Positions 1-64,000 of a stretch of 64,000 nucleotides of DNA are shown here, piece by piece. Below the pieces are notes generated by a model that was not told where the DNA came from, made no database searches, and worked only from the letters and a program-made list of their open reading frames with translations. The translations under genes and the position numbers were made by a program. This DNA is from Acidisoma silvae (lineage in GTDB: Bacteria; Pseudomonadota; Alphaproteobacteria; Acetobacterales; Acetobacteraceae): contig NZ_JAESVB010000018.1 in the NCBI RefSeq assembly GCF_020618775.1, forward strand, positions 1 through 64,000, written 5' to 3'. Numbering within the stretch: the stretch's first letter is position 1; each line of letters opens with the position of its first letter.

Positions 1-16
1 GCGCCGGATAGAATTG

Positions 17-1763
17 GGTTCTCCCGCATATTGCGTGGTGATGCTCACTATCATTCTAGGTTGAGAACCCGAGCGCGCAGCAGTTCGAATCCTGCCCTCC
101 CATACATGGATCTCTTTAGCATTTTGATACGACAGACATGCCCTTCGACCGGGCTGGTGGTCCAAGGTGATGTCACCGCAGCGTGGATTGCATCGTAGTC
201 GCGGCGAAGGCTGATCGCGAAGCGAGCAAGCGGTGTTTCGGCTGCGTCCGTCAGAAGCTGGCTCAGGTCATCATGGCCACGACGCCGTAAAAGTCTGTTC
301 ATCCGTTTTGCCCATTTGATCGCAGCACCCAAAGCGGGTTCGGCGGCCAGAAGGTGGCGCTTGAACAGGCTATCTTCAGGGCTCAGGGCTCTGCGATCGG
401 CCATCAACAGATGGGCAAGCCCATAGCCGCTTGGCACGGGCCAAGCCGGAGGCAACGGGAGGTCAGCGATTTCGGGAGCTTGAGCCTTTCCCCTCCGGAT
501 ATTGGTCGCCCATTCCCGGACAAGAGAAGGCCGGCCACGAAAACCCAAATCGTTGAGTTCGCGCCAAAGCTGCGTCGCATTACGACACCCCTCACTCCAA
601 CGCCGCCCAAGGTAGAGCTTGAATGGGTCGAGGATGCTATCTCCCTTCGGTTGCAACCACCGTGGTGCATATCCAAGCCTCTGCCATCGCAGGATGGTCT
701 TCCGGTCGATGCCAAGCTGCCCAGAGATCTGCACAGTCGAGATACCAATGTTTTTCAATCTGACCATCTCAGCATGGAGTTCCTCACGGCGGCTGTGTGA
801 CGCAAGGCCGGCGCGTTGCGCTCTCGTCGGCGCCGGGGGAAAGGCGTAAACAGCCTTCTGTGTAGTTAAGGGCTGTTTGGCAGCGAGATAGGAGCGCACC
901 TGGCTCGCAGCACGGCGAGCAGCGGCATTATGCCGGGCGCCGAGAGCTTGAACGGCGTCACCCAGGTTACGCAGCAAATGCCAACGGTCGGCCACCTGGA
1001 TAGCCGAGGGCGCACCCTGGCGGATTCCATCGGAATAGGCGCCAGCTCGGTCACGCGCGACAATCTCGACCCCAGGGTGACGGGTGAGCCATTTGGCAAC
1101 GGTTGCGGCTTCTCTGTCCGGCAGAAGATCAATCACTTTATTTGTCTCGAGGTCGACGAGAACGGTGCCGTAAAACCGCCCACGCTTCCACGCCCAATCG
1201 TCGATGCCAAGCACGCGCGGAGTAGGCGTCACATCGGTTATACGGCGCCCGGACGCGAGACGAAGCAAGGTATCAGGACTGACGGGTGTCGACATGCGAG
1301 AGGCCAACCGGGCTCCAGCTTCGCCGCCAAGCGCTAAACCAAAATGACGTTGCAGGTCTCTCAGTCGGGCCGTTCGTTGGCTCGACCGCGGTGCGACGTC
1401 TGGCAGTGATTCTGCAAAAGTTCGCCTGGGGCACTGTCGGTTGAGGCAGTAATAGCGCTTGCCATGAACGCGAATGATCACAGAACGCCCTTGCCACGGC
1501 AAATCGTGCAGATGTCGAAAATACCAACTGTGCAACCGCCTGGATGGCGCGGAACACTCTGGGCAGCGAGCATTACGTTCGCGGCCAGTGGCTTCAATCA
1601 TGACCGCTTCCGCCGTTGGCCTGACGCGGGTTACTTTGAGGGTTGGAGAGATGAACGGCAGAACCTTTTGCGACACCGGGCAACACCATGGACGTAAATC
1701 CATGTCTGTCTCCGATTCACGGCATCAGTACAAGCCCACCACCACGGAACCTGCGGGAGAACC
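17..1763 (-). mobile_element. ISL3-family insertion sequence
   Basis: The element is bounded by a perfect 12-bp inverted repeat, ggttctcccgca at 17-28 and tgcgggagaacc at 1752-1763. It contains one full-length transposase gene on the minus strand. The 8 bases flanking each side (9-16 and 1764-1771) do not match, so no target duplication is visible. It interrupts an integrase gene whose C-terminal part resumes at 1764. The boundaries rest on the repeat only. Confidence 0.8.
51..1703 (-). CDS. ISL3-family transposase
   Basis: A 550-residue DDE transposase catalysing movement of the enclosing IS. The N-terminus carries an ISL3-type zinc-binding region (CPEC at about 47-50 and paired cysteines at about 86 and 91). 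The catalytic core shows GIDDWAWKRG (about 166-175), ARDRAGAYSDG (Asp at about 218) and the C-terminal SPVEGHVCRIKMLKR block with the Glu, followed by the typical MYGRAGFELLRAR end. An HTH-like segment lies in the middle (about 310-345). Length is normal for the family and no frame break is seen, so it may be functional. The start could be a few residues downstream of the assigned Met. A decayed relative is at 41396-41846. Confidence 0.9.
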   Translation of the reverse strand: MDLRPWCCPVSQKVLPFISPTLKVTRVRPTAEAVMIEATGRERNARCPECSAPSRRLHSWYFRHLHDLPWQGRSVIIRVHGKRYYCLNRQCPRRTFAESLPDVAPRSSQRTARLRDLQRHFGLALGGEAGARLASRMSTPVSPDTLLRLASGRRITDVTPTPRVLGIDDWAWKRGRFYGTVLVDLETNKVIDLLPDREAATVAKWLTRHPGVEIVARDRAGAYSDGIRQGAPSAIQVADRWHLLRNLGDAVQALGARHNAAARRAASQVRSYLAAKQPLTTQKAVYAFPPAPTRAQRAGLASHSRREELHAEMVRLKNIGISTVQISGQLGIDRKTILRWQRLGYAPRWLQPKGDSILDPFKLYLGRRWSEGCRNATQLWRELNDLGFRGRPSLVREWATNIRRGKAQAPEIADLPLPPAWPVPSGYGLAHLLMADRRALSPEDSLFKRHLLAAEPALGAAIKWAKRMNRLLRRRGHDDLSQLLTDAAETPLARFAISLRRDYDAIHAAVTSPWTTSPVEGHVCRIKMLKRSMYGRAGFELLRARVLNLE

Positions 1764-2653
1764 AGTGTTGCTCCGGTATCAACAGCCTCCCGTTCCCACT
1801 ACTTGGAATCGATGTCGACAACGACAGCGTCTTCATGAACGAAACCGTAAAGGACTATTGCACGCAGTATGGCATCGAACTAACGCGCTGCCGCCCATAT
1901 CGCAAAAACGACCAGGCCTGGGTTGAGCAAAAGAACGGCGCAGTGGTGCGGCGTGCGATTGGCTACCGGCGATATGAGGGGTTGGAAGCTGCGCGTCTCT
2001 TGGCAAAGTTTTATTCGGCTTTCCGCCTCTATGTGAACTTCTACCAGCCTTCCTTCAAATTGCTCAGCAAAGCTCGGGACGGTGGGCGGATTATAAAGCG
2101 GTACCATACGCCAGCCACACCCCAGCAACGGGTCCACGACGATCGGCGCGTGACCGAGAGTGCCAAAGCAGATTTGTTGAAGGAGCGCGTGTTCCGGGAC
2201 CCAATTGAGTTGTTGCGGTCTATACGCCAGCTGCAGGAGGAGTTGGTTAACCTCTCGGACGGGATCGTGCCGGGCAGCCATGGAGCCCCTGATGCGGTTA
2301 CTCTGGAAAAATTCCTGGCAGGATTAAAGACCGCTTGGGAGAATGGCCCAGTGATCCGGCCGACGCACCGTCGGAAAGCAAGTGGGCCAAGAGGGCGGCG
2401 GCGCCCTGACCCAGTGGAAGCCGTCACAGCCGAATTAATGGGATGGTTTGCCGAAGAACCCTGGAAAACCGGGCGGCGGTTGCTGGAACGGCTTCAGACG
2501 ACCTATCCCGACAAATACCAACCAGGGCTAATACGAACCATTCAGCGCAGGATAACAGGCTGGCGTGCACAGGCCGCAGACACTCTGTATGCCGCATCAG
2601 AGGATCCGTCCCCATTGCCGCCCGATCGGGCGGCAATGGGGACGGAGATGTGA
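1764..2653 (+). pseudogene. rve/DDE integrase, C-terminal fragment
   Basis: This is the 3' part of an integrase-type transposase cut off by the ISL3 element. It reads in frame from the IS border to a stop at 2651-2653. The segment GIDVDNDSVFMNE holds the second catalytic Asp and WVEQKNGAVVRR the Glu, followed by the usual NFYQPSFKL and YHTPATPQQRV segments of this integrase group. The N-terminal HTH and first Asp are absent, so the protein cannot be active. The final codons run through a 36-bp palindrome at 2608-2643. I cannot assign the IS family precisely. Confidence 0.7.
2608..2643. repeat. 36-bp perfect palindrome
   Basis: The sequence gtccccattgccgcccga is followed immediately by its exact reverse complement, an uninterrupted 18+18 palindrome. 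It lies in the last coding triplets of the integrase fragment. No T-run follows, so it is not a standard terminator. It could be a cruciform-forming site, a recombination product or part of an IS end. Confidence 0.9.
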
Positions 2654-2746
2654 GGCAACTGGTGCGATCGCGTGAGGCGACAATCAGACGCTCGGGAACA
2701 TCTCTCAATGAGGCAATACGTTCTCACCTTGATCGCCGCGCTGCAC

Positions 2747-3049
2747 TCACTTATCTCGCGTTACCATAATATTAAACGCTTCACGGCCCTTTTCGGATAT
2801 TTGAGCCATGTCTGGTTCTCCAACAGCAAAACCGAGTTTAATCAAGTTGGAAATGGCTTTCCCACTCACATCAGTCGCACAAACAAAATGCTGATTATCT
2901 GGCAAGTTGTTTAAAGCGACGAGAGCGATCCATTCTTCATCGCAAATTTTGGGGACGGTCTGTTCAGACGTCTCGCGCAATTCAATAGCGCAATCTTCCT
3001 CAGAGGCATAGAAACTAGTCATTTTTGAAGCACCCTTAGCATCTGGCAC
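2747..3049 (-). CDS. hypothetical protein (100 aa)
   Basis: A small acidic ORF that I do not recognise. The C-terminal half (about residues 60-95, KAISNLIKLGFAV ... ISEKGREAFNIM) looks like the last helices and wing of a winged-helix or similar small fold. The assigned Met has a weak upstream ribosome site; an alternative Met ten codons in (position 3022) has AGGG about 10 nt upstream. No partner gene is adjacent; the neighbour on the same strand (3071-3412) appears broken. Coding status is likely from its composition but unproven. Confidence 0.45.
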   Translation of the reverse strand: MPDAKGASKMTSFYASEEDCAIELRETSEQTVPKICDEEWIALVALNNLPDNQHFVCATDVSGKAISNLIKLGFAVGEPDMAQISEKGREAFNIMVTRDK

Positions 3050-3070
3050 CCAAGGAATTCCTGGGCAACG

Positions 3071-3412
3071 TCAGACCAGCAACCTAAAGTCTGAACTATG
3101 GAGCAAATTCGTCACTGCTCCGCAATTCATCAAAAGGCTTAAGGTCAACATCTTGACGACGTCCCCGTTGCGAATGCCGCAAGGAAAAAGTATTGCGAAT
3201 AGCCGAATGACAACACACTCTGGCGATAGATCTTGCAAGATTTGTAATTTCCTGACTTGAAGCGATGAAAGAAGCACACTCGGCTTCATACAAGGAACAC
3301 GCTTAATAATAGCCGAAAGAATCTTCCGTGTTGTAGGATCAATTTTTGATTTTCCGGGCCGAAAGGAATGGGAAGTGGTAAGCTTTGCCATGAGACGCTT
3401 AGACTTCATCAC
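3071..3412 (-). pseudogene. possible frameshifted small gene
   Basis: One frame gives a plausible start (KSKIDPTTRKILSAIIKRVPC) and then turns into unlikely sequence, while the next frame, from about 3293, continues with plausible protein (AECASFIASSQEITNLARSI, then a stop near 3096). This suggests one frameshift in a small gene of about 105 codons. No family is recognised. It could equally be non-coding. Confidence 0.25.
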
Positions 3413-3882
3413 ACGTCATGGGTAAAGACCCGCTCCGATGGGGAGGCGTTCCCGTATATCCAAATCGCTGGATCTCCGGCAGCGACAACCCTCCGATCCT
3501 GCAGCCCTCGCCCCAACAGACCCCACTAGCGGCATTCCCGTCACTCAAAGGCATTTGGAGGCAAAAAGGCGCACAGGTCCTCGGTTGGAGCTGGTTGCTT
3601 ATAATATCTTAATTGTGGCTTTGATTTCTGCCGTGAGCGTTTGTCGGGGCATGATGCAAACTGATAGCGTATCTGCTTTAGCCGCAAAGCAGCGCAGGTT
3701 CACATCCTTTCGATCGGACCAATTGCGCGGATCAGACGCGCATGCCCCACAAAGACTTGGTTTACTCAAGATTGACACTAAATACTTCTAAATTTCAATC
3801 AACGTGCGTTGCTATTAGCTAACTACGCCACCGGCCGATCCTCGGCAAGGAAGTGTTCCTTAAGCAGTCCCCTTTCGTGGCG
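3413..3882. other. intergenic, nothing recognised
   Basis: I see no supported gene, repeat or RNA in this stretch. Short open frames exist but lack start context and protein-like composition. Confidence 0.4.
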
Positions 3883-4092
3883 CTAAAGTACCTTCAGGTT
3901 CTCAGCGGCCATTTTTCCGCTACTATCGTGCGCAAAAGCGTCAAAATGGATTTTTTGGCCCTCGGTAAGACCTGATAAACCCGCTCGATGGACTGAAGCG
4001 ATGTGGACAAACACATCTGGGCCAGGACTGACCGGCCGGATGAAACCAAAGCCTTTCTCCAAATTGAACCATTTTACGCTTCCTATGGCCAC
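3883..4092 (-). CDS. cold-shock domain protein (CspA family)
   Basis: A 69-residue single OB-fold protein that binds single-stranded RNA/DNA in the cytoplasm, acting as an RNA chaperone. The family signatures are intact: [17 protein letters not shown] (RNP-1) near the start and [13 protein letters not shown] (RNP-2) in the middle, ending AENLKVL. Length is exactly that of the family. The start is a GTG at 4092 preceded by AAAGGGGAAATATC, a strong ribosome site on the transcript. It stands alone with no obvious operon. Identification is secure; whether it is cold-induced cannot be read from the sequence. Confidence 0.95.
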
Positions 4093-4209
4093 GATATTTC
4101 CCCTTTGAGCAGCTTATTGTTCTGACCGCTTAGCATAGCGAGATGCTTCATGCTTAGATTTTGACGGGCATTCGTCAAGCCGCGTTCACTCTTAAAAATG
4201 AACGGACGG

Positions 4210-4422
4210 CTAGTTATGCCGCGCCATCGCCCCGCTCTCACTGCGCCATAAACAAGTCGGTGTCGCAAGCGCGACGCTGTCCTTCAGCTCGGAGGGGTTG
4301 AAGGGGTTCGGTAGAAGGTCTATGGCTGCTTCGATGCAGTAAAACGTAATTTTAGACTTGCCGCATAGCACAAGAAAACCGTCAAGTTGATCTTTTCTGA
4401 TCTCCTCTGACAAACGTGCCAA
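4210..4422 (-). CDS. hypothetical small ORF
   Basis: An open frame encoding RLSEEIRKDQLDGFLVLCG then a cysteine-containing helix and an NPFNP segment. The same frame stays open upstream to about 4480 with protein-like sequence (SERQVIATATILARL), but no ATG is available, only TTG at 4422. It may be the 3' remnant of a gene or a short gene with a TTG start. No family recognised. Confidence 0.3.
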   Translation of the reverse strand: MARLSEEIRKDQLDGFLVLCGKSKITFYCIEAAIDLLPNPFNPSELKDSVALATPTCLWRSESGAMARHN

Positions 4423-4584
4423 GATCGTTGCTGTCGCGATTACCTGCCGTTCGGAGATCAGTAACCAGGATTTCGAGTGCTTCGGAATGCCTCAGGTCGC
4501 GCCCTGCATCGTCGGCATCATTAGATCCAAGTTTCCGTTGGCGACTGGACGCGGGGTTTTGTGTCTGAGCCCTTCACTGGCACG

Positions 4585-4806
4585 TTACTTGAATGCCTGA
4601 CGCACCAATCTGACATCTTTTTGCGCAATGGCACGAGCTTCCGCCGCAAACGCTTTGCCCGTCGTCGCCAAAGCGTAGCGAAGAAGCATTTGCCCAGGCC
4701 AGACAGTCTTGGGAGCACTCAGCCTGATAAGCTGCCGCGTATCAACCCGAGTTTTGCGGCTAAGCTCTGGCTCGACTAAAGAGAACGGGTCTGGCTCAGC
4801 TCTTCC
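4585..4806 (-). pseudogene. unidentified coding remnant
   Basis: Reading the minus strand, one frame gives about 73 codons of convincing protein sequence (SLVEPELSRKTRVDTRQLIR, then GQMLLRYALATTGKAFAAEA, ending in a stop at 4585-4587). There is no start codon; an in-frame stop lies at 4807-4809 and protein-like sequence continues beyond it. This looks like the 3' end of a decayed gene. The family is not recognised. Confidence 0.35.
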
Positions 4807-5243
4807 TCACGGTCGCCCGCTAATAGCGATCTGAAGCGCAATGCCCGTTAAGAAGCCCTAGACGCCGGCACACCTTGTCGTCGCAACTTACAAAATAATT
4901 TGGCTGAGATTGCCATACGAAGATTATCGACTTTGGATAAATTTTGTCTCCAAGAACTACGCCGGCAGTTTGTTCAAGACAATGTCATGTTGCTAGCGCG
5001 ATCCGACCAGTTATTGTTTTGCAATGATTTGATCCTAGCCTTTTATTCCATCTCGGCCGCCCCCTGTCAAAGTCTAGGCGTCTTTCGCAATGCTGCTTGA
5101 GAGCAAGAAACGATAAGGATTTTAACGTTTTGAGTCCCACGGCCCATCTTCCCGTTATGTTTGTCCAAATATCGCGAGCACGGCTTTCCACCACAACCTG
5201 GAAGCTACTCGCCCTAACCCAAAAAGCATGATCTTGAACGGTA
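4807..5243. other. intergenic, upstream of MASE1 gene
   Basis: No supported gene. The left edge holds the stop-interrupted continuation of the remnant at 4585. The right part should contain the promoter of the following cyclase/phosphodiesterase gene, but I could not pick out a convincing -35/-10 pair. Confidence 0.35.
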
Positions 5244-7532
5244 TTGTTTATGACTAGCACGGGCTGGCTTTCGAAAGACAAGAGCATGTCCTTTTTCAGC
5301 GGAATCATCTCGGCGCTTGTAAGACCTTGGGCTAAATTGAAAACGCCCACTCTCAACGAAATCGGGCCGAAGCTTGGAAAGGCTATTCTTCTTTTCGTCG
5401 CTATTCTTGCTGTCGAATATACGATTCTGCACTACATGGGAAATGACACGCCAATTTGGTTAACTAATGCGATCGCTGTTACCGCTGTATTCCGTAGCCC
5501 TACTAAATCTTGGCCCGCACTGATTCTGGCGGAATTCGGAGCGGACATAACAGCTGTCCTACTTTACGGCGACCCAGTCACCATCGCGGTCGGGACAGCC
5601 TTTACAGGATCGCTTGAAATCATTGTCGTATCCCTTCTCCTGAAGCGGATTTTCTCGCGTGCACCGCTGTTCTCAAATTTGGAACAAATTTCGTCCTTTG
5701 CCGCTGTTTGTATAACCGTTCCAATTGTCAGCACAGGTGCAGGAGCAGCAGTGGTGACATCATATTTCGGCGGTCACTTCCTTTCGACTTGGTTCAATTG
5801 GTATATCGCCGGCGCCTTCGACCTTTTAGTGATCACTCCTTTTTTATTGTTGTGGACGGATTCTGCGCAATGGCGCCAAATTTCCAAACAGGAATTGTTA
5901 AGAGTATCTTATTTGGGTCTTTTGGTTGGTTTAGTGGGATGGGTTGATTTTCGCCTAAATTTTGTTCCCGGCACCTATTTCAGCTTTCCTTTTCTTCTTC
6001 TTGCGGCCTTTCGTGGTGGAATTCTGGGCGCTGTCACGAGTTCCGTCGTCCTTACGATTGTGGCGACATCGCTGACTGTCACCGGATACGGCCCATTTCG
6101 ACACTATCCAAACGTAAGCCATGAGGAGCAAGTGCTGTTTTTGCAGATTTACCTTGCCTTCGTGGTTTTATCGACGCTCCCGGTCGCCGCTATTTTGGAG
6201 CACCGTAAGTTACTCAACGCGGCTCAGGCGCTTGCAGACCAAACCCGCTTGGGACGGTACGATGTTCTAACGGATCTTCCGAATAGAGTATTGTTCAGTG
6301 AGCGTCTAAAGTTGGCGCAAGACCAGGCAGCTTACGAGCACGGGACAGCCTCGCTTTTGGTCATTGATCTAGATCGCTTCAAGCCGGTCAATGATTTGCA
6401 CGGCCACATTGTCGGTGACCAATTGCTCCAACTTGTCGCGAAACGGCTGTCCGGCATCGTCGACAATCAAGAGACGACAGCAAGACTTGGCGGCGACGAA
6501 TTTTCGATTGTCAGCTATCCTTCGAGTGAAGAGGCTGCAGAGCACCTTGCCGAGCGCATCATATCAGAAATAGGAAAGACTTTCGAAGTTCAAGGGCTCA
6601 GTATCCAGATCGGCTGCTGCATTGGTATCGCGATGAGTATGGGGGCGGCGATCGCCGAAACCACATTGATGACGCGAGCGGACGCAGCGCTTTACGATGC
6701 GAAAGCGGCCGGCCGGAACGGCTATCGGTTTTATGAACCTGGACAAGATATTAGATTGCGCGAACGTGCAGAACTTGAATCCGAACTAAGAGTTGCCCTG
6801 AAGCAACACGAAATCCAGCCCCACTATCAGCCTATTGTCGCTCTGTCTGACGGAACCCTGGTAGGATTCGAAATGCTTGCGCGTTGGAAACACGGAACCA
6901 AGGGCAATGTTCCGCCAAGCATCTTTATTCCGTTAGCCGAGGCCATCGGTTTGATTGAACAAATGACCGATCAGCTCATCCATCAGGCCTGCCAGGCAGC
7001 CTTAAGTTGGCCCGATCATGTCTTTATCGCGGTGAATGTTTCGCCCGTTCAGTTACGGCATCGCCGTCTTCCAGCCTTGATTGCGGCAGCCCTCACAGAG
7101 ACGGGGATGCCAGCCACACGCCTCCATGTGGAATTAACGGAAAGTGCACTCATTGATGACTTTGAAATGGCAAGCAGTGTTCTTGCTGATCTCAAAGCCA
7201 TGGGAATTTCGCTGTCTTTAGATGATTTTGGAACCGGCTATTCTAGCTTGCGGCATTTGCAAAGGCTACCGTTCGACAAGCTTAAAATTGATATGGAATT
7301 TGTGCGAACGATGAACTGCACTGAAGCAAGCCGCAAGATCGTAGCAAGTATAATAAATTTAGGACACAGTTTTGGTCTCCACATAGTCGCTGAGGGAATC
7401 GACAGTTTAAAAACGGCAGAGATGTTGAAACGGATGAACTGTGACTTTGGGCAGGGCTGGCTATTTGGCAAGGCAATGCCGCTCGATGAAGCGACATTGT
7501 TTTGTTCACAGGCGAATCACCTAGGAAAGTGA
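5244..7532 (+). CDS. MASE1-GGDEF-EAL cyclic-di-GMP enzyme
   Basis: A membrane protein that makes and/or degrades the second messenger cyclic di-GMP. Residues about 40-320 form a MASE1-type integral membrane sensor with about eight hydrophobic segments. A GGDEF domain follows with an intact RLGGDEF signature near residue 415, then an EAL domain where the signature is GFEMLARW (about 538), keeping the metal-binding Glu, plus DDFGTGYSS near the end, typical of active phosphodiesterases. No RxxD inhibitory site is visible five residues before GGDEF. The assigned start at 5244 is TTG; ATG at 5250 or 5286 (before MSFFSG) are alternatives. No operon partner; the LysR gene converges on it. Confidence 0.92.
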   Translation: MFMTSTGWLSKDKSMSFFSGIISALVRPWAKLKTPTLNEIGPKLGKAILLFVAILAVEYTILHYMGNDTPIWLTNAIAVTAVFRSPTKSWPALILAEFGADITAVLLYGDPVTIAVGTAFTGSLEIIVVSLLLKRIFSRAPLFSNLEQISSFAAVCITVPIVSTGAGAAVVTSYFGGHFLSTWFNWYIAGAFDLLVITPFLLLWTDSAQWRQISKQELLRVSYLGLLVGLVGWVDFRLNFVPGTYFSFPFLLLAAFRGGILGAVTSSVVLTIVATSLTVTGYGPFRHYPNVSHEEQVLFLQIYLAFVVLSTLPVAAILEHRKLLNAAQALADQTRLGRYDVLTDLPNRVLFSERLKLAQDQAAYEHGTASLLVIDLDRFKPVNDLHGHIVGDQLLQLVAKRLSGIVDNQETTARLGGDEFSIVSYPSSEEAAEHLAERIISEIGKTFEVQGLSIQIGCCIGIAMSMGAAIAETTLMTRADAALYDAKAAGRNGYRFYEPGQDIRLRERAELESELRVALKQHEIQPHYQPIVALSDGTLVGFEMLARWKHGTKGNVPPSIFIPLAEAIGLIEQMTDQLIHQACQAALSWPDHVFIAVNVSPVQLRHRRLPALIAAALTETGMPATRLHVELTESALIDDFEMASSVLADLKAMGISLSLDDFGTGYSSLRHLQRLPFDKLKIDMEFVRTMNCTEASRKIVASIINLGHSFGLHIVAEGIDSLKTAEMLKRMNCDFGQGWLFGKAMPLDEATLFCSQANHLGK

Positions 7533-7657
7533 TTTCCTTTGACTTGGACGATGACACCGCAAGCAACGATGCCAGCACAAGTAAGCGCGTGTTGACCCAA
7601 ATGCCGGCACAGTGTCAGCGGCTTTTTCATGCAATTTGTGTGCACTCCAGAGGAAAT

Positions 7658-8599
7658 TCAGGACATGGCGAATGTTTTGCCGATCTTATCGACGCCACTC
7701 GCGGGAGGATCACGGGGAAACGCGCCCACGACGGCGTCGATAAAGCTTCTAAGCTTCGGCGTCAGACGGCGATCGGGGCGAAATACGATGTGCATAGGCC
7801 GAGAGGGTGTCTCAAAATCCGGCAAGATCCTTACAAGTTGGCCCGCCGCCAAGGCCTGCCGCACGACGTCCTCAGCAATCAGCACAATGCCGAAGCCGTC
7901 GATTGCCGCCGACAACAGACCTTTTGCATCGTTCAACCGAAGCTGACCTCTGACTTGCGGTTCGTAGATCCGACCGCGACGAACAAAGCGCCAAGGGTAA
8001 TCTGCAGGATGCGACCAATGTGCATGGCCAAGGCACTCGTGTGTCTTAAGGTCCGAAGGGTTTGTAGGGCTCCCCCTCTGACGCAGGTAGGTGGGTGACG
8101 CGCATGCAACCAAGCGAAATGGCGTTATTTCACAAGCTGAAAGCCCGTTTTCAGCGAGTGGTCCGGTTCGGAAGACGGCCTCGAAATCGTCATCTATCAG
8201 ATCGACGAACCGATCACTGAGCACAAGATCGATGTCAACTGCCGGGTTTTCTCGAAGGTAGCGGGTCACCACAGGGATGAGACTGTCGGCCCCAAAAGAT
8301 ACCGGTGCGTTGACGCGCAGACGTCCCCGAGGCGTCCCATGCGCTTCCTCGGCGAGGGCGTAGGCCCAGTCGGTTTCAGCAAGCACTAGCTTGCATCTGT
8401 CGTAGAATTTTTTGCCGATCTCAGTGAGGCTCTGCTGTCGGGTAGTCCGGTTTATTAGCCGCGTGCCTAACCGCGATTCTAAATAATTGACATGCTTTGC
8501 GACCATTTGCGGCGAGATACCCAGACTGACGCCCGCCGCCGAAAAAGAGCCTAATTCCACAGTTTTCACATAGGCTGCCATGCCGGAAAGACGATCCAT
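7658..8599 (-). CDS. LysR-family transcriptional regulator
   Basis: A full-length 313-residue LysR regulator. The N-terminal winged HTH (about 1-60, AYVKTVELGSFSAAGVSLG) is followed by the linker helix and a periplasmic-binding-like effector domain (about 88-300). The start ATG at 8599 is preceded by an excellent AGGAGG site 5-6 nt upstream. It is divergent from the NAD(P)-binding oxidoreductase at 8714, and a T-N11-A type inverted repeat sits between them at 8640-8660. By the usual LysR logic it controls that gene and itself. The C-terminus carries about 20 extra residues beyond the usual domain end. Confidence 0.93.
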   Translation of the reverse strand: MDRLSGMAAYVKTVELGSFSAAGVSLGISPQMVAKHVNYLESRLGTRLINRTTRQQSLTEIGKKFYDRCKLVLAETDWAYALAEEAHGTPRGRLRVNAPVSFGADSLIPVVTRYLRENPAVDIDLVLSDRFVDLIDDDFEAVFRTGPLAENGLSACEITPFRLVACASPTYLRQRGSPTNPSDLKTHECLGHAHWSHPADYPWRFVRRGRIYEPQVRGQLRLNDAKGLLSAAIDGFGIVLIAEDVVRQALAAGQLVRILPDFETPSRPMHIVFRPDRRLTPKLRSFIDAVVGAFPRDPPASGVDKIGKTFAMS

Positions 8600-8639
8600 T
8601 CACTCCTCCTGGTTGAAAGTGTTATGGGCAAAAAGCCAT

Positions 8640-8660
8640 TTATCTCAATTTGATTGATAA
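8640..8660. promoter_or_regulatory. LysR-type operator TTATC-N11-GATAA
   Basis: A perfect 5-bp inverted repeat with an 11-bp spacer, TTATC tcaatttgatt GATAA, placed between the divergent LysR gene (start 8599) and the oxidoreductase (start 8714). The spacing fits the T-N11-A rule for LysR recognition sites. Function is inferred. Confidence 0.6.
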
Positions 8661-8713
8661 TTACCTCTTCATTTAGCCGACGCAAGGCCGGCGATCAGAA
8701 AAAGGGCTTGATC

Positions 8714-9409
8714 ATGAAAATCGGCATTATAGGTTCTGGCCAAATCGGCGGCACTCTTACCCGCCAATTCCGTTTGGCAAAGCATGACGTCTCGGTGGCC
8801 AACACACGCGGTCCAGCGTCGCTGGCGGCGCTGCTAGAGGAGACGGGCGCATTTGGAATCTCACTGAACGATGTCGTGAAAGGGCAAGACATCGCCGTGA
8901 TTGCTGTTCCGACAAAGAGCATCCCGGATCTGCCTTCTAACTTGTTTGCTCATGCATCTCAAAACTTGGTTGTGATCGATGCCAGCAACTATTACCCGCA
9001 ACAGCGCGACGGCTATATCGGTGGCATCGAGGGCGGCCTTACCGAAAGTGCTTGGGTTGAACAGCAGATTGGCAGGCCGGTTGTCAAAGCGTTCAATACG
9101 ATCATCGCGCGCCATCTCCTCGAGCGCGGCAAGCCGGCTAGTGTGCCCGGCCGTATTGCACTGGCAATCGCTGGCGATAACCCCGCTGCCAAGCGCACAG
9201 TCGCACATCTTATCGATCAAATCGGCTTTGACGCAGTCGATGCGGGGCCAATAGCGGAGTCATGGCGCCAGCAGCCTGGTTCCCCCGGATATTTGAAGGA
9301 CGGCGACGCCTACAATGTACAGAGCAATCTTTCGCAGGCAGAGAACCTACGCGCACCTGAATGGCGCGCCACCCCCAACAGCCCTGGCACCTACAACGCA
9401 CCGGCGTGA
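8714..9409 (+). CDS. NAD(P)-binding reductase, F420-NADP oxidoreductase-like
   Basis: A 231-residue Rossmann-fold protein resembling the NADPH-dependent F420 reductase/YffS-like group of coenzyme-binding enzymes. The dinucleotide-binding motif GIIGSGQIGGTLTRQF is at residues 4-19 and VANTRGPAS is where the cofactor ribose-phosphate would bind, suggesting NADP. A conserved VVKAFNTI segment follows in the middle. The start is the ATG at 8714 with AAAAAGGG upstream, not the upstream TTG. It is probably the target of the divergent LysR. The substrate is unknown; in most bacteria with such genes F420 is absent, so a different reduction is likely. Confidence 0.8.
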   Translation: MKIGIIGSGQIGGTLTRQFRLAKHDVSVANTRGPASLAALLEETGAFGISLNDVVKGQDIAVIAVPTKSIPDLPSNLFAHASQNLVVIDASNYYPQQRDGYIGGIEGGLTESAWVEQQIGRPVVKAFNTIIARHLLERGKPASVPGRIALAIAGDNPAAKRTVAHLIDQIGFDAVDAGPIAESWRQQPGSPGYLKDGDAYNVQSNLSQAENLRAPEWRATPNSPGTYNAPA

Positions 9410-9489
9410 CGTCGGTAGCTCTTAATGTAAATCTTTCAGGTAATTCAAAAAATTCCCAACCCAACTGTGACACCATATAGGAAAAAAAG

Positions 9490-10131
9490 ATGCTAGATCG
9501 TCGCCATTTCTTAGGGGCCACAGCCATTGGGGGAACCACTTTGGCCTCGCTTGTTGCGTCGCAAGCGATGGCACAGAGTGCCGGCACAACCGCCCCCTCT
9601 TCGGAGGAATCGTTGAGCGACCGGCTTAACAAGCCAGGCTCAGAGGCGGATTTTCTCGAGCGCCGAGCCGGCCTCTGGGATCTAAGGGAAACAGTATGGG
9701 CTGCTCCAGGGGCACATCCAACGACGAGCACCGGTTTAGTTGCCGAGCGGGTGATGATTGGATCATTGCTACAAGAGTTTATTCGTCCACTGGCCGATAT
9801 GGCTCGCGTTTCAGTCAAGCGAACCGATCTTCTGTGCTACAATCGGTTGGACGGCAGGTGGGATTACGTGTCCTTCGACACACGGGATCCAGTTGGATTG
9901 ATGCCAGCCTGGAGCCTCAGTCGCGGTGACCTTAACCAGATAGAACTCAGTTTTGCTCCCTTGGCGGTTGCAGGCGTTGGGAAAGACAGCACAGTCAGCT
10001 TCCTGCGGTTGCGACAGCTAACAATTAGTGATGGTCCCGATCGCGACAGGAAAGATCAGTATTTCACACTGGCCGACGGCACCGCCACTGAGTGGCTCGC
10101 TCACCGCTACCAATACGTTCGACGTCCATAA
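9490..10131 (+). CDS. exported protein with Tat-like signal, DUF1579-like
   Basis: A 213-residue protein with a twin-arginine-type signal (LDRRHFLGATAIGGTTLASLV, about residues 2-22, then SQAMAQ at the cleavage site). The mature part resembles DUF1579-type proteins that form a small beta-barrel: an RAGLWDLRETVW start, a LLQEFI strand and a KRTDLLCYNRLDGRWDYVSF core. Function is unknown. The start ATG is preceded by AGGAAAAAAAG, a reasonable ribosome site. It lies 80 nt behind the oxidoreductase in the same direction and may share its transcript. The DUF assignment is tentative. Confidence 0.65.
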   Translation: MLDRRHFLGATAIGGTTLASLVASQAMAQSAGTTAPSSEESLSDRLNKPGSEADFLERRAGLWDLRETVWAAPGAHPTTSTGLVAERVMIGSLLQEFIRPLADMARVSVKRTDLLCYNRLDGRWDYVSFDTRDPVGLMPAWSLSRGDLNQIELSFAPLAVAGVGKDSTVSFLRLRQLTISDGPDRDRKDQYFTLADGTATEWLAHRYQYVRRP

Positions 10132-10517
10132 TTTGTTCGCTGTCTAAAATATTTGGTCGTTTAGATTTCACCAGAAATTTCTTTTCGATTTCTGTTTTTA
10201 AATTGCTCCGATAGCAAGTGTAACTTTTCCATTTTTCTGATGAAGAAACTCAAAAGTGATTGCTCGCCCAAGGCTATAAATTGTCGGAAAATAGAGCTAG
10301 CATTTAACCAGTTCGAACATAATCAAAGATTAACAATAATAATATTAGCGAATTTCTGCCGCATACCGACAATTGCCTCAAAAGCAAATTGCACTCTTCT
10401 TCCAAAGCGACATCTTGCCATCCTTCCTGCCAGACTGGGTTGGTTAGAGTGCGGCATAGTAAATCCCTCGACGAAATGCATTTACGTCGACTAACCTCTT
10501 ACTGAAAGAATAATCAG
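10132..10517. other. AT-rich intergenic region
   Basis: AT-rich sequence with no supported gene. An 84-codon open frame at 10240 has low-complexity composition and no good ribosome site, so I do not call it. Confidence 0.4.
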
Positions 10518-10877
10518 ATGTCGGACGGAATCGTCGTCACTGCGGTTTGGATCATCAAACCCGACCGAGTTGATCAGTTTATCAACGCTCTAAAGCATAT
10601 GTTACTTTGACCAAGACCCGGAAAGGTTTCCGGAAAAATTGAACTGATTCCTAGCGATTCCGATAACAACAGCTTCTTATTACTCGAGCACTGGGATAGC
10701 ATAGACGATTTTCGGGCTTATACCTCTTTCCGAATCCAGACTGGGGATACGGATCGGCTGCTCGAAATATCGATCGACTTTGCAAAAATGGCTACCTGGC
10801 GTTGTCCACCTCTAGCTGCCGCAGCGAACTTGTGTCCTGGCCGAGAAAGACACCTCGGCGTGGCTATGATTCGCTGA
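10518..10877 (+). pseudogene. ABM-type monooxygenase-like gene with one stop
   Basis: An uninterrupted 120-codon frame except for a single TGA at 10608-10610. The protein begins SDGIVVTAVWIIKPDRVDQF and continues after the stop with KIELIPSDSDNNSFLLLEHW and FRAYTSF, which is the antibiotic-biosynthesis-monooxygenase (ABM, DUF-type ferredoxin-like) fold: an N-terminal strand, a helix, and the conserved EHW strand. Such small cytoplasmic proteins act as cofactor-free oxygenases or have unknown roles. With the stop it should yield only 30 residues. The break is a point mutation rather than a frameshift, so a sequencing error or recent inactivation is possible. Confidence 0.65.
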
Positions 10878-10903
10878 GCTCCTGGCAGCACAGAAGGCAG
10901 CGC

Positions 10904-11190
10904 GTGGCGACACCCAAGGCGATTGCGATTGATTTGTGGGAGACTGAAGCAGCCGAGCTTGCCTCGCGGCTTCGTCGGCGCAAGGTATCTCGTGCGGATG
11001 CAATTCGGGCTGAGATCGTGTTGCTGGCGGCCGAAGGCGTAAGCAACCTTGCGATCGCGGAGTAGCTTGACGTGACCCGCGTGACAGTCACAACCTGGCG
11101 ACGGCGCTTCGCCGAGAAGCGCTTGGATGGTCTTCTTGACGAGCCACGACCCGGGGCACTGCGGACCATCACAGACCAGAAGGTGCTGAT
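10904..11190 (+). pseudogene. IS630-family transposase, N-terminal fragment
   Basis: The N-terminal helix-turn-helix part of an IS630 transposase: RADAIRAEIVLLAAEGVSN, then (after an in-frame TAG at 11063-11065) LDVTRVTVTTWRRRF, and the hallmark GLLDEPRPGALRTI. Homology ends near 11190, where sequence resembling an IS21-type end begins, so the catalytic DDE domain is gone. Confidence 0.7.
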
Positions 11191-11211
11191 GTGGTCACCG
11201 CAACACTGGAA

Positions 11212-11251
11212 TGTTGAGTTTCAGTGAGAGCTGACCCGGGCGGATAGGATT
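11212..11251. repeat. IS21-like end sequence
   Basis: The segment tgttgagtttcagtgagag followed by ctgacccgggcggataggat closely matches segments at 48023-48046 and 48239-48262. The form (tgttga-tttca-tgagagctgaccc) resembles terminal repeats of IS21-family elements. It abuts the IS3 element directly. The window's first 16 bases resemble its last part. Confidence 0.4.
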
Positions 11252-12862
11252 GGGGATGCGGATAAAAACTTGGACTACATTTTAAACTCTAATGCCAAGA
11301 CTTTGTCGATATTCAAGAGGACTGAGAGCGCCGAGGGATATTTTGATGCGCTTTCCATTATACCAGCGGTTGTAGGAATCAACGGCCTTAACGAATTGTT
11401 CTATTGTCGAGGTCTTCCAGTCTCGGGGATAGAATAGTTCAGTTTTTAGGCGTCCGAAGAATCCTTCACACGCCGCGTTGTCAGGTGAGCAACCCTTACG
11501 AGACATTGAACGAGTAAGATTGGCATCCGTCATCCGTGAGAGCCAACCTGGCCAACGATAGTGAGCGCCACGATCTGAGTGAACAACAGGCCGCGTGTCC
11601 ATATCGAGCACCGTCTCGATAGCCGCATCCAGCATGGTGTTGACGAGCTCAGCGTCTGGATGCGCGCCGATGGACCAACTGATGACCAACCCATCGAAGC
11701 AGTCGATGATGGGTGACGGATAGACTTTGCCAGCCGGGATCTGGAACTCGGTTATGTCGGTCAGCTACTTCTCGTTCGGGGCAGTTGCCTGGAAGTCGCG
11801 ATTAATAAGGTTCTCGGGCGCCGCGCTGATCTCCCCGAGATAGGACCCGTACCGGCGCCGCTTTGGTTTGGCAACGACCAGGCACTGCTGTTTCATTAGT
11901 CGCTGCACAACTTTCTCAGAGATCGTGACGTGCTGCCTGTCCAGCGACGCTTGCAGCCGACGATAGCCATAGCAGCGATGGTTCTGCTCGAAAATTTCAG
12001 TGATGCTGCGGCGAATATCACTATATTTGTCTGCTACGTTCACACGGGCCCGATGGTAGAAGTATGAGCTTCGCGCCAGCTTCAGCTGAGCAAGCAGGTC
12101 CGGCAGTCGATAGAGATCTTTGAGGGCGTCAACCAGCACTGTCTTTTCCCGATTACTCAGGAGGTGCAGGTCGACGCCCAGGCCTTTTTTTAGAAGTTCA
12201 TTAGCCTTCTTCAAGAGATCATGTTCAAGCTGCAGTTGTCGCATATCGCCCCGCAGGGATTTGAGCTCGCGCTCTAATTCCTCTCGCTCCGGTGGTGATT
12301 TGTTATTGCTTTTCATAATTGCGGGAGCCTCACGGCCAAGGAGCTGGTTTTTCCAGCTATACAGTGTCGGCCTGCTTACGCCGAGCTTTTCAGCGACAGC
12401 CTGCGCACTTTCTTGTCGATTGCAGAGTTCGATGACACCCGCCTGCTTCAGGGCCTCGGCATACCTTGGACGGCCAGCAATCCCAACGGTAGCTTTCCTG
12501 CTCTCAGGAAGCGCCTCCCGAACCCACGCAGTCAGTCTCCCACGCCCGGGGTAGCCCAAGGCCCTCATTGTCGCAGCGATGCATCTGTCATGAGTGAGGT
12601 AGTGCTCAAGAGCCGCCTCCTTCTGCGCCTGCGTGAACTTGGGGTCTCGGACCTTACACCCCAGAGGCAAATCACGGCGTTGCTCGTATTCCCGGCACCA
12701 GCCCTTCAGGGCGTTCTTGGTCGGATAGCCCAGCTGACGAATTGTAGCACGGACACGTTTGCCGAGCTTGATGTAAAGCTCAACTGCCTGAAGTCTGTCT
12801 TTATACGAATACATAGACTACCCCCCACCTCCTAGGCAGTCCAAGTTTTTATCCGCGTCCCC
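11252..12862 (-). mobile_element. IS3-family element, inactivated
   Basis: A 1.6-kb element bounded by 25-bp inverted repeats at 11252-11276 and 12838-12862 that match at 24 of 25 positions (ggggatgcggataaaaactt on the left). It holds a single long transposase frame interrupted by one TAG. No clear target duplication is visible at the borders. Confidence 0.85.
11282..12814 (-). pseudogene. IS3-family transposase with one nonsense codon
   Basis: A 510-codon frame coding for a fused OrfAB-type IS3 transposase. Residues 1-175 carry two HTH-type segments (AVAEKLGVSRPTLYSWKNQL), then a leucine-rich coiled segment (about 180-225), HTH_21 (NHRCYGYRRLQ) and the rve catalytic domain. An in-frame TAG at 11765-11767 lies inside the conserved NEK-W-LTDITEF motif, exactly in place of the Trp. 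Downstream the rest is intact, with VVHSDRGAHY and the closing Glu region (ACEGFFGRLKTE). One G-to-A change explains the loss. The intact remainder suggests recent inactivation. Confidence 0.88.
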
Positions 12863-12946
12863 TCACCGAGAACGTCCAAGAACCGTTGCGACTCGGATCC
12901 AACCATAATATTGTGGCGCCTCATGCATTTCGCGCCGGGGTCCATC

Positions 12947-13882
12947 ATGGCACCAGACACTTCTGATGGCCCCCGCGGGGCAAAACCCCGTGCAAGCGTC
13001 CTCGTGACGGGTGCATCTAGCGGCATCGGCAGGGCGACAGCCCTCTATCTCGCGTCCCAGGACATGCAGGTTTTTGTCGCCTGCCGCCGTCTCGCGGATG
13101 GCGAGGCGCTTGCACGTGGCTTTTCGGACGGCCGGATCGTTCCAGTAGAAATGGATGTGACGCTGCCGGAAACGATCCTCCAAGCGCGCGCGGCAGTCGA
13201 GGACGTCTTAGGGGCGGGTGGCCTCGACGGCCTGGTTAATAACGCTGGTATCGGCTTTTCCGCGCCGATGGAGGTTGTTAGCCTAGCCCGGGTCCGTGAT
13301 GCCTTCGAGGTTAACTTGTTCGGGCAGCTTGAAGTAATCCAGGCATTCCTTCCGCTGTTGCGCCCCGGCCCCGGCCGGATCATCAACCTTGGTTCGGTCG
13401 GCGCGCATATCACTATTCCCTTTGGCGGGGTTCTTTGCGCAACTAAAGCCGCTTTCACTTCTTTCAATGATGCATTGCGGCAAGAGCTACATTCCTCAGG
13501 CATTCGAGTTTGCCTGATCGAGCCGGGATCGATCCACACCCCGGCCGTTGAGAAAACTCTGGGCGGTCCCGACGAAGCCATCGCCTCATGGCCGGCAGGC
13601 GCGGCCGAGCGCTACGGCGACATGTTTCGGCGTTTTACCCACAGCGCACTAGCACGCGAGAATGCAGGAAGCCAACCTGATGTCGTTGCACGCGCAATCT
13701 ATCATGCCTTGAGCAGCAAGCGCCCCAAAGCCCGATACCCTGTGGGGAAAGACGCTCGCCTGCTCGTAACTCTACCACGTGTCCTATCGACATCGATGCT
13801 CGACGGGTTGCGCCGCCACCTGTTCGGCATGCCGACAAGATTTGGTGGATGTTCGCCAAGCAAGGGAAATATCAACGACTAA
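12947..13882 (+). CDS. SDR-family oxidoreductase, catalytic Tyr missing
   Basis: A 311-residue short-chain dehydrogenase/reductase. The cofactor motif TGASSGIG is at residues 21-28, NNAGIG near 100 and the catalytic Ser region INLGSVGAH near 148. The YxxxK motif reads LCATK (about 162-166), so the catalytic Tyr is replaced by Leu while the Lys remains. The C-terminal extension (about 240-311) resembles the longer retinol-dehydrogenase-like SDRs. The start ATG at 12947 has GGGG eight nt upstream; an ATG at 12923 is an alternative. It begins right after the IS3 end and may be expressed from it. It may be inactive, or use another mechanism. Confidence 0.8.
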   Translation: MAPDTSDGPRGAKPRASVLVTGASSGIGRATALYLASQDMQVFVACRRLADGEALARGFSDGRIVPVEMDVTLPETILQARAAVEDVLGAGGLDGLVNNAGIGFSAPMEVVSLARVRDAFEVNLFGQLEVIQAFLPLLRPGPGRIINLGSVGAHITIPFGGVLCATKAAFTSFNDALRQELHSSGIRVCLIEPGSIHTPAVEKTLGGPDEAIASWPAGAAERYGDMFRRFTHSALARENAGSQPDVVARAIYHALSSKRPKARYPVGKDARLLVTLPRVLSTSMLDGLRRHLFGMPTRFGGCSPSKGNIND

Positions 13883-14593
13883 GGTCTTTGTTTTCGGGAC
13901 GTGTCCCATCCTATGTGATGCAGCATGAATTTGTGTGTCGATTGCAAGAGACACACAGACTTCACCGACTTGGCGACTTAAAACTAGCATGAGCCTGCGT
14001 CAGATAGCGAGGTTGCACTGCTGCAGCATCCGCGTGCCCAAATGCGGATCTCGGACATTGGGATTCAGGAACCGCGTGTCATGAGTATCACCATGATCGC
14101 CTTCGCCATGGCCTAATCCGCTTCTCAGATTCGCGCGGTTGCTTGCGGTTTGGTTCATCCCGCGTAGAAGGTCGGAGGCCGGCGATGTCTGCTAGAACGA
14201 GCCTATAAGGCGCGCCGGCACCCCCTGACATCAAGCTCCCAATACATGCTGGGCGGCATGGCATTCGCTATGATCTCGATGACGGAGTTGATTCGCCTCC
14301 TCCCCATTCATCGGTGCATGCTGAGCGGCGACGTGGGTAGCAAGACTGTATAACCTGCCCTTGCGACGTAGATTTCAGCCGGTCAACCTAATTATTCAGA
14401 CCTAAAATCTTATTTGATATTTCTTTTTTTATTTAGGATTCGATTTTCTTGACATGTATATTTTACTGTTTCAGCGTGGTCAAAGCTTTCTAACAATACA
14501 CATTGGCTTGACCAAATACCGTACTGACTTTCTCTATCGGCGGCTAGAGTATGAATCGGGTAAAGTTTAGCCGCCAAGCTAACAGGAAATTTT
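13883..14593. other. intergenic, nothing recognised
   Basis: No supported gene in 711 bases. The first half is GC-richer and may be a degraded gene; the last 200 bases are AT-rich and should contain the promoter of the cyclase at 14594. A TTGACA at 14449 has no good -10 at standard spacing. Confidence 0.4.
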
Positions 14594-15868
14594 ATGCGTC
14601 AGTGGGCAATTGATCTCTTGCGGCGATGGCCTGTTAAGCATCGCCTGCTGCTGGCGATAACCGCAATCCTTTTGCCCGCCGTTGTCGTTTCGCTTGTTCT
14701 CCAACTGGCTCTTCACGCGTCCAATCGTAGGTTCCAAGCCACCATTGATACAACGATCAAAGATTTGTTACCCGTTGCACGGCTTGAATTTCATATTGAG
14801 CAAGTTCGTTATGATCTCGAGCGCACAAAAGCGTCTCCTAGCCAGGCAGCACAGACGTCATTAGTTGATCGCATAAATGAAGATTTTCGCCAGCTGAAAA
14901 ATCAGGGCCGCCACTCCCAAGATTTAGGAATTCAGATTAGCCATGCTTTTCAAAATTGGCAACAAGTGGAGCCTTTCGTAGAAAAGGAGTTAGCAGCTAC
15001 TAAGCTCCTTCCATCGTCAAGCGAGCTTTCCCGTGATGACCAGAATCTGGAGCAAGTAATCGATCAACTGCAGAAGGTTCATGCGCAACTTTTATCTGCA
15101 GTCTATTCTCGATATAAATTTGCAAGAGGATCGGAGAATGATTTTGAAAAAGCGCTTATATTAACTTGGTTAGTAGGATTCTCAGTAGCAGGCGGAATGG
15201 TTTATCTGCTGTCATTGTCGATAATTGCACCTCTTAGAGATCTCAAGAACGCTACGGCCGCGGTGAAGCTCGGTCACTACGACGCTCGCGTTCCACAGAG
15301 CGGGCATGATGAGCTCTCGGAGCTTGGAGAGGCGTTTAACGGAATGGCGGCTACAATCGCCCAGTCGCATGAACAACTGTATGACGGGGCCATGCGCGAT
15401 CCGCTGACTGGATTGCTCAATCGGCGAGGGCTGGACTTAGCTTTGCGGCAAGGGAGTGCCACATGGAAACCTCTTAGTCTAGTGATACTAGACCTGGATC
15501 ATTTCAAATCAATCAACGACAGGTTTGGTCATGAAGCGGGGGATACTGCGCTCATAGAGCTTGGGCAGCATATGGTTAAAGTCATGCGCCCGGGAGATAG
15601 CCTTGGCCGCTATGGTGGGGACGAATTTCTTATGGTTTTTCCCGGGCTCGACGGCCGCATTGCAGTCGCCGTGGCGCAGCGTCTGATAGATCATCTGAAA
15701 CAAAGTAATGAGGAACGCCTTTTTCCAATCGAGATCAGTGTTGGTGTTGCTGACAAGGGTTTTGAGCCTGTTTCTGCTACGTCCATTCTTCAGGCCGCTG
15801 ACAAAGCCCTTTACCAGGCGAAAGCGGCAGGCCGGGGAACCGTTCGCGCGATCAATGTTGCAAGCTAA
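14594..15868 (+). CDS. membrane diguanylate cyclase (HAMP-GGDEF)
   Basis: A 424-residue protein that makes cyclic di-GMP from two GTP. It has a transmembrane helix at about 17-38, a periplasmic all-helical sensor of about 150 residues resembling four-helix-bundle domains of chemoreceptors, a second membrane helix at about 190-213, a HAMP linker (PLRDLKNATAAVKLGHYDAR) and a GGDEF domain with intact RYGGDEF near residue 340. The product-inhibition site RxxD is present (RPGD, five residues before GGDEF). This is the architecture of a feedback-controlled cyclase responding to an external cue. The 3' end lies 22 bp from the IS66 border. Confidence 0.93.
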   Translation: MRQWAIDLLRRWPVKHRLLLAITAILLPAVVVSLVLQLALHASNRRFQATIDTTIKDLLPVARLEFHIEQVRYDLERTKASPSQAAQTSLVDRINEDFRQLKNQGRHSQDLGIQISHAFQNWQQVEPFVEKELAATKLLPSSSELSRDDQNLEQVIDQLQKVHAQLLSAVYSRYKFARGSENDFEKALILTWLVGFSVAGGMVYLLSLSIIAPLRDLKNATAAVKLGHYDARVPQSGHDELSELGEAFNGMAATIAQSHEQLYDGAMRDPLTGLLNRRGLDLALRQGSATWKPLSLVILDLDHFKSINDRFGHEAGDTALIELGQHMVKVMRPGDSLGRYGGDEFLMVFPGLDGRIAVAVAQRLIDHLKQSNEERLFPIEISVGVADKGFEPVSATSILQAADKALYQAKAAGRGTVRAINVAS

Positions 15869-15931
15869 TTTAAGTTTACCACTTCGAATGTAAGCGTCCG
15901 AAGAATGCATTTGCGGCCTTCGAGACGCATT

Positions 15932-16237
15932 TTAAGGCTGGCGTTTTAACTCGTCCACCAGGATGCGCTCGGTGGTTTCTGGATCGCATTGTTCTCTCAC
16001 AAAGAGCTCCCAGATTCCACCCTCCCATGTGCGTATGTCTGCGAAAAGCTCCTGAAGCTCGTTGACGCCGTCCTCGGTTAAACCCGTTGTGCCATCTTCA
16101 CTGCCATCGCTGACATAGAACATTTGTCCTTCGCTGACATTGTCCGGGTTGGCCGTAATTTCCTCGAGCAGTTCAAGGTTCTCCCCAATCATGGTGGCGA
16201 CTTGTTTGAGCGTGTAAATATGCCTGGAGCGAGCCAT
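15932..16237 (-). CDS. IS66 passenger ORF, unknown function
   Basis: A 101-residue acidic protein whose ATG overlaps the tnpC stop codon (TGATG, shared A), so it is translationally coupled to the transposase. It opens with RHIYTLKQVATMIGENLELL, which looks like a helical DNA-binding or coiled start, followed by an acidic centre (VSEGQMFYVSDGSEDGTTGL) and a C-terminal helix ending in RILVDELKRQP. It lies inside the IS66 terminal repeats, so it travels with the element. No catalytic motif is seen and I cannot assign a function; regulation of transposition or host interaction is only a guess. Confidence 0.65.
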   Translation of the reverse strand: MARSRHIYTLKQVATMIGENLELLEEITANPDNVSEGQMFYVSDGSEDGTTGLTEDGVNELQELFADIRTWEGGIWELFVREQCDPETTERILVDELKRQP

Positions 16238-17182
16238 CACCCTGCCTCGTGCACCGCTATCGGCGCCCAATTCCACGGCAATAGCTCATTAAGACGGTCC
16301 GTGGGATAATCCTGGATCCTGGCTAGGATGTCTATCAGATAGACCTCCGGATTATGGCCGTGCAATTTCACCGTCTCGATGATGGTCAGGATATCGGCGA
16401 TGCGCTGGCCTCCTTTGTCTGACCCGGCAAAGAGCCAGTTCTTTCTCCCAATCCCAAGCGGACGCATTGCGCGTTCGGCTATAGAGTTGTCGAGTTCAAC
16501 TCGACCGTCATCAATGTATACGCTCAATGCCGTCCATCTCGACAGGGCGTATCGCATCGCTTCTGCGAGCTTCTGTTTTTGTGGCAAGGTTGGAAGCGTC
16601 GTTTCAATCCACACCTTCAGTTCTTCAAGAACAGGTTTGGCGTGTCGTTGACGCATGCTGCGCCGAACATCCGCCGACATGCCGCGGATACGATACTCAA
16701 TATCGTAAAGCACGCCGATACGCGCCAACGCCTCATCGGCAATTAATGACGGCTTCATCTTGATCATATCATGGAACTTGCGGCGCACATGAGCCATGCA
16801 GGCCGCTTCGATAATCTTATTGCCGTAAAGCTTCTTGTAACCGCCATAACCATCCGCGTGCATCACACCGCTGAAGTTGGCGAGGTGATCGGCCGGATGC
16901 GCGCCCTTTCGGTCAGGGCTATAGTAGTAGGCTATGGCTTTGGGCGTGCGATCTTGATAGCCGCTGCCATCGAACACTTAGACCCAAACTCTCCCAGTTT
17001 TGGTCTTTCCCGAATTTCAGCGCGCGCAGCTCGTCGTTGTTCTTCTTCAACTGGCCGATGAGCGTCTCAAGGCCGGTGATGATCCCTTCAAGGTGCCTGA
17101 CTTTCGCGCGCAGGCCATGGACCGTCTCTGCATCCAGGGGCGTGTCGCCGGGTTCACTGCGGGCGGGATCGGCTTGGATCAT
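16237..17182 (-). pseudogene. tnpC: IS66 TnpC transposase with central deletion
   Basis: The N-terminal part (leucine-rich KVRHLEGIITGLETLIGQLK coiled segment, then ELRALKFGK) and the C-terminal DDE part (SPDRKGAHPADHL, HADGYGGYKKLYG, AACMAHVRRKFHD, RVELDNSIAERAMRP, FAGSDKGG, the typical IS66_C end) are present, but about 220 residues between them, including the zinc-finger region and first catalytic Asp, are missing at about 16980. The two parts are also in different frames. The start is taken at 17182 (MIQADPARS), with 17212 as an alternative. Not functional. Confidence 0.85.
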
Positions 17183-17246
17183 CTTGCCGATTTTGTACCA
17201 CACGCAGCCCACCTGGAGAAGAAAAACTCAGTCCAGATAAAGGCTT

Positions 17247-17603
17247 TTATCTTATAGAGACCGGTGCCGCTGCCAGGTTCTGAAGGTAGACCCGTCGCCA
17301 CTCAAGGCCTTCAAAGAGAGCCGCTCCTTGAGCCGCCGAGAGACGCATACAGCCATCCACGATGGGCGGCCACCGGAAGGCAGCGCCCGCTAGCGACTTC
17401 CACACCATCACCAATCCAGTCTGATCCCAGGCGATAGTCTTGACCCTATCGGCTCGGCGAGACCGGAAGATGACAATTACCCCCGCGAAGGGATCTTCCT
17501 TGAGGACCTCCTTCGCTAATGCGGCCAGGCTCTCGCCGCCACGACGGAAGTCCACGGGTTTGGCCGCCACGACGATCCGAGCCCCCGCCGGGAAGCTGAT
17601 CAT
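17247..17603 (-). CDS. tnpB: IS66 accessory protein TnpB
   Basis: A 118-residue IS66 Orf2/TnpB protein, needed with TnpA and TnpC for transposition of this family. Family hallmarks are present: FPAGARIVVAAKPVDFRRG near the start, DPFAGVIVIFRSRRADRVK in the middle and DQTGLVMVWKSL. The length is normal. Its ATG overlaps the expected stop of tnpA by 4 nt (ATGA), the normal IS66 arrangement. Intact, although its element is otherwise disabled. Confidence 0.9.
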   Translation of the reverse strand: MISFPAGARIVVAAKPVDFRRGGESLAALAKEVLKEDPFAGVIVIFRSRRADRVKTIAWDQTGLVMVWKSLAGAAFRWPPIVDGCMRLSAAQGAALFEGLEWRRVYLQNLAAAPVSIR

Positions 17604-17994
17604 GCCGGAAAGCTACTGAGCGCCTGCACAACCCGGACTAGAAGGCCGATATCCGTCCGGCCCGTGACGCGGACCGTCACGCCATTCACCGACAGATCAA
17701 GGTCGCCACGATCAGGACCACGCCCGTTGGCTCCGCAAGCCCAATCGACACATCCGCGAAGGTCATCTCGTCCGCCACTGGAACCACGAGCTCGCCACTA
17801 CGCGCTTGTCGACGCCATTCGAAGAGCTGCTGAGGACTGATATCGTGCTGCCGGGCTACATCCGAAGCCGTTCGGCCTTTCTCAAAACTCTCGGCGACAA
17901 TCCGGCCCTTGTCTTCCTCACTCCATCGGCGACGTCGGCTCGAACAAACCTCTCCACGAGGCAAAACGACCACCGAGCTTTTATCATTAAACAC
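17600..17994 (-). pseudogene. tnpA: IS66 TnpA, frameshifted near its end
   Basis: The N-terminal HTH of an IS66 TnpA is intact (RRRRWSEEDKGRIVAESFEK and DISPQQLFEWRRQ). The frame then drifts to a stop at 17686, but the neighbouring frame continues with the proper C-terminus (DLDLSVNGVTVRVTGRTDIG ... VVQALSSFPA) to the TGA overlapping tnpB. One single-base frameshift at about 17700 explains this. Confidence 0.8.
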
Positions 17995-18080
17995 AACATT
18001 ACCTACAAAAGCTGTCTCACAGCTTCCGTTGTCAGCTCGCCCGCACCGGTTTCGCTAGGCGCAGAAAAACGACCGCTTAC

Positions 18081-18480
18081 GATAAACCGGCACATGCCCA
18101 GCAAGTCCGATCATGCTGCCTCCACATAAGCAACTAGCGACGACACCACCTTGAGATCGATTTCCGCTGCAATTCTCAGTAAGCGACCATTCCTCAGGAC
18201 GATTTGAACGTCTTTGCTTTTCAACCGAACGCCGCTCCGTTTGGAACCGTCGCTGGAGCTCTCTGACCCGCCGACAAGCCAAACAGGGATGAACGATGCA
18301 ATCTCGGGAGAGTTCAATTTGGGTGGCGAGAACTTCCTCCGTCAAGCATATATCTGTTGCGGAAGAACGTCCTGCCGCCGGGCGACATCCAAAACGGTGC
18401 CGTCTAAGCCGAACGCCTCTTGCAATATGAGAAGCTTCTGCTCTGTGGACCATCGACGCTGTCGCCCGACGGAATTTCAA
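18081..18480 (-). pseudogene. second IS66 relic: tnpA and first codons of tnpB
   Basis: Reading right to left, a TnpA frame runs RQRRWSTEQKLLILQEAFG, DVARRQDVLPQQIYA, an in-frame TGA at 18342-18344 where a Trp is expected (before RRKF), then VQIVLRNGRLLRIAAEIDLK and a stop at 18127. A new ATG follows after GGAGGCAGC and gives MIGLAGHVPVYL, the start of a TnpB, which is cut by the border of the other IS66 at 18080. It shows nested insertion; the rest of this older element is absent on the left side. Confidence 0.75.
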
Positions 18481-18841
18481 CCTTGGCCATTCCTACCTTG
18501 TTACGTCACAAATGAATCATCTATGACGCAATTTGTGCTACTTTCGCACCCAATCAAAATTGGCTCACCAGAGGCTCACCTTCGAATAAACTTTTAAGGA
18601 GAGACAAGAAAATTTATTTTTGAATTCCAGATCCAGGGTATTCACCCGTCGCTAAGGCTTTTCAAGCCCCGCAGCAAAACTATTAATTTTCACGTAAAGC
18701 GCAGCTCATTCTGGGAATGGTGATGATTCACAGAGATTCGTGCCAGACGGCCGCGGCCTTCGGACTAAGCATGCGTGCCGAGATAATCCATTTTACTCCC
18801 GATTTGAGCAAGAGAAGAGATTCGCTACCGTGCTGCCTAAT
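18481..18841. other. intergenic, nothing recognised
   Basis: Sequence between the IS66 relic and the small membrane protein gene. I see no gene, terminator or repeat that I can defend. Confidence 0.4.
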
Positions 18842-19318
18842 TTATTTAAAGATTGAAAGCCATACTCCATGGAGAAGCGACGCAAGAGTAACCGAAGCAA
18901 TAGCAATGATAAGGACGAGAACAACAACCGGCGTCCATCTTGGGAGACCGGCCTGATCCAGACGCTTCTTTAAGCCGTTTGCGATCACAGTTGCTTTGAT
19001 CGGCGCTGTCACCAACGTCACATCGGGAAGCCATTCCGGAAGCGGCAGAAGTGCCGCAACTTCAGCCGCCTTTTTCTGGTTTCCTTCGTTTGAAAATGAA
19101 GCTGGACTTGAGTCTTCAATAATTTTAATTAGACGCGTTATGGTAATCTCTCTTTGCTGTCTTCCCCATCGAGCAGCCTCTGACCATGGGTCGATGCCCG
19201 AGCGTGCGAAAATTGACAGCATTGTTAATGAGGAGCCGTTCGGTTCGGTAGCTATACTAGCATACAGGAATGGGTTAAACGCTGACTGAGGAATGATACC
19301 TAAATCTCGATTGGACAC
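18842..19318 (-). CDS. hypothetical protein with C-terminal membrane anchor
   Basis: A 158-residue protein not recognised as any family. Residues 1-95 are mixed and mostly polar, with a RWGRQQREITITRLIKIIED stretch; residues about 128-150 (VVVLVLIIAIASVTLASLL) form one strong transmembrane helix close to the C-terminus, a tail-anchor-like topology with the bulk in the cytoplasm. It starts 61 nt after the stop of the glycosyltransferase gene on the same strand, so the two are probably cotranscribed. A structural or tethering role for surface polysaccharide synthesis is possible but only inferred from position. Confidence 0.55.
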   Translation of the reverse strand: MSNRDLGIIPQSAFNPFLYASIATEPNGSSLTMLSIFARSGIDPWSEAARWGRQQREITITRLIKIIEDSSPASFSNEGNQKKAAEVAALLPLPEWLPDVTLVTAPIKATVIANGLKKRLDQAGLPRWTPVVVLVLIIAIASVTLASLLHGVWLSIFK

Positions 19319-19379
19319 ACAAAGCTCCCTATTAAGATATAAAACGCGCCATCATCAAAGCCATCGGTTCGTCGGCAAT

Positions 19380-21710
19380 TTAAGCTTCACGCCTATAATC
19401 CTCAAATGCCTGGTTAGATGCTTCCTGCCGCTCTACAATGGCGATCTCCCGCAATTCGGTAAGGCTTAGGAGGTAGCAAAGAGTCGATTCCGCTCCTTGA
19501 TTTTCGTTCATACGGTCTGGATGAAGACCGTCATGGCAACCGCCGCTAAGGGAATTTGCCAGGGTTAGCGCCAAGTCGTTAGAACCGTGGAACCACGCAA
19601 AGCTGCGCATTGCCCGCTCTTGCCACACCGCATCCCCGTTACTGCGCCATGCCGCAAGACACGCTGAAATTGTTGCCGTTGCTTCGATAGGCTGTTGATC
19701 GAAGGGTTTCGGCAAGGTCATATATTGGCCGAACGTTTGAGTGCCAACTGGCTGAAATTTTCCTGTCGCGCTCGTCTGTCGTGCGATAAGCCAATCTAGC
19801 GAACTGAGCCCGGCCTCAACATAATCAGAGTTGCCGACGGCAGCGCCCGTGACGATTAATGCCTGAGGCAGGCGAGCGTTGTCATAGGAGAGTGAATGTT
19901 CAAACCACGCCCATGTCGGCGTTGCGGTATTATGTCGGAGCGACATTAGCCGGTTCGCCAGCCGTAAACGCATATCCTGTGCAAAACTGTCGTTGGGAAT
20001 AGACGAACAATAATGGTCCAAACCTAGCAGGGTAGAGGCCCAAGCCCGTGGTGATGTGAAATTATCGGCGACAGGCAGGGCAGCAATAAACAGTTCTAAA
20101 GCCCACTGGCGATAGGACGGGTCTGGATTAGATGCCATGAAGGCGGCAAGTGCCCATAGCGTTCGTCCATGACTATCCTCTGATCCAGCCGAGTCGAGCC
20201 ATTCCCGTCCGTAGCTCATAAAATTTCGGAATCTCTTTAGATCGGCATTCCATGCGTGCTGGATGAAAGCGATAAATTTCTCCACCAGAGAGTCTGGTAG
20301 TTGAATCTCCCCCAAGCCGTTGAGGGCAGAAACAAGGATGAGAGCCCTGCTGTTATCGTCTGTGCAATAGCCGTGTGCCCGATTGGGAACCGCGTGCACC
20401 GCATGTTGAAGAAGACCTGTATCGTCGCACATTCTAGAAAGGTGAATGAAGGACAATGGCGGCAGATCATTTGGTAAGAACGGTGCTGCACTGCTGATGT
20501 CGGATATCCCAACGTCGTCTAGCTGTGGAGCTTGACTAGCATCGAAAGCGGCCAGCATTCGCTTTGCTGTACGCGGCCATGTCATTGGCCGGCTAGCCGC
20601 GTAAGCTCTGTCTCGCATCATTTGTCTTCGAGCATCGCTTGTCAGCAAGGCTACGATAGCATTTGCGGTAGCTGAAGAATCGCCAAATGGCACTAACGTA
20701 CCACGGTTATCTGCCAATAGCTCTCGAGCATGCCAATAGGGCGTGGAAACTACTGGCTTGCCAAGCCCAAAACTGTAAGCCAGAGTTCCCGACGTCATTT
20801 GGGCTTCATCGAGATAAGGCGTGACATAGACATCGCACATCGAGATATACGTTAGAAGTTTGGGAACATCCACGAACTGGTCAAGGAAAATGATGCTCGA
20901 CTCCAATCCAAGTGCTTTTGTTCGATCGATTAGTCTAGAGCGATACGCTTCTTTATTCGTACGAATTAAATTCGGGTGTGTCGCCCCTAGCACGACATAG
21001 ACTGCAGATGGGCACCGTTCCAGGACTTTTGGCATAGCGTCGATCATGACTTCAATTCCCTTGTTGGGAGACAAAAGCCCAAAGGTCAGGATCACCTGCT
21101 TATCAGGGAAGCCACAAATGATCTTAGCGGCCTCCGGTTCCACGAAAGCAAAATCGGGGATTCCGTGCGGGATCACTTCAATTTTATTTTCTGGTGTCTT
21201 GTATACTGAGCGGAGAAGTTCATGGCCCTTCTTTGCCATAACAATAATCTTTGAAGACCGCGCAATAATTTTCTCCATAACGTTGCGCTGGCCTGGGGAA
21301 GGGAATTCAAGCACTGTATGGAATGTTGTGACAACAGGCATAGCCAATCGGGATAAAAGTCCCAATATGTGACTGCCAGCCTCCCCACCAAATATGCCAA
21401 ATTCGTGCTGGAGAGATACAACTTGCCACCTTCCTAAATTAAGAAAGTCGGCGGCCGCCACGTAATCATCTATGCATTGATCATTTATTTCAAAACTTAC
21501 TGTCTCTGGATAGTCGTATTCTTCATCAAAGTCGTTCATCGCGACAATACATGTTTCAAGTGCCGGCTGCGATGAAGCGACTGCTCGCTGAAGATCTGTA
21601 GTAAAAGTAGCGATGCCACATTTACGGGGAAGGGAATTTCCAATGAACGCAACACTTTTTATCGAGGTCAAGAAATATCGCCCTATTTTGAAAACAATAT
21701 TGGCGCTCAA
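19380..21710 (-). CDS. GT4 glycosyltransferase fused to hairpin-type domain
   Basis: A 776-residue two-domain protein. Residues about 15-390 are a GT-B glycosyltransferase of family 4: NSLPRKCGIATFTTDLQ at the donor/acceptor cleft, VTTFHTVL, VIPHGIPD, FGLLSPNKGIEV and a C-terminal EAQMTSGTLAYSFGLGKPVV motif with the usual Glu. Residues about 430-770 are an all-alpha region resembling six-hairpin glycosidase folds (SEDSHGRTLWAL, DGLHPDRMNENQGAESTLCY). In other bacteria such fusions sit near mannoside phosphorylase genes (recalled, not checked); none is here. The listed start is TTG; another TTG at 21671, before TSIKSVAFIG with AGGG upstream, may be the true one. Confidence 0.82.
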   Translation of the reverse strand: MSANIVFKIGRYFLTSIKSVAFIGNSLPRKCGIATFTTDLQRAVASSQPALETCIVAMNDFDEEYDYPETVSFEINDQCIDDYVAAADFLNLGRWQVVSLQHEFGIFGGEAGSHILGLLSRLAMPVVTTFHTVLEFPSPGQRNVMEKIIARSSKIIVMAKKGHELLRSVYKTPENKIEVIPHGIPDFAFVEPEAAKIICGFPDKQVILTFGLLSPNKGIEVMIDAMPKVLERCPSAVYVVLGATHPNLIRTNKEAYRSRLIDRTKALGLESSIIFLDQFVDVPKLLTYISMCDVYVTPYLDEAQMTSGTLAYSFGLGKPVVSTPYWHARELLADNRGTLVPFGDSSATANAIVALLTSDARRQMMRDRAYAASRPMTWPRTAKRMLAAFDASQAPQLDDVGISDISSAAPFLPNDLPPLSFIHLSRMCDDTGLLQHAVHAVPNRAHGYCTDDNSRALILVSALNGLGEIQLPDSLVEKFIAFIQHAWNADLKRFRNFMSYGREWLDSAGSEDSHGRTLWALAAFMASNPDPSYRQWALELFIAALPVADNFTSPRAWASTLLGLDHYCSSIPNDSFAQDMRLRLANRLMSLRHNTATPTWAWFEHSLSYDNARLPQALIVTGAAVGNSDYVEAGLSSLDWLIARQTSATGKFQPVGTQTFGQYMTLPKPFDQQPIEATATISACLAAWRSNGDAVWQERAMRSFAWFHGSNDLALTLANSLSGGCHDGLHPDRMNENQGAESTLCYLLSLTELREIAIVERQEASNQAFEDYRREA

Positions 21711-21958
21711 TATAAATAATTAGCAAATATTTAATTATTAATCATTTAAATAAATTACACGAAATTTCGATAGTTAGATAATTTGTTTTAATTATATTGG
21801 ATTTTCCCACTGAGATTTTTATTTTCTGCGGTTCTATTGTCGATGTATGGTGCGGGTCTGTGAGCAGATTAGAGGGACTGTGAAAATGGTCGGGGTGGCG
21901 TGGCGCGGGATATGGACCCAAGGGAACCGAGGCCAACTGGCCAGCATTGCAGGCAAGA
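21711..21958. other. AT-rich upstream region of the glycosyltransferase
   Basis: Very AT-rich for the first 130 bases, as expected for the promoter region of the minus-strand glycosyltransferase gene. No specific promoter elements are called. The remainder leads into an IS5 relic. Confidence 0.35.
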
Positions 21959-22061
21959 GCAAGTGCTATCCAAGTAATTTGACCGGCGAAGAGTAGGAAC
22001 GAATCCGGCCGCTTCTACCCAAGCGCCGAACGTGGTCGCAAAATCAACGTCGATATCTTTG
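21959..22061 (+). pseudogene. IS5-family transposase relic
   Basis: A short fragment matching the N-terminus of IS5-type transposases: KCYPSNLTGEE, an in-frame TAG at 21994-21996 where Trp is expected, then ERIRPLLPKRRT. The following bases shift frame and homology ends. Only the start of the gene is left. Confidence 0.6.
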
Positions 22062-22073
22062 AGGCTCATAAAC

Positions 22074-22165
22074 GAGCGACATCACCCCGGAATATAGGGC
22101 GACATCAGATCGGAACGGTGGGCGACATCGCGTCGGAATGTCTGGACGACATCATCGGAATACGC
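22074..22165. repeat. four direct repeats of a ggcgacatc...cggaa unit
   Basis: Four consecutive copies of a 22-24-nt unit can be aligned: gagcgacatcaccccggaat, gggcgacatcagatcggaac, gggcgacatcgcgtcggaat and ggacgacatcatcggaatac. Unit spacing and form match the multiple transposase-binding repeats at ends of IS21-family elements. No istA or istB lies beside it, so it appears to be an orphan end. Confidence 0.6.
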
Positions 22166-22677
22166 AAAAAACTGACATCCGTTCACGGACTTCCATTAAA
22201 ATCTGCGTTGGGTGGCATTCAGTTCGATGGGAACGGCTGCGGCAACATTCCATGCCCCGTCGGTTTCAGCTTGATGACCGATGTCCAGGAGGGAGTTCAG
22301 CCCGCCTCCCCTCTTGCTGGACGAAATCCCTAAAGTTCTTGGTGATACGCTCCACTCGCACCTATAGAAAGGCCCGGGGCGCGCGCTAGCCCCAACGGAC
22401 TATTGCGGAACGATCCCAGGCCAATGCACGATAACAACGTCGTAGCCAGTGAGGTTCTTCGCGGGGAGCTCGGCGATCTCCGCTGGGTGAGCGTCCGAAT
22501 GCCAGGAGGGACGCCTGAGGCTTCTTGACTGAGGGCTAGGCGTCCCGACGCTCGCCGCCTAACATTCCTAGATGCCTGATTGTGAGTTGCCACATAGATT
22601 TTTAGCAGTTTCCGAATGTCGGTTGTGGCGCCGTCGCATAAAATTTCCGAAAGCAGCATCGTCAGAGTTCGGCCTTG
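22166..22677. other. intergenic, no gene supported
   Basis: GC-rich sequence with open frames in several phases but no recognisable protein. It probably belongs to the decayed element whose end repeats lie at 22074-22165. Confidence 0.35.
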
Positions 22678-23241
22678 TCAGCGACTATACTGCACGAGTT
22701 CCGCGTCGGCCCTCAAATACAGCGGATGCTTAGGAGAACCGTCGGCGTTCTGACCAAGGCAGAGCAACGTGTGACCATTGTTTCTGAGGGCCGTCTCGAC
22801 ACCTTCGGTATAATGCGCCAGCGATGAATGAAGGCGCCCCCAGCACGCGACAATGATTTCGGCTTTCGAAGCGAGCCGAAGGATCGCGGGCAGATTGGCC
22901 TTGCTGACCGGAGAATAATCCAACCGATGTAGAGTCTTTGAGTCCGTGATACGGACATCCAGGACATTGGCCTTGGCATAGCCGCATAAGCCCATTCTCT
23001 CGGCTCGCTTCCATTCCCTTAGGCAGGTTGGATCATCGACCAGATGCGAGGCGGTCGATGGGTTCATACCAATAAATAGCGCGTAGCGGTCAGTTTCTCC
23101 CCACGTTCGCCAGAGCTCCTGGCGGTAGCGGCCACATTTGCTAAATTTGGCACGGCCAATAACGTGACCAGGCAGAGGAATGCTTGTTTTCCCGCCGGGC
23201 GAATGGACTGCCTTCGGAATTAGCGTAGTCGATGAAGCCAT
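22678..23241 (-). CDS. DUF1643 family protein
   Basis: A 187-residue protein of the DUF1643 family, function unknown. Its features are clear: ALFIGMNPSTASHLVDDPT (about residues 72-90), a cysteine-lysine-rich region with YAKANVLDVRITDSKTL, IIVACWGRL and the closing LCLGQNADGSPKHPLYL. The family is fairly common in proteobacteria, often on mobile DNA. The start at 23241 (MASSTTLIP) has AAGGG eight nt upstream; the longer open frame to 23295 is not needed. The upstream segment (about 55-65, CGRYRQELWRTWG) is also family-typical. It stands alone among IS relics. Confidence 0.88.
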   Translation of the reverse strand: MASSTTLIPKAVHSPGGKTSIPLPGHVIGRAKFSKCGRYRQELWRTWGETDRYALFIGMNPSTASHLVDDPTCLREWKRAERMGLCGYAKANVLDVRITDSKTLHRLDYSPVSKANLPAILRLASKAEIIVACWGRLHSSLAHYTEGVETALRNNGHTLLCLGQNADGSPKHPLYLRADAELVQYSR

Positions 23242-23590
23242 GATATGGCCCTTAGCCAAAATGAGACCGCATGAGAAGTTGTGGAACGTAACCACAATAC
23301 CAGATTGCCAAAAACGCCATCAGCCGCCGCCCGGGCAAGTTGGCTCTCACTTGTCTCACATCTTGGCTCAAATTAGCTATGTTCCTTTAATGGGTCTTCC
23401 TCAGATTGTGGACACCGCCGCAGGCTCTCGGCGCCCTAACACACTGTGGTGTTTGAACAATTCAGGCTCAGAGGCAGCAGGGAAATTGAATTGCTGGTGA
23501 AAGCTCGGATACGATGTTTTACCTGAGCTCTTTCAATGCCTTGTGCAAGCATCAAGGTCCTGTTTGCCCACAGTTTGAGGCAGACCCGCT

Positions 23591-23608
23591 TTACGGAATA
23601 TTGGCACC
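23591..23608. repeat. 18-bp motif shared with 39059-39076
   Basis: ttacggaatattggcacc here and ttacggaatattgacacc at 39059 differ at one base. Each lies where a 5'-truncated gene begins (dnaE2 here, LysR there), suggesting an IS or rearrangement border. Confidence 0.4.
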
Positions 23609-24346
23609 CGCCGTGCCAGCGTTAGCCGCCGGGCGATCGAGGCGCTCGCCGAGGCGGATGCCTTTGCTAGTCTCGGCCAGGGCCGCGCGCCGTCATGTGG
23701 GATGCCAAGGCGATCGAGCGAGACATCCCGCCCCTGCTCCGTCTTGCTGAAAGCAGCCTCGGCGACGCCCCCTTGATTCAGGAATCGACCGCGGTCTTGC
23801 CGGCCGAGGCGGCCGGGCAGCCCGTTGTCATGGATTATACAGCGACCAGTCTGACATTGCGCCAGCACCCTTGCCCTTCCGCGTCCGATGCTGACGGAGC
23901 TCGGCTTCCACGACACAAGGCCTCTTAACACCGCGCGCACCGGCACCTCTATCCGGCTACCGCGGCTCGTACTGATGCGACAGCGCCCTGGCACCGACAA
24001 GGGTATCGTCTTCGTGACGCTCGAGGACGAGTTCGGGATCGCCCACCTGGTGATCTACACCAATGTCGGCGAACGGGTCCGCTCGGCCATGATCGATGCG
24101 AAGCTGATTGTGGCCAAAGGCCGTATCGAACGCGCAACCGAGCATGCCAATGCCGATCACCCATCTCATCTGCGTCGTCTCTTCGACCGCAGCGATCCCT
24201 TGCCGACGCTCGGCGTTTCGGAAAGCAATCCTCGCTGGAACGAAGCCAATCTCGGCCGCGCAGATGAAGTGCGCCGGCCCAATCCCGGCTCAGTGCACCC
24301 CAAAGCTGCGATGCCGGCCAGCAGGGATTTTCGATTATGGCACTAA
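23609..24346 (+). pseudogene. dnaE2: dnaE2 (imuC) 3' remnant
   Basis: The last quarter of an error-prone DNA polymerase III alpha subunit, the translesion polymerase of the ImuABC mutasome. Scattered over three frames are RRAIEALAEADAFASLG, ERDIPPLLRLAESSLGDAP, AAGQPVVMDYTATSLTLRQH, and then a longer frame with RLPRLVLMRQRPGTDKGIVF, VTLEDEFGIAHLVIYTNVGE, RWNEANLGRADEVRRPNPGS and a final SRDFR. These are characteristic of the DnaE2 C-terminal OB region. At least three frameshifts and the loss of the catalytic part make it non-functional. imuA and imuB are not here. Confidence 0.75.
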
Positions 24347-24675
24347 AAATCGAGCCAATCCGCCAGCAGCGCTTGCCGAATGGCAGCATCTACGCCACCT
24401 CTGCATCAACCAAGGATTGGATGTCTATGAAACCGGACCTCGAAACGGAACTGCATGCGACTGTCGCAAGTCTGCGCATCAAAGCGTCCTGCCATTAGCT
24501 CCTCTTGCTCGCCCTTCTACCGGAGCTCGAGGTGCACCAAAAGCGAGCCTTGCAGGAGCGGCTGTCCGATATGGAGCGAGCGGAGGTCGCAACGTCAAGC
24601 TTTGACGATGAACTCCAGATGGAAACCGAAACCATGCGATGGATCCGCGCCGTGCGTGAAGCGCTCGAGGTCTGA
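24337..24675 (+). pseudogene. hypothetical gene with one internal stop
   Basis: A 113-codon frame starting inside the last codons of the dnaE2 remnant (MALKIEPIRQQRLPNGS). An in-frame TAG follows RIKASCH, after which protein-like, acidic helical sequence continues (LLLLALLPELEVHQKRALQE ... ETETMRWIRAVREALEV) to a TGA at 24673-24675. CAG to TAG would explain the stop. The family is not recognised. Confidence 0.4.
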
Positions 24676-24845
24676 ACGCTTAATCTTTGGTCCCGACGTT
24701 CAGAAAACAGCGTACTCGAGTGCAAATCCCTTGATTACATAACCCGCGTCCAACCTGTACTTTGGACAACGAATACTTTCAGCGGGATTGCCACAACTGA
24801 AACCGTGGCAGAAGCCCCGCTGACTTTAACTCCAACCAGTTGGCG

Positions 24846-25040
24846 CTAATTGAGGGCTTTCACCGAGGTTTCGACATCGTCAGGTGTGACGCCTTCCCAT
24901 CCCTGCACGCGCTCAGCAGCGATAGCGCAAGCTTTCGCGCGGGCATCCAGGAAGCACGATGCAGAAATTCTGGTGAGACTTACTGCCTCACTCTGGTCTG
25001 CTCCGGTGTGTCGTGAAAGTTCAACATTATAGATCGGCAT
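24846..25040 (-). CDS. hypothetical small protein (64 aa)
   Basis: A short ORF with protein-like composition: PIYNVELSRHTGADQSEAVS followed by an alanine-rich helix (DARAKACAIAAERVQGWEGV) and an acidic end (TPDDVETSVKALN). The ribosome site is weak (GGA about 9 nt before the ATG). No family is recognised and no operon partner is nearby. Confidence 0.4.
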   Translation of the reverse strand: MPIYNVELSRHTGADQSEAVSLTRISASCFLDARAKACAIAAERVQGWEGVTPDDVETSVKALN

Positions 25041-25814
25041 CGAATTTTTCCGTTTGGCTAGAATTGAAATCAGGTCAGTCGACTAAAACCACCAATCAGT
25101 TGACGAACGAGGGCTACACGCTCGCCCGCTCAAGATACGGGGCTACCTCGAAAGGGGATGCTAGAAATGTCGTGAGGAAAACTACCTAATAAGTTTAATG
25201 GCCATATGGATTATACGAAATCTTGGGAGAGACTGATCAGATCGGAAGCGGCCACAGTGACGATATCGATCGTTTCAACCGACCGATGCGAGGCCTGCCA
25301 GCGAGCGGTCGGTTCTAAGGGTTTCGATTGCTCGTAAGGCTGAGCTTTGACCTCAGGCAGCATGACGCACCCGGACCTGCAGTCCTCGGACCGGCTTCGA
25401 ATTGCGTGGGTGCCTGGCTGCCAGCGCGATCCGATTTTGTCGCTAAACATATCGCGCAGCAGCACCAGAGCGGTGACTAATCGATTTGGCGGCACGCTTC
25501 AGGCTTAGCCCAATATCCTCACGATCAAATTGGCCGTCCGGCGCGACGCTCCCTTTGTGCCCGGACAATGGCGTAAACCCCGGTGTTACCGATGCCGAAC
25601 GAATGGATTCATGGCGGCCACTCATCTGATGCTTCAACCGTCTGCACTGATTATCGAAGTAATTGCCTCTCTAATTTAGGCCCACGACCAACTTTGTTAC
25701 AAAGCATAGTAATTAAGCGCCGCTCAATCACCTTAAGATGATTCGCGGATCGTCCGCTTCTAGTTCTAGGTTAGCTAGAGTTCTTGTAAAGACCACTAAT
25801 ATTGGCAAATTAGC
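25041..25814. other. intergenic, upstream of pao operon
   Basis: 774 bases without a supported gene. Two short overlapping frames at 25211-25637 have no recognisable content. The right end must hold the paoABC promoter; I could not identify it. Confidence 0.4.
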
Positions 25815-26408
25815 ATGAGCCTTCCAGATGCCACTCGGCGGACGATTCTTGGCAGCGCTGCGACCCTGGCGACACTGCCGGCTGGGTTAAAGGCACAGGC
25901 TGGCGAAGTCGACAATCACCCTGAAAAATTTGGTCTTAAGTCAGTCATCCTACAGGTGAACGGGCAACAGTTTAGCCTAGATATCGAACCAAGGGTGTCT
26001 CTCCTCGATGCCCTCCGCGAATATATCGGTTTAACAGGCACGAAAAAGGGCTGTGATCACGGTGCCTGCGGCGCTTGCACCGTTCACATCAATGGTAGGC
26101 GGATTGTTTCCTGCTTGGTCCTGGCGGCGCGTAGCGAAGGCAAAGACGTTGTTACGATCGAAGGCCTTGCTCACGGTGATGAGCTGCATCCAGTGCAAGC
26201 AGCTTTTTTACATCACGATGGTTTTCAATGTGGTTACTGCACTCCAGGCCAAATCATGTCCGCGGTAGCTCTTCTCGAGGAAGGGCACGCAGGTTCGGCA
26301 GACGAGATCCGTGAATGGATGAGCGGCAATATCTGCCGCTGCGGCGCCTATCCGAATATCGTGACCGCGATTCAGGATGCATCCGGCCAACTGTCTGAGA
26401 AAGCCTGA
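25815..26408 (+). CDS. paoA: aldehyde oxidoreductase 2Fe-2S subunit (PaoA)
   Basis: The small iron-sulfur subunit of a periplasmic molybdenum aldehyde oxidase. A twin-arginine-like signal ([15 protein letters not shown]) occupies about residues 7-22. The plant-ferredoxin-type cluster ligands appear as [16 protein letters not shown] (about 75-90), and the second 2Fe-2S cluster as [10 protein letters not shown] and [10 protein letters not shown] in the C-terminal helical domain. Electrons pass from the Mo site through these clusters to FAD in PaoB. It is first in a tight three-gene operon; paoB starts 1 nt after its stop. The ribosome site before the ATG is poor. Confidence 0.92.
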
Positions 26409-26409
26409 G

Positions 26410-27387
26410 ATGCAAAGCTTCTTGATCACCGATCCGCCCAGTCTATCGGATGCCACGATCTTAGGTGGCGTTCCAGGGGCGACCTTCATTGCGGGTGGCA
26501 CTGATGTGATGCAGCTCTTAAAAAACAATGTCATCGCACCGCGCCAGCTGATTGATCTTGATAAGCTCAATCTTTCTAACATCACAAACGATCATGGTGA
26601 GTTAAGACTTGGTGCCCTTGCAACCATGGCCGATGTCGCTGCTCATCCAGTAATACGAGCAGATTGGCCCGCAATTTCTCAAGCGCTGCTACTCTCGGCG
26701 TCACCACAAGTTCGCAATATGGGAACCATGGGTGGCAACCTCTTGCAACGGACACGTTGCTTGTATTTCCGCGACAATGGTTTTGCCTGCAATAAGCGCG
26801 CGCCTGGGAGCGGCTGCCCGGCTATCGCAGGAGACAGCCGTGACCTTGCCATTTTCGGGACAAGCTCGCACTGCATCGCAACCCATCCTTCCGATCTGCC
26901 CGTCGCTTTGATGGCGTTCAATGCAGAAGTAGAACTGCAAGCGCCCGGGGGTGCTACGCGTCGACTTCCTTTGTCAAAACTCTATCGCCTCCCTGGGACA
27001 ACACCTCATATTGAGACCAATCTTCAGCCGGGCGAGCTGATTACGGCTGTCATACTGGCGGCTCAGGGCGTTAGCCGTCGTTCGACCTACTTGAAAGTGC
27101 GTGACCGTACGAGCTTCGCTTTTGCGCTCGTCTCCGCAGCTGTGGCGCTCGACATCGAAGACGGCACAATCAGGGATGCGCGCGTCGCCCTTGGCGGGGT
27201 CGGCACCATGCCATGGCGGGCGCCTCTGGTAGAGATAGCGTTGCGGGGACAGACGCCGAACGATCAAGTGTTTGAAACGGCGGCCCTCAAGATTGCGGCT
27301 GGGGCAGAAACCACGCAGATGAATGCTTTTAAGATCAGGCTGGCACAGAGAATAATCGTGCGCGCCTTGCAAACAGTCTCTGCCTGA
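26410..27387 (+). CDS. paoB: aldehyde oxidoreductase FAD subunit (PaoB)
   Basis: The flavin subunit of the PaoABC-type aldehyde oxidase, 325 residues from the ATG at 26410. FAD-binding signatures are [15 protein letters not shown] (about 18-33) and [20 protein letters not shown]. It carries the extra cysteines that bind a 4Fe-4S cluster in E. coli PaoB ([25 protein letters not shown], about 115-140), a feature of this subgroup. The C-terminal CO-dehydrogenase flavoprotein domain is complete. Start follows the paoA stop by one base, so translation is likely coupled. Confidence 0.92.
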
Positions 27388-27398
27388 GGACCGTGCAA

Positions 27399-29597
27399 AT
27401 GTATGTTGGGCAGGGCGTTGATCGGATCGACGGCAAAGCAAAGATCACGGGTGGCGCAAAATATGCGGCCGAATTTGATCTCCCTGGCACGGCTCACGCG
27501 GTCCTAGTCCAAAGCACGATCTCTGCTGGCAAGATCACAGGCTTCGACCTTGTCTTGGCGGAAGCAATGCCGGGTATTCTTGCGATCATCACGACCGACA
27601 ATGCTGAGAAACTTGGCAATCTGAAAGCCGCGCCACAAAAGGTAACCTACCCGCTACTCCAAGACAGCAACATCAAATTCAACGGTCAGCATATCGCAGT
27701 TGTTGTGGCTGACACTTTTGAACGTGCGACGGCTGCGGCTGCGGCCGTTCGCGTGAACTATCGAGCGACGAGGGCGGTCAACACGATGGATCAAGCCATT
27801 TCTCAATCCGTGACGCCGAAAGAGTTCTCCAACGGCCGCGCTAAGCCAGACAGTCAAGTTGGTGACGCTGCCCCCCTCCTCCCAGCCGGCACGCTCCGCG
27901 TCGAGCAGACTTATACAACGCCCATTGAGCACCACAATCCAATGGAGCCGCACGCTACCATTGCCAATTGGTCTGGTGGCCAGCTCACCGTCTGGACAGC
28001 AACGCAGGGTATCAGTGGCGCGCAAAAAGCCCTGTCCTCGCTCTTTGGCCTGGAGCCAAAGAGCGTCACCGTCATATGCCCTTATGTCGGCGGTGGATTT
28101 GGCAGCAAAGGCAATACCTGGCCACCGGCTGTCCTGGCAGCGATGGCGGCCCGGCGTGTCAACCGCCCCGTTAAGCTCGTCGTGACACGCGAGCAGATGT
28201 TTACTTCTAACGGCTACCGCCCCAGAACAGTGCAGCGGGTCAAGTTGGCTGCAAGCCCGGACGGCAAACTGCTTTCGGTCCGGCATGACGTAAAAACACA
28301 GACCTCCATGCCAGAGGTCGGAGAATTCGCCGAACCGTCTGCGCTTATTACGCGCATGCTCTACGAAGCTCCCAGCATTGGCACGTCGCACCGCCTCGTG
28401 CAGGTCAACCATGGCTTGCCGACCTACATGCGTGGTCCCGGCGAATCTTCCGGCGCCTTCGCTATTGAGTCTGCGATGGATGAAATGGCGGCCGCGCTCA
28501 AGATGGATCCGATTGCGTTCAGGCTCAAAAACTACGCTGAAAACGATCCGACGGCGAGGCTGCCTTTTGCCAGTAAAGCCCTTCGCGAATGCTACGCTCA
28601 AGGTGCCACAGCCTTCGGCTGGGAGAAGCGAAATCCGATACCGCGTTCCATGCGCGACGGACATCTACTTGTCGGCATGGGCATGGCCACATCCAGCTAT
28701 CCGACAAATCGTATGCCGGCCTCGGCCTCCATCCGTTTGACGGCAGATGGATCGGCATTGGTGCGCTCTGGCACCCAAGATATCGGCACCGGCACATACA
28801 CGACACTGGCGCAAGTCGCAGCAGACGAACTTGGGTTGCCCCTCAGAAAGGTCAGAACGCAATTGGGCGACAGCCGACTGCCGAGTGCTCCGGTCTCTGG
28901 TGGCTCTATGACGTCAGCAAGTGTGGTGCCTGCCGTTCAGGCCGCGGCGCAAGGCATGAAGTCACAGCTCTTCGCTTTGGCGATCAACCACGGTGGACCT
29001 CAATGGCGGGGCATTTCTCCTGAAACGCTGGCCCTTAGCGAGAGTGCTGTCATCGGCCCGACCGATCGCCTCAGCATCGCCCAGATATTTGCACGTGCGA
29101 AAATCGCCCAGTTAAATGCTACCGCTGGCGCGCATCCAGATTCGGATGCACAAAAATATTCTAAACATGCTTTTGGAGCACAATTTGCCGAAGTTCGGGT
29201 CGATCCAGACCTTGGTATCGTTCGCGTTAGCCGTTGGGTGGGCGCGTTCGACTGTGGCCGCATCTTAAATGCGAAAACGGCTAGAAGTCAGCTCATCGGC
29301 GGTATCATCTACGGCATGGGTATGGCGCTTTTTGAAGAGACGCGCGTGGACCCTAATAGCGGCCGGATTACCAACGCCAATATTTCGGACTATCTCGTGG
29401 CCGTTAATGCCGACGTCCCCGATATTGAAACAATCGTTGTCGATAGCGTCGACCCGATCAGCAATCCTCTGGGAACTAAGGGCATCGGAGAGCTTCCAAT
29501 GGTCGGCGCCGCACCCGCGATTGCGAACGCGGTCTACCATGCCACCGGCATTCGAGTGCGGGATCTACCAATCCGCATAGAGAACCTTCTGGTATGA
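27399..29597 (+). CDS. paoC: aldehyde oxidoreductase molybdenum subunit (PaoC)
   Basis: The catalytic subunit, 732 residues, binding molybdenum-MCD cofactor and oxidising aldehydes to carboxylic acids. Typical segments: YVGQGVDRIDGKAKITGGAK at the start, PYVGGGFGSKG, YMRGPGESSG, QDIGTGTYT, and the active-site Glu in GTKGIGELPMVGAAP near residue 685. The chosen ATG at 27399 has GAGG nine nt upstream; the GTG at 27393 would be too close to it. No signal peptide, as expected: it would be exported with PaoA. The maturation chaperone PaoD/XdhC is not in this window, so it must be supplied elsewhere. Confidence 0.93.
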   Translation: MYVGQGVDRIDGKAKITGGAKYAAEFDLPGTAHAVLVQSTISAGKITGFDLVLAEAMPGILAIITTDNAEKLGNLKAAPQKVTYPLLQDSNIKFNGQHIAVVVADTFERATAAAAAVRVNYRATRAVNTMDQAISQSVTPKEFSNGRAKPDSQVGDAAPLLPAGTLRVEQTYTTPIEHHNPMEPHATIANWSGGQLTVWTATQGISGAQKALSSLFGLEPKSVTVICPYVGGGFGSKGNTWPPAVLAAMAARRVNRPVKLVVTREQMFTSNGYRPRTVQRVKLAASPDGKLLSVRHDVKTQTSMPEVGEFAEPSALITRMLYEAPSIGTSHRLVQVNHGLPTYMRGPGESSGAFAIESAMDEMAAALKMDPIAFRLKNYAENDPTARLPFASKALRECYAQGATAFGWEKRNPIPRSMRDGHLLVGMGMATSSYPTNRMPASASIRLTADGSALVRSGTQDIGTGTYTTLAQVAADELGLPLRKVRTQLGDSRLPSAPVSGGSMTSASVVPAVQAAAQGMKSQLFALAINHGGPQWRGISPETLALSESAVIGPTDRLSIAQIFARAKIAQLNATAGAHPDSDAQKYSKHAFGAQFAEVRVDPDLGIVRVSRWVGAFDCGRILNAKTARSQLIGGIIYGMGMALFEETRVDPNSGRITNANISDYLVAVNADVPDIETIVVDSVDPISNPLGTKGIGELPMVGAAPAIANAVYHATGIRVRDLPIRIENLLV

Positions 29598-29811
29598 ACA
29601 CTTCGTAGCCGGCCAGATTGCAAAATGAAGCAGTTCTTCGTCGTCCCCTTAAAAATCTGTAGCTCTCAGAAAGGCCATCATACACAATAATCCTAGATCC
29701 TCAGGCGGCTAGCCAATATTTTTGAGGTCTGATCATTTCTAACCCAAGTTGGAAGCTGCACTGCAGTTTTGACAGCCGCTAAAATCAAACAAAGTGCATC
29801 GAGACATTTCC

Positions 29812-30807
29812 ATGAAATACACGAGATTTGGTCGTACTGGTTTGCATGTGTCCACTCTATGCCTTGGAACCATGACACTCGGCTTGCAATGTGACGAGGT
29901 GCAAAGTCACGCTATCCTCGATGCTGCCGCAGATGGAGGAATTGACTTCCTTGACACGGCAGATGTCTACCCATTGGGCGGAACACAAGATACGAAGGGC
30001 CGAACCGAAACCATCATCGGCGACTGGCTTTCCCGAAAGCGTCACGACTTTGTACTTGCCACCAAGTGCGTCGGTGAAATGGGCCCAAAACCTTGGGACA
30101 AGGGCATGTCTCGTAAGCATATTCTCGACGCTGTGGACGGCTCCCTTCGTCGCCTTAAGACTGACTATATCGACCTGTACCAACTTCACAGCTATGATCC
30201 CGCGACCCCCTTGGATGAAGCTCTTGAAGCTCTCGACACCATCATACGCAGCGGGAAAGCGCGTTACATCGGCGTCTCTAACTGGCCGGCTTATAAAATT
30301 GCGCGCGCCCTAGGCCGTGCTGAAGCTAGAAGCCTCTCCCGCATCGATTCCGTGCAGCCTCGCTACAATCTTCTGTTCCGTAGTTTTGAACGCGATACCC
30401 TGCCACTTTGTGCCGAAGAGCAGATTGCCGTTATCCCTTACAATCCACTTGCGGGCGGCCTTCTGACTGGAAAGCATAACCGCGCGGCGCCGCCACCCGA
30501 AGGCACGCGTTTCAAATTGGGTAGTGCTGGGTCGCGCTATCAAGACCGATACTGGCAGGAGCAAGCGTTTGACGCTGTGGAAGCCCTTCGCTCCGTCGCG
30601 AAGGAAGCCGGATTGAGCATGTCAACTATGGCAATGCGGTGGGTGCTCTCCAATCCAGCAATTACGTCGCCCATCATCGGAGCCAGCCGGCCTGACCAGC
30701 TTGCCGACAGCTTGGCAGCAGCTGAACAGGGGCCACTTTCGTCTGATCTTAAAATTAGATTGGACGAAATTACGCATAGTTGGCGGGCAGTTGACGTCGA
30801 GCGGTAA
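29812..30807 (+). CDS. aldo/keto reductase
   Basis: A 331-residue NADPH-dependent aldo/keto reductase with a TIM-barrel fold. The catalytic tetrad is visible: Asp48 and Tyr53 in FLDTADVY, Lys in LATKCVG (about 84) and His in LYQLHSYD (about 120). The C-terminal cofactor segment SPIIGASRPDQL is typical of the YajO/Tas-like group. The start is taken as the ATG at 29812 before KYTRFGRTG rather than the GTG at 29794. It lies 215 nt behind paoC in the same direction; a joint role in aldehyde handling is plausible but the substrate is unknown. Confidence 0.9.
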   Translation: MKYTRFGRTGLHVSTLCLGTMTLGLQCDEVQSHAILDAAADGGIDFLDTADVYPLGGTQDTKGRTETIIGDWLSRKRHDFVLATKCVGEMGPKPWDKGMSRKHILDAVDGSLRRLKTDYIDLYQLHSYDPATPLDEALEALDTIIRSGKARYIGVSNWPAYKIARALGRAEARSLSRIDSVQPRYNLLFRSFERDTLPLCAEEQIAVIPYNPLAGGLLTGKHNRAAPPPEGTRFKLGSAGSRYQDRYWQEQAFDAVEALRSVAKEAGLSMSTMAMRWVLSNPAITSPIIGASRPDQLADSLAAAEQGPLSSDLKIRLDEITHSWRAVDVER

Positions 30808-31075
30808 CCATGTGCCGCTGGCAAATTCGTTAAAATTAAAATCAACATGCAGGTTGCTTTGTGCCGCTCCCATATTCCTGTAGCAGGTTTCGTATGAGGC
30901 AAAACTGATGACTCGTCGAGCATTCTCCGGTCACCCGTTGAGAGAACATTTCAAAATCCCGAGATCGCAATCAATCTGGTCTGCCAAACTGTCAGAACGT
31001 ATTTTTAGGCTCGTTCCTTTGAAAAGATCAAAGAATGGGCCAATCACTCAATGGCCTTACTAACAAGGAACAACC

Positions 31076-31852
31076 ATGAACCTCGAGTTATCTGGAAAAA
31101 TAGTTCTCATCACAGGTGGGTCGAAAGGCATCGGCCTTGCCTGTGCTCAAGCTTTTCAGGCCGAAGGGGCGCGTGTATCTATCGTGTCTCGCCAAGAGGA
31201 AAATATTGCCCGCGCGCGCAACGTCCTGGGCGACGTATTAGGCATTTGTGCCGACCTATCGAACCCTCTAGAAGCCGCTCGGATGGTGGATCGAGTAGAA
31301 CATGAGTTAGGCCCGGTCGACATACTGGTGAACTCAGCCGGCGGCGCCAAACGAACTCCTCCGAGTGAATTGACACCAGAGATTTGGCACGCCGCCATGG
31401 ATGCGAAATACTTCACCTATATAAATGTGATAGACCCGCTGTTAAAGCTCATGGCAGAGCGAAAATCTGGCGTCGTAGTCAATGTCATTGGGAACGGAGG
31501 AAAGATTGCGTCGGCAATCCACCTGCCCGGTGGTGCCGCAAACGCGGCGCTTATGTTGGCTACTGCAGGTCTTGCTACCGCGTACGCTAGCCACGGAATT
31601 CGTGTAGTTGGCGTAAATCCCGGACTAACCGATACTGACCGGGTAGCAGAAGGAATGGCCTCAGACGCGCGAGCGGGGGGAATCTCGGCCGCAGAAGCGT
31701 TAGATCGTGCAATTGCCAAAATACCGCTAGGGCGTATGGCGGCTCCCTCGGAAATTGCAGATGTCGTGGTGTTTCTCGCCTCGAAACGGGCCAGCTATGT
31801 CACAGGCGTAAATATAACTATGGATGGTGCCGTCTTCGCGTCGGTAACGTAA
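31076..31852 (+). CDS. SDR-family protein lacking the Ser-Tyr-Lys triad
   Basis: A 258-residue classical-length short-chain dehydrogenase/reductase. The Rossmann motif TGGSKGIG is at residues 13-20 and NSAGG near 85. The usual catalytic residues are absent: the Ser position reads VNVIGNGGK and the YxxxK motif is replaced by PGGAANAAL (about 151-159), so Tyr is Gly and Lys is Asn. I recall a bacterial SDR subgroup with this same GGAAN substitution, so it may be a stable feature. The C-terminal RMAAPSEIADVVVFLAS and VTGVNITMDGA segments are normal. The start ATG has AAGGA nine nt upstream. Confidence 0.88.
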   Translation: MNLELSGKIVLITGGSKGIGLACAQAFQAEGARVSIVSRQEENIARARNVLGDVLGICADLSNPLEAARMVDRVEHELGPVDILVNSAGGAKRTPPSELTPEIWHAAMDAKYFTYINVIDPLLKLMAERKSGVVVNVIGNGGKIASAIHLPGGAANAALMLATAGLATAYASHGIRVVGVNPGLTDTDRVAEGMASDARAGGISAAEALDRAIAKIPLGRMAAPSEIADVVVFLASKRASYVTGVNITMDGAVFASVT

Positions 31853-31904
31853 TGGTGTGTAACGAATAAATGCCTATAGCTCCGCATGTAATGCAAAAGA
31901 TGGT

Positions 31905-31985
31905 ACGGTGGCACTCGATTACGAGCGGCCCGAGATTCTGAACGTTCTGCCAGACCGTTAGCTAGAAGCATTGGCTCAAATGTTT
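31905..31985 (+). pseudogene. tiny ISL3-transposase relic
   Basis: A short frame reads TVALDYERPEILNVLPDR, an in-frame TAG, then LEALAQM. This matches the strand after the first catalytic Asp in ISL3 transposases (compare TVLVDLETNKVIDLLPDR in the element at 51-1703). It is isolated and very short, so chance is possible. Confidence 0.35.
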
Positions 31986-32122
31986 ATTTAAAGCCTGACC
32001 GCACGAAATTAACGTTCGCTCATGATATTGGTAGCATATCCATATTCTCTCAAGCTGTCCGAATGCGGGCCGACGCCGGCAACGGTGCGGTTCATCGCTT
32101 GCAACCGCCAACTCATCCGCGG

Positions 32123-33346
32123 CTACTGCGCGCGGTTGGCGACCTTTACCGCGTCACCCGCGCTTAGCCATTCTGGAGGGCTATCAATAAGCCTGTCTGA
32201 AAGCGACAGACCGCTCAAGACTTCGGCCTGATCGCCGAGATCGCGCCCGAGCGTCACGGTTTGGAATTTTACCTTATCCCCGTTGCCGAGCAAGGCGACG
32301 CGCACGCCATTGGCGTCGAGCACAAGCGCCGTCGCCGGAACGCGAAGAACATGCGAAGCCGCCGGCAGGGTGAAAGAGACTTCGGTAAATGTGCCGGGCC
32401 AGAGCTTGTCATCCTGATTATCTGCCTGCAACTCGACCTGCACAGTGCGAGATGCCTCATCGAATGCGTTTGCGGTCGTCACTAGCTTCGCTCTGAAAGT
32501 CTCATCGGGATATTGCGGCAAGCTTAGCGTTGCACCCAGCCCTGGCTGCATCTTGGATGCAAAGGCCTGTGGCACCTGAACGTAAATCCGCACCTTTTGC
32601 ACGTCCGAGACCTGAAACAGCGCGGAACCGGCGCTTCCCGCGGAGACGAGATCGCCGATATCGACACGCCGCGCCGTCACGATACCATCAAACGGCGCGA
32701 CGATATTCTTGTAGCGCTGAAAAGCTTCCAACTGCCCGACATTCGCCTGGGCCGCCTGCACCGCCGCCTGTTTCGCGATCGCGTCGGATATCTTCTCGTT
32801 CTGATCTTGCAGGGAAACGGTCTGGGACTTCAGAAGCTGAGACCAACGGTTTGCCGTAACCGTAGCTAACTGTTCTCCCGCGACGGCGCTTGCGAGGTTA
32901 GCCTGAGCCTGAATGAGCTGCTGATCGAGATCAGGCGTATCGATCCTTGCCAGCACCTCACCCTTGGTCACATGGGCGCCGATATCTGTGCTCCAGGACT
33001 TCACGTAGCCGGTGACGCGTGGGTAAATTGGTGCAGCGTAGTATGCTTGTATGGTGCCCGGCAGTGTAATCTGGCGTTCCTGTTCGTCGGCCTTAGGTTC
33101 GACCAGGGCGACCGTCGGCACCGCCTGGGCATTCGTCCAGACAGCCAGTGCCGTTTCAGTATGCGCACGGGCTGAAATTCCCCGCACAACGAGGAGAACG
33201 GCACCGACCACTATGATGATGCCGGTGACGCCGACCCACCAGGGACGAATGGTCCGTACGGGTGCGTCTGCTGCACCATGCGGGTCGGACTGTGCTTTGG
33301 AAAACCCGCCGACATCGTCCGGATCGGGGGATGGGTGTTGGGACAT
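32123..33346 (-). CDS. RND efflux periplasmic adaptor (HlyD/MFP family)
   Basis: A 407-residue membrane-fusion protein that joins an RND pump to an outer-membrane channel. One transmembrane helix near residues 38-58 anchors it; then come the lipoyl half-motifs (GTIQAYYAAPIYPRVTGYVK and APFDGIVTARRVDIGDLVSA), a helical hairpin between them (about 140-200) and beta-barrel domains to the end. It starts 22 nt downstream of the pump gene's stop, so the two form an operon in the order pump-adaptor. No TolC-type gene is present. Because the pump gene has an internal stop, the adaptor may currently lack its partner. Confidence 0.9.
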   Translation of the reverse strand: MSQHPSPDPDDVGGFSKAQSDPHGAADAPVRTIRPWWVGVTGIIIVVGAVLLVVRGISARAHTETALAVWTNAQAVPTVALVEPKADEQERQITLPGTIQAYYAAPIYPRVTGYVKSWSTDIGAHVTKGEVLARIDTPDLDQQLIQAQANLASAVAGEQLATVTANRWSQLLKSQTVSLQDQNEKISDAIAKQAAVQAAQANVGQLEAFQRYKNIVAPFDGIVTARRVDIGDLVSAGSAGSALFQVSDVQKVRIYVQVPQAFASKMQPGLGATLSLPQYPDETFRAKLVTTANAFDEASRTVQVELQADNQDDKLWPGTFTEVSFTLPAASHVLRVPATALVLDANGVRVALLGNGDKVKFQTVTLGRDLGDQAEVLSGLSLSDRLIDSPPEWLSAGDAVKVANRAQ

Positions 33347-33368
33347 GAGAACTCCGTTCTCGCCGAAA

Positions 33369-36300
33369 TCAAATGGGACGCGCCGCAGCCATCGCGCCCG
33401 TCGGGGCTTTCAGATGGTCGCGTGCGTGGACAAGAGAGAAGACAAGGGGAACGAAGAACAGGGTCGCACATGTCGCGAAGATCAGGCCACCGATCACGGC
33501 CCGCCCGAGCGGTGCGTTCTGCCCCGGTTCAAGCGCCATCGGTGCCATGCCGATGATCATGGCCAACGCCGTCATCAGAACGGGGCGAAAGCGGGTGCTT
33601 CCCGCCTCCATGACAGCCTGCACGGAGTTGCGGCCAGCCGCCAGCCGTTCCCGGGCAAAACTGATGACCAAAATACTGTTCGCGGTCGCTACCCCCATGC
33701 ACATGATAGCGCCGGTCAACGCAGGCACTGACAGCGTCGTGCCGGTTACGAACAGCATCCAGACGATGCCAGCCAGTGCAAAAGGCAGCGCGAGCACGAT
33801 GACGAAAGGATCGATCCAGGACTGGAAGGTCACGACGATCAAGAGGTAGATCAACACGATAGCGAAGCCGAGGCCGTAATAGAGCTGCGCCTAGGCGCTG
33901 GCCATGGTGCTGACCTGCCCGAGGAGACTGACGGAGGTCGCACGCGGCAGGTCATGCGCCGTCTCGGCCAGGACTTGGCGAATGTCGCCCGCAATGGCAC
34001 CCAGATCGCGCCCTTGCGGAGTGGCGTAGATATCGATGACCGGCCGCGTATTGTAATGCGTGACAACCGCATCGGTGGGTCCCGGCTGAATTGTTGCCAG
34101 TCCGCCGAGCAATTGGGTGGAGCCGCCGGCACGAAGCGGCAGATTGTCGAGGTCGCCCAGTGAACTCATGGCGTATTGCGGGGTCTGCACGGCGACTGGG
34201 TAGGACACGCCGGTATTTGGATTGAGCCAGTAGATCGGCGTCGTTTGCGTGCTGCCGCCAAGCGTATCCAGCATATTGGTGGCAGCATTGCCTTCCGTCA
34301 CCCCGACCAAACCGGCGAAGGTGCGGTTCAACGCGACATTAAGCGTCGGCGTCTGAAAGGCTTGCTGGATGCGCGCATCGGCAACGCCCGGAATGCGCCG
34401 CAGCCTTGCCAGAACTTGGTCGGCATAGGCACGGCTCGTCGTCAGGTTATTGCCGACAATCTGCACATCGATCGGAGCGGGCAGGCCGAAATTCAGGATT
34501 TGCGTGACGATATCGGCGGGCAGGAACGAGAAGACTGTGCCGGGATAGTCCACCGGCAACTTCTCGCGCAGCATTTTGACGATATCCGCCGTTGGTTGGT
34601 GCTGGCCTTTTAGCGTGATCAGCACATCGGCATCCGCGACGCTGACAGTGCCGGAATTGCCGTAAGAGAGGTTGATGCCGCTGATCGGCAGACCGATGTT
34701 ATTGACGATGCTGCCGATCTGGTCCGACGGCAGCGAGGCGCGAATGGTCCGCGTCACTTGTTCGATCAGGGCCGTCACGGCTTCGATCCTGGTGCCGGTC
34801 TGCGCCCGCACATGCAATTTTATTTCCCCAGAATCGATATCCGGAAAGAAATTCTGGCCGAGATAAGGCACGAGCCCCGCAGACAGGACGATGACGGTGA
34901 AGAAGCCACCGATCACCAGCAGCCGGGTACGGAGCGCCAGAGCAAGCATACCGCGGTAAAGGCCGCGGATGAATTCAAAACCCTGTTCGAACTTCTGCTG
35001 GAACAGTATGAACGGATTGCCGCCCGCCGCCTTCTTCACGCCATGCGGCTGGCCCATCGCGTCGCGCAGCAGAAAATTCGCCATGGTCGGCACCAGCGTG
35101 CGCGACAAGACATAGGAACTGATCATCGCGAAGACGACGGCTTCGGCGAGTGGGCGGAAGAGATAGCCGGCAACCCCTCCGAGACCGAACATCGGTGTAA
35201 AGGCGATCGTGATGCAGAGCAGTGAGACGGTGGCCGGCAGCACAATCTGCTGGGCTCCATCCATAATGGCCGGCTCTATCTTCTTGCCCTGCTCCAGATG
35301 AAAATTGATATTCTCGATGGTAACGGTTGCATCGTCGACGAGAATGCCGACGGCAAGTGCCAATCCTCCCAAGGTCATGACATTGATCGTCTCACCCAGT
35401 AACGACAGGATGGTGATCGAACTCATAATAGCGAGGGGGATTGAGACCGTTATAATGAGAGTCGAGCGCCAGCTTCCAAGGAAGAGCAATATCATAATCG
35501 CGGTTAGCCCGGCAGCGATCACACCTTCCCGGATGACCGCCGTGACGGATTCTTTAACAAAGATCGACTGATCGCCCACGGCGCGCATGTCAACGCCGGG
35601 GGGAAGAAGCTGCGACACCTGGGGAAGAAGTTTTTTAACGCCCGCGATGATCGCAAGTGTGGAGACCGAGCCATTTTTGAGCACGGTCATGAGCACGCCG
35701 GGCTTGCCGTCCAACTCGACACGATTGGTTTGCGGTGGACTGCCATCATAAACGGTGCCAACGTCACGCATATAGATCAACGTGCCATGCGCCACCTTGA
35801 TTGGCAGCTCGCTGAACGATGCCATGCGCAAGGGCGAGTCGTTGAGCGACACCGTATATTCGAACTTCCCAATCTTTTCGGTGCCCGCAGGCGTGATCAA
35901 ATTCTGCGAGGTCAGTGCGTTCACCACATCACCGGCCGACATCCCGTAGGATTGCAGCGCCTGCTGGTTCAGGTCGATCTGCAACTGCCGCGCTGCGCCG
36001 CCGTAGGGTGCCGGGATGGCCGAACCCTGCACCGTGGTGATCTGAGGGCGGATAAAATTCTGCGCGAGGTCATTTAACCTGGTCTGGGAGTAGCGGTCGC
36101 TCGACAATGCCAACTGAATAATCGGCACGCTGGACGCATTATAGCTGAGAATAATCGGAGGCGTGATACCTGCCGGCATTTGCTTCAAGACTGTCTGAGA
36201 AATCGCCGTGACTTGAGCTAGGGCCGTATTGATATTGACATTGGGCTGAAAGAAAATTTTGACGATGCCATAGCCAGCTAAAGACTGGCTTTCGATATGC

Positions 36301-36581
36301 TGGATGTCATTAACGGTCGTCGTAAGCGAACGCTCATAAATCGACACAACCCGCCCAGCCATGCCGTCCGGCGACAAGCCCGTGTAACTCCAGACTGCAC
36401 TGACGACGGGAATGCCGATATCAGGAAAAATGTCGACCGGTGTACGGATAGCCGATATCACGCCAAAAATCATGATGAGGATCGCCATCACGACAAACGT
36501 GTAAGGCTTGCTCAGCGCTATTCGTACGATCGCGATCAAGATTGAACCCTTGTTATCGGGCCGCGGCACTTCACTGAGCAT
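33369..36581 (-). pseudogene. RND efflux pump permease with one internal stop
   Basis: A 1070-codon frame for an inner-membrane resistance-nodulation-division pump, complete except for one TAG at 33891-33893 that ends the protein at residue 896. The first part shows TM1, the periplasmic pore domain, GILVDDATVTIENINFHLE in TM4 with the proton-relay Asp pair, and the second periplasmic domain. The part after the stop (AQLYYGLGFAIVLIYLLIVV to the C-terminus, TM8-TM12) is still protein-like and in frame. The truncated product would lack about five helices and should not pump. The single change suggests recent loss or a sequencing error. Confidence 0.88.
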
Positions 36582-36798
36582 TTAGCTCAGACGTGTCACC
36601 TCCCAGTCGCTTCCTGCCGTTGTTGTAAGAGGAAGCCAATGCAACAGGAACGGGATTTTTGTTACCATACGTCACAAGCACTGCTTATGCCCAAAACCAA
36701 AATTTGTGTGGGCAGAAAAACTTAAGGTGTCGCTTTACGCCCGACGCGACCAAGTCTAGTTCTGGCCAAAATATTCTCCACCCTTTTGTCCAGAAATA

Positions 36799-36960
36799 GC
36801 TCGACATGGTGCTGGCAAGCGTACCGGGCTTAGGGACAATTACGGCTTATGCCTTGATAGCCCATTTGCCTGAGTTGGATCGATGAAGGAAGGCCAGGCC
36901 GTAGCTCTCGTCGGCTGGGCTCCTATGAAACAACAGTCTGGGATGACACATTTTCGCCCG
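36799..36960 (+). pseudogene. IS110-family transposase relic
   Basis: A piece of the C-terminal Transposase_20 domain: LASVPGLGTITAYALIAHLP followed by ELDR and a stop, then in the neighbouring frame EGQAVALVGWAPMKQQSG. These correspond to the VPGIG...TA and ALVGxAP blocks of IS110 proteins. At least one frameshift; the N-terminal DEDD domain is missing. Confidence 0.65.
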
Positions 36961-37503
36961 CCCTACAGCCAGCGGCAAACATGGGAAAACTGCGATCCCC
37001 GCCGCATGCGAAAGCTCGCGGTCTTCGCTAAAGACGTATTCCGAGATAGACGCTTGACGAAACCGTTTTGATCAAAACTGATATTCCTGAGAGTGCCATT
37101 AAGATCACGGCGCAGACTCAACGGCACAAGGCGGCACTCCCGGGCTTTCATTTACCCACATTGTCTCGGTATGTCTGCAGCCAACCGTATATCGCAGAGG
37201 CAGGACAGCCCGCGCGATGAGACGACATTGCCTGGCGGTAGTTCGCTCGCTCGAAAAAAAGATAGCCCGCCAGCCAGGCGATTTGGTTAGGTATTAGGAC
37301 AAGCTTTGCGCAGAGTGTGATTGTGCCGGTGGAGCCTGCCGACCTCAATCGTCTCCATGTCTTCCCTGCCGGTTTTGGCCTCGAGCCTGAGCTCCCACAG
37401 CATGACTGCCGCCATATCGCCGAAAGCCGCCATCTTCCTGGCCCGGCGGCATTCTGACCAGAATTTTTCCACTCCCCCTTCCCACTCCCGTTAGGACCTT
37501 CGC
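36961..37503. other. IS-relic region, no gene supported
   Basis: Continuation of the IS110 relic followed by sequence with open frames in several phases. One minus-strand frame (37287-37472) starts MEKFWSECRRARKMAAFGD but I cannot link it to a family. Nothing else supported. Confidence 0.3.
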
Positions 37504-37574
37504 TCAGGCCATGTCCTTCGCCACCGGTCCGTTCTTCCCTGGACCTTTGCGAACTTCTCCAGCCGTTGTTCCAG

Positions 37575-38633
37575 TCAGCAGAATTTCGATGACCTGAAAA
37601 CCGATGGTGTCCGCATTTGGCCCGCTTGCGAGAACGACACAACCAGATTGGGACGGACTAGATGTGTCCGACCATTGTTGAAACCCAATCCAGCTTGTGA
37701 AGCCCTCAGGTTGGGCGGACGCGGACCGAGATTTGGAGGGACTTGTCCTAAGAACCAGCTATTACTGACAATGACGGTGTCGACTCCGGAATAGGGAAGA
37801 AGACCCCAGTTCGGTTGTTGGAGCTGCAACGCAAGTCCTGGATTAGAGCCTAACTGCCCCATGTTCCACAAAAGCCATTGCGCCATATCTTCTGCTGTGC
37901 TGACTAATGACCCAGAACCAAAATCCATAATCGCGCCAGACACAGGATCGTACATGTCTTCCTGCGCAGGAATCGGGAACGGCCCACTGTCGGAAAACCC
38001 TAGCGGGAGCGACGAAATCATTGATGCCTCGTAAAGCGTGGTGTTCGGCATGGTCAGAGAAAGATGGCTGAGCAGGATCACCAATTGACTATTATACATG
38101 CTCAGAACGTCATCATTGACACTACTGCACCAAAGAGCCGCAAAAGACAGCAAGTCAAATGCCAGATTCGAGTAAGAATAAACAACCCCGCAGTTTGATA
38201 CCGGCTTGTTCTCGGGTGGAAATTTTGTGTTGAACCAATGGCACAGTTCTTTCAATGACTTTCGCGCATCTATGCCAAAATTCGAATCATTGTCTGGTGG
38301 GAACCCCGATGTATAATTCGAAAGAGCCTGGATAGGCATGTTTAAGACAGATTCTGGAAATGGCAAAGTTACCTGATCTTTAAAAGACCCATCGAGACCG
38401 CCAATTCTGTCGAGATACATCGTGGCGGTAAAAGTCTTGGTAATAGATGCAATTTCGAACTGCGTGACCGGCGACAGGTCGAGTGGACTACCGTCGGACC
38501 GCATCGGGCTGGATGTGGCATAAATATATTTGATTCCTCCGCCCCATTCAGGATCGACGGCCGCAACCACAATCGCCATTCCAAGCACAGCGTGTCGATC
38601 AACGACGGCTTGTATACTCTCCAGCTTCGTCAT
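37575..38633 (-). CDS. serine hydrolase (beta-lactamase family), 3' end frameshifted
   Basis: A class-C-beta-lactamase-like serine hydrolase. The nucleophile motif SxxK is in IASITKTFTAT (about residue 67) and the YxN motif in VVYSYSNLAFDLLSF (about 160). The start is the ATG at 38633 with AGGGAG six nt upstream. No signal peptide, so it is probably cytoplasmic. The last ~35 residues of the frame are unlikely, while the neighbouring frame reads CVVLASGPNADTIGFQVIEI and runs to a stop at 37504, which is the expected C-terminus. A single-base frameshift near 37650-37690 is therefore likely and the gene may be damaged. Substrate unknown. Confidence 0.75.
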   Translation of the reverse strand: MTKLESIQAVVDRHAVLGMAIVVAAVDPEWGGGIKYIYATSSPMRSDGSPLDLSPVTQFEIASITKTFTATMYLDRIGGLDGSFKDQVTLPFPESVLNMPIQALSNYTSGFPPDNDSNFGIDARKSLKELCHWFNTKFPPENKPVSNCGVVYSYSNLAFDLLSFAALWCSSVNDDVLSMYNSQLVILLSHLSLTMPNTTLYEASMISSLPLGFSDSGPFPIPAQEDMYDPVSGAIMDFGSGSLVSTAEDMAQWLLWNMGQLGSNPGLALQLQQPNWGLLPYSGVDTVIVSNSWFLGQVPPNLGPRPPNLRASQAGLGFNNGRTHLVRPNLVVSFSQAGQMRTPSVFRSSKFC

Positions 38634-39058
38634 TGCATGCTCCCTAATTTCGTTTTTGATAGTCAATCATAATACCGGCCGACAGGAAGACACGCTAACG
38701 AAATGTTTCTCAGTCAAGAAGATCTGGCGTCAGTCAATAAGCCCCGAGCGTCCTCGGCTGTCAACATTCCTAAAAGGCCGAATTCTTGCTTTTCGCCGGT
38801 CACCGGTTCCTTTAAGCCAAGATTATTATTACAAGGATCACAAACACCGAATGCTAGATACAATCAGGGGCACGAACTCTGCTGGTATTTGAGACAAGCC
38901 TATCTCTCGACCCGGTCGTCCGTTTTAATAGAGTCCCGCTATCACGGCCGCTTTATCTTGACTTCAAAATAAATATCGAATCAACGGAACAGGGTCCAGT
39001 TTTAACGGAACATTTCCCCCTCTTAACCCCTTGAAGTTATTTGGACTGAGTCCTGGCC
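38634..39058. other. intergenic, nothing recognised
   Basis: 425 bases without a supported gene. Short plus-strand frames at 38530-38972 have no recognisable content. Confidence 0.4.
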
Positions 39059-39076
39059 TTACGGAATATTGACACC
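39059..39076. repeat. 18-bp motif shared with 23591-23608
   Basis: ttacggaatattgacacc, differing at one base from the motif at 23591. It ends exactly where recognisable LysR coding sequence begins. Confidence 0.4.
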
Positions 39077-39802
39077 TGCTTGGCGTGACGTCGGCTGCGG
39101 TCGACCGCTTTGTGGCCCGTTTTGAGGCCGCGCACGGTGCACGACTGTTCCGGCGTTCGACCCGCACACTCTCCCTAACGCCGGACAGCGAGCGTTTTCT
39201 CGCCGAGATTCGTGGCCCAGCCCTCGCGCTCGTGGCCGCGGCTAGCCGTCTTGGGGCACCGCTCGGGGTCGCGGGCACGGTGCGCGTGACCGCCGCTCCC
39301 TCGCTTGCCCCGACTCTTTTGCGCGCCTTGGCGCCACTTTTGGACCTTCATCCGACATTGCGCCTGGAGCTTGCCCTCGACGACCATCAAGCTGACCTCG
39401 GCGGTGGCCGTTGGGATCTCGCGGTGCGGATCGCACCCGGATAGCCGACGCCAGCGTCCTTGTCCGGCGTCTCACACCTTTGCCGCTCGTCACCCTCGGC
39501 GCGCCCCTGCCTATCTCGCAAAGTACGGCGTGCCACACACGCCCGAAGACCTTGTACAGCATCGCCTGGTCGGCGTGCGTTTTCCGACGACAGGGCGGAT
39601 GATGCCCTGGCTATTTCGCGCGCCTGACGGCACGCGCCGTCTCCAAACCGATTTTGCACTCGTCGTAGACGGCTCGGATGCCGCGCGGGAAGCGACGGCG
39701 CTCGGGATCGGAATCGCGCAGGCTGGCTCCGAGAGCATGGCGACGCTACTCGCCATTGGCGGCCTCGTGACGGTGCTGGACAACCATGCGCCACCACCCT
39801 GA
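39077..39802 (+). pseudogene. LysR regulator, 5'-truncated and frameshifted
   Basis: A LysR-type regulator that starts in the middle of its HTH (VTSAAVDRFVARFEAAHGAR, then LFRRSTRTLSLT) because the first 25 or so residues are missing. The effector domain follows (GTVRVTAAPSLAPTLLRAL) to a stop at 39444; it continues in another frame with APAYLAKYGVPHTPEDLVQH, RLVGVRFPTTGRMMPW and a C-terminus at 39802. Very GC-rich compared with its surroundings, which suggests an origin different from neighbouring genes. Confidence 0.8.
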
Positions 39803-39974
39803 GCCGTGTGGATGCTGCGGGCCCCGGGGCCCATAGGATCGACGCTTGCCACAGTCATGGCAGCGTTCGTCGCAGCCTTTCGGCAGAAGGGGACATAACG
39901 ACCCAAGATAAGCAATCAGAGTTTTAAGAAGACCTTTGAAAGCGGACGTTTTCAACGAGCTAACGAGATGGCGA

Positions 39975-40532
39975 TTACCCACTGAGGCCTTCTGACAGTT
40001 CAGAAAAAGCCAGCTCTAAATTCAGTTTATGGTCGCCAAATTCAGTTTCTGGATCAATCATCCCAGTATTGGCTTCAATCAACTGCCGCCTGATTTTGAA
40101 ACCGGGCATCGTGGGAACTAGCCGCATGCTTAGCGCCTCTAGCACCTGGCGAAGCTGCTCCGCGCATTTTCCTCCGGAGTGGCCGCCGTAGGTTACAATC
40201 ATCGCCGGTTTTGCCGACCATTCGTTATAGAGATGGTCAAGCGCATTTTTCAGCGGCGCTGGGTATCCCCAATTGTATTGCGGCGTTACAAATACGAAGG
40301 CATCCGCTCCACCAACCTTGTGGCTCCAGGCGCGTGTAAGTTCGCTCTCGTAATTGTCTCCAGCGGCCGGAATGCCAGGTTCATCATCCATGGGCAGCGG
40401 CCAATCCTTTAGATCGACGAGTTCGAAGGCATGAGGAATGGCGGATCGTCCAACCTCGGCCACCCATCCAGCAACACAAGGCGAGATGCGGCGCGCGCGC
40501 GTGCTTCCCCCTACTACCAAAATCTTCTTCAT
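39975..40532 (-). CDS. NADPH-dependent FMN reductase family protein
   Basis: A 185-residue flavodoxin-fold oxidoreductase of the NADPH-dependent FMN reductase group. ILVVGGSTRARRISPCVAGW at the N-terminus forms the flavin phosphate-binding loop and FVTPQYNWGYPAPLKNALDH (about 85-105) is the family hallmark that contacts the isoalloxazine ring. YGGHSGGKCAEQLRQVL follows. It would reduce FMN, quinones or similar compounds in the cytoplasm. The start at 40532 (MKKILVVGG) has AAGG upstream; the frame stays open farther upstream but crosses the operator. It is divergent from a marR gene that probably regulates it. Confidence 0.9.
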   Translation of the reverse strand: MKKILVVGGSTRARRISPCVAGWVAEVGRSAIPHAFELVDLKDWPLPMDDEPGIPAAGDNYESELTRAWSHKVGGADAFVFVTPQYNWGYPAPLKNALDHLYNEWSAKPAMIVTYGGHSGGKCAEQLRQVLEALSMRLVPTMPGFKIRRQLIEANTGMIDPETEFGDHKLNLELAFSELSEGLSG

Positions 40533-40559
40533 ATTTGCCTTGACCGTTCTATTGTGTTC

Positions 40560-40573
40560 ATTATGCACATAAT
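40560..40573. promoter_or_regulatory. MarR-type operator ATTATG-CA-CATAAT
   Basis: A perfect 6-2-6 inverted repeat located in the 58-bp gap between the divergent FMN-reductase gene (start 40532) and marR (start 40591). Position and symmetry fit a MarR dimer site controlling both genes. Confidence 0.6.
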
Positions 40574-40590
40574 TATGATGGAGCGCCCCC

Positions 40591-41061
40591 ATGTCAAGAA
40601 AAAATGTGCAAAATACACTTACATCAGAACTCTTGAGGAAGCTGCACGCAGCGGTTCTCGATATTGTTGCAGTCATCAACAGACCCCAAGGCGATGAAAA
40701 GCTCATTCGCGAAGCGGCCATTCCCCTTGAGCGAGCGCTGTTTCCTCTCCTGATACTTATTGAGCGGTTCGGGCCGATTCCCATCGGTGAACTCGCCGAC
40801 CGCGTTGGCCGAGACTACACCACGGTGAGCCGCCAAGTGGCGAAATTGGATAGTCTGGAGCTTGTAGCACGGCAGCCAAGGCAGGCCGACCGCCGCGTAA
40901 CTGAAGCCGTGATCGCGCCTAAGGGAAAGGAGATGGCTGATGCAGTCGATGCAGCAAGGGAGAAGATGGTGCGGGCACTCTTAGCGACATGGAATGTTCA
41001 AGATGTTCACGAACTTGTTCGGCTTCTAGAGAAGTTTTCCTCTGTACTCCAACAGAATTGA
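40591..41061 (+). CDS. MarR-family transcriptional regulator
   Basis: A 156-residue MarR-type repressor. The winged helix-turn-helix is clear: PIPIGELADRVGRDYTTVSR is the HTH (about 68-87), followed by the wing LELVARQPRQADRRVTEAVI with the conserved DxRxxE-like DRRVTEAV. Flanking helices form the dimer interface. The start ATG has GGAG nine nt upstream. It is divergently transcribed from the FMN-reductase gene, and a perfect inverted repeat lies between them. By family precedent it would sense a small aromatic or an oxidant and derepress the reductase. Confidence 0.9.
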   Translation: MSRKNVQNTLTSELLRKLHAAVLDIVAVINRPQGDEKLIREAAIPLERALFPLLILIERFGPIPIGELADRVGRDYTTVSRQVAKLDSLELVARQPRQADRRVTEAVIAPKGKEMADAVDAAREKMVRALLATWNVQDVHELVRLLEKFSSVLQQN

Positions 41062-41089
41062 GCAGCGCGGCGGCCTGCCATTCAGGATG

Positions 41090-41395
41090 TTAGCAGGACT
41101 TCTCACGACCGAGGCGCCACAGCCCCCTAAATCCGCCGCGGTAGAGCCTCCGCAAAAAATCGGTTACCCGACGCAAACGGACGGGAAGAAAACGGCGTTT
41201 TGGCCAAACCAGACTTACATCCCTGCTGTCCTCAATATAGTAACCAAGGATAGCGATGATGTTTGGATTCTGGAGTTCATCGACAAGCGAAACCTTCGCG
41301 AATAGGCCAATTCCGACTCCGGCCAGGACAGCGGCCCGGATGGTTTCAACGCTATTAGAAGAAAGGTTCCCCCTCACGGGCCACTCCGGGTCGCG
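41090..41395 (-). pseudogene. LysR regulator, C-terminal fragment
   Basis: About 100 codons matching the C-terminal half of a LysR effector domain: RDPEWPVRGNLSSNSVETIR, AAVLAGVGIGLFAKVSLVDE and a trailing VTDFLRRLYRG region. The gene is cut at about 41395 by an ISL3 relic oriented the opposite way; the DNA-binding half is absent. Confidence 0.6.
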
Positions 41396-41846
41396 GGAAT
41401 AGATGATTGGAGCTGGCGACGCGGCACCCGCTGCCGCACAATTGTAGTGGATCTCGAACGGCGTTCGATCGTGGATGTCCTGTCCGATCGCTCTACGGCC
41501 AGCTTGGCGCGCTGGCTCAAAGAGCATCCGACTGTGAAAGTCGTCAGCCGAGACCGATGCGGACTTCCAACTCGCCACGCGCTTTCGTGGTATCCTGCGT
41601 AGCAAAGATCCAACGAAGCTCGAGATCTGGATCGCAGATGTCCGGCTCTCAGGTTTTTCAGTCCTTAGGCGTTTTGCGCAGATTTTAGAGCGAGACATCG
41701 ATGCGGTTCGAAACGCTATAAGCGATGAATGGAGCAATGGGCAGACCGAGGGGCAGATCAACAAGCTTAAGGCGCTTAAGCGCTCCATGTATGGCCACGC
41801 CGGCGCGGAACTCCTGCGCGCCAGAATGCCGCCACCTAACGCATGA
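41396..41846 (+). pseudogene. ISL3-family transposase relic with internal deletion
   Basis: Plus-strand frame begins IDDWSWRRGTRCRTIVVDLE (first catalytic Asp block) and VKVVSRDRCG (second Asp), then jumps across a deletion of roughly 200 codons to VLRRFAQILERDIDAVRNAI, WSNGQTEGQINKLKALKRSM and YGHAGAELLRAR, the C-terminal Glu block. A frameshift accompanies the deletion. It is a different copy from the intact ISL3 at 51-1703, as the sequences differ throughout. Confidence 0.8.
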
Positions 41847-41906
41847 TCATTTCACATGATTCGCGACAGAGCCAGTTTGATACAATGCAACACTGGCCCC
41901 TATCAA

Positions 41907-41939
41907 AAAACGCCAGCCGGTCGAACCGGCTGGCGTTTT
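41907..41939. terminator. bidirectional rho-independent terminator
   Basis: aaaacgccagccggt, loop cga, accggctggcgtttt: a perfect 15-bp stem with A-run on one side and T-run on the other. It lies 49 nt beyond the stop of gcd and would end the pqq-gcd transcript; it also works in the other direction. Confidence 0.85.
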
Positions 41940-41987
41940 GCATGTCGCGATTCAAGGCTTTCGCGGCCCTGACCCTGAGCACCCTGC

Positions 41988-44357
41988 TTAGCTGCCGTCG
42001 GGCAGCGCGTAGGCGCGAATATAGTCACCCAGCTTGGTGTTTACGTCGGTATCGCCGCCATCAACCGTCAGGATGTATTGCTTGCCCTTCTCGGAATAGG
42101 TCATAGGCGTGGACTGGCCGCCCGCGGGCAGACGGTCGGTCCAAAGCAGATCACCGTTCTTGGTATTGAAAGCGCGAATGTAATAGTCGAGCGTCGAAGT
42201 CACGAAGCTCACGCCACCGGCGGTCGCCAGAGGCCCACCTAGCATCGGCGTGCCGAGGTTAAAGGGCAGCGGGATCGGCGTCTCATCCTGAATGCTGCCG
42301 ACGCGATGCTCCCAGATAACCTTGTTCGTGCGCAGGTCGAAGGCCGCCAGATTGCCCCAGGACGGCGCCAGGCAGGGAATACCGACCGGCGACAGGAAGG
42401 GATGCAGGTTGACGCCGAAACGCGCGCCGAACATCGGCTGCACACCGGTTTCAGTGCCCGCAGGGAGGCTGGCCGTGGGCGCCGCCGGGTTCTTCGGGCC
42501 GCGCGGAATCAGGTGCGACACGAAAGGAATGTATTGCGGGTTGGCGATGGCGATCTGATCGGCCTGGTCCACCGAAATGCCACCCCATTCAAAGGTGCCG
42601 TAGTCACCAGGGAAAATAAGCGAACCCTTCAGAGACGGCGGCGTGAACGGACCTTCATAGTTCATGCTGTGGAACATGATGCGGCAGGCCAGCTGGTCGA
42701 AGGTCGTGGCGCCCCACATGTCGGCGCCCGTCAGCTTCCTGCGCGGACGGAAGGAGAGTTCCGAATAAGGCTGCGTCGGCGAGGTATGATCGCCAGGCGC
42801 CGCGCTCTGCGGAACCGGCGTTTCAGGAGCCGGCACGATCAGATGGCCGCTGCGGCGATCCAGCACGAAGATATTGCCGGTCTTGGCCGGTGCATAGAGC
42901 GCCGGAACCACACCGTCCTTGGTCTGGACGTCGGCAAGGCTGAACTGGGACGGCATATCCATGTCCCAAAGATCGTGATGCACCGTCTGATAAGACCAGA
43001 CCAGCTTGCCGGTCTTGATATCAAGCGCCACCACAGACGCACCGTAGCGCTGCTGATCCGGCGTGCGATCGCCGCCCCAGATATCGTCGGCCGTCGAACC
43101 GAGCGGCAGGTAGACCATGCCTAGTTTTTCATCGATGACGCCGGGCATCCAGGAATTGGGGGAGCCGGCCGACAGCTGATGCGTGGCGGAAGGCATTTCG
43201 TTCGGGTCGTGGTTACCGGCGTCGAAAACCCAGACCAGTTTGCCGGAATAGACGTCATAGGCGCGGATCGCGCCTGACGGCACATGCTTCGACCAGTTGT
43301 CGATGACGGCACCGCCCATGACCAGAACCTGGCTGCCGACGGCCGGCGGTGAGGTCGCGGAGTAGAAGCCGGCGGTCTCGTAGGGGCTGCCGTATTTCAG
43401 GTCGACCACACCATGGTCGCCCCAGTTCTCGCACAGCTGTCCGTCATCGGCATTGATCGCGTACATCAGGCCGGTTGCGGTCGGCAGGAAGATGCGGCGC
43501 TGGCAATCGTGCGGAGCGGGCTTGCCGTCCAGCGTCGTCGCACCGGGCTGCGTCTCATGATAGCCGACGCCACGGCAAGTCAGATGCTGGAAGGTGCGGT
43601 TGTCCACGACATGCGGATCGAACTCCCACTTCTTCTTGCCCGTGGCTGCATCGATCGCGAAGACCAGGTCATGCGGCGTGCAGGCATAGACCGTATCGCC
43701 GACTTTCAGTGGCGTCACTTCGTAGGTCGTCTGACCGGAATCATTAGGGCCAGCGATATCGCCGGTCTCAAACTGCCAGGCGAGCTTCAGCTTGCCGACA
43801 TTGGCGGGCGTGATCTGGTTAAGGCTCGAAAAGCGATCGCCCGCATTGGTGCCGCCATAGGAGGTCCAATCAGCCCCGGCGACGTTACCCTGCGGCTGCT
43901 TGGCGTCGAAGGCGACATCACCGTGGATTGCCTGCACGTCCTGCGGCATCGCGATGCCGAGGGTGATGACTGCCAACACGACCGTCGCGCCAAGCGCGTA
44001 TTTGCCGCTCTTGCCAATGATCTTGTTGCCGACGAAAGGCAGCAGCAGCCAGACGCCGAGCGGTGCAATGACATCGCCGCGCGGGGCGAGCTTCCAGAAA
44101 TCGAAGCCCACTTCGCCGATCGCCCAGATCAGCGTGCCGATAAGGATAGCCGCATAGAGCCAGAAGGCGGCAGCGCGGCAGCGCCAGACCAGGACGGCCG
44201 TGACCAGGATGGCGATGCCGGTGATGACGTAATAAAGCGAGCCGCCGAGGGCCGCCAGCCAGATACCGCCGATACCGAAGTAAAGTCCGATCAAGGCAAA
44301 TACGAGGCTGGTGATGATGAGTATTATCGGTGGTCGCGTCGACACAGGGGCTGTCAT
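41988..44357 (-). CDS. gcd: membrane-bound PQQ-dependent glucose dehydrogenase
   Basis: A 789-residue quinoprotein that oxidises glucose (and related aldoses) to the lactone in the periplasm and passes electrons to ubiquinone. The first ~140 residues hold five transmembrane helices (starting PPIILIITSLVFALIGLYFG), followed by an eight-bladed PQQ propeller with DWTSYGGTNAGDRFSSLNQI, the conserved LTCRGVGYHE segment, GGAVIDNWSKHVPSGAIRAY and DDIWGGDRTPDQQRYG. Length is normal for mGDH. The ATG at 44357 is 14 nt after the pqqE stop, so it is the last gene of the pqq operon and made together with its cofactor. A terminator follows at 41907. Confidence 0.93.
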   Translation of the reverse strand: MTAPVSTRPPIILIITSLVFALIGLYFGIGGIWLAALGGSLYYVITGIAILVTAVLVWRCRAAAFWLYAAILIGTLIWAIGEVGFDFWKLAPRGDVIAPLGVWLLLPFVGNKIIGKSGKYALGATVVLAVITLGIAMPQDVQAIHGDVAFDAKQPQGNVAGADWTSYGGTNAGDRFSSLNQITPANVGKLKLAWQFETGDIAGPNDSGQTTYEVTPLKVGDTVYACTPHDLVFAIDAATGKKKWEFDPHVVDNRTFQHLTCRGVGYHETQPGATTLDGKPAPHDCQRRIFLPTATGLMYAINADDGQLCENWGDHGVVDLKYGSPYETAGFYSATSPPAVGSQVLVMGGAVIDNWSKHVPSGAIRAYDVYSGKLVWVFDAGNHDPNEMPSATHQLSAGSPNSWMPGVIDEKLGMVYLPLGSTADDIWGGDRTPDQQRYGASVVALDIKTGKLVWSYQTVHHDLWDMDMPSQFSLADVQTKDGVVPALYAPAKTGNIFVLDRRSGHLIVPAPETPVPQSAAPGDHTSPTQPYSELSFRPRRKLTGADMWGATTFDQLACRIMFHSMNYEGPFTPPSLKGSLIFPGDYGTFEWGGISVDQADQIAIANPQYIPFVSHLIPRGPKNPAAPTASLPAGTETGVQPMFGARFGVNLHPFLSPVGIPCLAPSWGNLAAFDLRTNKVIWEHRVGSIQDETPIPLPFNLGTPMLGGPLATAGGVSFVTSTLDYYIRAFNTKNGDLLWTDRLPAGGQSTPMTYSEKGKQYILTVDGGDTDVNTKLGDYIRAYALPDGS

Positions 44358-44371
44358 TATTTGACTCTTAT

Positions 44372-45469
44372 TCAGGGAGAGGTTGGTTTCGCGTTCTGCC
44401 GGTAGACAAAGTCCGGCGCGACGGAGGGGCGGGCCGCGATCAGCCCTTGCAGGGCATGATGATGCGGAGATCGGGCACAAACGGGATCGGTTGCGGCGGC
44501 GTCACCCAAGAGGGCCAGCGCCTGGCAGCGGCAGCCGCCCCAGTCCTGTTCCTTGAGGGCGCAACCTTGACAGGGTTCGGGCATCCAGTCGGTGCCGCGG
44601 AAGCGCTGAAAGGCTGGATCCCGCAGCCAGATATCGGCAAGTGATGTCTCGCGGATATTGGGAAAGGTGATGCTGGTGATAGTCTCGGCCGCGTGGCAGG
44701 ACAGCGCCTGCCCGGTGGGCGAGATGACGATGAAGCGGCGGGCCCAGCCATCCATACAGGATTTAGGCTGATCGCCGTGATAGTCGGGGGTGACATAGTC
44801 GATTGCCATGCAACCGGCATAAAGCACCCTCCCCGCTTCGACCGCCGCGGTCGCCGCCATCAATTCAGTCGCATCCGGCAGAAGGGCATTGCGATTGATC
44901 AGGCCCCAGCCATAATATTGCGTATGGGCGATTTCGACCCGCTGCGCGCCGAGGTCGGATGCCAGTGCCATCATGGCCGGCACATCGTGCAGGTTCTGGC
45001 GATGGATGACGAAGTTGCAGGTCAGCGGCAGGCCAGCTGCCTTGATCAGACGCGCTGCGTCCAGCTTGCGCGCCTGGGCGCCCTTCATCCCGCCGATCCG
45101 CTCGGCTTCCGCCGCGTCGGCATGCTGAAAAGAAAGCTGCACATGATCGAGCCCGGCATCGACGAGAATGCCAAGCTTCGCCGCATCCATCGTAACGCCG
45201 GAGGTGATGAGATTGACATAGAGGCCGGCGGTTGATGCCGCACGGATGAGATCCGGCAGATCGGTCCGCAGCATCGGTTCACCGCCCGACAGATGCAGAT
45301 GCAGCACACCCAAGGCTGCCGCTTCCGCGAAGACGCGAGACCAATCTTCAGTCGATACTTCCTGCGCAGCCCGCGCCATTTCCAATGGATTTGAGCAATA
45401 CGGGCAGCGTAGCGGGCAGCGATGCGTGACCTCGGCCACCAGCGCCATGGGCAGCGGGATCGCGCTCAT
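44372..45469 (-). CDS. pqqE: PqqE, radical SAM peptide cyclase
   Basis: A 365-residue radical SAM enzyme that makes the Glu-Tyr carbon-carbon crosslink in PqqA, the first step in PQQ synthesis. The SAM cluster motif CxxxCxxC is HRCPLRCPYCSN (about residues 17-27), with SGGEP at the SAM site. The C-terminal SPASM domain supplies auxiliary cluster ligands (SCMDGWARR, SCHAAE, CQGCALKEQDWGGCRCQA). Its ATG overlaps the pqqD stop by 4 nt, consistent with the need of PqqE for PqqD. Confidence 0.96.
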   Translation of the reverse strand: MSAIPLPMALVAEVTHRCPLRCPYCSNPLEMARAAQEVSTEDWSRVFAEAAALGVLHLHLSGGEPMLRTDLPDLIRAASTAGLYVNLITSGVTMDAAKLGILVDAGLDHVQLSFQHADAAEAERIGGMKGAQARKLDAARLIKAAGLPLTCNFVIHRQNLHDVPAMMALASDLGAQRVEIAHTQYYGWGLINRNALLPDATELMAATAAVEAGRVLYAGCMAIDYVTPDYHGDQPKSCMDGWARRFIVISPTGQALSCHAAETITSITFPNIRETSLADIWLRDPAFQRFRGTDWMPEPCQGCALKEQDWGGCRCQALALLGDAAATDPVCARSPHHHALQGLIAARPSVAPDFVYRQNAKPTSP

Positions 45470-45756
45470 GGCACCGCTCTCCGGTCGATGACAATGCCAC
45501 GGTCTGCGAGATCGGTCAGCAGTTCCAGAACATCGGCCAGGATGACCTCCGAAGGCGCCTGGAAACGTACCGCCAGATCAGCCACGATGCCACTGACAGT
45601 CCGCGTTCCATCGATGGCGGACAGCACCGCCTGCGCGCTTTCATCCGGCATCATGGCGCGTTCCGGGGTCAGCAGGACCCAGACAGAGCGGGCGGCATCG
45701 AAGCGGCATTTGATGCCGCGAGGAAAAGCCGGGATGCTGTCTGAGGCGATGGTCAT
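45466..45756 (-). CDS. pqqD: PqqD, PqqA-binding chaperone
   Basis: A 96-residue RiPP recognition element that binds the PqqA precursor and presents it to PqqE. The family segments PAFPRGIKCRFDAARSVWVL and LLTPERAMMPDESAQAVLSA are present, followed by the winged-helix end (VLELLTDLADRGIVI). Separate from pqqC here (a fusion in some species). It begins 7 nt after the pqqC stop and its stop overlaps the pqqE start. Confidence 0.95.
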   Translation of the reverse strand: MTIASDSIPAFPRGIKCRFDAARSVWVLLTPERAMMPDESAQAVLSAIDGTRTVSGIVADLAVRFQAPSEVILADVLELLTDLADRGIVIDRRAVP

Positions 45757-45763
45757 GCTGCCC

Positions 45764-46495
45764 TCAGACTGCCGCCGGCTGGAAACAGCCCGGGGGCACG
45801 AAGCCCGGCGCTAGATAAGCAAAATAAAGCGCATCCAGCTGCGACCATAGAACGTCGCATTTAAAGCGGAGCGCTGCGAGCACGGCTTCCTGTTTTTCAG
45901 TATCCGTCGCGTGGCTTTTCACATAGTCCAGCGCGAAGGCCACGTCTTTCGGCGCCTGCGACAGGCGCGGGGTGAAATAGGCGAGCGTGCCCTCATTCAC
46001 GAAATCATAATGCTGCAGCATGCCGGCGACGCGCTCGCTGATGATGGTCGGCGAAAACATCTCGGTCAGCGACGACGCAATCGCCTCCAGTAGCGGCCGC
46101 TCCTGCACGAAGCGGACATAGGCATCGACCGCGAAACGCGTGCCTGGAAGAATGCCGCTGGCGGACTCAACATAATCTGCGTCCAGGCCGACGCCTTCTG
46201 CCAGTTTCAGCCAGCGCGCGATGCCGCCCTGGCCGGGCGCGTCGCCGTCATGGTCGACAATGCGGCTCCGCCATTCGCGGCGCAGGTCCGCAGTCGGCAG
46301 TCGCGCCATCAGGCTGGCGTCCTTCGCGGGAATGCGGCTCTGATAGTAATAGCGATTGAGTGCCCAGGCCTGCACCTGCGCCTGGGTAAGCTTGCCGTCA
46401 TGCAGCAGCCGGTGAAAGGGATGCAGATTATGGTAGCGTTCCGCGCCGATGGCACGGAGCGCAGCTTCCAATGCGTCAGAAGAAAGAAGCGTCAT
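45764..46495 (-). CDS. pqqC: PqqC, final oxidase of PQQ synthesis
   Basis: A 243-residue cofactor-free oxidase that closes the last ring and carries out the eight-electron oxidation giving PQQ. All-helical TENA/THI-4-like fold. Recognisable segments include YHNLHPFHRLLHDGKLTQAQ near the start, ALNRYYYQSRIPAKDASLMA, RIVDHDGD, GTRFAVDAYVRF and VLAALRFKCDVLWSQLDALY at the end. Length is normal. The ATG overlaps the pqqB stop by 4 nt. Confidence 0.96.
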   Translation of the reverse strand: MTLLSSDALEAALRAIGAERYHNLHPFHRLLHDGKLTQAQVQAWALNRYYYQSRIPAKDASLMARLPTADLRREWRSRIVDHDGDAPGQGGIARWLKLAEGVGLDADYVESASGILPGTRFAVDAYVRFVQERPLLEAIASSLTEMFSPTIISERVAGMLQHYDFVNEGTLAYFTPRLSQAPKDVAFALDYVKSHATDTEKQEAVLAALRFKCDVLWSQLDALYFAYLAPGFVPPGCFQPAAV

Positions 46496-47409
46496 AGCTG
46501 CACCGTCATGCCGTCGAAGGCGACATCCCAGCCGGCTGCGATAACCATTGCATGTTCCGGCGAGGCGCGATCGAGAATGGGATTGGAATTATTGATATGA
46601 ATAAGGATCTTGCGGCCGACTGATATATCGGCAAAGGCATCAATTGTGCTGCCCTCGCCGCTGACAGGCATATGGCCCATGCGGCGGCCCGTCTTTGGCC
46701 CTAGGCCAGCCCTGATCATCTCGTCATCTTCCCAGAGCGTTCCATCAAAGAAGACAAGATCGGCATCCGCAATGCGTGACCGGACAGCCTCCGTCAGATG
46801 AGCGCAGCCGGGAATGAAAACCATGCGCTTCGCGCCGTCGCTGATATCCAGCCCCATGACGTCTTCATCGGATTGCACGTCCTGCCCTGCCGTTTCGAGA
46901 AAGAGCGGGACCTTGCCCGGTACAGGAAACAGGGTTGCCGTCAAACCGCTATCCTGCCCATCAGGAAGGCGAAGCGAAGATGGCACTGTCGTTGCAATCG
47001 TATGGCGCGTCACAAATTCCGATGACAGAGCATTAAATATTGGATTTTCTGCCAAAACATCCAGCACAGGCGGCGCCGCATAAAGATCAAGCTCATGGCG
47101 TTCGCGCAGGCAAAGAAGGCCGGTGATCGTATCGACTTCGGCCGCTGTCAGAACGACACCGGCAATTGGCGATGAGCGCAGGCCTTCCCGCGGATGCAGG
47201 ACTGGCGTGGACAAAATCTGCTGCCGCAAATCCGGTGACGCATTCAGCAAAAACCAATGCCGCTGATCAGCACTGATCGCCAAACTCGTTTGACTTTGCG
47301 GAGGGCAAAGCGGATCGGCATTGCGCGCACGACCGCAGCGAACGGCATTAGAATTCCACTGCGGGAATCCGCCACCGGCCGCCGCCCCAAGGACGGTGAT
47401 GAATATCAT
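46492..47409 (-). CDS. pqqB: PqqB, metallo-beta-lactamase-fold hydroxylase
   Basis: A 305-residue member of the metallo-beta-lactamase superfamily acting on the Glu-Tyr intermediate, thought to hydroxylate the tyrosine ring. The N-terminal ITVLGAAAGGGFPQWNSNA is diagnostic, and FIPGCAHLTEAVRSRI and MGHMPVSGEGSTIDAF are the conserved C-terminal motifs. The ATG at 47409 comes two bases after the T-run of the hairpin at 47419-47442, and no Shine-Dalgarno sequence is visible between hairpin and start; the only GGGAG is inside the hairpin. This is unusual and would make its translation depend on hairpin melting or leaderless-like initiation. Confidence 0.95.
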   Translation of the reverse strand: MIFITVLGAAAGGGFPQWNSNAVRCGRARNADPLCPPQSQTSLAISADQRHWFLLNASPDLRQQILSTPVLHPREGLRSSPIAGVVLTAAEVDTITGLLCLRERHELDLYAAPPVLDVLAENPIFNALSSEFVTRHTIATTVPSSLRLPDGQDSGLTATLFPVPGKVPLFLETAGQDVQSDEDVMGLDISDGAKRMVFIPGCAHLTEAVRSRIADADLVFFDGTLWEDDEMIRAGLGPKTGRRMGHMPVSGEGSTIDAFADISVGRKILIHINNSNPILDRASPEHAMVIAAGWDVAFDGMTVQL

Positions 47410-47418
47410 GGAAAAAAA

Positions 47419-47442
47419 ATCGGCTCCCAGACGGGAGCCGAT
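47419..47442 (-). terminator. pqqA-pqqB intercistronic terminator/attenuator
   Basis: On the minus-strand transcript: ATCGGCTCCC, loop GTCT, GGGAGCCGAT followed by a run of eight T. This is a perfect 10-bp stem plus U-tract, a standard rho-independent terminator, located 4 nt after the pqqA stop and 10 nt before the pqqB start. Partial read-through would yield far more PqqA precursor than enzymes. Confidence 0.85.
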
Positions 47443-47445
47443 ATA

Positions 47446-47526
47446 TTACTTCTTAGTCGCGCAAACGTAGCTGTTGATTTCAGCGCCGAGCGAGACTTCG
47501 ACAATGCGGGGCTTGTTCCAAGTCAT
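47446..47526 (-). CDS. pqqA: PqqA, PQQ precursor peptide
   Basis: A 26-residue ribosomal precursor whose Glu and Tyr side chains become PQQ. It begins TWNKPRIVEVSLG and carries the ExxxY motif as EINSY (Glu16, Tyr20) before a short CATKK tail. The start has GGAAGG seven nt upstream, a strong ribosome site suited to high expression. It is followed 4 nt later by the attenuator hairpin and then pqqBCDE-gcd. At 26 codons it falls below normal gene-calling limits. Its wording is close to the PqqA I recall from acetic acid bacteria. Confidence 0.95.
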   Translation of the reverse strand: MTWNKPRIVEVSLGAEINSYVCATKK

Positions 47527-47849
47527 AATACGACCTTCCAAAAAATGAACATACGTTAATTAGGATGCTAACTAACTTAACGCAAGACAGATATTTGGTT
47601 AGGCATTTTAGCTTTGCAGCGCCGGTACTTTCAGCAACAGATGTTTTAAAAAACTTAGCCTTAATAACAGAACTTCTGAAGGACCCTAGTGTGTTGGAAA
47701 ATAATTATTTTATGTTTTGCCACTCAGCTTTATAATAATTTCGTGGATCGGCAAAATATATTCGTTATTGTTTGATTGTACGCGGACATGGCTGGCAATT
47801 TTGTCGCCATCGCAAAAATGTGACTGAGCGAACGAGGAGATGGCGGCGA

Positions 47850-47990
47850 TTAGACTGACGCCACCTCGTCCACTGGGGCATCTTCGATAGTATGGACTAT
47901 TTCGCTCGTCGCGGCCGCCGGACCCGGCCCGAGGATATCATTTAGAATGAAAGGATCGGATATCGCTTGGTCACCGTGCAGGGTCGCCAC
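47850..47990 (-). CDS. possible small ORF or gene end
   Basis: A GTG-started frame of 46 residues with protein-like sequence (DQAISDPFILNDILGPGPA, then an acidic TIEDAPVDEVASV end). No ribosome site is evident and the frame is closed just upstream by a TGA. It may be a short peptide gene or the 3' remnant of a larger gene. Confidence 0.3.
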   Translation of the reverse strand: MATLHGDQAISDPFILNDILGPGPAAATSEIVHTIEDAPVDEVASV

Positions 47991-48022
47991 AATTCACGCG
48001 GATATATACTAAACGGTTTATG

Positions 48023-48046
48023 TGTTGATTTTCACTGAGAGCTGGG
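48023..48046. repeat. IS21-like end sequence
   Basis: tgttgattttcactgagag plus ctggg, matching 11212-11235 at most positions. No transposase is adjacent. Confidence 0.4.
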
Positions 48047-48238
48047 CTGTTCCACATTAAGCGTGCAGGTTGCGAGCCCTGATTTTTAACTTTTTCATAT
48101 GCTGCAACAGGATTTCTGTTCCAAAGGTCCGCCTTAAGTGCTTCGCACTGAAGCACCCGCGATCAGCCCCGAAAGCTTATACAGAACAATATGTAGCTTC
48201 GATTCGATGGGATTTCTTGCACGCTTTATGCGAAAGAA

Positions 48239-48262
48239 CCGAGAGCTGACCCGGGAAGGATG
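48239..48262. repeat. IS21-like end sequence beside truncated gene
   Basis: ccgagagctgacccgggaag, sharing gagagctgacccggg exactly with 11226-11240. The amidohydrolase reading frame to its right stops a few bases away, so this is probably the border of an insertion. Confidence 0.45.
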
Positions 48263-48276
48263 AATAGGGGATGCTC

Positions 48277-48426
48277 TCAATGAAAACCAACAAACTCGGG
48301 GCCGATGGAAACAATATGATCGTCTTCGACAAGAACATCCCCAACCGGAAGGTTGCCGATGTCCTCGTCCATTGAGGCGATAATACCGTTCTTATAAAGA
48401 ACACGCGCATGCTTCTGTGTAGTCAT
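48277..48426 (-). pseudogene. amidohydrolase, N-terminal fragment
   Basis: The first ~45 residues of a metal-dependent amidohydrolase (chlorohydrolase/deaminase type): ARVLYKNGIIASMDEDIGNL, then VGDVLVEDDHIVSIGP, the typical N-terminal beta-sandwich strands. The ATG at 48426 has AAGGGA eight nt upstream. The frame then runs into a stop next to IS21-like sequence at 48239-48262; the TIM-barrel catalytic domain is absent. Confidence 0.65.
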
Positions 48427-48498
48427 GCCCAATCCCTTGCTGATTAAGGCGGAGTATCAAAACCGTCGCCTTATGTTATGATACCGCGACGAGCAACC

Positions 48499-49263
48499 TT
48501 ATGGGGCCGCAGCAGCCTGCTCGATGACCGAAACCACAAGATCGGGGTGAGAAAGAAAGACCGTATGGCTGGAGCCGGGGACTTCAGTCACTTTCGCGCC
48601 GGCACGTTTATACATCCAACGTTGCAGGTCGGGACTGATGGTGTGGTCCGCTTCGGGTAGGACTGCCCAGCTAGGCTTGGTCTGCCACGCAGCCGCCTTG
48701 ACCGGGGCCGTGAAGGCCTGAACCGCCAGAAACACTTGTGAATCCGCCATAAAATCGGCGACATTTGCGGGTGAGTCCGCCGCAAAATCGGCCCGATATT
48801 TGTCCGGATCCAGGTAAAAATACGCACCGTCCGCGGTTTTTTTGACGTCGTTATTTGGTGGCGGAAACTGCTTCATGGTCTCAAGCGTTGCGGTACTTTC
48901 GCCTGGCTTTGGCATAAGCGCGGCCAGATAGACCAGCGACTTTACTTTTGGGTCGACGCCTGCGCCGGTAATCACCTGCCCACCCCAGCTATGACCAACG
49001 AGCACAACCGGGCCATCCTGCATGTCGATCACTCGCCGGGTGGCGGCGATATCGGCGGCAAGGCTCGTCTCAGGCTCTTGCACAACAGCCACATGATAAC
49101 CTTTGATAGTCAGGCGGTCATACACGGGCTTCCAGCCGGAACCGTCGGCAAAGGCGCCATGCACCAGCACGACGTTGTGGATAGGGGCCGCCTGACTGAC
49201 ATCGGCGAACCCCACCGCGCCAAGAAGGGCGGCCGAAGCCATCAGAGTATGAAATTTTGACAT
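48499..49263 (-). CDS. exported alpha/beta hydrolase
   Basis: A 254-residue secreted alpha/beta-fold hydrolase. A Sec signal peptide ends near residue 26 (SAALLGAVGFADVSQAA). The oxyanion region is VVLVHGAFADGSGW and the nucleophile elbow GHSWGG (Ser92). PEADHTIS and the closing GSSHTVFLSHP supply the likely acid and His. The sequence resembles the salicylate-esterase/MenH-like group of small esterases; the substrate is unknown. The start has GAGG seven nt upstream. It lies upstream of the truncated amidohydrolase on the same strand. Confidence 0.88.
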   Translation of the reverse strand: MSKFHTLMASAALLGAVGFADVSQAAPIHNVVLVHGAFADGSGWKPVYDRLTIKGYHVAVVQEPETSLAADIAATRRVIDMQDGPVVLVGHSWGGQVITGAGVDPKVKSLVYLAALMPKPGESTATLETMKQFPPPNNDVKKTADGAYFYLDPDKYRADFAADSPANVADFMADSQVFLAVQAFTAPVKAAAWQTKPSWAVLPEADHTISPDLQRWMYKRAGAKVTEVPGSSHTVFLSHPDLVVSVIEQAAAAP

Positions 49264-49339
49264 AGTTTTCCTCTTTTAGATTTGAGAATGATTCGGCATA
49301 GAATTGGAAGATAGTTGGCGCCTAAGATTATTTGGCGCG

Positions 49340-50056
49340 TTATTCGACGATGACACTACCTATTTGGATCAAAATCATCGTTGGCTGCGCTGGACTGGCA
49401 CCTTCTGCAGTACGGCGAACAACACGTCTCAAAGTTGGAAAAAGCAAACCGCCGAAGTTTGTATGGTCATAACAGTAGTGAGTTGCGACGCCGCCGGCGA
49501 CTTCCGTCACATAGTCGATACGCTGTAGGAGGCCACGATTATCAAAATAGAAGATCTGTTCCGGGCAATGCGTCGGGATTTCTTGTGGAAATTTGACATG
49601 TAACCGCCGCCAGATAGCATTGCTCTCTTGATGCGGAGACAGTTCGTTTAGCTCAAAACCCGGATATGTGAACAAGAACGGCGTACAGAGATAGTTCCAC
49701 GTCGCATAGGCATTGAAGTACAGGAGCTGCAACGGATCCCAAATGGTGGCCAGCACATGGCCCGCAAAACTATCTCTTGGATTGACACGCTCCTCGATGA
49801 CACTTCCATCATTGCCCGTGATCCAAACGCCGTCGGGGCGAAATTCTCCGACATTGCCGGCGCCTTGAAATGGCGTGATCGCGACAGACGGCGTGCGTGT
49901 GTTGATACGCAGGAGGGCCTTTATCCCGTCTGGTTGACCCTTAAGGCGATAAAACGGTCCCGTCAGAGATACCCTTGCGTGAAGGGATGTCACGGCTTGC
50001 CAACGCTCCAGCCCACCGTGGGCGTTAAGCGCCAATTCCAGCAGATCGCTCATCAT
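49340..50056 (-). CDS. hypothetical protein, uncharacterised conserved type
   Basis: A 238-residue protein without recognised catalytic motifs. It starts MSDLLELALNAHGGLERWQA, a helix often seen at the front of lipoprotein-carrier-like beta folds, then alternating strands (VWITGNDGSVIEERVNPRDS, YATWNYLCTPFLFTYPGFEL) ending QIFYFDNRGLLQRIDYVTEV and a His/Tyr-rich tail. No signal peptide or membrane helix is seen. It is divergent from a TetR gene 95 bp away, and that arrangement suggests it is the regulated target, perhaps in detoxification. Real coding is likely; function is unknown. Confidence 0.7.
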   Translation of the reverse strand: MMSDLLELALNAHGGLERWQAVTSLHARVSLTGPFYRLKGQPDGIKALLRINTRTPSVAITPFQGAGNVGEFRPDGVWITGNDGSVIEERVNPRDSFAGHVLATIWDPLQLLYFNAYATWNYLCTPFLFTYPGFELNELSPHQESNAIWRRLHVKFPQEIPTHCPEQIFYFDNRGLLQRIDYVTEVAGGVATHYCYDHTNFGGLLFPTLRRVVRRTAEGASPAQPTMILIQIGSVIVE

Positions 50057-50064
50057 TGTTTCCA

Positions 50065-50085
50065 GTCGCCCTTATTGATTGCGAC
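50065..50085. promoter_or_regulatory. inverted repeat between tetR and its neighbour
   Basis: GTCGC, 11-bp spacer, GCGAC in the gap between the divergent genes at 50056 and 50152. It could be a TetR operator, but the half-sites are short and the match could be chance. Confidence 0.3.
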
Positions 50086-50151
50086 CATAATTTATTGACT
50101 TTAGTGGCGATTGCAATTAAAAATATTCGTGATGATGCGTTGGAGCAAAAA

Positions 50152-50748
50152 ATGAGAGTTTCTAAAGAGAAAGCAGCGGAAAATCGAGGTGCGCTCCTCG
50201 ATGCCGCTAGCCGCCTGTTTCGCGAAAAGGGCATCGGCGGTGTTGGCGTCGCGGAAGTCGCAAAAGAGGCGGGGCTGACGCATGGAGCGCTTTACGCCCA
50301 TTTCTCGTCTAAAGACGCCCTCGCAGCAGAGGCCTTCAATATTGGGTTCGCGGCTAATATGGCAGCGATGGCAGCGTGGAAGGGTGAACGGGAGCCGACG
50401 TTCGAAGAATATGTGCGAGTGCTTTTCTCGGAAGGGATGCGGGATAAGCTCGCGACTGGTTGCCCTATGACGGCGTCCGCGAGTGATGCGGGAAGGCAGG
50501 GTGAAGCCGTCAGTGCTAGTTTTGCTCGCTCCTTCAAAGAAGAGACACGCATGGTCGAGCTCGCTCTTGATCCGGCCGTCGAGCCTTCGAGGCGGGCAAT
50601 ATTGGCGATCGCATCTGTCGCGGCTCAAATTGGAGCTATTGCCGTCTCCCGTGCGGTCGTGAAAACCGACCCTGCATTGGCATCTACGGTCCTGGAGGCC
50701 GTCCGTGACACAATCATAGAGGCCCACAGAGCCCTCCATCATCCCTAG
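50152..50748 (+). CDS. TetR-family transcriptional regulator
   Basis: A 198-residue TetR/AcrR repressor. The HTH is clear: ALLDAASRLFREKGIGGVGV followed by AEVAKEAGLTHGALYAHFSS (about 12-52), then an all-helical ligand-binding domain with a GCPMTASASDAG segment typical of the subgroup containing reductase- or hydrolase-linked regulators. The start is the ATG at 50152, with GGAG six nt upstream, not the upstream frame extension. It is divergent from the gene ending at 49340 and probably represses it. Confidence 0.9.
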   Translation: MRVSKEKAAENRGALLDAASRLFREKGIGGVGVAEVAKEAGLTHGALYAHFSSKDALAAEAFNIGFAANMAAMAAWKGEREPTFEEYVRVLFSEGMRDKLATGCPMTASASDAGRQGEAVSASFARSFKEETRMVELALDPAVEPSRRAILAIASVAAQIGAIAVSRAVVKTDPALASTVLEAVRDTIIEAHRALHHP

Positions 50749-50954
50749 GTAATGTTGATGCATCGACACTCTTTCCTGCATGCAAATTCCAGACGCCAAC
50801 GCAAAGGAGCGAGTCAAAAGCTCCAGGGTGCTAATTACTATCCTCGACAAGTACATCGGTTAGATTTTTCGGTGACTGGTGCTTCTCATTTTAGACCAGC
50901 ATTATTCACGGTACGTTTTTAACTGCTGACTACCGCATCAAGCTCCAGATAAAG

Positions 50955-51622
50955 TCATAGGAAAGCGACAGACCTCTGACGAGCATTGATCGCGGCAGTG
51001 AAATCGTAATGCACATCATTGTGGCGAGCGAAAGCGTGGGCACAACCCGGATAACTATAGATGACAGATAACGGTTTACCTTCGAGCTTTCTCGATTTTC
51101 TGCTGCGCGGCATGGGGTATGTATTCATCGTCTTCACCGAGATGAAGCATGAGAGGTAAAGAAATTTTAGGAGCTTCAATAAGATGTTGATCTATGCAGC
51201 CGCCATAGTAAGCAACAGCCGCATCAACTGGAACGCGCACTGCAGACAAAAACGTCAACAGGCCACCCAAGCAAAATCCCATGACACCGACTTTACAGGG
51301 GAGATTGGTCGAGCGCCCGCGCCGCAGCCACAGTCGCTGCTATGTCCGCAGACCCTGCCTCAAGATCGAAGGTTTGGTAGACTTTGAAACCTTTTTCTCA
51401 ATGCTCTGCAACAGCAGCATCCAAATCGACATTGGGCTCAATACGCCAGAAGAGGTCCGGTGCAATCGCTATGAAGCCGTCGCGGGCGAGTTCATTGCAC
51501 GTTGTTCTGATATCAGAGTTTACACCAAAAATTTCTTGGACGACCGCAACCACTGGTACTGGTGTGATGGCAGGAAGCGCCGCGTAGGCATTAAAAACAC
51601 CGTCCAGCTTGGAAACTTTCAC
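50955..51622 (-). pseudogene. dienelactone hydrolase family gene, decayed
   Basis: A DLH-family alpha/beta hydrolase broken in several places. The first frame reads VKVSKLDGVFNAYAALP, VVAVVQEIFGVNSDIRTTCN and GFIAIAPDLFWRIEP, meets a TGA, then continues in frame (EKGFKVYQTFDLEAG). After a frameshift comes MGFCLGGLLTFLSAV with the catalytic Cys, then LGEDDEYIPHAAQQKIE with the Asp; after another frameshift YSYPGCAHAFARHNDVHY with the His. All three catalytic residues survive but at least one nonsense and two frameshift mutations disable it. The start GTG at 51622 has GGGAG upstream. Confidence 0.8.
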
Positions 51623-51709
51623 CCGGCATCTCCCTTTGTTGACATAGTCGTACTGTCTTGCCAAGGCCAGATAGCTAGGTCATTGGGCCAGGATCGGACA
51701 TAGCTAAAA

Positions 51710-52729
51710 ATGACAAAAATGCCGCAAGAAAGGACAAGAGGAGTGATCGGAACCCAAGAGGAATCACAACGTGTGATAAACGTCGGTTTACTTCTATACA
51801 CCGGCTGCCAGATCGCAATGATTTATGGCATGACTGACCTATTGGAAGTCGCCAGTCGATTTTCTAAGGATCGTGGTGGTCCAATTTTTATAGTTAAAAA
51901 ATGGAGTAAAGGAGATGATGGATCTATCATATCTTCATTCGTAGTTGAGCGACCGGAAGAAGCTCGTCCCGATATAGTGGTGGTTCCTGGACGTGTGACC
52001 GGCCCCGCAACCCAGATGGAAGCTTTGCCATTTATTGACTGGATCAAGACCCAATATGGACAGGGAACCGTGTTAGCATCCAGTTGCGCTGGAGCTTTCA
52101 TATTAGCGGAAACGGGGCTGCTATCAGGCCGTACCGTTACGATGCATTGGGTGGATGTTGAGGCGTTCCGATCCCGATTTCCTACTGTCGAGCTTGCGCC
52201 GGATCGCATTACGATAGAAGAGGGTGATCTTATCACCGCGGGAGGGTTGATGGCTTGGACCGATCTTGGACTGCGAATTGTCAACCGGTTTCTTGGTCCA
52301 ACGATCATGTTGGAAACAGCAAAATTCTTTCTTGTTGACCCCGCCGGGCGCGAGCAACGTCATTATAGCTCCTTCATGCCGCGCTTGACGCACGGAGATA
52401 GTGCAATCTTAAAAGTTCAACAGTGGCTGCAGAAAGGCGATTCACTGGAAACAGCGCTACCTGACTTGGCCGCACGTGCAAATCTCGAATCTAGGACATT
52501 TACTCGCCGATTTAAATCCGCAACGGGTCTGACGCCAGCCGAATACGTGCGTCAGCTTCGAATTTCTAAAGCGCGAGAACTCTTACAATTCACGCGGCAC
52601 TCTGTTGATCAAATCGCTTGGGCTGTTGGATACCAGGACACGAGTGCTTTCGCGCGTGCTTTCGTCAATTTGATCGGTATTTCTCCTCGTGAATACCGTC
52701 GCCGCTTTTCGGCTGAGGATAAGATGTGA
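51710..52729 (+). CDS. GlxA-type transcriptional regulator (DJ-1/PfpI + AraC)
   Basis: A 339-residue regulator. Residues about 22-195 form a DJ-1/PfpI (class I glutamine amidotransferase-like) domain with VLASSCAGAFILAETGLL at the nucleophile elbow (Cys about 128). Residues about 230-335 are an AraC/XylS DNA-binding domain with two HTH motifs (NLESRTFTRRFKSATGLTPA and DQIAWAVGYQDTSAFARAF). This is the FtrA/GlxA family. It is divergent from the dienelactone hydrolase pseudogene, which was probably its target. The ribosome site is weak; an ATG nine nt downstream is equally possible. Confidence 0.9.
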   Translation: MTKMPQERTRGVIGTQEESQRVINVGLLLYTGCQIAMIYGMTDLLEVASRFSKDRGGPIFIVKKWSKGDDGSIISSFVVERPEEARPDIVVVPGRVTGPATQMEALPFIDWIKTQYGQGTVLASSCAGAFILAETGLLSGRTVTMHWVDVEAFRSRFPTVELAPDRITIEEGDLITAGGLMAWTDLGLRIVNRFLGPTIMLETAKFFLVDPAGREQRHYSSFMPRLTHGDSAILKVQQWLQKGDSLETALPDLAARANLESRTFTRRFKSATGLTPAEYVRQLRISKARELLQFTRHSVDQIAWAVGYQDTSAFARAFVNLIGISPREYRRRFSAEDKM

Positions 52730-53019
52730 CTACTGCGGTGATGATGTAGTGTAAAAGAACGCTTTTCGCATACGGATTTCGGCAACAAGCTAAAAACTTA
52801 TCGAACATGATTGCGCACTTCAGAAGTCCGATTGCCGGCCTACGTTCAAAGCGGACATTTAATAGGTGAAGTGCAAAGACCGCTCTCTAATCTCGTTTCC
52901 CATATGTGGCACGATTGGCATGTTTCCCTCCGGTGAGTGCCGTCTTGCGCTAGCGATGAGGGCCGAAGGAAAGTTCTGCCTTCAGGCATCGAAGGTGGAA
53001 AGTGTCCAGGATGGAGATA

Positions 53020-53214
53020 ATGGACACTCGTGAGCGGCCAAAGCGTCGGCATCGGCATTGGCCCGAGGCGTTAAAGCGAGAGATTGTAGCGGCGCCCGCA
53101 GTGCCAGGGGCGTCAGCTTCTTGGTGGCGCGGCAATACGATGTCAACACCAATCTTCTCTTCACCTAGCGCCGACAGGGCCAGCGGTTAGTACGCCACTT
53201 CAAAGGCCGGACAC
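53020..53214 (+). pseudogene. IS66 TnpA relic
   Basis: A frame starting at 53020 reads RPKRRHRHWPEALKREIVAA, the N-terminus of an IS66 TnpA. After a frameshift the proper sequence continues VSFLVARQYDVNTNLLFT, then a TAG at 53166-53168 where Trp is expected, then RRQGQRLVR. Nothing further is recognisable. It is a third, separate IS66 trace in the window. Confidence 0.6.
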
Positions 53215-53544
53215 ATGACCGCACTCGTGCCGAAGTTGGATCTTGCGAAGACCTTGACCTACACGTGCCGTCCACACATGACATCTCTATATTGCTTCTA
53301 CATTTTCGAGCAAGCTGCAGACTTGCGGGCCAAGCTCCCGACGGAGCTTTTCAACCATGCGCCGCTGATACTCATCGGGCGCTTGGCCAGCCGGTGCTCC
53401 GACGCTTCCATCCATCCAAGCTGTCCTCACCGCTGCACTTTTCTATATCATACGTTATATAAATGAGCACGCGAGCCGGGAAGGATAATGCAACAGAATA
53501 GGAATCACATTTTTAGGAAGACGCAGATTAGGACAGAGGCGATG

Positions 53545-53832
53545 TCAGTCCTTACGTCGAGCGCGTGCGTTTGTGCGGCTGGCCGATGCCGGATCAAAAT
53601 GCGGATCGACAAGGTTGCTGACCGTGAAGCCGGTTGCCACCGCTATCCTGTAAAGATTATCGACGCCGATATTCCATTTGGCCGATTCACACTGGCTCAG
53701 ATAGGGCTGGCTAAGATTGGCGCCCAAGCAGAGTTCTTGCTGAGTTAGGCCCGCGTATTCACGCGCAGCCTTCACATTGCGCCCGACCCATTGGCGAATG
53801 CCATCTGGCTCTGGCTTATTGACTCCGCGCAC
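53545..53832 (-). CDS. XRE-family HTH regulator
   Basis: A 95-residue cytoplasmic DNA-binding protein with a single lambda-Cro/CI-type helix-turn-helix: VGRNVKAAREYAGLTQQELC and LGANLSQPYLSQCESAKWN, then IGVDNLYRIAVATGFTVSNLV closing the five-helix fold. The C-terminus is a short basic tail. The start is GTG at 53832 with GGAG seven nt upstream. No toxin or partner gene is adjacent; such short regulators often belong to phage or mobile DNA. The target is unknown. Confidence 0.85.
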   Translation of the reverse strand: MRGVNKPEPDGIRQWVGRNVKAAREYAGLTQQELCLGANLSQPYLSQCESAKWNIGVDNLYRIAVATGFTVSNLVDPHFDPASASRTNARARRKD

Positions 53833-54023
53833 GATTGATCTCCATACCCACCGCTATTCGGGAAAACCGCTCTCTTCCCACGTCCTCAGGCGTGTTTTTG
53901 TCACAAGACCCGATTGCTGTCCCGCCTCAATTTGGCGAGCCAAAGCGCCGTTTGGGTGTAGCGAGAGGCGCGGGCGAGCTTGGCTCGGTGCTCGGAAGAA
54001 CCTTCGGCGAGTACGGGTTTCGC

Positions 54024-54248
54024 TCATTTGAAGAGATCGGGGTGATTTTTGACTGCTTCCCGGTGGTTCATCTCGCGGCGGATCTTGGACATTCCCGCAC
54101 GGAGGTCGGCCGTCAATTCATCGAATCCGGCAGATCTCAGCTCAGCGACAGCGTCGGATATGGCTTTCAAGGCCTGCTTCAGGGTCTGGTCTTTCTGGCT
54201 CAAGGCGATACGCGGCTCCAATCGGCGTGACAGAGTGCCGCCGATCAA
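54024..54248 (-). CDS. hypothetical small helical protein
   Basis: A 74-codon frame with a TTG start, mostly helical and charged (DQTLKQALKAISDAVAELRS, ADLRAGMSKIRREMNHREAV), with no recognised domain. It is divergent from the SRAP pseudogene. No ATG is available and the frame is closed upstream, so it may be a real small gene or a remnant. Confidence 0.35.
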   Translation of the reverse strand: MIGGTLSRRLEPRIALSQKDQTLKQALKAISDAVAELRSAGFDELTADLRAGMSKIRREMNHREAVKNHPDLFK

Positions 54249-54327
54249 GGCCGGTGTCGAATGCCGGGCCGTTTACACGGGGCCAGGGCCTCTTCATCTT
54301 AAGGTCGCAAGGGAGGGCAGCCCGGCT

Positions 54328-54976
54328 ATGCAATCTTTACTCAGTCACCAAAGGCCAAGAGGCGATCCGAGCCTTTACAAGGCGATGACCGACGGGACAG
54401 GCAATTTGCCGCCGTTGCCCGGCATCTTCCCCGACTATTCGGCTCCGATCGTCCGAAACCAGCCCGGCGGCCGCGAGCTGACCATGGCGCGGTGGGGCAT
54501 GCCCTCCCCCGCCATCGCCCTGAAAGGCCGCAAGACCGGCCCCGGCGTGACAAATGTCCGCAATAGCCCTCACCCACTGACGCCGGTGGCTTGGTGTTGA
54601 GAGCCGCTGTGTCGTGCCCTTTACAAGCTTTGCGAAGAATGAGGTGCTTCCGGACGGCAGCCATCCGCCGGATTTGGTTCGCTGGAATCTGGACCCGATT
54701 GACCTGGTCCTAAAGCTGAAGGAGGGTGAAACCACCGATGATGTCTTCGCCTTTCTGACGACCGAGCCAAATGCCGTGGTCGGTAAATACCATCCTAAGG
54801 CTATGCCGGTGATCCTGACGACCCAGGAGGAGATCGACGTGTGGATGGAGGCACTTCCGCTTGAGGCAATCAAGCTCCAGCGCCCATTGCCCGACACCGC
54901 CCTGATGGTCGTGGCGCGAGGCGCCAAACAGGATGGTATCAGCGAAGAGCCAGAGCCCTTTCGTTTGACACCGTGA
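54328..54976 (+). pseudogene. SRAP (YedK/HMCES-like) gene, decayed
   Basis: A gene of the SOS-response-associated peptidase family, which crosslinks to abasic sites in single-stranded DNA through Cys2. After a good ribosome site (GGGAGGG) the reading frame is lost at once: the CNLYSVTKGQEAIRAF start is in a different frame from the ATG. The middle reads LPPLPGIFPDYSAPIVRNQP and RELTMARWGMPSP, then frame changes lead to RRWLGVESRCVVPFTSFAKN, a garbled FAGIW region, and EGETTDDVFAFLTTEPNAVV, HPKAMPVILTTQEEIDVWME. At least three frameshifts and one TGA at a conserved Trp position. Non-functional. Confidence 0.8.
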
Positions 54977-55665
54977 CGCTGTGCATTGTCACGAGAATTG
55001 ACATTGTCTCGCGCATTGCAGCGATTTGATACCTATGCTTGCTGACGCGTGGATGCTATTTTGGCAAATGGTCGTGAGGCTTAGACTTTTCCTGATAAGA
55101 GGTTTGATCAACAGGATTCACTTCGATATCAGAGGAAGCGAATTTCACAACTGGCCGCGCAATCGCTTTGAACGCAATTTGAAGAGTTTTGAGTTGGGCC
55201 AACATAACCCTCCTCAATGCGTGTGTATCACCGAGCCTCTCGTGGCTTTTCTCGCCTGCAGGTCACAAAGCCGATTTGTTGCAACGATGCTTGCATAGGC
55301 GGTCATATTGCTCTGCATCGATCCTCACCCTCTGTGTTGTGCGGTGCGAAAGATACTGACCAATCGGCGAACTGCAATAAGACGAATTGGGCCGCGCTGT
55401 AACGTTGATGCGAGATTAACTTAGAATGTTCCCTTACAGGATCATCAAAGTTAGACGAATGTAATGGAACCTCGGAATTTCGTGACATTTGATCAGCGGT
55501 GCCGCTCCTTGTCATGCGCACAAGGTTTAAATGTCTTGGGACAGGAGAAGCTCGCCTTATATGACCAAAGAGATCTTGGTCACCTGAGGCATCTAAGCCG
55601 ACAATCTAACACCATAAGTCTTTGCCGGAAGGCGTCTTTCGGGCGAGACCTTCGGTTAGGTAAGG
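54977..55665. other. intergenic, nothing recognised
   Basis: 689 bases with no supported gene, repeat or RNA. Short frames around 55026-55298 and 55464-55715 have no recognisable content. Confidence 0.4.
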
Positions 55666-55974
55666 TTAATCGGTCGTGCGATGGCAATAGCCGCGCTTGG
55701 TCTTGGCCCGCGTGATGGCAGCCAGGGCGTTCACGGCGGCGCCGGCATCATCGTGCATGTCGAACCGCTGGCAGCCGCCTGTGCCAATCCGGCCCCATTG
55801 GCGCATCAGCAGCGCTCCGCCGAAAAGATCGGGCCAGACTTCCATGCGATAGTAACGCCATTCGTTAAGCTCGGGGCGAATGCGGCATAGCGACACGTGT
55901 TCTGGGAATAGCGCCAGTTGGACAGGCGCAGGATGGATCGATTTCGGGTTCCTGTGGCGCTTGGGTCGCTCCAT
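55666..55974 (-). CDS. WGR domain protein
   Basis: A 102-residue protein consisting almost entirely of one WGR domain: QLALFPEHVSLCRIRPELNE, EWRYYRMEVWPDLFGGALLM, RQWGRIGTGG (the motif itself, about residues 58-67), then a helix with AAVNALAAITRAKTKRGY. WGR domains bind nucleic acid ends in PARP proteins; the free-standing alphaproteobacterial versions have no defined role. No partner gene is adjacent, though such genes often sit on plasmids or islands. Start ATG at 55974. Confidence 0.88.
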   Translation of the reverse strand: MERPKRHRNPKSIHPAPVQLALFPEHVSLCRIRPELNEWRYYRMEVWPDLFGGALLMRQWGRIGTGGCQRFDMHDDAGAAVNALAAITRAKTKRGYCHRTTD

Positions 55975-56336
55975 AGAGCGAGTCTATTGCGATTTATGTC
56001 AGCTGCAACAGGCATCTTAGCGTCCTGACTATCGTGGCCGGAGACACTGCCGACCGAAGGTGAGCTACCCTGTCGCCACGCGGGGCCCAACCGCGTCCAA
56101 ACAGCGAGCGGCTCGACCTTCCAGCATGAGGCTGGGCGATCAGGTTTAGGTCGATCAATACCGCACGAACTCAAATTATCCCTTAAACCCCATAATCTAA
56201 ACAAACTGATGAAAGAATAACATACGTCGAGCTTCAGCTCTAACGCGCTGGTCGTTTCGCTAGGTTCCTGGTCAACGAGGCGGTGGTTGGCACCGCCAAA
56301 CGGAGCGTATCACGGTCAGGAATCTGGAAATCCACC
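55975..56336. other. intergenic, nothing recognised
   Basis: 362 bases between the WGR gene and the small exported ORF. No gene supported. Confidence 0.4.
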
Positions 56337-56444
56337 ATGAAGACCATGTTTTTGGCGGCTGCTCTGAGTATCGACATGGCCGGCACCGCTCTGGCCGGTA
56401 ACAGCACCGTATCGCCGCGCCAGCGGCCGTCCTATCTGGCTTAA
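56337..56444 (+). CDS. small exported peptide ORF, perhaps truncated
   Basis: A 35-residue frame that is almost all signal peptide: MKTMFLAAALSIDMAGTALA with an AxA cleavage site, followed by only 15 residues (GNSTVSPRQRPSYLA). GGAA lies nine nt before the ATG. Either a very short secreted peptide or the start of a gene cut by a stop. Confidence 0.35.
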   Translation: MKTMFLAAALSIDMAGTALAGNSTVSPRQRPSYLA

Positions 56445-56488
56445 CCGTTCGGCAGCAGCCTATGGAGCTTAAGCATTCGTATCCCTCA

Positions 56489-57433
56489 TTAGGCACTACG
56501 CCAGGGTGGCGTGGCTGATCGTGGTCGTTGTGGTTCCAAGACGTGCATCGGCCAGGGATTGCGACCATGCCGGAGCCATTCAAGGCTGTCCTTCCAAAAG
56601 CCGGCGACGTGGCTATCGTGGAACAAGCTGAAGTGCCCGATAACCGCGCGGTCGTAATCTGACGGTTGGAGGAGCACGGCCGTTCGCGGGGCGCCGGTGT
56701 AGTAAGCGAGGGTACGGCGGATTGCTGCAACGGTGCCGAGTTCGTCGTCGGCGACCGCGACCGCAAGGATCGGTGCCGTCACCGCCGTCATGCGGGCCAA
56801 GACCGACCGCCGCTCGCGGCGTGGATGGCTGCGCTCGAAACGTGGCCCCCGGAAGCTCCATTCGGTTGCGACGCCGGATGGCAAGTCTTCTGACCATCCA
56901 AGACGACGGCCGGGGAAGTAGCCGCACAGGAGCGTAAGCGCAGGCATCGCAACGTGCCACTTCAAAACTAGCCGCAACCGCCGCGCGGCAGTGTAATCGC
57001 CCCACCAAGCATACTGGGCGCCGACCGTAAGCATCCGATCGACCAACGGTGCGCTTTCCGCCAAGCCTGGCAGGAAGCCTCCAACGCTGTGGCCGACTAC
57101 GAGCAGCGGCGCTGAGGTTGCACGTTGCCGGAGGAAGCGGAGGACGGCATCGAAGTCCAGCTCGCCCCAATCCCGCCAGCGATAGTTGCATCGCGCCAGG
57201 CGTGTCGGGCGAGAAGCACCAATCCCGCGATAGTCGTATGTCAGCACGTCGAAGCCATGGCTGGCGAGGAACCGTGCGTAGCGGTGGTAGTAGCGCGCTA
57301 GAACGCCGGTCGCGGGATTGACGATGACTGTGCCGACCGCACTGCTACCGCCAGGTATGCGCCACAAATGGCCGCCGAGCTGCACACCGTCGCGGCATGG
57401 GATCTCTACCACCTGCCCAACCGGGTCGGTCAT
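56489..57433 (-). CDS. alpha/beta hydrolase
   Basis: A 314-residue alpha/beta-fold hydrolase of the type annotated as serine aminopeptidase S33-like. VIVNPATGVLARYYHRYARF replaces the usual HGxG oxyanion region, then FDVLTYDYRGIGASRP, the nucleophile elbow VVGHSVGGFLPGL (Ser about 119), VAVADDELGT with the likely Asp, and GHFSLFHDSH with the His. No signal peptide. Its ATG overlaps the stop of the upstream LysR gene by 4 nt, so hydrolase and regulator are one operon. The substrate is not evident. Confidence 0.85.
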   Translation of the reverse strand: MTDPVGQVVEIPCRDGVQLGGHLWRIPGGSSAVGTVIVNPATGVLARYYHRYARFLASHGFDVLTYDYRGIGASRPTRLARCNYRWRDWGELDFDAVLRFLRQRATSAPLLVVGHSVGGFLPGLAESAPLVDRMLTVGAQYAWWGDYTAARRLRLVLKWHVAMPALTLLCGYFPGRRLGWSEDLPSGVATEWSFRGPRFERSHPRRERRSVLARMTAVTAPILAVAVADDELGTVAAIRRTLAYYTGAPRTAVLLQPSDYDRAVIGHFSLFHDSHVAGFWKDSLEWLRHGRNPWPMHVLEPQRPRSATPPWRSA

Positions 57434-58332
57434 AAGCCGCCTTCCAGCTGGCCTGGGACACCCGCGACAAGCGACCGGACGACCTCGGTCAGGACGTCCC
57501 GGAACGCTTCGCTAGCCGGCGAGAGCACGGGACGTGTCAGCATACGCAACTCGATCGGCGGCAGCCTTGGAAGACGCAGGGCTGTCCCGACATCATGTAT
57601 GAGTTGGGGCACTCTGTGCCCGGTCCGGACGGTGATCCCTTGCCCAAACCGCAAGGCCGCCCAGACACCGGGCAGGCTGGGTGTGGTGAGGGAAAGCCGC
57701 CAAGCGATCTTTTGGCGATCCAGTGCGCGGAGTGCCGCCTGGCGGAATAGGCAAGGATGGTCATACAGCACGAGGGGAAGGCGATCCGGCCGCTCGCCCA
57801 CGGGCCACGACAGCTCCTTGCCGGCGAACCACGACAAGGGCAGACATGCCAGCTCGACTCCTGGATTTGCACTTCCGGGTAAAAAAAAGGCTAGGGCCAA
57901 ATCAAGCCGCCCGGCCTTCACTTCCTCCTCAAACACGGCGTTGCGTCCCGCCATCACCTCGACATGCATTCCGGGACGCAGACGCGCGAACTTCGCGATG
58001 GTCTCGGGCATGACATCCTCGAAGAAGTCTTGCGGCAGTCCCAGTCGAATTGCAGCGCTCTTCGTTTCCGTCCCCAGGACGGTGGCGGCCTCGTCGTGCA
58101 GTTCCACAATCCTCCTCGCATAAGACAGCAGCGCCTCGCCCGCTTCCGTTGGCACCAGGTTGCGCCCGCGCCTTGCGAACAACGGCCGGCCGGCCTGCTC
58201 CTCCAACCGTTTTAGCTGCATGCTGACGGCAGACTGCGAACGACCGAGCTGAATGGCTGCCCGCGCGAAGGAGCCGACTTCCATGCTGGTGACGACCATG
58301 CGAAGCGCGTCGATGTCGAAGCTAGGGTACAA
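57430..58332 (-). CDS. LysR-family transcriptional regulator
   Basis: A 300-residue LysR regulator. HTH: VTSMEVGSFARAAIQLGRSQ then SAVSMQLKRLEEQAGRPLFA (about 14-53); effector domain about 90-290 (AIRLGLPQDFFEDVMPETIA). The start is TTG at 58332 with AAGGA about ten nt upstream; no in-frame ATG is nearby. An inverted repeat, ACTTCA-N7-TGAAGT, lies directly in front of this start. It is cotranscribed with the downstream hydrolase and divergent from the dehydrogenase-GNAT operon at 58432. Confidence 0.9.
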   Translation of the reverse strand: MYPSFDIDALRMVVTSMEVGSFARAAIQLGRSQSAVSMQLKRLEEQAGRPLFARRGRNLVPTEAGEALLSYARRIVELHDEAATVLGTETKSAAIRLGLPQDFFEDVMPETIAKFARLRPGMHVEVMAGRNAVFEEEVKAGRLDLALAFFLPGSANPGVELACLPLSWFAGKELSWPVGERPDRLPLVLYDHPCLFRQAALRALDRQKIAWRLSLTTPSLPGVWAALRFGQGITVRTGHRVPQLIHDVGTALRLPRLPPIELRMLTRPVLSPASEAFRDVLTEVVRSLVAGVPGQLEGGL

Positions 58333-58333
58333 T

Positions 58334-58352
58334 ACTTCATTATCCTTGAAGT
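58334..58352. promoter_or_regulatory. inverted repeat ACTTCA-N7-TGAAGT
   Basis: A perfect 6-bp inverted repeat with 7-bp spacer, overlapping the ribosome-binding region of the LysR gene (TTG at 58332) in the gap to the divergent gene at 58432. It contains a T-N11-A core and is the best LysR-site candidate here; binding would also block LysR expression. Confidence 0.5.
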
Positions 58353-58431
58353 CTCGGTTTGTAACTATACGTTATTCTAATAGGTTGAGCGCTGCTAGCA
58401 CTTTTTCCAGAACTGTCTCGGAGCGTTCGCG

Positions 58432-59328
58432 ATGTCAGAGCGAACCACTACAACAATCGGCTTCATTGGCCTCGGCACCATGGGCGAGCCAATGGCGATG
58501 AATCTGGCGCAGGCCGGGGTAAGACTGCTCGTGTGGAACCGCTCGAACGCAAAGTGCGCGCGCCTAGCGTCAGCGGGAGCGGCAATCGCGGCCAGCCTCG
58601 ACGAGCTCTTTGCCCGATGCGAGACCATAGTGCTGATGCTTGCCGACGGTGCTGCGATCGACGCTGTCCTTGACCGCATAGGCGTAGCCTTTGCTTCGCG
58701 CGTCCATGGCCACCTGATCGTAAATATGGGTACGGTGCCACCCGCCTATTCCGCAGCGCTTGCGGCGGAGATTGCAGCCGTTGGGGGGCGTTACGTGGAG
58801 GCGCCCGTTTCTGGCTCACGCCAGCCCGCCGAGGCAGGGCAACTGGTGGCAATGGTTGCCGGTATGCCCGAAGACGTGACGAGTGTGCTCGAATTGGTCG
58901 GGCCGATGTGCAGCAAGTGTTTCGCTTGTGGCGCTGTACCAGGCGCACTGGCAATGAAGCTCGCGGTTAATACGTTTCTCATCACCATGGTGACCGGCCT
59001 CGTCGAGGCGGCGCATTTCGCTGGTCGGCACGGTCTCGATTTGGGTCAATTGGTCGCCGTGCTGAATGCTGGACCGATGGCCAGTGAAGTGTCGCGGACC
59101 AAGAGCGCCAAGCTGTTGGCCCAAGACTTCTCCCGACATGCTGGCATCTCCGACGTACTCAAGAACAACCGGCTCATCATCGACGCCGCGCGGGAGGCTA
59201 ACGCAGCTTCGCCGCTGATGGACGCTTGCCTCGCGCTATACGGCGAGGTGGAGGACATGGGCTTGGTTGGGGACGACATGGTGGCAGTGATCCGCGCCTT
59301 CGAGCGCCGAAGTGGTGCCCTTCCGTGA
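58432..59328 (+). CDS. NAD(P)-dependent beta-hydroxyacid dehydrogenase family
   Basis: A 298-residue member of the 3-hydroxyisobutyrate/tartronate-semialdehyde dehydrogenase family. GFIGLGTMGEPMAMNLAQAG (about 9-28) binds the cofactor, VNMGTVPP and EAPVSGSRQPAEAGQL are the substrate-site motifs, and the catalytic Lys is in GALAMKLAVN (about 182). The following NRSNAK suggests NADP preference. Start ATG has GGAG eight nt upstream. It is first in a coupled row with a 47-aa membrane peptide and a GNAT gene, all divergent from a LysR gene. The substrate is unknown. Confidence 0.9.
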   Translation: MSERTTTTIGFIGLGTMGEPMAMNLAQAGVRLLVWNRSNAKCARLASAGAAIAASLDELFARCETIVLMLADGAAIDAVLDRIGVAFASRVHGHLIVNMGTVPPAYSAALAAEIAAVGGRYVEAPVSGSRQPAEAGQLVAMVAGMPEDVTSVLELVGPMCSKCFACGAVPGALAMKLAVNTFLITMVTGLVEAAHFAGRHGLDLGQLVAVLNAGPMASEVSRTKSAKLLAQDFSRHAGISDVLKNNRLIIDAAREANAASPLMDACLALYGEVEDMGLVGDDMVAVIRAFERRSGALP

Positions 59329-59468
59329 TCGGGTTCATTTTGCTTAGCCTTTTGGTCGTCACCATCGTTGCGCTGGGATGGGCGGCGGCGCGGTTTGGAT
59401 GGGCGGAGTTTATGAAGGTGGCTAAGTTGCAACGAGTCCCGCCGCATAACAGGAGCGAGTGCACGTGA
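59325..59468 (+). CDS. 47-aa single-pass membrane peptide
   Basis: A short frame starting at a GTG that overlaps the dehydrogenase stop (GTGA) and ending in a TGA overlapped by the GTG of the next gene. It encodes one hydrophobic helix (IGFILLSLLVVTIVALGWAA) followed by a basic, cytoplasm-like tail. The double overlap argues for translation. Function unknown; possibly an anchor for one of the neighbours. Confidence 0.5.
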   Translation: MIGFILLSLLVVTIVALGWAAARFGWAEFMKVAKLQRVPPHNRSECT

Positions 59469-60040
59469 TAGTTGAACCTTGCGAGACCCTGTCGACGAAC
59501 AGGCTCGTATTGCGTTGGGTGAGTCTAGATGATGCTTCGAGCACGTCGAAGTTGATGACTCCGGCCGTAAGCCGCTGTCTCGCCTCATGGCCGATCCCTT
59601 TTACGGTGGATATGGCTAAGACACTGATTAGCAAATTGCGCGACTTGGCGCTCCGGGGAGACGCCCTGCCATTCGCCATTACAGCAAGACAAGATGGTGA
59701 ATTGCTTGGCTGGGCAAGCATTGTGCGGAATCCGCAGAAATCGGCGTTTGCCTCATTGAGCTTCTGGCTGGGGGAGGCCCACCACGGCAAAGGCTATATG
59801 CGGGAAATCGCATCAATAATCGTGACGGTTGGCTTCAAACGCCTCTGCGTTGATATCATTGAGGCCGGAGCGCAGACGGCGAACGTAGGGTCATTCGCTG
59901 TCATGAAGGCGTGCGGAATGACCCCCGCCGGCGAACGGATGGTATATGCTTCCGCCCGGGCCCGCAAAGAGCTTTGTTACTTTTACGAGGTCAGAAGGCC
60001 GCTACCACCGAACGAGTGGTCATCGCAGAAGTGTCCGTAG
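59465..60040 (+). CDS. GNAT acetyltransferase, RimJ/RimL type
   Basis: A 191-residue acetyltransferase using acetyl-CoA to acylate an amine. It starts with the typical TNRLVLRWVSLDDA, then TARQDGELLGWASIVRN, SFWLGEAHHGKGYMREIASI (acetyl-CoA-binding Q/RxxGxG/A equivalent) and VGSFAVMKACGMTPAGERMV. Length fits the ribosomal-protein acetyltransferase-like group. The start is taken as the GTG at 59465 that overlaps the preceding stop, with GTG at 59459 as an alternative; AGGAG lies about 10 nt upstream. Third in the coupled row. Confidence 0.82.
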   Translation: MIVEPCETLSTNRLVLRWVSLDDASSTSKLMTPAVSRCLASWPIPFTVDMAKTLISKLRDLALRGDALPFAITARQDGELLGWASIVRNPQKSAFASLSFWLGEAHHGKGYMREIASIIVTVGFKRLCVDIIEAGAQTANVGSFAVMKACGMTPAGERMVYASARARKELCYFYEVRRPLPPNEWSSQKCP

Positions 60041-60229
60041 CTTCAAACATCTCGCGGCGATGTCGAAGAGCGAGTGCCGCCCGATTTGCCGTTACCACAC
60101 CGCACCTCATCAGGCGTTTCGTATTTTGCAAAATGGCAAATCGAGTCGACTTTTGATTATCAAATCGGCCACTGTGCGACCGAGCGGCGCGACCCAGGCC
60201 GACGGGCAGACATTTTACCGCAGTCGCCC

Positions 60230-60570
60230 GGATTTTCGAGGGGCATTACTTCTTTCAGCGGCAATCAGCTGTTGGCACCAATCAACTGTAGATACGGCGA
60301 TCTCTACGCCACCGCCACGCAGGATTTCGCGACATGAAGCGGCCTGCCGTTCCTCCATCTCGACTGCCTGTTCGTGCAGGGCGACCACTGTGGACACGGG
60401 GTCGGCGCGCGCTTGCTCAACGCTGTACGCGACCATGCGATGGCGATCGGGGTTACCGAGCTGCAATCGCAGACGCCCGCATGGAATGAGGACGCGCAGC
60501 GCTTCTATACTCGCGCGAGTGCAACCGGATTGCCGAAAATGCGATTTACCTTGCAGTTGAACGTCTGGAC
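60230..60570 (+). pseudogene. second GNAT acetyltransferase, decayed
   Basis: A GNAT-type frame reads NQLLAPINCRYGDLYATATQ then DFAT, a TGA at 60335-60337 where Trp is expected, and SGLPFLHLDCLFVQGDHCGH, GVGARLLNAVRDHAMAIGVT (CoA-binding loop) and ELQSQTPAWNEDAQRFYTRA. The N-terminal part cannot be traced to a proper start. The 3' end merges into non-homologous sequence. Confidence 0.6.
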
Positions 60571-60879
60571 GGAGGCCCTCTCCCTCAACTTCTCGGCTCC
60601 CCAACCCTCGTTCTCCTTGCGGTGGCATCATGTGATCGCATCTCGGGCTTACGCACCGACTCGGAGGCTAGGGTGCGAACCGAGACTGTGCGATATGAAA
60701 CTAAGATGCCGTCTCAGGAAACCGCCGAGGCGAACCGGCAGCGCACGGCGCTGCGCGACGGCATGCGGCGCATCTCGTTGCTGAATTGTCGAGAAAATAC
60801 ATCGACACGGCCGTACCCACGTTTAAGTTTGTCACGAACTCGCCGCCGAGTTGGGCGGCGCCAGCCCGGAAGCTTGCTG

Positions 60880-61617
60880 ATGGCGTCGATCCTTTTGATC
60901 CATGGCCTGTTTGGCTCCCTGAGCGCACCGGGCATCCTCTCGGCCTTCCGGGATGTGCGCGTTCTCGCGCCCGATCTAATAGGTTACGGCTCCTGCCGCG
61001 AGGGGGCGCCGGACGGATGGACGCTGCACGAGCAGGCGGACCACGTTGCCGCCTGGCTGCGCGAGCGTAAGGCAGGCCCCGTCCACGTAGTCGGTCATTC
61101 TGTCGGTGGCGCCATTGCGGTCTTATTTGCCGGCCGCCATCCGGAACTGACCCGCTCCCTGACCAGCGTAGAGGGCAATTTCACGCTGACCGATGCTTTT
61201 TGGTCGCAGAAGATCTCCACGCAGCCAGTCTCCGAAATCGAGGAAGAGGTTGACCGCTTCCGCGCCGACGCCGCCGCGTGGATCGGCCGTTCCGGCGTAG
61301 CGCCCACTCCCTTCGCCGTGGCAACGGCGGCCCTTTGGCTCGACAACCAGCCGGCCTCGACGCTTCGCAGTCAGGCACGCGCGGTCGTCGCTGCAACGGC
61401 CGAGGACGCTTACCTCAACGGGGTGCGCGACCTCGTAGAGTCAGGGCTCCCCATCCACCTTGTGGCCGGCGCTCGTTCCCGTAGCAGCTGGGACGTACCG
61501 GACTGGCTATCGTTTCGAGCTGCAACTGACACAAATATCCCTAATACGGGGCACCTCATGATGTTGGAAAAACCGGAGCTTTTCGCGCAAGTACTCTGCC
61601 GGAATCTCGTCGTCTAA
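60880..61617 (+). CDS. alpha/beta hydrolase
   Basis: A 245-residue alpha/beta-fold hydrolase. MASILLIHGLFGSLSAPGIL holds the HG oxyanion motif, VHVVGHSVGGAIAVLFAGRH the nucleophile Ser (about 74), and NIPNTGHLMMLEKPELFAQV the catalytic His. The start is the ATG at 60880 with GGAAG about seven nt upstream; the open frame extends further left but that part has no homology and overlaps a relic. No signal peptide. The preceding GNAT relic and following MFS gene point the same way but gaps are wide, so it is probably its own unit. Confidence 0.85.
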   Translation: MASILLIHGLFGSLSAPGILSAFRDVRVLAPDLIGYGSCREGAPDGWTLHEQADHVAAWLRERKAGPVHVVGHSVGGAIAVLFAGRHPELTRSLTSVEGNFTLTDAFWSQKISTQPVSEIEEEVDRFRADAAAWIGRSGVAPTPFAVATAALWLDNQPASTLRSQARAVVAATAEDAYLNGVRDLVESGLPIHLVAGARSRSSWDVPDWLSFRAATDTNIPNTGHLMMLEKPELFAQVLCRNLVV

Positions 61618-61737
61618 GCGAGGAGACCTATGACGGTTTTCCACCCACGAAGCTTAGACTCGTGTGCCTTGCGAGACTCAAACATCCTATGTTAGGATTA
61701 TCCTATAATAAAGTATCTCGGATGAAGGGCCTCTCCT

Positions 61738-63354
61738 TTGAGTTTATCGATTGCTTCGCAAGCTCCGCCGACCAACACAGATCCAGCTAAGCCAAAGCCG
61801 ACGCCATTTTCACCTCGACTGGGTGCGGGTCTGATCGGCGTTCTGCTGGCGGTTTTGGTTGCTGGATTTAACGAGCATGTGACCGAGATTGATTTGCCGG
61901 ATCTTGGGGGTGCCTTGGGCATAGGCTATGACAATGGCACGTGGCTGACAGCCATTTATGAAGCCTGCAACGTCTCCGCCATGGCCTTCGCTCCCTGGTG
62001 CGCGGCGACATTTTCGTTGAGGCGATTTACCATTACGGTAACGGGCCTACTTGCGCTGCTGGCGGCATTCGCACCTTTCATGCCAGATTTGGATTGCCTC
62101 TACATCCTCAGAGCTGTTCAAGGGCTTGCTGGCGGCTCACTGCCACCTATGCTGATGAGTGTCGCGCTCAGATATCTCCCGCCTAAAATCAAAATCTATG
62201 GTTTGGGTGCCTATGCGCTTTCCGCAACTTGCGGGCCCAATCTGGCAACGCCTCTCGCTGCGCTCTGTTTCGAAACTTTTGGCTGGCAAAGCGTATTTTG
62301 GGAACCAATACCTCTTTGTCTGGCCAGCATGGCGCTCGTCTTTTACGGCATCCCACAAGATCCGCTCCGTCTTGAGCGCTTCCGGCAATTCAACTGGAGT
62401 GGGCTTTTGCTCGGATTTCCTGCGATTTCAATGATTGTCATCGCACTTATGCAAGGTGACCGGTTGGATTGGTTCCAGTCCTCGCTTATTTGGGATCTGA
62501 CTGTCTGCGGCATCGCTTTCTTTGCGTTATTTCTTGTCAATGAATGGTCACATCCCCTTCCCTTTTTCAAGATTCAGATGCTGCGCAACAGGAATCTGTC
62601 TTTTTCCTTGATTGCTCTTGCTATGGTGCTTGTGCTTGCCGTCGCCAATGTGGACCTGCCATCTCGGTATTTGGCGGAGTTGCAAAGCTACAGACCGTGG
62701 CAGACAGCGCCGCTCATGCTTGCTCTGGCTATCCCTCAACTCGTGGCCCTTCCCCTTGTCGCGGCTCTCTGCAATTTTCGGCAGGTGGACTGCCGCTGGG
62801 TCATGGCGCTCGGTCTCCTGCTCATGGCGGGGTCCGTTTATGCGGGCACCTTCGTGACCTCCGACTGGTATCGTGGCAATTTTTATTGGCTACAGGCCAT
62901 GCAAGTTCTTGGGCAGCCTATGGCTGTGATTCCTATCCTGATGATAGCGACACTCACTCTAGCGCCGACCGATGGGCCTTTTGTCTCCGGCATGTTCAAT
63001 ATGGTGAAGGGCTTCGCTAACGCTATCGCGGCTGGAATTCTCAGCTTTCTATTCACATGGCGTGAGCATCTGCATTCCAATATTTTGCTTGATCACTACG
63101 GTGCATCACGCTTCCTGCTGAGTGATCTCACCCGAAATGACATGCAGCTGGCATCGACGGTACACCAGCAAGCAACGGTCATGGCCATTGCGGACAGCAA
63201 CTGGATCATGATCGGAATCGCGCTGGGTCTGCTTGTCCTTCTTACCCTGATTCCATCACGGGTTTATCCGCCGTCGGCGCCTGCCGCGGCAAAGCTGAAA
63301 ACTGCTTCGAGCATTCCATCAACATCCTTGTCATCGCCCAGTTTGGCGCGCTGA
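61738..63354 (+). CDS. MFS efflux transporter, DHA2/EmrB type
   Basis: A 538-residue major-facilitator drug:proton antiporter with about 14 transmembrane helices. LIGVLLAVLVAGFNEHVTEI is TM1 with the family acidic residue, RAVQGLAGGSLPPMLMSVAL is motif C-like, and GPFVSGMFNMVKGFANAIAA lies late. The start is TTG at 61738 with AAGGG nine nt upstream. It is followed 18 nt later by an EmrA-type adaptor, so the pair exports toxic compounds through an outer-membrane channel. No outer-membrane protein is in view. Confidence 0.88.
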   Translation: MSLSIASQAPPTNTDPAKPKPTPFSPRLGAGLIGVLLAVLVAGFNEHVTEIDLPDLGGALGIGYDNGTWLTAIYEACNVSAMAFAPWCAATFSLRRFTITVTGLLALLAAFAPFMPDLDCLYILRAVQGLAGGSLPPMLMSVALRYLPPKIKIYGLGAYALSATCGPNLATPLAALCFETFGWQSVFWEPIPLCLASMALVFYGIPQDPLRLERFRQFNWSGLLLGFPAISMIVIALMQGDRLDWFQSSLIWDLTVCGIAFFALFLVNEWSHPLPFFKIQMLRNRNLSFSLIALAMVLVLAVANVDLPSRYLAELQSYRPWQTAPLMLALAIPQLVALPLVAALCNFRQVDCRWVMALGLLLMAGSVYAGTFVTSDWYRGNFYWLQAMQVLGQPMAVIPILMIATLTLAPTDGPFVSGMFNMVKGFANAIAAGILSFLFTWREHLHSNILLDHYGASRFLLSDLTRNDMQLASTVHQQATVMAIADSNWIMIGIALGLLVLLTLIPSRVYPPSAPAAAKLKTASSIPSTSLSSPSLAR

Positions 63355-63372
63355 CAGAGCCCGGACACTGTC

Positions 63373-64000
63373 ATGACAAAGAAAACGCAGTTCATCGTTG
63401 TCGGCACAGCCGTAGTCATCGTCTTGGCCGTCCTTACTATTCAGCATGTTGCGGCAGATAATGGCAGGATACAGACGACGGACGATGCCTATGTCAGCGC
63501 AGATTTTTCTACTGTTGCTCCGCGCGTTGCGGGCCTTATCGATCATGTTTTTGTGGATGACAATGCGCTCGTCCATGCGGGCCAGGAACTCGCTCATATC
63601 GATGATCGGGACTATCGCATTGCGCTGACTTCCACGGAAGCTGGACTCGCTTCTGCGAAAGCCGATGTCGAGAACCTCGATAGCGAAATCGCCCGTCAAC
63701 AGGCGCTCATCGATCAGGCAAGAGCGACCTTGATGGCCGACGATGCCGCCCTTGCATTCTCCAAAGCCAATGCCGCGCGTTATCGCAACCTGTCACGCGC
63801 AGGCGCCGGTACTGTGGAGCAACAGCAGCAATCGACATCCGATCTACAAAGAAACTTAGCCGACAAAGAGCGCGATGAAGCAGCCTTGGCCGCGACAAAG
63901 GCACAAGTTCCCGTCCTGGAGGCGCAGCGAACCCGCGCCGTGGCACAGGCGCTGCGCGCGGCTGCCGCGCGTGACCAGGCGAAGCTTAATCTTTCCTATA
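63373..64000 (+). CDS. EmrA/HlyD-type membrane-fusion protein (partial)
   Basis: The first 209 residues of a HlyD-family adaptor running off the right edge of the window. One N-terminal membrane helix (FIVVGTAVVIVLAVLTI, about 7-23), the hallmark TTDDAYVSADFSTVAPRVAG, the lipoyl half VFVDDNALVHAGQELAHID, then a long alanine- and glutamine-rich coiled coil (about 85-209). It would link the EmrB-type transporter just upstream to an outer-membrane channel. The start ATG is 18 nt after the transporter stop, so the two are cotranscribed. Confidence 0.9.
   Translation, partial: MTKKTQFIVVGTAVVIVLAVLTIQHVAADNGRIQTTDDAYVSADFSTVAPRVAGLIDHVFVDDNALVHAGQELAHIDDRDYRIALTSTEAGLASAKADVENLDSEIARQQALIDQARATLMADDAALAFSKANAARYRNLSRAGAGTVEQQQQSTSDLQRNLADKERDEAALAATKAQVPVLEAQRTRAVAQALRAAAARDQAKLNLSY

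Follow-up and report, generated by a model that had tools for sequence, protein, structure and literature searches.

The pqq gene cluster of A. silvae

The window analysed here, i.e., the entire stretch of 64,000 nucleotides from contig NZ_JAESVB010000018.1 of Acidisoma silvae, harbours the genes pqqA, B, C, D and E in this order on its minus strand. In profile searches, all five scored above the curated NCBIfam cut-offs: (i) pqqA (47446..47526, stop codon TAA at 47448-47446), coding for the 26-aa PQQ precursor peptide MTWNKPRIVEVSLGAEINSYVCATKK (TIGR02107, E 8.8e-10), (ii) pqqB (46492..47409, start codon ATG at 47409-47407; 305 aa; TIGR02108, E 2.1e-115), (iii) pqqC (45764..46495; TIGR02111, E 3e-118), (iv) pqqD (45466..45756; TIGR03859, E 3e-19), and (v) pqqE (44372..45469; TIGR02109, E 4.5e-157). 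This pqqA is the only match to TIGR02107 found in the genome. A gene for a PQQ-dependent dehydrogenase (41988..44480, minus strand; PF01011, E 2.4e-219) is located directly 3′ of pqqE. Its longest open reading frame (830 aa) begins with a TTG, the true start probably lying downstream, and judging from its length the product is probably a membrane glucose dehydrogenase. The stem of a strong terminator (41911..41935, minus strand) is found 52 nt past the stop codon of the dehydrogenase gene. The cofactor genes and the PQQ-using dehydrogenase seem to share one operon with this strong terminator at its end.

The pqqA gene is preceded by a ribosome-binding region (47527..47550, minus strand) with GGAAGG 7 nt 5′ of the ATG and an anti-SD duplex energy of -8.0 kcal/mol. 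The sole sigma-70-like match near its start (47634-47605, minus strand, scoring 9/12) lies about 80 nt 5′ of the ATG and is not conserved in A. cellulosilyticum; the promoter scan as a whole was barely above chance (8 matches vs 5.1 expected). Further 5′, the minus strand carries two open reading frames (49340-50056, 238 aa; 50101-50856, 251 aa) that found no counterpart in Pfam or NCBIfam at E 0.001.

Architecture of the pqqA-pqqB junction

Between the stop codon of pqqA and the start codon of pqqB lie 36 nt, which on the minus strand consist of TAT, a stem-loop, eight U and CC. The stem-loop (47419..47442; ATCGGCTCCC-GTCT-GGGAGCCGAT) is formed by 10 perfect pairs and a 4-nt loop. Its last stem base is at the same time the first U of the U8 tract (47412..47419), which is followed by CC (47411-47410) and then by the ATG of pqqB. 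The only SD-like sequence 5′ of pqqB, GGGAG (47424..47428, minus strand), is contained in the 3′ arm of the stem, 14 nt away from the ATG. An earlier sequence-only reading of this stretch, which had described a terminator hairpin with eight U between the two genes, a pqqB start two bases past the U run and a single GGGAG buried in the 3′ arm, was correct in these points; the distance of 4 nt that it had given between pqqA and the hairpin shrinks to 3 nt once the outermost A-U pair is counted.

The folding energy of the 36-nt intergenic region amounts to -19.6 kcal/mol (z -6.7), a stability reached by none of 200 dinucleotide shuffles. When the window was searched for perfect stems of 10 bp or more whose following 8 positions include at least 7 T, a single case was obtained, as compared to a mean of 0.0 in 20 Markov shuffles. 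Beyond chance, the junction thus combines a GC-rich stem with an immediately adjoining U tract, the sequence hallmark of an intrinsic (Rho-independent) terminator. Twenty stretches of the genome together with the window (464 kb in all) yielded 12 strong terminators with a perfect stem, and for only two of these an open reading frame of at least 100 codons starts no more than 30 nt away, namely the pqqB junction and a case with a doubtful TTG start. The compact succession of pqqA, terminator and pqqB is therefore rare in the sampled part of the genome. A dispersed repeat was rejected as its origin, since the 20-letter core of the hairpin is present at one place only in the 5.4-Mb genome. No known RNA family was matched in Rfam up to E 1 between positions 46000 and 50000, and in a test for a regulated switch the hairpin was retained in one equilibrium fold.

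The pqqA-pqqB junction in related genomes

The comparison comprised 161 loci, i.e., the window and L002-L162 except for L082, whose coordinates show it to be the locus L002. Among the sets drawn were the best 80 of 245 loci and two sets of the 30 best-scoring loci each. Following removal of 21 loci (19 with no recognised pqqA within 500 nt, 2 with no start), 140 remained, yielding 106 unique junctions of which 103 (20-200 nt) were scored; this set superseded one of 122 parsed and 88 unique junctions that a narrower PqqB motif had given. The 103 junctions are mostly from Acetobacteraceae, with several loci from outside this family. A terminator was considered strong at a score of at least 20, with dinucleotide shuffles of the same intergenic regions as baseline.

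By this measure, a strong terminator is present between pqqA and pqqB in 64 of the 103 distinct junctions (1.34 expected from shuffles) and missing in the other 39. This recurrence in relatives supports the attenuator proposed in the sequence-only reading. Four junctions of the terminator-free group (L105, L113, L119, L139) show strong folds (z < -4.5), but their T tracts fail the rule used. In some of the 39 junctions, the hairpin may have been kept where the intrinsic terminator was not. Among other Proteobacteria, 14 of 28 parsed junctions reach a score of at least 20, given as a raw count; these junctions derive from the 30 best-scoring loci of a phylum-wide set, of which two failed parsing and one with a doubtful 'pqqA' (L204) was left in. 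The PqqA peptides of the 14 terminator-bearing genomes look Pseudomonas-like. No terminator was found in the four loci from other alphaproteobacterial families in this set. As judged from the sampled sequences, a pqqA-pqqB terminator is common in PQQ-making bacteria, yet not universal. Two features expected of an attenuator, a terminator placed between genes of one operon and its recurrence in relatives, were found here. A title-level search retrieved no publication titles describing a pqqA-pqqB terminator; since subscription journals were mostly outside this search, it is not claimed that the arrangement is unpublished.

Compensatory two-sided changes were observed in 6 of the 12 stem pairs across 13 junctions of acetic acid bacteria, hand-chosen as easily alignable. 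The closest PqqB relative among the best 80 of 245 loci is that of A. cellulosilyticum (83 % identity), the only other one of five genomes of the genus examined to contain pqqB; PQQ synthesis, with PqqB in two of these five including the source genome, looks patchy in the genus. Between the two species, the stem is identical in 19 of 20 positions (including all ten bases of the 3′ arm), as compared to 1 of 4 in the loop. The U tract differs and is interrupted in A. cellulosilyticum (TTCTTTCCC), predicting weaker termination, and the region 5′ of pqqA is hardly alignable. With the stem alike in spite of a changed loop, a broken U tract and a diverged region 5′ of pqqA, selection seems to act on the stem.

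The tight apposition to pqqB is uncommon also among the relatives: the stem ends within 9 nt of the pqqB start in only 3 of the 64 terminator-bearing junctions, namely those of A. silvae, A. cellulosilyticum and L117. The latter belongs to a second genus of the same family and has its stem 4 nt past the pqqA stop codon, a T6 tract and the pqqB start 9 nt past the stem, with two consecutive ATG codons. A fixed distance between stem and ATG had been suspected, as 48 of 64 junctions fall between 18 and 23 nt; the idea was dropped, since only 10 of 23 representatives do so after clustering at 65 % identity. After clustering, this distance is no tighter than that between stop codon and stem (swap test, p 0.41).

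Start site and translation initiation of pqqB

The start of pqqB at 47409 fits the N-termini of the relatives (M...VLGAAAGGGFPQWN), and no in-frame ATG, GTG or TTG occurs between this ATG and the VLGAAAGGGFPQWN motif. A wrong start assignment, with the true start farther downstream as the sequence-only reading had considered, was accordingly rejected. In A. silvae, pqqA and pqqB share a reading frame, as in-frame read-through of the pqqA stop codon would need; since this is likewise the case in 43 of the 103 junctions, which is near one third, it was given no weight.

Over positions -13..-3, the anti-SD duplex energy of pqqB is 0.0 kcal/mol; the value of -6.5 kcal/mol obtained over -21..-3 stems from the GGGAG within the stem. 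In the relatives, the median SD energy is -9.3 kcal/mol for pqqA and -2.5 kcal/mol for pqqB (-0.7 in terminator-bearing junctions), and of the 102 pairs compared, 98 have the stronger SD at pqqA. For pqqB, values of -5 kcal/mol or better are reached in 3 of the 64 terminator-bearing junctions within -15..-3 and in 12.5 % of them over -21..-3. The SD-poor state is less marked among the 23 cluster representatives (median -3.0 over -21..-3, with 6 of 23 reaching -5 or lower). In the genome of A. silvae, 29 % of the leftmost starts (n = 280) and 27 % of the first ATGs (n = 258) of open reading frames of at least 200 aa fail to surpass -2.5 kcal/mol in anti-SD pairing, based on a crude choice of starts; picking the best out of several starts lowers this share to 5 %. 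SD-poor starts thus seem common in this genome. Since, in addition, 61 of the 64 terminator-bearing junctions lack a close SD, pqqB need not be initiated in an exotic manner, and the special initiation mode invoked for it in the sequence-only reading was overdrawn.

The upstream region of pqqB has the layout of SD-less, U-rich (S1-type) initiation: a normally spaced SD is missing, and a U-rich tract precedes the start codon. Runs of at least 6 T within 24 nt 5′ of a candidate start were found for 4 of the 280 open reading frames, pqqB included. In partition-function calculations, the U8 tract, leaving out its stem-paired first U, is predicted to be partly open, with unpaired probabilities of 0.31-0.93 when 260 nt were folded and of 0.28-1.00 when 96 nt were folded. 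For the AUG of pqqB, partial pairing is predicted (unpaired probability 0.08-0.66).

Distance between the pqqA stop codon and the stem

In A. silvae, the stem begins 3 nt past the stop codon of pqqA, as opposed to a median of 26 nt for 27 other terminator-bearing genes of the genome (4 of 27 within 10 nt). Two control genomes gave medians of 31 nt (G063, 12 terminators) and 13 nt (G216, 9 terminators, 4 within 10 nt), and pooling all 48 terminators of the three genomes gave 26 nt again. Among the pqqA junctions, the median is 9 nt for those scoring at least 25 (n = 59; p 6e-7 vs controls) and 16 nt for the 23 cluster representatives (p 8e-4), a comparison in which representatives were taken at score 20 and controls at score 25, and which is biased because short intergenic regions cannot hold distant stems.

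According to an excerpt of a study with E. coli (PMC4824070), a terminator located 5 nt past a stop codon had an efficiency of <10 %, compared to ~90 % at 28 nt, and this ribosome-linked repression was gone in the case of no translation. A ribosome that terminates on pqqA covers the position at which the stem of A. silvae starts, a point missed by the sequence-only reading, and termination and pqqA translation may therefore be linked. By analogy to the E. coli constructs, pqqA translation may set the level of read-through. Such a ribosome control is plausible, though its effect may be slight, as pqqA has only 81 nt.

Proposed function and alternative explanations

The element at the end of pqqA probably represents a partial intrinsic terminator (attenuator), which would provide an excess of pqqA mRNA and leave expression from pqqB onward to read-through. 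Transcription would begin 5′ of pqqA, and most polymerases would be released at the U8 tract, giving rise to a short and abundant pqqA mRNA. A minority would read through and produce a rarer mRNA for pqqBCDE and the PQQ-dependent dehydrogenase, so that the consumed substrate peptide would be formed far in excess of the enzymes. On the read-through mRNA, pqqB would be started with no classical SD, perhaps aided by the U-rich tract. A terminating ribosome covers about 10 nt; with the stem 3 nt off, a ribosome keeping up with the polymerase should hold the hairpin open, and read-through would thus perhaps be set by pqqA translation.

The large PqqA excess postulated in the sequence-only reading is plausible by analogy: in an excerpt of data for Pseudomonas brassicacearum (PMC6722718), pqqA RNA was ~60-fold more abundant than pqqB RNA (log2 TPM of 12.77 and 6.86, respectively), and in an excerpt on Methylosinus (PMC3615186) pqqA exceeded pqqB ~40-fold (11857 and 13927 vs 306 and 313), both organisms standing outside the Acetobacteraceae. 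Since pqqA is unlinked in Methylosinus, a terminator is not the sole route to such an excess.

Alternatively, the hairpin could act as a complete terminator, with pqqA forming a separate unit and pqqB being transcribed from a promoter of its own, perhaps as a leaderless mRNA starting at or near the ATG. The immediate vicinity of pqqB to the U tract and the lack of a normally placed SD indeed resemble leaderless genes, and of the 50 relatives whose stem lies 14-24 nt from the ATG, 31 have a TATAAT-like hexamer (at least 4/6) ending 5-10 nt 5′ of the ATG, as compared to 14.7 expected on the basis of mononucleotide shuffles. However, these relatives are not independent, and under a stricter rule (A2, T6, at least 4/6) 7 hexamers were found vs 6.6 expected, such that the -10 boxes do not exceed shuffles and a second pqqB promoter or leaderless start was rejected as a candidate. 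Moreover, only U8CC directly precedes the ATG in A. silvae, and the promoter scan was empty between pqqA and pqqB on the minus strand. In reporter studies with Gluconobacter oxydans, as summarised in an excerpt of a review (PMC8102297), PpqqA was the only active promoter, whereas the region upstream of pqqB was silent. Separate transcription of pqqB is thus quite unlikely.

The hairpin might also serve mainly as a translational gate, hiding the GGGAG as SD of pqqB until opened by the ribosome that ends pqqA translation (translational coupling). That the 3′ arm carrying this motif (AGGGAG in A. cellulosilyticum) is the same in both species, unlike the U tract, would agree with such a role, and a ribosome at the pqqA stop codon would extend over the initial half of the 5′ arm. 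Yet in a crude equilibrium model the GGGAG stays mostly paired even when the ribosome footprint is masked (unpaired probability 0.00-0.31), and the scarcity of close SDs among the terminator-bearing junctions also argues against such a gate. Moreover, a good SD would normally be closer to the ATG than 13-14 nt. Altogether, a gate as main function appears unlikely.

Finally, termination may play no part, if the transcript is first made in full and the hairpin only acts on the mRNA thereafter, as a stabilising 3′ end or as a processing site, leaving behind a stable pqqA fragment. Strong 3′ hairpins protect RNA from 3′ exonucleases, and one located 3 nt past the stop codon would shield the pqqA RNA; in addition, the ribosome may suppress termination at such a distance, as suggested by the excerpt of PMC4824070. 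On the other hand, eight U right after the stem are unnecessary for stabilisation, and T-rich tails recur in the relatives, rendering this explanation very unlikely.

Within the preferred interpretation as attenuator, the 36-nt element could even combine three tasks: pqqA would act as leader peptide of its own operon, with the ribosome terminating 3 nt from the stem deciding on read-through; the hairpin would act as terminator; and the U8 tract would act as landing site for the SD-less initiation of pqqB. This extended reading is rather unlikely. If true, translation of the precursor itself would tie precursor supply to enzyme synthesis.

Comparison with known systems

The proposed dependence of read-through on the ribosome has counterparts in the pyrBI and rph-pyrE attenuators of E. 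coli, where a ribosome close behind the polymerase prevents formation of the terminator and thereby allows read-through into the next gene. They differ from the junction of A. silvae in their UTP-sensing pause sites, no such sites or regulatory input being known there. Zhang and Deutscher are said to have found in 1992 that the U8 tract of E. coli rnd is needed for translation. This gene likewise has an eight-U run a few nt 5′ of its start codon; in A. silvae the run also follows a perfect terminator stem located past another gene, and a role of S1 there is putative. In Methylobacterium extorquens, short and long pqqD transcripts reportedly occur.

The PQQ operon of P. brassicacearum (excerpt of PMC6722718) also has the precursor gene 5′ of pqqB-E, the RNA of the former being far more abundant there and the downstream genes lower. 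In A. silvae, the stem is 3 nt away from the pqqA stop codon and the U8 tract ends 2 nt 5′ of pqqB. The E. coli tR2 constructs described in the excerpt of PMC4824070, which also discusses the pyrBI attenuator, share with A. silvae a stem located few nt past a stop codon, where the position of the ribosome decides on termination; since the upstream gene of A. silvae comprises 81 nt instead of being full-length, the coupling may be weaker.

Physiological implications

PqqA is a ribosomally made peptide, one molecule of which is consumed per PQQ. The cell must therefore make PqqA in excess over the catalytic enzymes, and the role of the hairpin is most likely to yield far more peptide than enzyme. 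The hairpin belongs to a known kind of arrangement, which in Acidisoma takes an unusually compact form, tight against both genes. In the bacteria sharing it, the recurring pqqA-pqqB terminator would be a simple means to fix the precursor/enzyme ratio, and it could be a limiting factor when acetic acid bacteria are to overproduce PQQ from native operons. The small element of Acidisoma, with its compact form, would furthermore allow tests of how a terminator behaves when shadowed by a terminating ribosome.
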